This document shows positions 1-22,526 of a stretch of DNA of 22,526 bases, one piece after another. The stretch comes from a virus. The translations under genes were made by a program, and so were the position numbers. The notes below the pieces were generated by a model. The model did not search any database. It worked only from the letters and a program-made list of their open reading frames with translations, and was not told the DNA's origin. The stretch is taken from positions 1-22,526 of IMG/VR virus record IMGVR_UViG_3300044608_001459; one strand, written 5' to 3'. Each line of letters starts with the position of its first letter. Position 1 is the first letter of the stretch.

Positions 1-318
1 TTTCTGCATAATAAAGCAGCTGCAGTTGTGCTCTGACATCGTAGCCAAGTGCCTGACTTACGCTTAGAATGGTTTGAATATTGAACCCTGCGATGCTGCC
101 GTTTGGGTAGTAATTAAGTTGCCCGCTACAGATCGTCAGCACTTCCCAGGCTTCAAAACCTTCCTGAGTGATGGCTTCGTTTGTGATGTAAGGGCATAAC
201 TCTCCTGTCAGGTGGCTGGGTTCGCCTCTGCTGCAGGGGAGATTTTCTTCTTGGCATCCTCTGCAATATCCTGACCCGCCGCCGAAGTGCCATTTGCAGC
301 GAGCCTTGAGGAGTTTCC
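1..318 (-). CDS. Tail assembly chaperone, frameshift extension (T-like part of GT), partial
   Basis: This frame is open for 104 codons from the slip site at 313-319 to the window edge and has no ATG in that stretch. A TGA at 343..341 closes the frame 24 nt upstream of the slip site, so it opens only just before the slippery heptamer. It is the -1 frame relative to the 173-aa chaperone. The peptide begins with a Cys-rich stretch (RCKWHF, YCRGC, LPC, LCPY) and continues TQEGFEAWEVLTICSGQLNYY. The second part looks like the short DUF1799-type proteins that sit after the chaperone in siphophages. By analogy with lambda G/GT it should be made only as a fusion with the upstream 138-139 residues, giving a protein of at least 242 aa that loads on the tape measure during tail assembly. 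The remainder lies beyond the window. Confidence 0.7.
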
Positions 319-729
319 CTCGACTTCCAGCAGCGATATCTCAGCGGAATATTGTTTCCAGAAGTCCTGCGCTACAAACCAGATGGTCATCAGTTCTCTG
401 ATAGTTTGGTCATTGACAGGAGCGACTGCATCACCCGTTTTATCCATCACACCTTCCCAAGCGATAATGGCACCACGGGCAAGCGAACTGACCAGCAGAG
501 CCTCGGTCAAACCAATACGGGTGTGTTCATCATCCACATCAGGGATGTCGGAAACATCTGCGCCAATTTCAGATCGTGATTTGATCTCCTGCCGCCAGTC
601 GCTGATCTGCTTAATGACCGCAGCCTGCGCCGCGCTCATAATTGCGCTCGAAAGCGGACGGACTTTGAGCCTGACACCAGAGGGTAAATCCATCCAGTAG
701 GCTTCTTTCTTTAGATTCAATCTAAGCAT
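208..729 (-). CDS. Tail assembly chaperone (G-like), 173 aa
   Basis: This gene starts 9 nt after the tail tube gene with a strong AAGGAGG ribosome site just ahead of the ATG. Its position immediately after the tail tube is that of lambda gene G and the HK97 chaperone. The N-terminus (LNLKKEAYWMDLPSGVRLKVRPLS) is beta-rich and resembles the start of many siphophage chaperones; the middle is helical and the C-terminus is low complexity (KKKISPAAEANPAT). Residue 138-139 (Gly-Asn) is encoded by the GGA-AAC of a slippery heptamer, and 35 codons lie after it in frame 0, so the normal product terminates at 208 while a minority should shift to the -1 frame. I do not recognise a specific named family; the role rests on context plus the frameshift signal. 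Confidence 0.75.
   Translation of the reverse strand: MLRLNLKKEAYWMDLPSGVRLKVRPLSSAIMSAAQAAVIKQISDWRQEIKSRSEIGADVSDIPDVDDEHTRIGLTEALLVSSLARGAIIAWEGVMDKTGDAVAPVNDQTIRELMTIWFVAQDFWKQYSAEISLLEVEGNSSRLAANGTSAAGQDIAEDAKKKISPAAEANPAT
273..319 (-). promoter_or_regulatory. Programmed -1 frameshift signal (slippery site plus stem)
   Basis: Read on the minus strand, the heptamer G GGA AAC (319..313) is in the correct register for simultaneous slippage to GGG AAA. It differs from the lambda G/GT site GGGAAAG only in the last base. A 7-nt spacer (312..306) follows. Then GGCTCGCTGC (305..296) can pair with GCGGCGGGTC (282..273) over 10 bp, including three G-U pairs, around a 13-nt loop. The -1 frame is open from here to the window edge and closed 24 nt upstream. 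Sequence, register, spacing and stem all agree with known -1 frameshift signals. Confidence 0.75.
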
Positions 730-738
730 AAAACCTCC

Positions 739-2013
739 TTATGGGTAGCTGGTGACATCGTTTTTCAGAACAACAGTGGCGGATTTGCTGAGTGCATCGT
801 CGTACACGCCTTGCCAGTTGAAGCTCGCCTGCACGCCACCTGGCCCCGAAACGGGGATGCGCGGCCGTGGCAAATACACTTCGTGGAATGTCCATGTGAG
901 TGAGAAGTTATTGCCATCCAGCCCCGCGAGTTTGTAGGCGAGCTCCAGTTCGATCGCGTTGTTGTTGATTGCATCATCCACCAGCGTGGTGTCCGCAAAG
1001 CGCACATCGATGCTGCCGTTTATATTAATGATGGTGGGATCGACCGCCTCGATCAGTCCGTCATTACGGATGGTCTGTACGGCTTGCATCCCATTGGAAT
1101 AGGTAAACTGCGCCCCAGTAATGTTGGCCAGCGATATGCCGTTACGCTTGATCGAGCCGTTGAACTGGCTGAAAGGCTTATAGAAACGGCTGGTGGGTGC
1201 GCTACCTTGCGTGCTGGTGAATCGTGTTTCACCCTGGGCGATGATATTCAGCGTGGCATTGGCAGATCCAGAACGCTGGAAATTCAGTGCCATGCTATTG
1301 AGCATGCAGCCTGTATGCACGAAATAAGCTGGCACATTCACATGCCCGATTTCCGCCGCAAAAGATGGAAGGCTGGCTGCACCGCTGATGAATGTGTGGT
1401 TGTAGCCACCGCCTGAGAGCGTTGCACCGCTTGCCACACCATTCGCATTGCCAGAAGCAATCGTGAATGCGTTACCTACTGCGCCTAGCGTGTCATGGGT
1501 AAAGCCAAGCTTTGTGCCCCCCACATTCGCATAAGTCACAGGGGTAATGCTGGCGTTGACCGAGGCATTAAGGTCAGTTGCCAGCTGCGTGAGCGTGGCA
1601 TTCAGGTTCGCGCCAATATTGGTTTGCGTGCCCGTCGCACCAGAGGCAACAAACGTCCACACCACGCCGTTAATCGTAATGGTATGGCCTGAGCTGGGGT
1701 TGGCGGCAAAGGTGATGTCACCCGTTGCGGCGACAGCCACAGAAGTTGGATTGCCGAGAAGGAATTGCAGCCAGCGGCCAAAGTCACGGCCTTCCACTGG
1801 CACCACCAGATTGCCTTCATCGTTAATCACATCACGGAACGGTGCGCGGGCTTCGCGTCCTTGCCCCAGCAGATCGGATGAAAGCAGATTTTGTTCTGCG
1901 CTTAAGTCAGAGGACACAAACGCGAATTTTTCCCAGTTACCTGACGGCTTTGTGCCGTAGGTTGCTTCTTTCAAGGCAAGCAGGGTCGCTGCCGAGCCAT
2001 AGGATCGAGCCAT
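739..2013 (-). CDS. Phage tail tube (major tail) protein, 424 aa, with inserted domain
   Basis: The start is supported by a GGAGAATTTT-ATG ribosome site. The N-terminus (MARSYGSAATLLALKEATYGTKP, SDLLGQGREARAPFRD) and C-terminus (LAYKLAGLDGNNFSLTWTFHEVYLPRPRIPVSGPGGVQASFNWQG) fit the large tail-tube proteins of lambda-like phages of Alphaproteobacteria. Residues about 97-205 form a Thr/Ala/Asn/Gly-rich block with a repeated beta-strand pattern (HTITINGVVWTFVASGATGTQTNIG). Such blocks are common as surface-exposed decoration domains inserted in phage structural proteins, and this would explain the length above typical tube proteins. The gene lies between a tail-terminator-like gene and the chaperone, the standard order. 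The protein would polymerise into the hollow tube of the non-contractile tail. Confidence 0.8.
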   Translation of the reverse strand: MARSYGSAATLLALKEATYGTKPSGNWEKFAFVSSDLSAEQNLLSSDLLGQGREARAPFRDVINDEGNLVVPVEGRDFGRWLQFLLGNPTSVAVAATGDITFAANPSSGHTITINGVVWTFVASGATGTQTNIGANLNATLTQLATDLNASVNASITPVTYANVGGTKLGFTHDTLGAVGNAFTIASGNANGVASGATLSGGGYNHTFISGAASLPSFAAEIGHVNVPAYFVHTGCMLNSMALNFQRSGSANATLNIIAQGETRFTSTQGSAPTSRFYKPFSQFNGSIKRNGISLANITGAQFTYSNGMQAVQTIRNDGLIEAVDPTIININGSIDVRFADTTLVDDAINNNAIELELAYKLAGLDGNNFSLTWTFHEVYLPRPRIPVSGPGGVQASFNWQGVYDDALSKSATVVLKNDVTSYP

Positions 2014-2034
2014 AAAATTCTCCAGTTAGAGTGG

Positions 2035-2472
2035 TTAATTGAGTGGATCAGAGGTGAAGAAGCGCACCATAATCAGCACCGTGGCGGTGCGAACGCTAGC
2101 CGCTCCTTCAATGGGTTCTTCCTGAAATTCTGGAGATCGCGCTTCGATCCACTCGGCTAACCCGTCAAGCGTGCGATTGGCATTGATAACGCTGCTAATG
2201 CCTACCAGCAGTGCGTCGATGGTGGTGTTTCTGATCGTAGGATCTGGGTTTTGCACCATGATTTCTGCGGTTACCAGATGTTCGTAAATGTACGTCAGTG
2301 GCGAGAGCAGCACTTCAGGTTCTTCGCCACTGCCATCCCGCAAGATGACGATGCCGCCAGAGGGGATTTTCTGTGGCTTATCAAGGTTGCGGTAAACCTT
2401 GAGGGAAGCCGTTTCCAGCGTTTTTAGATTGACCGCCAGCCGATCCAGAACCTGTTCACGTTTACTCGTCAT
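2035..2472 (-). CDS. Tail terminator-like minor tail protein, 145 aa
   Basis: A 145-aa protein (MTSKREQVLDRLAVNLKTLE ... PDPTIRNTTIDALLVGISSVINANRTL ... SVRTATVLIMVRFFTSDPLN). The N-terminal helix followed by an alternating strand pattern, the 'E..V...D' surroundings and the place just before the tail tube match the lambda gpU / tail-terminator group, which caps the tube and joins it to the head connector. Its start overlaps the last 11 bases of the DUF6441-like gene, indicating translational coupling. Related phage proteins have been database-labelled 'acyl-CoA transferase', for which I see no support here. The assignment is by context and overall pattern, not by a diagnostic motif. Confidence 0.6.
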   Translation of the reverse strand: MTSKREQVLDRLAVNLKTLETASLKVYRNLDKPQKIPSGGIVILRDGSGEEPEVLLSPLTYIYEHLVTAEIMVQNPDPTIRNTTIDALLVGISSVINANRTLDGLAEWIEARSPEFQEEPIEGAASVRTATVLIMVRFFTSDPLN

Positions 2473-3121
2473 TGCCTTTTTCCTGCGGCCAGTGTTTCAA
2501 AATAGTTTGTGGCAGCTGTGGCTCCCAACGGTTAATGACCGATTGATAGTCCAACCGCTTCTTGAGTTGCGCTTGCGGCACGAGGAAGAACATCACCACC
2601 GTGGTAAGCCCTAGACCTGATTTCAAGGCGGAATCGCTGGCCTTGCGAAAACCGCCACGCTTACCTGTGCCAGCCCTGAGATTGTCCACCACCAGCAGCG
2701 ATATTTTCCCTGGTCGATAAACAAAGCGTAGCCGGCCGAGCGAATGTTCAGGAAAATTCGACGGATTAATCCGCTTCCCACCCACACCACGCTTCGGCGC
2801 AGCCTCAGTAGGAATTGCCAGAAAGAACCCGTCTTTGCCTTTGATAAGTGCACCATCATTGAAGGCGCGAATGATTTTCGGTGCTTTAGAAAAGACCCAA
2901 CCAGCTGCATCGATGGATTTCTTGCCTTTGGGGTAGAGCTTGGCTTGCCAGCTTTTGGCTAACCTTGCGCCAAGACCAGAGCCAGCTACCTGTTGCCTGA
3001 GAGCATTCTTGATCCGATCGGTAATCTCAGCCACGCCAGCAGTCACGGCGGATTCAGCCGCTGCTTTCTGCTGCTCCATGAATTTATGAAGGTTGCCTTT
3101 GATTGCTACTTCAAGACGCAT
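2462..3121 (-). CDS. DUF6441-like phage structural protein, 219 aa
   Basis: The frame extends upstream to 3364, but the start chosen is MRLEVAIKGNLHKFMEQQKA at 3121. This matches the family's usual beginning and overlaps the stop of the preceding gene by 11 bases. The body shows the family pattern: a helical N-terminus with 'AVTAGVAEITDRIKNALRQQV', then SGLGARLAKSWQAKLYP, WVFSKAPKIIRAFNDGA, FFLAIPTEAAPKRG, RLRFVYRPGKISLLVVDN. These resemble DUF6441 proteins encoded between the head-tail joiner and tail terminator in alphaproteobacterial siphophages, where a neck or minor tail role (gpZ/HK97 gp10-like) is plausible but inferred. It is basic overall. Residues encoded upstream of 3121 overlap the joiner gene and do not resemble the family. 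Confidence 0.7.
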   Translation of the reverse strand: MRLEVAIKGNLHKFMEQQKAAAESAVTAGVAEITDRIKNALRQQVAGSGLGARLAKSWQAKLYPKGKKSIDAAGWVFSKAPKIIRAFNDGALIKGKDGFFLAIPTEAAPKRGVGGKRINPSNFPEHSLGRLRFVYRPGKISLLVVDNLRAGTGKRGGFRKASDSALKSGLGLTTVVMFFLVPQAQLKKRLDYQSVINRWEPQLPQTILKHWPQEKGNDE

Positions 3122-3422
3122 AACAATCCACCTGCCAGTAAAGCCGCTCGCTATCGCGCCGGGGCTCACCCTGCACGGTGTAAGCCGCAGAATTGATGAT
3201 GAACTGATCACCTTGACTGACAGTCGGGCAGTCGGCCACTGGCACCTCAAGCACAAGGCTTGGGGTTTCGATGATTGACTGCCCGATGTTCTGGTAAACG
3301 TCAGGAGCGCGTGTAATGACACGCACGACCTTTGAAACACCAATCTGCGGAATGAACGTGGCATTCACCGCTAAATTCTGGTCATTGAATAATGTCTGAA
3401 TTGCTGACGAGAATACGGTCAT
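3111..3422 (-). CDS. Head-tail joining / connector protein, 103 aa
   Basis: The start chosen is MTVFSSAIQTLFNDQNLAVN at 3422; the open frame runs to 3479, but the upstream residues (MKWLRHSLFRKNQSQ) look non-native. The ribosome site is weak (GCGGAAAC). The protein has a short N-terminal helix, then alternating strands (ATFIP, VVRVITRAPD, SLVLEVPVADCPTVSQGDQFII, AYTVQGEPRRDSERLYWQVDC). This is the architecture of the gpFII / HK97 gp7-like joiners that sit after the capsid genes. The ending 'D..RL.W.VDC' fits that group. It lies between the DUF2190 protein and the DUF6441-like protein, where such a joiner is expected. Family assignment is moderate; the neighbourhood is strong. Confidence 0.6.
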   Translation of the reverse strand: MTVFSSAIQTLFNDQNLAVNATFIPQIGVSKVVRVITRAPDVYQNIGQSIIETPSLVLEVPVADCPTVSQGDQFIINSAAYTVQGEPRRDSERLYWQVDCYAS

Positions 3423-3482
3423 TGATTGTTTCCGCTGAGATTGATTCTTTCGAAACAGGCTATGCCTGAGCCATTTCACTCA

Positions 3483-3818
3483 CTAGCTAACAAAAGCCGC
3501 ATTGAGGCGCACGTTCCCTACCGTGTCACCAGCAAGCGCAGCTGCCTGCGCCACACCGATCAGCTTGTTTGTGCCAACCGTGGTGGTGCAGTTGCGGGCG
3601 GCGTTGTCCCAGTAAATCAGTGCACCGACTGTCCATGCCGCACCTGTGGCTTTGGTAATCGTAAACACGCCTTCCAGCACAGCTTCCACATCAGTGCTGA
3701 TGGCAGCATCACTCGATGCAACGCCAAAGATTGAACCCACAAGTAGTCCTTGACCAGAAGTCAGGGCATAAGGGGCTGTGAGGGTAAGGGTTTTACCCTC
3801 CATAACGAAGGTCTTCAT
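3483..3818 (-). CDS. DUF2190-family capsid-associated protein, 111 aa
   Basis: The sequence (MKTFVMEGKTLTLTAPYALTSGQ, GLLVGSIFGVASSDAA, VEAVLEGVFTITKATGAAWTVGALIYWDNAARNCTT, IGVAQAAALAGDTVGNVRLNA) has the conserved DUF2190 pattern: early Gly-x-G turn, 'VEG.F...K' strand and 'G...YWD' followed by 'IG.A..AA..GD..G.VRL'. Members are small beta-rich proteins encoded next to the major capsid gene in lambda/HK97-like phages and are thought to decorate or stabilise the head. An AAAGGA ribosome site precedes the ATG by about 9 nt. The gene is separated from the capsid gene by a strong terminator-like hairpin, so it may be expressed at a lower or separately controlled level than the capsid. Confidence 0.8.
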   Translation of the reverse strand: MKTFVMEGKTLTLTAPYALTSGQGLLVGSIFGVASSDAAISTDVEAVLEGVFTITKATGAAWTVGALIYWDNAARNCTTTVGTNKLIGVAQAAALAGDTVGNVRLNAAFVS

Positions 3819-3842
3819 AGGTTAATCCTTTAATTTAGATAC

Positions 3843-3866
3843 AAAAAAAAGCGGCCTGAAGCCGCG
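3843..3866 (-). terminator. Rho-independent terminator after the capsid gene
   Basis: On the minus strand GCGGC-TTCAG-GCCGC is followed directly by eight T residues (3850..3843). This GC-rich 5-bp stem (extendable by a U-G pair) with a long U tract is a textbook intrinsic terminator. It begins about 28 nt after the stop codon of the protease-capsid gene and ends before the DUF2190 gene, so it lies inside the structural operon. It probably reduces, rather than stops, transcription into the tail genes. Confidence 0.8.
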
Positions 3867-3893
3867 GGGATGGTTAGTTGACTTGCGTCAGGA

Positions 3894-5924
3894 TTATGCG
3901 CCTGGGTTTCTCCAGAAACCTCGCCAGTCCATCGCTTTGGCGGCGAAATTAAGGCGTGCTTTCAGTTCCACACCATCGACATCAAAGCCGACACGACTTT
4001 CGAGATACACGCCTTCCTGGCCTTCAAGATAAGCATACTCAATCGTATCGATCTGGGCAGGGTCAGCGGCAAGATACCAGGAAATGAGCGATGCAGCGTC
4101 AAGACGAGGCTCGGCAATAACCTGAAGGTTGTTCGCAAACGGATTGAAATCAGATGCTTTTGCATAGACGATATTCGTCTGCGTCACATACTGCTGGGCA
4201 ACTGTTTCAATCGAAGCTGGAACAAGCAGGTATTTAGGCTGCACGTTAATGAATCGTCCGTTCAATCCTTTTTGCTTACGCATAGCGGCGCGACCATCAC
4301 CCAGAGGAGTGATGCCAATCGCAGCACCAGCGCCAGCAAGGTTTGCGTGCGTTGCATGGAACAATGCCAGACCATCACCCATCGTCGGGTTGCTGGTGAT
4401 GATGCCCCATACCGTATCGCTCTCAAGGTCAGCCGCCGCACGGCCAAACATCTCAGGCAAGCGCGTGAATGCACCCAGATCATCATTGATGATGGTCTGA
4501 CGGGTAACCGCCAAAACTTTACCATAAGTTGCCAGCGCATATTGTTCACGCGCTTCACCTACAGTGCCGCGCTTGAATTCACCAGCCTCATTGACCTTAT
4601 CCAGCGAAGGCGCATCACCCAACTGTGTGCGGGCAATGGTTTTGAAGTCAGGGTTGGTGGTCTGACGGCAGAACCCTTTGAAGGTCTGTGGAGCAGCTTC
4701 GTAAGCGGCACGCAACGTTTTGTTTGCCACGTTTGCGAGAATGAACGGAAAATCGCTGTTGGAGTGCAAGCCACCGCGGGTTTCCAGTCCCAACATCATG
4801 CCCGCCACTTCCGATTTGGAAAGACCGCGAGAGCGGATTCCATGGCGTTCGAGCAGGTCACGACCCATTTCCATCAAGGACATGCCACGATACTCGCGTG
4901 CGCCATCATCAAGCTTGTATCTTTGCGGATCATGACGGTAGAGCAACGCGTTTTCCACCATAGCACGCGCAGAGTCCATCTCGTCACGCAGGATGGAAAT
5001 CTGCGGACGGATTTCACCATGCTCTGTGCTTTTGCGTGCCAATTCATCCAGCACCAGCTTGCGAGCTTGAGGAATGGCAGTGCCGTCACTTACTAATTTC
5101 TGGGCAAATGTGTCGGGCAGCATGGCCGCGCGGGTGATCTTGGTGATCTCCGCAGTGCGCTGGCGTTCCAAGCGAGCACCTTCGGCACGCGCTTCGTCGG
5201 TAGAAGCAGGTGTTTCGGTTTCAGGGTTGGAAGGCGTTGCCGCAGGGGTGTTTTCTGCAGGCTGAGTTGCAGGATCTTCTTGTTCCTGTGGTTTGTTATC
5301 AAGGTCAGTCATAAGTCTTAACTCCTTTAAAGGTTGAGGATTAATGACCTCACACGGGAATGTGTGAGGGGCGGAACGAATGCCAGCGCCAGCATCCGCG
5401 CCGATGGGAACCAACGAAATTTCGTATGGCTCCCAATCGACAGCGCGGTAAAGCGGCACCGCGCCATCACTGCGAATGACCTCGTATCGGTGGACACGAT
5501 AGCCGACGCTGACATTCCGGATGATTCCATCCCGAATTTTGCGAATGACAGATTCATTCTCTGCGCCCCCGTCGATCTTCAAGCTGGCGTAGCCAAGCCC
5601 GTTCTCGGTGCGTGCGCTACCACCAACGACCACGCCCTTGATATTCTCAATGGCAAAGTCGCTGTGGGTGTCGAGCACTGGGGCAGAACCAGAATTCAAC
5701 CTGCCGAGCCGAACGGCAGATGGATCAACCATCAGTTCTTCATCATAGGTTTCGTCTGCCATAAAATTGTATCGACGCACGATTGCGCCTGTGGTGAACA
5801 CCACATTGAACACTCGTTCCTCGTTGTCCGATTGCTGGTTTTCAAAACTTGCCAGTCGGGTTTGTAGAGGCAGAGTTGTTCGAATAACCGCAGGGTTATC
5901 CCTGGGAATTGTTGCCGTTGTCAT
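3894..5924 (-). CDS. Prohead protease / major capsid protein fusion, 676 aa
   Basis: The start is MTTATIPRDN at 5924, preceded by AGGAGCG at good spacing; the frame runs to 5993 without a better site. The start overlaps the portal gene by 29 bases. Residues about 20-190 form a U35-type prohead protease: the catalytic His is expected at H87 (VLDTHSDF) and the Ser at S139 (IIRNVSVGYRVHRYE). A Pro/Glu/Thr-rich linker (about 205-265) and a charged coiled segment follow, acting as a scaffold-like delta region. The capsid part starts at about residue 350 and ends VGFDVDGVELKARLNFAAKAMDWRGFWRNPG. Such single-chain protease-capsid fusions are known in siphophages of Alphaproteobacteria. Self-cleavage must release the shell subunit. 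An internal start at residue 205 has its own strong ribosome site. Confidence 0.85.
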   Translation of the reverse strand: MTTATIPRDNPAVIRTTLPLQTRLASFENQQSDNEERVFNVVFTTGAIVRRYNFMADETYDEELMVDPSAVRLGRLNSGSAPVLDTHSDFAIENIKGVVVGGSARTENGLGYASLKIDGGAENESVIRKIRDGIIRNVSVGYRVHRYEVIRSDGAVPLYRAVDWEPYEISLVPIGADAGAGIRSAPHTFPCEVINPQPLKELRLMTDLDNKPQEQEDPATQPAENTPAATPSNPETETPASTDEARAEGARLERQRTAEITKITRAAMLPDTFAQKLVSDGTAIPQARKLVLDELARKSTEHGEIRPQISILRDEMDSARAMVENALLYRHDPQRYKLDDGAREYRGMSLMEMGRDLLERHGIRSRGLSKSEVAGMMLGLETRGGLHSNSDFPFILANVANKTLRAAYEAAPQTFKGFCRQTTNPDFKTIARTQLGDAPSLDKVNEAGEFKRGTVGEAREQYALATYGKVLAVTRQTIINDDLGAFTRLPEMFGRAAADLESDTVWGIITSNPTMGDGLALFHATHANLAGAGAAIGITPLGDGRAAMRKQKGLNGRFINVQPKYLLVPASIETVAQQYVTQTNIVYAKASDFNPFANNLQVIAEPRLDAASLISWYLAADPAQIDTIEYAYLEGQEGVYLESRVGFDVDGVELKARLNFAAKAMDWRGFWRNPGA
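5310..5328 (-). promoter_or_regulatory. Internal ribosome site and in-frame ATG in the protease-capsid gene
   Basis: AAAGGAG (5328..5322) lies 9 nt before an in-frame ATG (5312..5310, residue 205, MTDLDNKPQEQ). The ATG falls exactly at the junction between the protease and the acidic linker. Initiation here would give a 472-aa scaffold-capsid protein without the protease, analogous to lambda Nu3 made within gene C. The match to the anti-Shine-Dalgarno is at least as good as that of the gene's main start. Confidence 0.6.
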
Positions 5925-7416
5925 AGATTTGCGCTCCTGAAGATTCGGTTTGCACCATGCCGCTCTTGGCGGTTTTGCGTGGATCGGAATCAAGGATCAC
6001 ACCCAAAGCATCGAGTTGATTGTTGGTTGCGGCGATCTCCTGAATCTGCTGATCTGGGTCATAACCCTGACGCGCTATGGCTTCTTTCTGTGTCAATGTT
6101 CCATTACGCATCATAAGCGTATCGGCCTGCGCGTCTTTGAGCGGATCGACCATCTCAAATTTCGGCGGTGTCCAGCTGACGGCATAATCCGCCTTGTTGA
6201 TGACACCAGCGATCAGCGCACGATCAATGAATCGACGCCATATCGGATCACAGATTTTCGGTATAAACACATGGCCGCGCAACATTTCTACCAATCGGCG
6301 GAACTCGAGCAGTCCTGCGCGTAGGCTGCTGTAATTGACCTGGCTTAAATCGCCTGTCAGCTGCTCATAGGTAATGCCAAGCCCTGCAGCAATCGCATGC
6401 AGTTGCACGCGCTCATAGGACTCATAATTCCCATCGCTGCTGGGATTGCCAAAGCGTACATCCTCACCAGGCTGCAGATATTCAATCATGCCTGGGCGGA
6501 ATTCCTCGACTTTCTGGGGCTCGCCCCCAGCCGTATTACCTTTGCGTGATACATTCCCGACAATGGGGCCGTCTGCGCCGTTGTTCTGCACCACGAAGGC
6601 GGCAAAACAGGCTTCAATCTTCTTGCGCCAGAGTTCGGCATCGTCATAGCCATCCAGATCGCGCATACGCACGATCGACGGTGCAAACGCCGTCACACCA
6701 CGATATTGCCCAGGGCGAAGCTTGCGGAACACATGCAGTATCTGGTCGGCTGGCACGCGCACGCTTTGGAAGTTGGTTTTGCCAACAATCGCTTCGCCTG
6801 GATGCTGCGGCCACATCCAGTAGGCAACCCGTCGATTCTGGCTATCAAACTCAATACCTTGGCGAATGACGTTGCCGTTTTCACCCTTGGTGGTTTTCGC
6901 AGTATCCAGAAAATCAGCTTCCAGAACCTGTAGCTGGAGCGGCACGCGCATGGTGTTGCTGAAGCCAATATCGCGGAAGCGGATAAAACATTCACCGCTT
7001 TCAAACATGGATCGCGCCGCCAGTGCCTGTAGCCCAAAGAAATTCAGATCGCCATCCGCATCACAGAACTGGCACCACTCGCGCCATGCCTCCATGATTT
7101 TTTCATTCAGCTTGTCGTTCTTGGTGCGTGCCTGCGCGGTGATGCCTTCACCAATCGCATTGCAGACAAAGACTTCGATTGCCTTGTTGCCATAGCAGTT
7201 ATTGCGAACCAGATCACGGGAACGCTCACGCAGGCGGTGGCCGCCGCTGGAGATTTCCGAATTGGCAGAATTGCCAGTGGTAATCCAGTCATCAATCCTG
7301 CGTCCAGCCTTTGCACCTTCATAGCCACGCGCCATCATATCCATGGCGATGCGGGCTTGTTTGCGCTTGAAGGCTGCTTGCGGCGAAAACATACCGATGA
7401 TGTCGTCAATCCACAT
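5896..7416 (-). CDS. Phage portal protein, lambda B family, 506 aa
   Basis: Full-length portal of the lambda type: ARGYEGAKAGRRIDDWITTGNSANSEI near the start, then RERSRDLVRNNCYGNKAIEVFVCNAIGEGI (the conserved 'LR.R.R.L..N.......' region), WCDADGDLNF-type segment around residue 120, SMFESGECFIRFRD, LQVLEADFLD, GIEFDSQNRRVAYWM, VPADQILHVFRKLRPGQYRGVTAF, and ITYEQLTGDLSQVNYSSLRAGLLEFRR. These match the family motifs in order. It forms the dodecameric ring at the head vertex through which DNA passes. It starts 1 nt after the gpW-like gene stop and its end overlaps the protease-capsid gene. The C-terminus (SSGAQIYDNGNNSQG) is low complexity, as usual. Confidence 0.9.
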   Translation of the reverse strand: MWIDDIIGMFSPQAAFKRKQARIAMDMMARGYEGAKAGRRIDDWITTGNSANSEISSGGHRLRERSRDLVRNNCYGNKAIEVFVCNAIGEGITAQARTKNDKLNEKIMEAWREWCQFCDADGDLNFFGLQALAARSMFESGECFIRFRDIGFSNTMRVPLQLQVLEADFLDTAKTTKGENGNVIRQGIEFDSQNRRVAYWMWPQHPGEAIVGKTNFQSVRVPADQILHVFRKLRPGQYRGVTAFAPSIVRMRDLDGYDDAELWRKKIEACFAAFVVQNNGADGPIVGNVSRKGNTAGGEPQKVEEFRPGMIEYLQPGEDVRFGNPSSDGNYESYERVQLHAIAAGLGITYEQLTGDLSQVNYSSLRAGLLEFRRLVEMLRGHVFIPKICDPIWRRFIDRALIAGVINKADYAVSWTPPKFEMVDPLKDAQADTLMMRNGTLTQKEAIARQGYDPDQQIQEIAATNNQLDALGVILDSDPRKTAKSGMVQTESSGAQIYDNGNNSQG

Positions 7417-7417
7417 A

Positions 7418-7621
7418 TCAATCCTTCACAAATGATGCGAAGCTGGCACGACTGGTCTTATTCTGCGTGTCGGCATTCAGTTGATTGCGGATAACATCAC
7501 GGAGCTTAATCATCTCATCGAGGGAGTGATAACGAACCGATTTATCGCCCGTTTTCACCTCCAGCGTGCCAGAGGCGATGGCTGTTTCCAGCGCGTCAAG
7601 TTGTGCTTGTGTGAATGCCAT
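7418..7621 (-). CDS. gpW-like head-tail joining protein, 67 aa
   Basis: Start chosen at MAFTQAQLDALETAIASG (7621), 2 nt after the large terminase stop; the frame runs to 7660, but those codons lie inside the terminase gene. The protein has the gpW hallmark pattern: 'FT.AQLDALE.AIASG..EV..GDKSVRYHSLDEMI.LRD.I'. gpW is a small protein that binds below the portal after packaging and completes the head so that tails can join. Size (lambda gpW is 68 aa) and position between terminase and portal match exactly. The small gene is flanked by gaps of 1-2 nt and is certainly part of the same operon. Confidence 0.85.
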   Translation of the reverse strand: MAFTQAQLDALETAIASGTLEVKTGDKSVRYHSLDEMIKLRDVIRNQLNADTQNKTSRASFASFVKD

Positions 7622-7623
7622 AT

Positions 7624-9465
7624 TTATCTCGATAACCAGTTGTCCATTCGCGGTATCCACTGCGCCTGGGGTTTAGAATTTTCCTGCGTTTCTGCATCAA
7701 GAGGTGCTTCGAACTTGGCTCTCTCCAGATTCTCAGATAAGGCGATCAGGTCAGGGTTGAGTAGCTTGAACGCCGCCAGCGCATACACGGTGCAGTCCAG
7801 CACCTCGTTGCGGCTGCGGGTTTTAATCCACTCGCGCCGTGCCACGCCCTTGGTGAAGCGGGTCACTTGTTTTTCTGCTGTCAGCTGAAGGAAATACTCA
7901 CGGTCACGTTCAAGCGGGAAATGGAAGTAACCCATTCCTGGCTCTGAAATCCGCAATCGACTGTAAATCACTTCCTTGGCGGTATCCGTTCCAATCGGGT
8001 AAAGCCTGAGCTTGTAGCGATTGTTCTTGCTCGGTCTGCCCACCAGCGGCTTTGCCATCTGGTTCATACCTTTAACGGCAAACACGCCGCGTATGGCACG
8101 CGCACCGCAAAACTCATAGACAGCTTGCGTATGGTGACCGCCAGAATCCACGCACACACAGGCGATGCTGAGGTACACGCCTGTCTGGCTGCGAATTGGC
8201 TTTAGCAGGTAAGCATCCAGTTCACGCCACACAGAATCCTGTGCGGGATCGCCGTAAAAAATACGGTAATCCAGCGACCAGCATTCCTCACCAATGCCCC
8301 AGCCTTTGACTTCGATCTCCAGTCGGTCGCCTTGCACGTCGACGCCAGCGGTGACAAGTACCACGGGTTCGGGAGCTTCCGATCCCCAGCTTTCCTTGCG
8401 GTTTAGCAGGGCATCGGCTTCAATCGTTTCGCCTTCTTCTTCCCATGGCTGACCAAGAGAAGTGTTTACCCAGGTCTTAAGGGTTTCTGGCAATGCTTTC
8501 GCACGCAAGAAATCCCTGACAATCTGGGAAAACGTCACCCACGGGCTGTAAAGCTCGTTGATGTGGAAGCCAGCGATGTTGGTAAACGGGGCTTCCGCTA
8601 CCCAGCGACCAGCCTTGAGCATGACAGTGCGATCGGTATCAACAATCACACAACCATTATGTTCGCAGATGTAATGGGCGGTTTCAGGTTGGTGGCCTTC
8701 ATCACCGTTTTCCCATTTCACCTGCGCCCATTTCAGGGTTTGGTATTCGCCACAGTGTGGGCATGGTACATGGAAGTGCCGCTGATCACTCTGTTCGAAT
8801 GCCGCCTCAATTCGGCTTACCCCCTTGATGGTTGGGGTGGAGGTGAGCAGAAGTTTTCTGTTCCAGAAAGTCGTCGTGCGTTTTTTCGCAAGGCTGACAG
8901 GGTCACCCTCCGTACCAGCCGAAGCAGGATAACGATCCACCTCATCGCATAATACCAACCTGATAGGACGGCTGGCCAGCGATGCAGGCGAATTTGCACC
9001 CGCCATGGTGATGTGACCACCAGGGAAGCGTTTGTGTAATAACGTGTTGCCACTATCACGGGTGCGCGGGTCTTTCACCAATCCGCGCAGCACATCGGTA
9101 TCGCGCAGCATCGGAGCAAAGCGGTCTTTACTCCATGCTTCCGCCATTTCTAATGTCGGCTGCAGGAGCAGTATCGGCGACGGGTCAAGATGGACATGGT
9201 AGCCGATGATATTGTTAATAATCTCGGTCTTGCCGATCTGGGCAGAGGACATGATCACCACGGTTTCTACCTGCGGATCGCTAATCGCATCCATGATTTC
9301 GCGCTGATAGGGAGCGCGGGAAGTCAACCATCGCCCAGGCTCCGCGCTGGCTTCACTACTCAGTTGGCGGTGCGTATCCGCCCACTGACTCACCGTCAGA
9401 TTCGGCGGTGGTGCCATCAATCTCGCAATTCTGCAAATCAATGGCTCTGAGTTTTCGTGGATCAT
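7624..9465 (-). CDS. Large terminase subunit, GpA family, 613 aa
   Basis: ATPase plus nuclease that cuts and packages phage DNA. The ATPase has a Walker A-type motif at residues 73-81 (SSAQIGKTE, with the family's Q-x-G-K-T) and a Walker B at about 170-176 (LVLCDEVDRYP). A Cys cluster (C235, C238, C267, C272) lies between the two domains, as in many GpA proteins. The nuclease begins at about residue 372 (VTAGVDVQGDRLEIEVKGWG) with the acidic residues of an RNase H-type fold. Length fits lambda gpA (641 aa). The start overlaps the small terminase by 110 bases; MAPPPNLTVSQWADTHR (9417) is an alternative start with a shorter overlap. Confidence 0.92.
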   Translation of the reverse strand: MIHENSEPLICRIARLMAPPPNLTVSQWADTHRQLSSEASAEPGRWLTSRAPYQREIMDAISDPQVETVVIMSSAQIGKTEIINNIIGYHVHLDPSPILLLQPTLEMAEAWSKDRFAPMLRDTDVLRGLVKDPRTRDSGNTLLHKRFPGGHITMAGANSPASLASRPIRLVLCDEVDRYPASAGTEGDPVSLAKKRTTTFWNRKLLLTSTPTIKGVSRIEAAFEQSDQRHFHVPCPHCGEYQTLKWAQVKWENGDEGHQPETAHYICEHNGCVIVDTDRTVMLKAGRWVAEAPFTNIAGFHINELYSPWVTFSQIVRDFLRAKALPETLKTWVNTSLGQPWEEEGETIEADALLNRKESWGSEAPEPVVLVTAGVDVQGDRLEIEVKGWGIGEECWSLDYRIFYGDPAQDSVWRELDAYLLKPIRSQTGVYLSIACVCVDSGGHHTQAVYEFCGARAIRGVFAVKGMNQMAKPLVGRPSKNNRYKLRLYPIGTDTAKEVIYSRLRISEPGMGYFHFPLERDREYFLQLTAEKQVTRFTKGVARREWIKTRSRNEVLDCTVYALAAFKLLNPDLIALSENLERAKFEAPLDAETQENSKPQAQWIPRMDNWLSR

Positions 9466-9934
9466 AGAGGGCTATCTCGTTTAATGCTTCGCGCACCAGT
9501 TCCTCCAACCCGCCTTTGATTTCATGAAACTCCTTGAGCCCCATTGCCAGGTGCGCTCCACGAGTCGGGAGTGAAAGCAAACGAGAACGAGCCGCCATGA
9601 CGTAACCAGACCACTGTTCGGCGATTTGATCCTGTGACATCAATTCACCTTTGATCGTTTTCACCTCCAATTCTGTCTTGTCGGCTTGCGCCTTCAGCAG
9701 CCTTGCGCGTTCCTGGTGGCTATCGACATGGATGATTTCCTTGCCGAAGGCGCGTTCCTGCAAATAAGTAATGTAGCCGCGCACGCTGGCGACCAGATCG
9801 TATTTGCCTCGCTCAGATTTTGGGATGACACCTTCGCTTGCCAGCTGCTGCACCCGCCGTTCGGTCAGGTTAAACAGTTTGGCAATCGTGCTGACGGGAT
9901 AGGTTGGTGCGGACATAGGTTTCTTCGTATTCAT
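9356..9934 (-). CDS. Small terminase subunit, Nu1-like, 192 aa
   Basis: The N-terminus contains a winged helix-turn-helix of the Nu1/MerR-like type (VSTIAKLFNLTERRVQQLASEGVIPKSERGKYDLVASVRGYITYLQERA, about residues 14-62). A long helical segment follows (RARLLKAQADKTELEVKTIKGELMS), then the region for self-assembly and large-subunit contact. Members bind the packaging site and regulate the large subunit. The gene overlaps the C5 methyltransferase by 65 bases and the large terminase by 110. The second ATG (9916, MSAPTYPVS), preceded by GAAGAAACCT, may be the real start because no ribosome site precedes the first. Placement directly upstream of the large terminase supports the call. Confidence 0.82.
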   Translation of the reverse strand: MNTKKPMSAPTYPVSTIAKLFNLTERRVQQLASEGVIPKSERGKYDLVASVRGYITYLQERAFGKEIIHVDSHQERARLLKAQADKTELEVKTIKGELMSQDQIAEQWSGYVMAARSRLLSLPTRGAHLAMGLKEFHEIKGGLEELVREALNEIALYDPRKLRAIDLQNCEIDGTTAESDGESVGGYAPPTE

Positions 9935-10853
9935 TGATGCTGTGGGCGATCATTTCGGGAATGATCGGCACAACGGCGTTTCCAAGGCCGCACAAGCGTT
10001 CCTTGCGCGTTCCTCCCCCCGTCCACCCGATAGGAAAGCCCATTAGCCATTCCACCCAGTTCGGATTCAGGCCGTTATCTTGCAGTCGAGAAATTGCTGG
10101 CTCAGTGCTCCACCATGGAGTTCCTCCAAGGCTACGCAACAGGCTAACTTGTGACGGCTGAAGGATTTGCCCTCGCGGGCAAGCATCTCCAAAGAGATTG
10201 CCGTATCTTTCCAATCCCGCGCACAAGGGGTCGGCCAGAACTGGACATACCGTCCCAGTCCCAGGCTGCCGCTTACACCGTTCTTCGTGTATTTGCGGAT
10301 GATACCGCTTTTGCTCACCTTGAATGTATCGTGCTTGCCGAATATCTCGCCCACCGTTGCATCGCTCGCGGTTGGGGTAGGCAATAATCCAGATACGGTC
10401 GCGTCTGTGAGGTGCGCCAAGGGCGGAAGCTGGTATGCAATGCCATTCCGCATCATACCCGATCTGCCATAAATCCGTGAGGACGGTAACAAGTCCGCTA
10501 GATCGCAGGTTTGCCACATTTTCGATAATTGCATAGCGCGGTTTCAGTTCGTTGATTAAGCGCGCATATTCCTTCCAAAGCCCCGAACGACTGCCTGTAA
10601 TGCCCGCTTTCTTGCCAGCCACGGAAATGTCCTGACAGGGAAAGCCACCACAGATAATGTCGACGGAAGTCGGTAATGAATCTGCATTAAAATTTCGAAT
10701 GTCCGAGATAATCGGCGTATCTGGCCAATGTTCTGCCAATACGCGCTGACATGACGGCTCTATCTCGCAAAAGCCGATGGTTCTCCAGCCAGATCGCTTA
10801 AATCCAAGGGAAAACCCCCCAATTCCAGAAAACAGGTCTAGGACATTTAACAT
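9870..10853 (-). CDS. DNA cytosine-C5 methyltransferase (Dcm type), 327 aa
   Basis: Transfers methyl from SAM to cytosine C5. Motif I DLFSGIGGFSLGF (residues 6-18), catalytic PCQ in GGFPCQDISVAG (Cys73), ENV at 111-113, motif VIII APHRRDRIWIIAYP (148-160) and a C-terminal LNPNWVEWLMGFPIGWT plus motif X GLGNAVVP are all present. The variable target-recognition region is short. I chose the ATG at 10853; a TTG two codons earlier is also in frame, and neither has a good ribosome site. Placed between a divergent DUF3489 gene and terminase, it is likely a solitary phage methyltransferase that protects phage DNA against host restriction. A second, protein-like frame overlaps its middle (see findings). 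Confidence 0.9.
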   Translation of the reverse strand: MLNVLDLFSGIGGFSLGFKRSGWRTIGFCEIEPSCQRVLAEHWPDTPIISDIRNFNADSLPTSVDIICGGFPCQDISVAGKKAGITGSRSGLWKEYARLINELKPRYAIIENVANLRSSGLVTVLTDLWQIGYDAEWHCIPASALGAPHRRDRIWIIAYPNRERCNGGRDIRQARYIQGEQKRYHPQIHEERCKRQPGTGTVCPVLADPLCAGLERYGNLFGDACPRGQILQPSQVSLLRSLGGTPWWSTEPAISRLQDNGLNPNWVEWLMGFPIGWTGGGTRKERLCGLGNAVVPIIPEMIAHSINEYEETYVRTNLSRQHDCQTV

Positions 10854-10960
10854 GTTCAAAAATAATCACTATTTCTGCTTATTCGAGTTGATAAGTATGT
10901 TTTTCCAAGCGTTCATGAGGGTGTCCCGCGGGGCATTAACCACCAACCAGAGAGACTTTT

Positions 10961-11437
10961 ATGACTATCGAACTTAGCAAAACCCAGCAGAGCATCCTTG
11001 AGCAAGCAGCCATTGCCCCGGAAAACTGCATCCGCACTTTCATGAGCCACATTCCTGGCGCCGCACAGACGAAAGTCATCGATGCGCTGGTCAAGAAGGG
11101 ATGCGTGAAAAGCAAATCCCAGTTTCATCCCAGCGAACCAAACGACAAAGAGGTGCTTTACCACATTACCAACGAAGGGTTCGCGGCCATCGGCAAGGAA
11201 CCGAGCGCGGCAAAGCCAGAGGAACTATCGCCCCCTGAAAAACCGAAGCGTATTTCCAAACAATCCACCATGCTCGACATGCTGCGCCAAGGCACAACCA
11301 TCCAAGCCATTATGGATGTCACCAGCTGGCAAAAGCACACGGTGCATGGCTCCATGGCGAACCTGAAGAAGAAACTCGGACTCACCATCACCAGCGATAA
11401 AGCTGAGGGTGGTGAGCGTATCTACCGAATTGCCTAA
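10961..11437 (+). CDS. DUF3489-domain protein, 158 aa
   Basis: The only rightward gene inside the phage block. A GAGAGAC ribosome site lies 4 nt before the ATG. Residues about 1-75 look like a winged-helix (KTQQSILEQAA, AQTKVIDALVKKGCVKSK, VLYHITNEGFAAI). The C-terminal half matches DUF3489: KQSTMLDMLRQGTTIQAIMDVTSWQKHTVHGSMANLKKKLGLTITSDK and GERIYRI, also a small HTH-like fold. Its stop overlaps that of the converging ParB-methyltransferase gene by 4 bases, and it diverges from the C5 methyltransferase. Function is unknown; a DNA-binding regulatory role is inferred from the two predicted winged-helix parts. Such proteins are common in prophages and genomes of Alpha- and Betaproteobacteria. 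Confidence 0.8.
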   Translation: MTIELSKTQQSILEQAAIAPENCIRTFMSHIPGAAQTKVIDALVKKGCVKSKSQFHPSEPNDKEVLYHITNEGFAAIGKEPSAAKPEELSPPEKPKRISKQSTMLDMLRQGTTIQAIMDVTSWQKHTVHGSMANLKKKLGLTITSDKAEGGERIYRIA

Positions 11438-12717
11438 GCATCTGCGCCAAGGCGTTCCGCTTGAAGGTCAGCGAATAGCTGGCCTTCTTCGTTGGTTGCC
11501 TTTTTGCCCGTGAAGTCCTGCCAGCGTTTGACAATCACATCACAGTATTTCGGGTCGAGCTCAATCAGCCGCGCCAAGCGGTTGGTTTTCTCACAGGCAA
11601 TCAGGGTGGAGCCTGAGCCACCGAAGCAATCCAGCACGGTATCACGGGTCTTGCTGGAATTCTCAATAGCACGCTGCACCAGTTCGACCGGCTTCATAGT
11701 CGGGTGCAGGTCATTGGTGCGTGGTTTGTTGAAGAACCACACGTCACCCTGGTCACGCGCTCCGCACCAGAAGTGCTTATTACCTTCTGGCCAGCCATAA
11801 AGAATCGGCTCGTACTGGCGTTGATAATCAGCGCGGCCGAGCGTGAATGTATTTTTTGCCCAGATGATGAAGGTTGACCAATGTCCGCCGCCCTCACGGA
11901 AGGCTTTTTGCAGCGTATCCAATTCCGAAGATGACATGCAGATGTATATCGCGCCTTTGCAATGCTTCACCGTGTTCTGGCATGCAGCCAGCAGGAAGCC
12001 GAAGAAATCATCGCCCAGATTATCATTCATAATCTTGCGGCCAGCTTTCGCTCCGCCCTTGGATCTAATCTTGTCTTTAGCGGTTTCACCGTAATTCACA
12101 TTGTAAGGCGGGTCGGTGAAAACCATGTCTACAGGGTTGCCGCCAAGCAACCGATTATAATCATTAGGGCTTGTAGCATCTCCGCAGACCAAACGGTGTT
12201 CACCCAACAGCCAAACATCCCCCAGGCGTGAAGTGGCGACTTCAGGGGCTTCGGGTATCGCGTTATCATCGGTTAATCCTTCCAGATCCTCGTCATTCAG
12301 CAAGGCTTCCAATTCCTCCGCATCAAAACCCGTTAAGCCAAGGTCAAAGTTAAAATCCTTAAGCTCGCCGAGTTCGATGGCAAGCAGTTCGCTGTCCCAT
12401 TCCGCTTCTTCATGGGTGCGGTTATCCGCGAGGCGATAGGCCTTCACCTGCGCTTCGGTAAGACTCTCAGCGATATGGACTGGTACGGTTGCCAGTTCCA
12501 GTTGCTGGGCGGCAAGCAGGCGCGTGTGGCCAACGATGACCACCATGTTGCTGTCCACTACGATCGGCTGTCTCCATCCGAATTCACGGATGCTGGCTGC
12601 GACCTTGGCGACTGCTGCCTGGTTGTTTCTTGGATTACGCGCATAGGGAATTACGCGCTCGATTGGTGTAAGCGAAACGTGCATACTTCGGCTCTGCTTT
12701 TGAGTGAATGTTGGCAT
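11434..12717 (-). CDS. ParB-domain DNA methyltransferase (beta-class, N6-A/N4-C), 427 aa
   Basis: The N-terminal ParB/Srx-like domain (residues about 14-100) has VIPYARNPRNN, IREFGWRQPIVVD, VIVGHTRLLAAQQL and YRLADNRTHEEAEWD. The methyltransferase domain has motif IV DPPYNVNYG (202-210) before the SAM-binding motif I DCFGGSGSTL (about 363-372), the beta-class order, with HPTMKPVELVQR preceding it. It would modify adenine N6 or cytosine N4. These two-domain enzymes are frequent in prophages, usually without a cognate nuclease. The frame is open to a GTG at 12801, with other Met choices at 12738 and 12684; none has a clear ribosome site, so the start is uncertain and I chose the ATG nearest to where the ParB fold begins with a short lead. 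Confidence 0.88.
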   Translation of the reverse strand: MPTFTQKQSRSMHVSLTPIERVIPYARNPRNNQAAVAKVAASIREFGWRQPIVVDSNMVVIVGHTRLLAAQQLELATVPVHIAESLTEAQVKAYRLADNRTHEEAEWDSELLAIELGELKDFNFDLGLTGFDAEELEALLNDEDLEGLTDDNAIPEAPEVATSRLGDVWLLGEHRLVCGDATSPNDYNRLLGGNPVDMVFTDPPYNVNYGETAKDKIRSKGGAKAGRKIMNDNLGDDFFGFLLAACQNTVKHCKGAIYICMSSSELDTLQKAFREGGGHWSTFIIWAKNTFTLGRADYQRQYEPILYGWPEGNKHFWCGARDQGDVWFFNKPRTNDLHPTMKPVELVQRAIENSSKTRDTVLDCFGGSGSTLIACEKTNRLARLIELDPKYCDVIVKRWQDFTGKKATNEEGQLFADLQAERLGADA

Positions 12718-12946
12718 TTCAGGGCGTTGTGCGCCCATTAGCGAAGAGAAATCGTTATTTTCATTCTGTCGCTGGCAGAATCCCGCGCATCGCGCCCCCA
12801 CATAGGACTTTCGCAGGAAGTACCTAAGCCGTGGGGGGCCTGTGTGGACGTGCGCTTGAGGAGGATTTCAAGAGGTGGGCTGTAGCCATGCACCTCTCGC
12901 GATTATGCCTCTAATAATGCCAGAAAATGTTGCAAATGTGGAGAAC

Positions 12947-12966
12947 AAAAGTGTTGCAACACTTTT
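12947..12966. terminator. Perfect 20-bp palindrome, possible bidirectional terminator
   Basis: AAAAGTGTTGCAACACTTTT is a perfect palindrome ending 2 bases before the stop codon of the DUF6362-like gene. As RNA it makes an 8-bp stem with a TGCA loop, flanked by A4 and T4 runs, so it could end transcription in either direction. The stem is AT-rich and the U run is only four, so a protein-binding site is an alternative. A half-related TGTTGCAA occurs about 25 bp upstream (12929-12936). The 167-bp interval 12802-12968 otherwise shows no gene I can support. Confidence 0.4.
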
Positions 12967-12968
12967 CA

Positions 12969-13352
12969 TCACCGATTCTGCGCGTTTAAGTGCGTTGCAA
13001 TCTTGGTGCAGGCAATCACCCACTTACGCCACACAGTTGAACGGTCACACCCAAACTCATAAGCGATAGTTTTCCACCGCACACGCGCCGCACGCTTCCA
13101 GATCAGTTTGCGCTCCTCCACATCAATCCACATCATCCATTCAAAAGTCTGCTCCAGCCGCGAGATAGCGTCAGGCATAGCACGCAAGCGCATCGGGAAT
13201 GCTTCCTGAAACATCAGTTCGTTTGGTGAATGAACCACCTCAGGCCACAGATTAAAGTAGCCTTGCACCTTTACAGGAGGAAGGCGTTTGAGCGTGCTGA
13301 TGGCTTCTTCAAATTGGTCAGCCACCATTGCGCTTGTCCACTTATTTGCCAT
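12969..13352 (-). CDS. DUF6362-like HTH protein, 127 aa
   Basis: Start chosen at MANKWTSAMVADQFEEAI (13352), with GGGAGG 6 nt upstream; the frame continues to 13454 but that part overlaps the preceding small gene. Family pattern: W....V..RFEEA..TLRRLP, FNLWPEVVHSP, 'P.RLRAMPDAISRLEQTFEWM.WI', then a C-terminal helix-turn-helix (RARVRWKTIAYEFGCDRSTVWRKWVIACTKIATHLN). Such proteins occur late in the replication module of alphaproteobacterial phages and look like regulators or sigma-like/terminase-related DNA-binding proteins; the role is not established. It is followed by a perfect palindrome that may end this operon. Confidence 0.72.
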   Translation of the reverse strand: MANKWTSAMVADQFEEAISTLKRLPPVKVQGYFNLWPEVVHSPNELMFQEAFPMRLRAMPDAISRLEQTFEWMMWIDVEERKLIWKRAARVRWKTIAYEFGCDRSTVWRKWVIACTKIATHLNAQNR

Positions 13353-13479
13353 CAAGACCTCCCAATGTAATCGACCAGCGTTTTGATGCCTCGTTAAACA
13401 TCTGTGTGGAGTCGCCATATTGTGCGCGTCGATCTTCCACGATCTGCAAAGCATGTTTGAGCAAATTTTCTCCCTTCAT
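13342..13479 (-). CDS. Shortened DUF6378-like protein, 45 aa
   Basis: Too short for routine ORF calling, but well supported. The ATG shares its first base with the TAA stop of the resolvase gene (TAATG) and GAGAGG precedes it. The product, starting MKGENLLKHALQIVEDRRAQ and continuing YGDSTQMFNEASKRWSITLG, has the N-terminal pattern of DUF6378 phage proteins (A..IV..RR..YG.....F..A..RWS..LG). Family members are about twice as long; this copy stops after LGGLDGK where the next gene begins, so the second half of the domain is missing. It overlaps the DUF6362-like gene by 11 bases. It is either a minimal version or the remnant of a deletion that fused two gene ends. Confidence 0.6.
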   Translation of the reverse strand: MKGENLLKHALQIVEDRRAQYGDSTQMFNEASKRWSITLGGLDGK

Positions 13480-13961
13480 TATTTCCTCTCTTGGTCATGT
13501 TGTTCGATGGCAAAATGCAGAAGCGCGAGAGCGTCAGCCTCGTTGTCGTCCTCGGGTTTGTGACCGAGAGCTTGCACGGCAGCGATCACCTGATCCTTGC
13601 TGGCGTTGCCTTTGCCTGTGATGAATCCCTTGATTGTGCCGACTGGCACGCCCTCGTAGGGAATGCTGTGATGTTCGCACCAGGCAGTAAGCTGCGCGAG
13701 GAAGCCGCCATAAGCGTGGGCAGCATCAACACCGATGTGACGGCGCACTTCCTCAAAATAGACAGCGTCAATCTTTCCAGAAACATTGCGTGTTTCATTG
13801 AGCCAGCGTTCAAAGCGAAGGTAGCGCATGCCGCCGCCTTCAAAGCGGCGTGGCTTGAAACTTGCCGTGCCACTGACGATGCGACCGTATTCGTTGCGGA
13901 TTGCCCAGCCTGTGGATGTGCCAAGGTCAAGGCTAAGTAGGACTGGTTTTGGGTTGGTCAT
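13479..13961 (-). CDS. RuvC-like crossover junction endodeoxyribonuclease, 160 aa
   Basis: Start chosen at MTNPKPVLLSLDLGTSTGWA (13961), with AGGAGG at ideal spacing; the frame is open to 14135 but the extra residues are not family-like. The RNase H-fold acidic residues are visible: D12 (LSLDLGTSTGWA), E70 (DAVYFEEVRRH) and the C-terminal D138/D139, E141 and D143 (KPEDDNEADALALL). The central segment YGGFLAQLTAWCEHHSIPYEGVPVGTIKGFITGKGNASKDQVI is typical of phage RuvC-like resolvases. It would cleave Holliday or branched junctions before packaging. Its ATG overlaps the stop of the preceding small ORF (ATGA) and its stop overlaps the next start (TAATG). Confidence 0.85.
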   Translation of the reverse strand: MTNPKPVLLSLDLGTSTGWAIRNEYGRIVSGTASFKPRRFEGGGMRYLRFERWLNETRNVSGKIDAVYFEEVRRHIGVDAAHAYGGFLAQLTAWCEHHSIPYEGVPVGTIKGFITGKGNASKDQVIAAVQALGHKPEDDNEADALALLHFAIEQHDQERK

Positions 13962-14251
13962 AGATCCTCCTGTTGGGTTAATGCTGTGCATCCCTCCAAC
14001 CCACGGCACATGTGAGCGGTGAACTCCCAAAAGGGGTTCACACACACATTTATGTGTGGGAGGGAGATGACAAACTGGGGTGAGAGAAAAACTGTTGCGT
14101 TTGCTGGGGTTTGCGCCAGTTGACCCAGTTTGCACTTCAGTTTGACATGTCCAACTGGAATCGCTCCCAAAGCCTTGAAAAAGCTGGATTCCAGTTTGCA
14201 GCAGTTTGACAGTTTGCGGGTCAACTGCTTCAGTTTGACGGACTGTTTCAT
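13958..14251 (-). CDS. Hypothetical small protein encoded over repeats, 97 aa
   Basis: ORF starting MKQSVKLKQLTRKLSNCC, joined by ATGA to the primase-helicase gene before it and by ATGA to the resolvase gene after it. That coupling is the main support for translation. I recognise no family. The N-terminal part is shaped by CAAACTG repeats, which produce repeated Lys-Leu pairs (VKLKQL, RKL, CKLE, VKLKCKL). The C-terminal half is encoded over two hairpins (14019-14041 and 14043-14058) and has seemingly random content with several Cys residues. It may be a real fast-evolving peptide. Alternatively it may only carry ribosomes across a control region, or it may be a chance open frame over non-coding repeats. 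Confidence 0.35.
   Translation of the reverse strand: MKQSVKLKQLTRKLSNCCKLESSFFKALGAIPVGHVKLKCKLGQLAQTPANATVFLSPQFVISLPHINVCVNPFWEFTAHMCRGLEGCTALTQQEDL
14019..14058. repeat. Two adjacent inverted repeats
   Basis: GTGAACTCCC-AAAA-GGGGTTCAC (14019-14041) pairs over nine bases with one bulged T. CACACA-TTTA-TGTGTG (14043-14058) pairs over six to seven bases. They are one base apart and neither is followed by a T run on either strand, so simple terminators are unlikely. They lie inside the repeat-rich interval between the primase-helicase and resolvase genes and could be operator or origin elements. Confidence 0.45.
14071..14239. repeat. Cluster of CAGTTTG heptamers
   Basis: CAGTTTG occurs six times in direct orientation (14126, 14138, 14192, 14202, 14210 and 14231) and once inverted (CAAACTG at 14071) within 170 bp, with degenerate copies (CAGTTGACC, TCAACTG) between. 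The 12-mer CTTCAGTTTGAC is exactly repeated at 14135 and 14228. Spacings are irregular (12, 54, 10, 8 and 21 bp), so this is not a CRISPR array. The location next to the primase-helicase would suit replication-origin iterons or regulator-binding sites; this is inference. Confidence 0.6.
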
Positions 14252-16395
14252 TCGCTTGCCCCCTCGTGGTAAATCCACACTTCAGGGTCTTCGACGGGCA
14301 TCAGGCCGCCGTCCGAAGGGGAGCGGAAATGCGTTGGAAGCACGCGCTTGAAAACAGGCGTAATCTCGCCAGTGGTTGGATCAACGTCCGTTTGATCAAT
14401 CGGAACTTCCATGCCTTCAACGCACAAAAATCCGTTGCGCGAGCGTGCCGCTCCTTCCTTCACAAACTTGATATATCCCTTGGAAGTCAGCACTTCGATG
14501 CGGTCGCGGATGGAATGCCGCCCACCAAGACCAGCTTTGTGCTCCCATACTTGGCAGAACATATTGCTGGTATAGAGATTGTTTTTACGTGCCTCCTCAT
14601 AGACGATTTCCAGAATCTTGTCGTGCTTCCTGCGGCGTTCCGCATCGAGCTTTTGGCCGTAATCTTTGTTAACCAGTCGCTCGCTGTAGTGTTCCAGTTC
14701 GCGCCATCTGCCATCGATCTTGTCGACAAACTTCGGAGCCACGCCTTCGCCATTACGGAGCTCAAACACCATTTGCCTTATGGGTTGGCTCTCATCGGGA
14801 CGGAACATGATGATGCCCGTGGTGTAGAAACTCCGCAGACTGCCTGCGCCAGAAAGCCCTTGGAATGGATCTTCCTCCAGCAGCTTCTTGGTGATTTTCT
14901 TGGTGTGGTGAGCGAGGATAACGCCAGCTTGCGGATTGGTGCGGTAGCGTATGGCTTCCACGCGATCCTGCAAAAACGCCAGCATCGCGGTGTTGTCGTT
15001 TTCGCCACCCGATTTTCCGCCGTCATAGACGTTACGCAGCGGATCAATCACGATCACATCCAGTTCAGAAGGGTTGAAGCTGGCAGCAATGGTGTCGATA
15101 ACCTTTTCAACACCTCGCTCATCCAGCAGCATCCTGATCTGCGGCGTGATGACGAGATTGTTCCTGAACAACGGCAGCAGATTGGGATTGGTAGGCACGC
15201 TCCGCAAACGCTCGCGGAGATACGCATAGCCAATCTCGCTCTGCAGGCAGAAAATTTTGAGTGGGCGTGACGGAGTCATGCTGAGGAACGGCAAGCCCAT
15301 CGCCATGTAAGCCAGCCAGTGGATCAGCAGATCGCTTTTTCCGACCTTCGGTGCGCCGCCCAGAACCAGCAACCCACCAGGCGTGAGAATGCGTGGCGCG
15401 ATAATGTCGGGAGGTGTTGGGCTATCGTCGTCCAAGTAATGCCCGACCGAAAATGCAGGAATAGCCGTAGTGGGGGCGACAGTGGCGCGAGTGGCGGATA
15501 CCAGAAATGCACCGATGTCCATGCCTTCCAGCACAGCGTCAGCTGCATCCCATTTCTCAGGTTTGCTATTGGGAACGGCAAGCACCGCAAGCGAAGCAAC
15601 GCCGAGTGTCTTGAGACGAGCCGCCACGCTCTCCGCATATTTGAACCCTGGCTCGTCGTGATCAGGCCAAATGATCACATGCTTGCCAGCAAGCGGTGAC
15701 CAGTCGGTTTTATCAATCGGCGCGTTTGCCCCATTCATGGCGGTGGTGGCGCACACACCAGCATCGATTAATGCCTGCGCGGCTTTCTCACCCTCAACAA
15801 GCACCACGGCATTTGCCGCCGTGATGCCTGGTTGGTTATAAAGCGGCCTGATTTCGGGAGTGCGATTGCGGCGTGTCGTCACATCCCACGGGCGGAATTG
15901 CTTGCCGCTTGGTGGATCGTAACGGTAAACGCAGGCGATCAGCGTGCCTTCAGCATCCAAATAATCCCATTTGCCCGTAACGGGGCCGAGGTCTTCCGTT
16001 TCAGCCGATAGCACATGCTTCGGAACAGGCTTGCACGGACTGCCCAGCCATTCATGAATTGTGCTGATGACATCGGGGAACTGACTGCGCGTGTCCTTGC
16101 CATGCACGCCAGCCCAGAGGGCGATAACATCACCACCTTCACCCGTCGCAAAATCATGCCACTGACCAGTTTTTGTGCCGCTCAGTTCCACAACGAGGCT
16201 GTCGCCAGTGTTGCCATGAATATCACCAACAACAAACTTTCCATTTCTGATAACGCCAGCGGGCAATAGATAATGCAAAACCTCGCGTAGCCTGCTGAGA
16301 AGCAGTGATTTAATCTCATCAACTGAGATGGTTGCTTCTTCTTTGGGTGTGGATTGAGTTTTGGCATCGTTGAAATCTTTCCAGTCATGACTCAT
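14248..16395 (-). CDS. Primase-helicase (Toprim plus RepA-type ATPase), 715 aa
   Basis: Start at MSHDWKDFNDAKTQ (16395): its ATG overlaps the nuclease gene stop (ATGA) and follows GGGAGGGG; the frame is open upstream to 16440. The N-terminal part has GQWHDFATGEGGDVIALWAG (about 78-97), typical of phage primase N-termini but lacking a visible zinc-binding Cys set. A Toprim domain follows: VVLVEGEKAAQAL (Glu201) and IIWPDHDEPGFKYA (Asp245, Asp247). The C-terminal RepA/AAA_25-type ATPase has Walker A LVLGGAPKVGKSDLL (344-357), Walker B DVIVIDPLRNVYDGG (446-460) and VILAHHTKK (492-500). It would unwind and prime phage DNA. Neighbours are the nuclease, helicase and resolvase of the same operon. 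Confidence 0.85.
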   Translation of the reverse strand: MSHDWKDFNDAKTQSTPKEEATISVDEIKSLLLSRLREVLHYLLPAGVIRNGKFVVGDIHGNTGDSLVVELSGTKTGQWHDFATGEGGDVIALWAGVHGKDTRSQFPDVISTIHEWLGSPCKPVPKHVLSAETEDLGPVTGKWDYLDAEGTLIACVYRYDPPSGKQFRPWDVTTRRNRTPEIRPLYNQPGITAANAVVLVEGEKAAQALIDAGVCATTAMNGANAPIDKTDWSPLAGKHVIIWPDHDEPGFKYAESVAARLKTLGVASLAVLAVPNSKPEKWDAADAVLEGMDIGAFLVSATRATVAPTTAIPAFSVGHYLDDDSPTPPDIIAPRILTPGGLLVLGGAPKVGKSDLLIHWLAYMAMGLPFLSMTPSRPLKIFCLQSEIGYAYLRERLRSVPTNPNLLPLFRNNLVITPQIRMLLDERGVEKVIDTIAASFNPSELDVIVIDPLRNVYDGGKSGGENDNTAMLAFLQDRVEAIRYRTNPQAGVILAHHTKKITKKLLEEDPFQGLSGAGSLRSFYTTGIIMFRPDESQPIRQMVFELRNGEGVAPKFVDKIDGRWRELEHYSERLVNKDYGQKLDAERRRKHDKILEIVYEEARKNNLYTSNMFCQVWEHKAGLGGRHSIRDRIEVLTSKGYIKFVKEGAARSRNGFLCVEGMEVPIDQTDVDPTTGEITPVFKRVLPTHFRSPSDGGLMPVEDPEVWIYHEGASE

Positions 16396-17144
16396 GCATT
16401 CCCCTCCCAACACCGCTGTCGGTAGGAGCAGAATCGGCATTCGTAATATTCAGGGTCGGCGGTGAAGCGCGGCATCACTTCGCCAGTTTCGGTGGCACGC
16501 AGAATCATCACGGCGCGATCACTGGCGGTCTGCGCGGTGGCAGCATCAAACGGTACGAGTTCGTGGTAAATTTCTGCCGTGTCTTTATTGATGGCGGTAA
16601 ACAGCGCGGGATTGCGTGAAATGCCAGCAACCGTGCCTTCCATATATGCCTGGTAAATCGCTATCTGCGCGGCATAGACGGGCTTGGATTTCGCCACGCC
16701 ATTTTTGACAGTGTCTTTCCACGACTTGGCATTCATGGATTTGCATTCCCATAGCATCGGGAATGTCAGGCCAAGTTTAGCGGCTGCACCATTGATAATT
16801 CCGTCCACATGGCCACGGATGCGGCCACCAGCAACAGAGAAACCAAAGGCTTCACCGTTCTGCTTGCGCGTGAATAATTGCAGACCAGCAGCATGAAGCC
16901 ATTTGATCGCCATATCTTCAAAGGCATGACCAGCAGCGAAGATACGCAGCGTCTGCCCAGAGAAATCTTTATCTTTCGGTGTGTGGGTGAATTCATATTG
17001 AAGCGCACGCTGGCAGGAAATACCAAGCCGTGATGCGCCCATATAATCGCGCTCTGGCTTGGTTTTCTGTTCCGCTACCAAGGCAGCATCAATCAGTTCG
17101 TTCAGTTCTTCCGTGAAGGTCGGTCTGTGATTGAAGTCCAGCAT
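16392..17144 (-). CDS. PD-(D/E)XK nuclease, Cas4/RecB-like with Fe-S cysteines, 250 aa
   Basis: Nuclease motifs in order: GASRLGISCQRALQYEF (Cys44), AGHAFEDMAIKWL (His73), GRIRGHVDGII (Asp114), LWECKSMNAKSW (E133-x-K135) and YAAQIAIYQAYM (the Q-x3-Y motif). Three C-terminal cysteines (C236, C239, C245 in YECRFCSYRQRCWEG) plus Cys44 form the C...CxxCxxxxxC arrangement of Cas4/AddB-type 4Fe-4S nucleases. Phage members probably process DNA ends for recombination or replication. The start overlaps the previous stop (TGATG) and the stop overlaps the primase start (ATGA). A CRISPR adaptation role is not suggested, because no cas genes or arrays are nearby. Confidence 0.85.
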   Translation of the reverse strand: MLDFNHRPTFTEELNELIDAALVAEQKTKPERDYMGASRLGISCQRALQYEFTHTPKDKDFSGQTLRIFAAGHAFEDMAIKWLHAAGLQLFTRKQNGEAFGFSVAGGRIRGHVDGIINGAAAKLGLTFPMLWECKSMNAKSWKDTVKNGVAKSKPVYAAQIAIYQAYMEGTVAGISRNPALFTAINKDTAEIYHELVPFDAATAQTASDRAVMILRATETGEVMPRFTADPEYYECRFCSYRQRCWEGNA

Positions 17145-17389
17145 CAGAACGGCACCTCCGAGCTAAACTTTTCGTTCGCCTCCGCTCGCAAGTGCTCGCA
17201 TGAGGCGTGCTCAGGGCTGCCGCGCATGCGATCCTGATAAGCCGTCACCACCACTTCGATGATGGTAAGAACCTCATGCTTGGTCATTTCCGCAAAGGAA
17301 CGGTGCATGCCAATCTCGGCGACATATTCGCCGAGCGGTTTCAGCGCGGCCGCCATGCAGTCTTTTTCAAAGTCGGTTGGGTCAATCAT
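17144..17389 (-). CDS. DUF6511-like protein, 81 aa
   Basis: Small acidic protein beginning MIDPTDFEKDCMAAALKPLG, then YVAEIG, HEVLTIIEVVVTAYQDRMR and ending SSEVPF. The opening and the 'L..IEVVVTAYQD.M' helix are characteristic of the DUF6511-like proteins found between helicase and nuclease genes in alphaproteobacterial phages. The C-terminal VPF tail resembles the acidic/hydrophobic tips used to bind partners such as SSB-interacting proteins, but that is speculation. It overlaps the helicase gene by ATGA and the nuclease gene by one base, so all three are translationally coupled. Function is unknown. Confidence 0.72.
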   Translation of the reverse strand: MIDPTDFEKDCMAAALKPLGEYVAEIGMHRSFAEMTKHEVLTIIEVVVTAYQDRMRGSPEHASCEHLRAEANEKFSSEVPF

Positions 17390-19044
17390 GCTGCCCTCCC
17401 GCGAATCGCGTGCTGAATAGCCTGCTGGTTAAAGCGCATGGTCATCAGTGCCGAGGCGCGATAGCGCGTCAGGCCGTAATCGTTACGGTGCTCTGGTAGC
17501 CAGTGAAGCTGTTTTTCCGTTGCAGGTTGGTGCAGCCATGCACGGGTTTTGTGAGCCGTGTCCTCGCTTTCAAAGAGATTGAGATAATCATCCGCCGAGG
17601 CGAAACACATAATGCGTTCACCCGAAGCCAGTAGCTTAGGCGGCTCATTCTTGCGGCCACCAACGGCGTGCCAGTCACCATCTTTAAGGAATACGCCAGC
17701 CCAAGCATTGAAACCCGTTGCCACAAAATAGCGGTCATCATTATTCAGGTCGCACCACAGGAAACTGGAACGCTTCAGCAGATCGATTTCCGTCATCACG
17801 AAATCGTTGCTGCCTAACGTCTTGCTGGCTGCCTTCTCCAACGGCCACTCATAGCCGCACAGCGCACATTCCTTGCTGGCAATCGGCACAGCAGCGTGAC
17901 ATTTAGGGCAATCCTTGTAAGGGGCTTCGTCGTCTTTATGCCGATCGTCGAGGTCTACTTCCTGTTCCAGTGATCCGTGAATCAGGCTAGCCGTGCCAAA
18001 ATCCAGCACGATGCAATCTTTTTTCACCACGCCTGGATGCTCATTGCGATCAATCGTGCGAAGGCCGCGACCAATCATCTGCACCATGGTGGACTTGTAA
18101 GAGCTTGGACGCAGCAACACTACGCAGGCAGTGGGCGGGAAGTCCCAGCCTTCGGTCAACACCGCCACATTTAGGATGACCTGCGCTTCGCCTGATGTGT
18201 AGGCTTCAAGTGTGTTGCTGCGCTCGGTTTCCGACATATCGCCATGCACGAACACGGCAGGCACGCCAGCAGCGTTGAAACTCGCAGCCACATCCTGGGC
18301 ATGTTTAATGGTGGAGCAGAAAACGACTGTCTTGCGGTCACCGGCTTTTTCCTGCCAGTGCTTTACCACCGCATCGTTAATCGGCACGGTGTTCATGATG
18401 TTGGCAACCGCGCCCATATCGTAATCAAGAGCGGTTTTGCGGACTTTGCTCAGTTCATCGCGCACACCCACATCCATCACGAAAGTGCGTGGTGGTACGA
18501 GGTGACCAGAAGCGATCAATTCCTTAACGGTGATCTGATCCGCCACGTTGCTAAATATCGGACGCAAGCCCAGCTTGTCGCCACGGTTCGGCGTAGCGGT
18601 CATGCCCAGCAACTTGAGATTCGGGTTCGCTTTCTGAGCATGCTCAATGACGCGCAGATAGCTGTCAGCCAGTGCATGGTGCGCTTCATCAATCACCAAC
18701 GCATCAAGCACTGGCATGGTGGCAAGGTTGCTTTCCCGCGATAGGGTCTGCACCATGGCAAAGGTCACATCGCCGTGCCATGTCTTAATCGTGGCGTTGA
18801 ACACCGAGGTTGAAAGGTGCGGATTCACGCGCTTGAACTTGCTCTGGTTTTGAACTGTCAGTTCATCGCGGTGCGCCAGCACACAGGCTCGGCTGGTATC
18901 TTCTTTGAACAAGTCACCCAGCACTGCAGAGAGCATAATTGTTTTGCCTGCACCCGTCGGGGCAACAGCCAGCGTATTCCCATGCTCTTTCAGGGCTGCA
19001 ACCGTTTTGGTAACAAGCTCTTTCTGTCTTGGTCTTAACAACAT
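17386..19044 (-). CDS. Superfamily 2 DEAH helicase with zinc ribbon, 552 aa
   Basis: Type III restriction/RecQ-like SF2 helicase. Motif I VAPTGAGKTIML (27-38), motif II VIDEAHHA (117-124), motif III GMTATPNR (147-154), helicase C motifs including VFVHGDMSETERSN and NVAVLTEGWDFP (292-303), and motif VI QMIGRGLRT (322-330). A Cys4 zinc ribbon follows (C379, C382, C393, C396). The C-terminal part (TEKQLHWLPEHRNDYGLTRYRASALM) is typical of phage replication helicases of this group. GGGGGTGAC precedes the ATG. It lies 12 nt after the ssDNA-binding-type gene and overlaps the DUF6511-like gene, so it is a core member of the replication operon and probably unwinds DNA during phage replication or recombination. 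Confidence 0.88.
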   Translation of the reverse strand: MLLRPRQKELVTKTVAALKEHGNTLAVAPTGAGKTIMLSAVLGDLFKEDTSRACVLAHRDELTVQNQSKFKRVNPHLSTSVFNATIKTWHGDVTFAMVQTLSRESNLATMPVLDALVIDEAHHALADSYLRVIEHAQKANPNLKLLGMTATPNRGDKLGLRPIFSNVADQITVKELIASGHLVPPRTFVMDVGVRDELSKVRKTALDYDMGAVANIMNTVPINDAVVKHWQEKAGDRKTVVFCSTIKHAQDVAASFNAAGVPAVFVHGDMSETERSNTLEAYTSGEAQVILNVAVLTEGWDFPPTACVVLLRPSSYKSTMVQMIGRGLRTIDRNEHPGVVKKDCIVLDFGTASLIHGSLEQEVDLDDRHKDDEAPYKDCPKCHAAVPIASKECALCGYEWPLEKAASKTLGSNDFVMTEIDLLKRSSFLWCDLNNDDRYFVATGFNAWAGVFLKDGDWHAVGGRKNEPPKLLASGERIMCFASADDYLNLFESEDTAHKTRAWLHQPATEKQLHWLPEHRNDYGLTRYRASALMTMRFNQQAIQHAIRGRAA

Positions 19045-19056
19045 GCCGTCACCCCC

Positions 19057-19644
19057 TTATTGCGCCCAGGAAGGCAGATTGCCCGCTGGTTTGGGTGGTT
19101 GGCCCGGCGATGCGGCAGCAGCTGGTGCGGCGGTATAACCACCACGACCCATCAATGCGGCATATTCCTTGTTGTCGCTGGTTACGGCGTATTTGATGAC
19201 GTTTTTGTCATTGCCGTTCTGGTCTTTTTCCATGTCAACACGCGCAAGGAACTCAATCCCATCCAGATCGCCGAGGCCGTTGATGCGGCGTGCGTTCTGC
19301 GCGGCAGGCGAATTATCCTTGTTGCCAATGCCACGGGCGGAGTTGAGAATACCCTTGATCAGTGATCGGCCGATGTTCGCCCATTCTTCACCTTTTTCGC
19401 TGTGCAGCCCAATCAGGCTCCAGATTTTGCGGCGGGCATATTGCCCTTCAAGCACCACAAATTCAGCGTTGAGATAAACCGAGCCACTGGTGGTGTTGCG
19501 GGTGGCGTATCCGCCAGTCCAGCCTTTCTGCGGATCATCATAGCCACCTGGCTTAATGGTCATCCGCACTTTAATCAGCGTGCCTTTCGGGATCAGATCG
19601 TAGCTGTTCTGGTCATCTGCATTGTTAAAATCGTTCCAGCTCAT
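19057..19644 (-). CDS. DUF669-like ssDNA-binding-type protein, 195 aa
   Basis: The protein opens with MSWNDFNNADDQNSYDLIPK, then GTLIKVRMTIKPGGYDD, VYLNAEFVVLEGQYARRKIW, GRSLIKGILNSARGI and GLGDLDGIEFLARVDMEKDQNGNDKNVIKYAVT. This is the DUF669 pattern: an OB-fold-like domain for phage single-strand DNA binding. The tail is Ala/Gly/Pro-rich and ends GNLPSWAQ, a flexible linker with a hydrophobic tip like SSB tails. AAGGAG lies 8 nt before the ATG, inside the end of the preceding small gene. Neighbouring helicase, nuclease and primase genes support a role in coating replicating or recombining DNA. Confidence 0.8.
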   Translation of the reverse strand: MSWNDFNNADDQNSYDLIPKGTLIKVRMTIKPGGYDDPQKGWTGGYATRNTTSGSVYLNAEFVVLEGQYARRKIWSLIGLHSEKGEEWANIGRSLIKGILNSARGIGNKDNSPAAQNARRINGLGDLDGIEFLARVDMEKDQNGNDKNVIKYAVTSDNKEYAALMGRGGYTAAPAAAASPGQPPKPAGNLPSWAQ

Positions 19645-19647
19645 AAA

Positions 19648-19881
19648 TTATGCTCCTTGCGTTTCGGTGTTTTGGGGAATGGTGTGGGTCAGCCGTTCAG
19701 CGGCGGGGCGAACGGTGCCTTTGATTTTTTCCATGAGCCGACCCAGATGCGGCTCTTCCATGACTTCTAGCCGCCCAGAGCGATCCTTCGCGGGGTAGCC
19801 GTATTCATTGAGGGTGTGGCAAATGAAGGCGCGGAAGGAATTATTTGATTGCGCTGGCCGCCCTGAGCTATCAAGGCCCAA
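19648..19881 (-). CDS. Hypothetical phage protein, 77 aa (start uncertain)
   Basis: First recognisable frame of the leftward operon. It must begin with TTG at 19881 (weak AGGG nearby), because an in-frame TAG lies three codons upstream; the only later ATG (residue 41) would leave 37 aa. The product (SFRAFICHTLNEYGYPAKDR, LEVMEEPHLGRLMEKIKGTVRPAAERLTHTI) is charged and helical and resembles no family I can name. Its stop is 3 nt before the DUF669-like start and it contains that gene's ribosome site, so it is probably translated. A second open frame (GTG 19963 to TGA 19871, 30 codons) runs into its start, which raises the possibility of a frameshifted longer gene. Confidence 0.5.
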   Translation of the reverse strand: MGLDSSGRPAQSNNSFRAFICHTLNEYGYPAKDRSGRLEVMEEPHLGRLMEKIKGTVRPAAERLTHTIPQNTETQGA

Positions 19882-20067
19882 GCCCTATGGGTTTGCCTGC
19901 GGGCCGTGGCTCATTACACTGCGCCCGCACCACCACGCAGACAAAAGCCTTGACTGCCTGCACCCACTCATTGGCGTTGGCCTAGTCAGGTTTGATGCAA
20001 AACATCTAACCTGCGTGACTTTTATGAGATACCAAACGATGAGCAATTGCCCTTTGAGAAAAAAATC

Positions 20068-20096
20068 TTGTTATGTGACGTGATGTGCCGTATCTT
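20068..20096 (+). promoter_or_regulatory. Promoter of the R-M operon
   Basis: TTGTTA (20068-20073) and TATCTT (20091-20096) are separated by 17 bp, a good sigma-70 match with optimal spacing. They are followed by an AT-rich stretch and then the GTG start of the ribbon-helix-helix-like gene about 25 nt downstream. The spacer contains TGTGACGTGATGTG, a loose direct repeat that could be an operator for the small protein. The rest of the 240-bp interval 19882-20121 has only the short minus-strand frame mentioned for the neighbouring gene. Confidence 0.5.
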
Positions 20097-20121
20097 TCAT
20101 TAAAACATTTGGGGAACAAAA

Positions 20122-20292
20122 GTGGCTGTCGGAAAAAGCAATCGTATCGTGGTAGAGGTCAAGCCAGATTTTAAGGCGCAGATTTACGCGGCCCTTAAAA
20201 AAAGGGGATTAACCTTTAAGGAGTGGGTTACGGAGCAAGCAGAAGAAAATCTCATTCCAGCGAACAAAACGCGCCGCAAGAAAGAAACGTAA
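20122..20292 (+). CDS. Ribbon-helix-helix-like small protein, 56 aa
   Basis: A GTG start with GGGG 7 nt upstream; the TAA is followed with no gap by the ATG of the first methyltransferase. The sequence reads KSNRIVVEVKPDFKAQIYAA and LKKRGLTFKEWVTEQAEENL, then a basic tail (NKTRRKKET). A short strand of alternating residues (RIVVEV) followed by two amphipathic helices joined at RGLT fits the Arc/MetJ/CopG ribbon-helix-helix fold. Its position as first gene of an R-M operon suggests a transcriptional control protein. C proteins in that role are usually helix-turn-helix, so a ribbon-helix-helix regulator would be less usual. A toxin-antitoxin antitoxin is the alternative, but no toxin gene is adjacent. 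Confidence 0.65.
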   Translation: MAVGKSNRIVVEVKPDFKAQIYAALKKRGLTFKEWVTEQAEENLIPANKTRRKKET

Positions 20293-21243
20293 ATGAAAAT
20301 AGTGTCTCTTTTCTCTGGCTGTGGCGGCCTTGACATTGGCTTTATCAACGCGGGCCATGAAGTCATATGGGCTAATGATATTGATGGAGATTCCGTCTCG
20401 ACCTACATCAAGAACATTGGCAATCATGCTGTTCACAGTCCCATTCAGGACGTTTTCTCTTCGAGCATCCCAGACTGTGATGTCGTTATAGGCGGATTTC
20501 CTTGCCAAGGGTTTTCGCAAGCTAACCGCCTACGCTTTGAAGAGGACGATAGGAATAGGCTTTATTTAGAATTCCTGAGAGTCATCCGCGACAAGCAACC
20601 AGCATACTTTTTGGCTGAAAACGTAAGAGGGATCCTTAGCCTTGCAAGCGGAAGAGCCATTCAGAAGATCGAGGAAGATTTTTCCTCCGCTGGATACAGG
20701 GTGCAGACACAATTATTCAATGTTGCTGACTTCGGCGTTCCACAAAACCGCTGGCGCGTAATTATTGCAGGCACAAGGAAAGACCTTCCCGTCAATGAAA
20801 ATTACGCATACCCCACACCAACGCATGCTAACCCTAAAAAAGCACGAGGTATTATTAAGCCGTGGGTAACAATTGGTGAGGCCTTGAAAGGCGTCCCTGA
20901 ACCAGAGAGCTGTCACAGTTTGCCCAACCATATTTATTCACGGTATAAAGTAACGAACCGCAACTTCACTGGCCACAGAACCACTGATCCCGATAAGCCA
21001 TCGCCAACTATTCTTGCGAGAGGTAATGGCGGCGGCGGGGTGTGTGCCATTCAGCACCCGAATAATCATAGGCGCATGTCAATTCGGGAGCAAGCCATCA
21101 TTCAAACTTTCCCATTGGATTTTGAATTCATCGGGGCCATGAATTCCTGCTATCGACAGGTCGGGAACGCTGTTCCTGTTCTCTTTGCTCTGCATCTAGG
21201 TAATAATCTCAGCAAGGCCTCAAGGATTAGGAGGGCGGCATAA
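20293..21243 (+). CDS. DNA cytosine-C5 methyltransferase 1 of the R-M pair, 316 aa
   Basis: Complete C5 methyltransferase: motif I SLFSGCGGLDIGF (5-17), catalytic PCQ in IGGFPCQGFSQANR (Cys71), ENVRGI (109-114), motif VIII VPQNRWRVIIAG (about 148-159) and motif X RQVGNAVPVLF near the C-terminus. The target-recognition region (about 170-255) ends RNFTGHRTTDPDKPSPTILARGNGGGG. The start touches the preceding stop, and the stop shares one base with the next ATG (TAATG). It is clearly related to the downstream enzyme (same start, PTHAN, GEAL, HPNN.RRM blocks), suggesting duplication and divergence. Paired m5C enzymes usually modify the two strands of an asymmetric site; that is inferred, and the target sequence cannot be read from the gene. 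Confidence 0.92.
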   Translation: MKIVSLFSGCGGLDIGFINAGHEVIWANDIDGDSVSTYIKNIGNHAVHSPIQDVFSSSIPDCDVVIGGFPCQGFSQANRLRFEEDDRNRLYLEFLRVIRDKQPAYFLAENVRGILSLASGRAIQKIEEDFSSAGYRVQTQLFNVADFGVPQNRWRVIIAGTRKDLPVNENYAYPTPTHANPKKARGIIKPWVTIGEALKGVPEPESCHSLPNHIYSRYKVTNRNFTGHRTTDPDKPSPTILARGNGGGGVCAIQHPNNHRRMSIREQAIIQTFPLDFEFIGAMNSCYRQVGNAVPVLFALHLGNNLSKASRIRRAA

Positions 21244-22229
21244 TGAAGATCGTTTCTCTGTTTTCAGGGTGCGGTGGACTTGATCTCGGTCTTATCGAGT
21301 CTGGCCACGAAGTCATATGGGCCAATGACATTTTTGCCGAGGCCGCGCAAACGTACCGCCACAATATTGGTTGTCATGTGGATGAGCGTGACATTAGGAA
21401 TATACCTTCTTCTGACATTCCTGACTGTGATGCAATTGTTGGAGGTTTTCCTTGCCAAGGATTTTCCGTTGCCAACATGAAGCGCAATGTTTCTGACATC
21501 AGAAACCAGCTTTACCGTGAGATGGTACGTGTCATACACGATAAACAGCCAAAGTTTTTCATTGGTGAGAACGTCAAGGGCATTGCTTCGCTTGGGGGCG
21601 GCGCGGCACTTGAAAAAATCATCACAGATTTTGGTAAGGCTGGATACAATGTGAATTGGAAAGTCGTCAATGCAGCAGATTACGGGGTTCCCCAAAAGCG
21701 CATGCGTCTTATCATCTTTGGCATAAGGAAAGACCTTGTGTTGAGCGGGACTTTTTTTCCGCCGGAGCCCACACATGCTAATGCGGAACTGGCAAAGGCA
21801 TTGAAACTGAAGCCATGGCTAACAGTTGGAGAAGCATTGGCGCACTTCCCTGATCCAGATACCATAAATGGCAAACGCATTCCCAACCATGAAGCCTCGC
21901 AATATAAGCTGCGCTTTAATGGTCATTTGGGTCACAGATTCATTGACCCAGACCAGCCGGCCCCTACAGTTACGGGGCGCGGCGATGAAAAAGGCGGGGT
22001 TGTCGTTTTGCATCATCCTAACAACAACCGGAGAATGACAGCGCGGGAACTAGCAGCCGTTCAATCATTCCCAGATAATTTCGTGTTTTCCGGCGCAAAA
22101 ACATCTGCCTATAGGCAGATAGCCAACGCCGTTCCCCCACTTCTTGGCAAGGCTATTGGCCTGATGCTGGGAATAAATGAGCAACGGATGGTTAAATTAT
22201 CCCCACAGAAATCAAGGAAGCGAGCATGA
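21243..22229 (+). CDS. DNA cytosine-C5 methyltransferase 2 of the R-M pair, 328 aa
   Basis: Second C5 methyltransferase: motif I SLFSGCGGLDLGL (5-17), PCQ in VGGFPCQGFSVANM (Cys71), ENVKGI (about 109-114), motif VIII VPQKRMRLIIFG and motif X RQIANAVPPLLG, where Ala replaces the more common Gly before Asn (a known variant). The recognition region differs from the first enzyme mainly between residues 170 and 235 (ALKLKPWLTVGEALAHFPDP, GKRIPNHEASQYKLRFNGHLGHR), as expected if the pair recognise different strands. The ATG shares one base with the previous stop, and its TGA overlaps the next ATG (ATGA), so it is in the middle of a tightly coupled operon. Confidence 0.92.
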   Translation: MKIVSLFSGCGGLDLGLIESGHEVIWANDIFAEAAQTYRHNIGCHVDERDIRNIPSSDIPDCDAIVGGFPCQGFSVANMKRNVSDIRNQLYREMVRVIHDKQPKFFIGENVKGIASLGGGAALEKIITDFGKAGYNVNWKVVNAADYGVPQKRMRLIIFGIRKDLVLSGTFFPPEPTHANAELAKALKLKPWLTVGEALAHFPDPDTINGKRIPNHEASQYKLRFNGHLGHRFIDPDQPAPTVTGRGDEKGGVVVLHHPNNNRRMTARELAAVQSFPDNFVFSGAKTSAYRQIANAVPPLLGKAIGLMLGINEQRMVKLSPQKSRKRA

Positions 22230-22417
22230 TACCTGTTAAGCCATTCGATAGTTACAAATGGCGGTGGCTTAGTGTCCAGCCAACAGAAAGCCTTCTTGAT
22301 CCACCTGTATTTCTAGGGGTTCTTCGAGTTTTGGCTAGGCACGAAGGGGAACGCCCATCAACACCAGAGATTGAAACAGAGCTAAACACCGTTCAATCTG
22401 AAACAAACACCAGCTGA
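22226..22417 (+). pseudogene. Truncated fourth gene of the R-M operon (putative restriction enzyme), 63 codons left
   Basis: The ATG overlaps the second methyltransferase stop (ATGA), so this is the next gene of the operon. The N-terminal residues (MIPVKPFDSYKWRWLSVQPT, LLDPPVFLGVLRVLARHEGE) look like a genuine protein start with conserved-looking Trp and Pro. The reading frame then ends abruptly (VQSETNTS) at a TGA that coincides with the edge of the IS30-family element, whose transposase stop is only 3 bases further on. The gene is therefore probably interrupted. A restriction endonuclease or its partner is expected at this position by context, but I do not recognise the fragment, and the specific family is unknown. 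Confidence 0.6.
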
Positions 22418-22526
22418 ATTCAAGTTTGAAGTGCAACACGGTGGATATTTTGGGTAAAGGCCTCAAGAGGGGTAAGCCAGTTAAGGTTTTTGCGGGGTGT
22501 AAGATTTTGGTTTAAAATGATTTCTT
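22413..22526. mobile_element. IS30-family insertion sequence, one end
   Basis: The element's right-hand portion (with respect to its transposase) starts near 22413, where the R-M reading frame is cut, and continues past the window. The boundary is estimated from the transposase stop and the sequence around TGAATTCAAGTTTGAAGTGC, which resembles the terminal inverted repeats of IS30-type elements. The other inverted repeat and the target duplication are outside the window, so the exact edge cannot be fixed. Confidence 0.6.
22420..22526 (-). CDS. IS30-family transposase, C-terminal end (partial)
   Basis: Reading leftwards from the window edge, one frame is open to a TGA at 22422..22420. It encodes NLTPRKNLNWLTPLEAFTQ followed by NIHRVALQT. 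The motif R-P/T-R-K-x-L-N-W-x-T-P-x-E-x-F and the closing VALQT are hallmarks of IS30-family DDE transposases (the 'RPRK.LG..TP.E.F' C-terminus). Only about 34 codons are inside the window; the catalytic DDE region lies beyond it. The gene faces the R-M operon, and its end lies 3 bases from the truncated fourth gene. Confidence 0.8.
   Translation of the reverse strand, partial: EIILNQNLTPRKNLNWLTPLEAFTQNIHRVALQT

Follow-up and report, generated by a model that had tools for sequence, protein, structure and literature searches.

The tail assembly chaperone gene at the left end of a linear 22.5-kb virus record (22,526 nt, analysed over its full length and referred to here as the window) almost certainly contains a programmed -1 frameshift cassette of the lambda G/GT type. 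The short zero-frame product is referred to as G, the -1-frame extension as T, and the predicted fusion of both as GT. The mechanism is a known one, and we infer the slipping itself and its rate, as well as what G and T do. Neither T nor the tape measure gene is complete in the window. The features concerned are the following.

1..319, minus strand: T, the predicted -1-frame extension of GT, 106 residues including the heptamer codons, ending at the window edge (reading frame; dN/dS)

23..106, minus strand: DUF7697-like C-terminal domain of T (window E 0.09, which is sub-threshold; 61 of 62 relatives match)

194..292, minus strand: WHFGxG motif followed by four cysteines, immediately behind the slip site (residues invariant in 62 relatives)

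208..729, minus strand: G, zero-frame tail assembly chaperone, 173 aa (phrog_313 match; AlphaFold2 order and disorder)

273..305, minus strand: putative stimulatory stem-loop, 305..296 pairing with 282..273, loop 295..283 (fold, recoding test, covariation)

306..312, minus strand: spacer TCCTCAA, 7 nt (read directly)

313..319, minus strand: slippery heptamer GGGAAAC (read directly; position shared by the canonical heptamers of 166 of 170 loci)

341..343, minus strand: TGA closing the -1 frame upstream (read directly)

739..2013, minus strand: tail tube protein, the gene before G (Phage_tube_2, E 5.5e-45)

2035..2472, minus strand: tail terminator (phrog_4204, E 1.2e-22)

The ORF of G starts at 729, which makes 319 the last position of a codon; the heptamer is thus divided as G_GGA_AAC in frame 0 and, after the slip, as GGG_AAA in frame -1. 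The upstream TGA rules out a -1-frame start further upstream, and from the heptamer to base 1 the -1 frame remains open for 104 codons. The heptamer, 7-nt spacer, 10-bp stem, TGA, and 104 codons had been located in a sequence-only reading of this DNA, and all of these coordinates were exact on rechecking. Taken alone, the elements of the cassette are unremarkable relative to chance: GGGAAAC was seen once in the window, with 3.2 occurrences expected from window shuffles, and seven in-register X_XXY_YYZ sites (Y being A or T, and X different from Y) were present in the 6,860 codons of its main ORFs. Sequence comparison indicates that conservation among relatives lifts the cassette far above chance. 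No conserved upstream Shine-Dalgarno-like stimulator was seen by eye in the listed family sites. Right after the heptamer (position 312, minus strand), the window has a thymine in place of a guanine, and its T begins with GKL versus GKR in relatives; this leucine in place of a nearly invariant arginine following the heptamer codons was found in the window only.

Relatives were collected with the -1-frame protein as query and with search patterns that did not include the heptamer. The best 80 of 470 confirmed viral loci and the best 80 of 158 confirmed genome loci, together with loci of the first searches and the window, gave 170 loci (some of them copies of one contig), which corresponded to 146 distinct regions and 62 clusters at 85% identity. 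A canonical X_XXY_YYZ heptamer was located exactly 27 nt upstream of the -1-frame tryptophan codon in 166 of the 170 loci listed, including 85 GGGAAAC, 80 AAAAAAC, and one GGGAAAG. By cluster, 37 contained AAAAAAC, 23 GGGAAAC, one GGGAAAG, and one GGGGAAG. The four non-canonical loci consisted of this GGGGAAG (L024) and three N-masked or indel-like sites. The natural GGGGAAG variant lies immediately 3' of a -1-frame TGA (L024, 2889-2895) and is possibly a slip site that is weak or involves one tRNA only, or else an error in the sequence. The other three (L100, L101, and L133) are from one Defluviicoccus genome (CP058705.1), and their slip sites lie beside N-masked bases or apparent A-run indels, which are probably homopolymer errors. 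An independent search with DUF7697, which covers the C-terminal end of T, recovered an in-register heptamer in all matches above the Pfam cut-off except L183, and the heptamer was kept also where WHFS, WHFxPGGG, or WAWRGG replaces WHFG. The heptamer uses GGG and AAA only, whereas in T GGG accounts for 20% of the glycine codons and AAA for 52% of the lysine codons; the synonymous options at the heptamer (other glycine codons, AAG, and AAT) were essentially never seen.

The dN/dS of the -1 frame beyond the stop of G was 0.08-0.29, a range that indicates purifying selection. Extension beyond the window edge had been proposed as a check, and in a 96% identical relative with the same cassette (L004/L006, IMGVR_UViG_3300042691_049416) the -1 frame continues with homology to give a T of 130 residues, the end of which overlaps a lambda-type tape measure gene. 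T starts with K-R-x-x-A-x-x-x-W-H-F-G-x-G, numbered from the second residue, and W10, H11, G13, G15, C19 (265..263, minus strand, as are the following), C22 (256..254), C29 (235..233), and C42 (196..194) were invariant in 62 relatives. The cysteine-rich stretch noticed earlier after the slip site is a conserved one, and its four invariant cysteines are probably a zinc site. AlphaFold2 returned a confident helical model of T (pLDDT 89). In Foldseek, the predicted fold resembled annotated "tape measure chaperones", with probabilities of 0.97-0.99 for several but E-values of 0.08-0.4; those of Enterobacter phage F20, Escherichia phage vB_EcoS_W011D, and Klebsiella phage Solomon are alike in predicted fold (TM ~0.45-0.5) and low in sequence identity to T.

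The C-terminal part of T had been described as DUF1799-like. DUF1799 matched 23 of the 62 relatives (best E 2.3e-6) and gave no match with the window; DUF7697 fitted best, with matches in 61 of the 62 relatives at E <= 0.1 (best 2.4e-26). No Pfam family scored above its cut-off with the window's own -1 product; for DUF7697 the score was 13.2 bits versus a cut-off of 27, the domain being cut by the window edge, and L004 scored 15.2 bits. Parts of T also matched phrog_11212 (53/62) and phrog_23549 (12/62).

Initiation inside the -1 frame was considered as another source of T. Neither ATG nor TTG was found in the -1 frame of the window, as far as ATG is concerned in line with the sequence-only reading, and one GTG is present at 142..140. 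The further claim, that independent initiation could not reach the extension, is correct for the WHFG/Cys part, but a start at this GTG could in principle yield the DUF7697-like end. A short T that is produced by internal initiation besides GT is improbable, because the internal start codons found in many members vary in kind and place even among the nine closest members. It is less credible still that T has a start of its own as a separate gene and that the heptamer is incidental. Such a gene could use the GTG in the window or the internal ATG or GTG of several relatives, and two phage records are annotated in this way; however, the GTG is downstream of the best-conserved part of T (WHFGxG and CxxC), which follows right behind the heptamer, the frame is shut upstream by the TGA, and the heptamer is fixed in 166/170 loci.

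The stem-loop behind the spacer consists of 10 pairs in the window, including seven Watson-Crick and three G-U pairs. A 45-nt piece folded at -19.1 kcal/mol (z -2.81 relative to dinucleotide shuffles), and no excess stability was detected for a 108-nt piece (z 0.34). Relative to synonymous recoding, the window stem had a z of -2.10. Across the 62 clusters, the segment after the heptamer was more stable than its -1-frame synonymous recodings (mean z -2.15 +/- 0.15), whereas the following four segments of T had z between -0.20 and +0.11. In the 19 clusters with a zero-frame stop one codon past the heptamer, the stem z was -2.10; coding in the other frame is therefore not the cause. The covariation in the stem was 0.216 versus 0.133 in shuffled data, and in the window register both sides had changed in 35 cells versus 16.4 in shuffles, with lower values for slid registers. 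RNAalifold did not find a single common stem in 61 sequences, because the helix changes register: at least two registers were observed, in which the glycine codons are GGC GGG or GGG GGC, mostly tracking the codons that they face. The synonymous-recoding test was thus used in place of a family consensus from RNAalifold. A loss of heptamer or stem in related phages, which would have spoken against the cassette, did not occur (166/170 loci; stem mean z -2.15). A pseudoknot between TGGCA in the loop and a downstream TGCCA was not supported; the window and its close relatives contain it, but overall only 15 of 146 sequences do, and the codons at these places explain it. It is very unlikely that the heptamer and the stem merely result from the overlap of two coding sequences (E-G/K-N in G; G/K-K-R and ARxxWHFGGG in T). 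In favour of this reading, residues E137 and N139 in G, and K2 and R3 in T, are nearly invariant; against it, synonymous alternatives at the heptamer are essentially never used, and the stem exceeds synonymous recoding also in clusters whose zero frame stops immediately.

The G part matched phrog_313, "Tail assembly chaperone" (window E 7.6e-8), as did all 37 of 37 relatives. In the AlphaFold2 model of G, a core of approximately residues 10-138 was ordered (pLDDT >90), and pLDDT dropped to approximately 50 after residue 140, so that the tail past the slip site is predicted to be disordered. Predicted order in G ends at approximately residue 138, right around the slip point, which suggests that the zero-frame tail of G may be dispensable and that GT would be composed of the G core and T. 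No match was found in a PDB fold search with either G or T.

The gene is bordered upstream by the tail tube gene of the window and downstream, in relatives, by a tape measure gene. The latter was identified after T in L004, L005, L043, and L144, and an ORF of more than 300 codons lay behind T in 48 of the 56 relatives with enough sequence. In L004, the ORF overlapping the end of T matched Tape_meas_lam_C (1.7e-22) and TMP_2 (1.2e-8). The initial proposal of a -1 frameshift in a tail assembly chaperone is thus upheld by the phrog_313 match, by the tape measure gene that follows in relatives, and by the conserved heptamer and stem. The owner of the gene is a siphovirus-like phage, probably with an alphaproteobacterial host. 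The T of L091 and L092 is 68% identical to that of L004, and both contigs are from MAGs labelled Rickettsiales; this label is possibly a hint to the host, or the phage contigs may have been misbinned.

In the proposed mechanism, most ribosomes would translate G and terminate at the stop at 208. A minority would pause at the stem-loop with the P- and A-site tRNAs on GGA and AAC, and these tRNAs would slip back by one base to GGG and AAA. Reading in the -1 frame would then yield GT, consisting of the G core and the helical T with its four-cysteine module, and would end where T and the tape measure gene overlap. The binding roles of G and T are taken from lambda: by analogy, the tape measure protein may be coated by G, and GT, the rarer product, may recruit tail tube subunits via T.

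The last codon of the heptamer was AAC in 165 of the 166 canonical sites, although in E. coli an A-site AAG slips far more readily than AAC (PMC5009743). It is argued in PMC5009743 that, where a second lysine tRNA is present, its tight pairing with AAG would make slipping poor. Pattern matches to tRNA-Lys(CUU) were obtained in 7 of the 12 family genomes tested, and ARAGORN called a tRNA-Lys(ctt) at seven of the eight matched places, with all seven genomes covered. The choice of AAC may be explained by hosts with tRNA-Lys(CUU), in which AAG would be a poor slip codon. A broader proposal can be made tentatively and with some doubt: T domains would form a widespread family, mainly in phages and prophages of Alphaproteobacteria, in which a Cys4 zinc module immediately behind the slip site would be obligatory and would let GT acquire metal-dependent folding only via the frameshift, and with AAC used over AAG nearly always because the tRNA-Lys(CUU) of many hosts makes AAG slip poorly.

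The frameshift of lambda G/GT (Levin, 1993; Xu, 2013-2014; as described in PMC5009743) has in common with the cassette in the window the position between tail tube and tape measure genes, the X_XXY_YYZ -1 slip, and the short G and long GT. On the other hand, lambda has GGGAAAG, whereas the window has GGGAAAC, a conserved stem-loop, and the Cys4 module in T. GGGAAAC has been described in G/GT-type chaperone genes of Caulobacter phage Colossus (PMC3556154), Burkholderia phage KL1 (PMC3483164), and the haloarchaeal virus HCTV-1 (PMC5009743), and the likeness of these three to the window consists of the heptamer and the gene type. The closest described system is gp16/gp17 of RcBaka (MW677509), which, with kindred Rhodobacter phages of the RcC cluster, is described in PMC8601537. 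RcBaka resembles the window in gene order, GGGAAAC, and a 10-bp stem, its T part contains WHFG, Cys4, and DUF7697 as in the family, and its capsid and protease genes are fused as in the window. It belongs to a different lineage, with approximately 33% amino acid identity in G and 31-33% in T. The fusion gene of the window (5993..3894, minus strand) encodes a head maturation protease-major capsid protein of 699 aa (phrog_4523, E 6e-238), as is likewise found in the RcC phages of Rhodobacter.

Automated annotation had been expected to miss the second product or to split it off. This was found in two cyanophage records, Nostoc phage Nsp-JY21 and Synechococcus phage Sc-Yong805-1, in which the heptamer is AAAAAAA and a separate 77-aa gene, lacking the Cys module, is annotated at an internal ATG, but not in RcBaka and its kin, where a joined G-T CDS is already annotated. 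The Pfam family DUF7697 covers the C-terminal part of T only and carries no note on function or frameshifting, PHROG 11212 and 23549 are listed as of unknown function, and a literature search found no mention of DUF7697. Such C-terminal-only models are consistent with truncation as in Nsp-JY21 and Sc-Yong805-1, and a second gene that is truncated and has no conserved Cys part is probably present in many deposited phages and prophages. Both DUF7697 and phrog_11212 can now be given a name, as they represent the C-terminal part of the frameshift-made T domain. The mechanism being established already, the gain, modest on the annotation side, lies in annotation and comparison. Nature offers approximately 170 of these sites, in which two heptamers replace each other and the stem changes register, as a ready set for testing which bacteria slip on AAC rather than AAG.

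Several other observations were made. The sequences of Sc-Yong805-1 (L174) and Nsp-JY21 (L175) are the same over the listed tail-chaperone stretch, despite the different host genera reported, and apart from these two the chaperone family is mostly alphaproteobacterial. Elsewhere in the window, two adjoining cytosine-5 DNA methylase genes (20293..21243 and 21243..22229, plus strand) share 53% identity and a short start/stop overlap, and are probably a tandem duplication. A third C5 methylase is encoded at 10859..9870 (minus strand), and a fusion of ParB with an N6/N4 methylase at 12801..11434 (minus strand).
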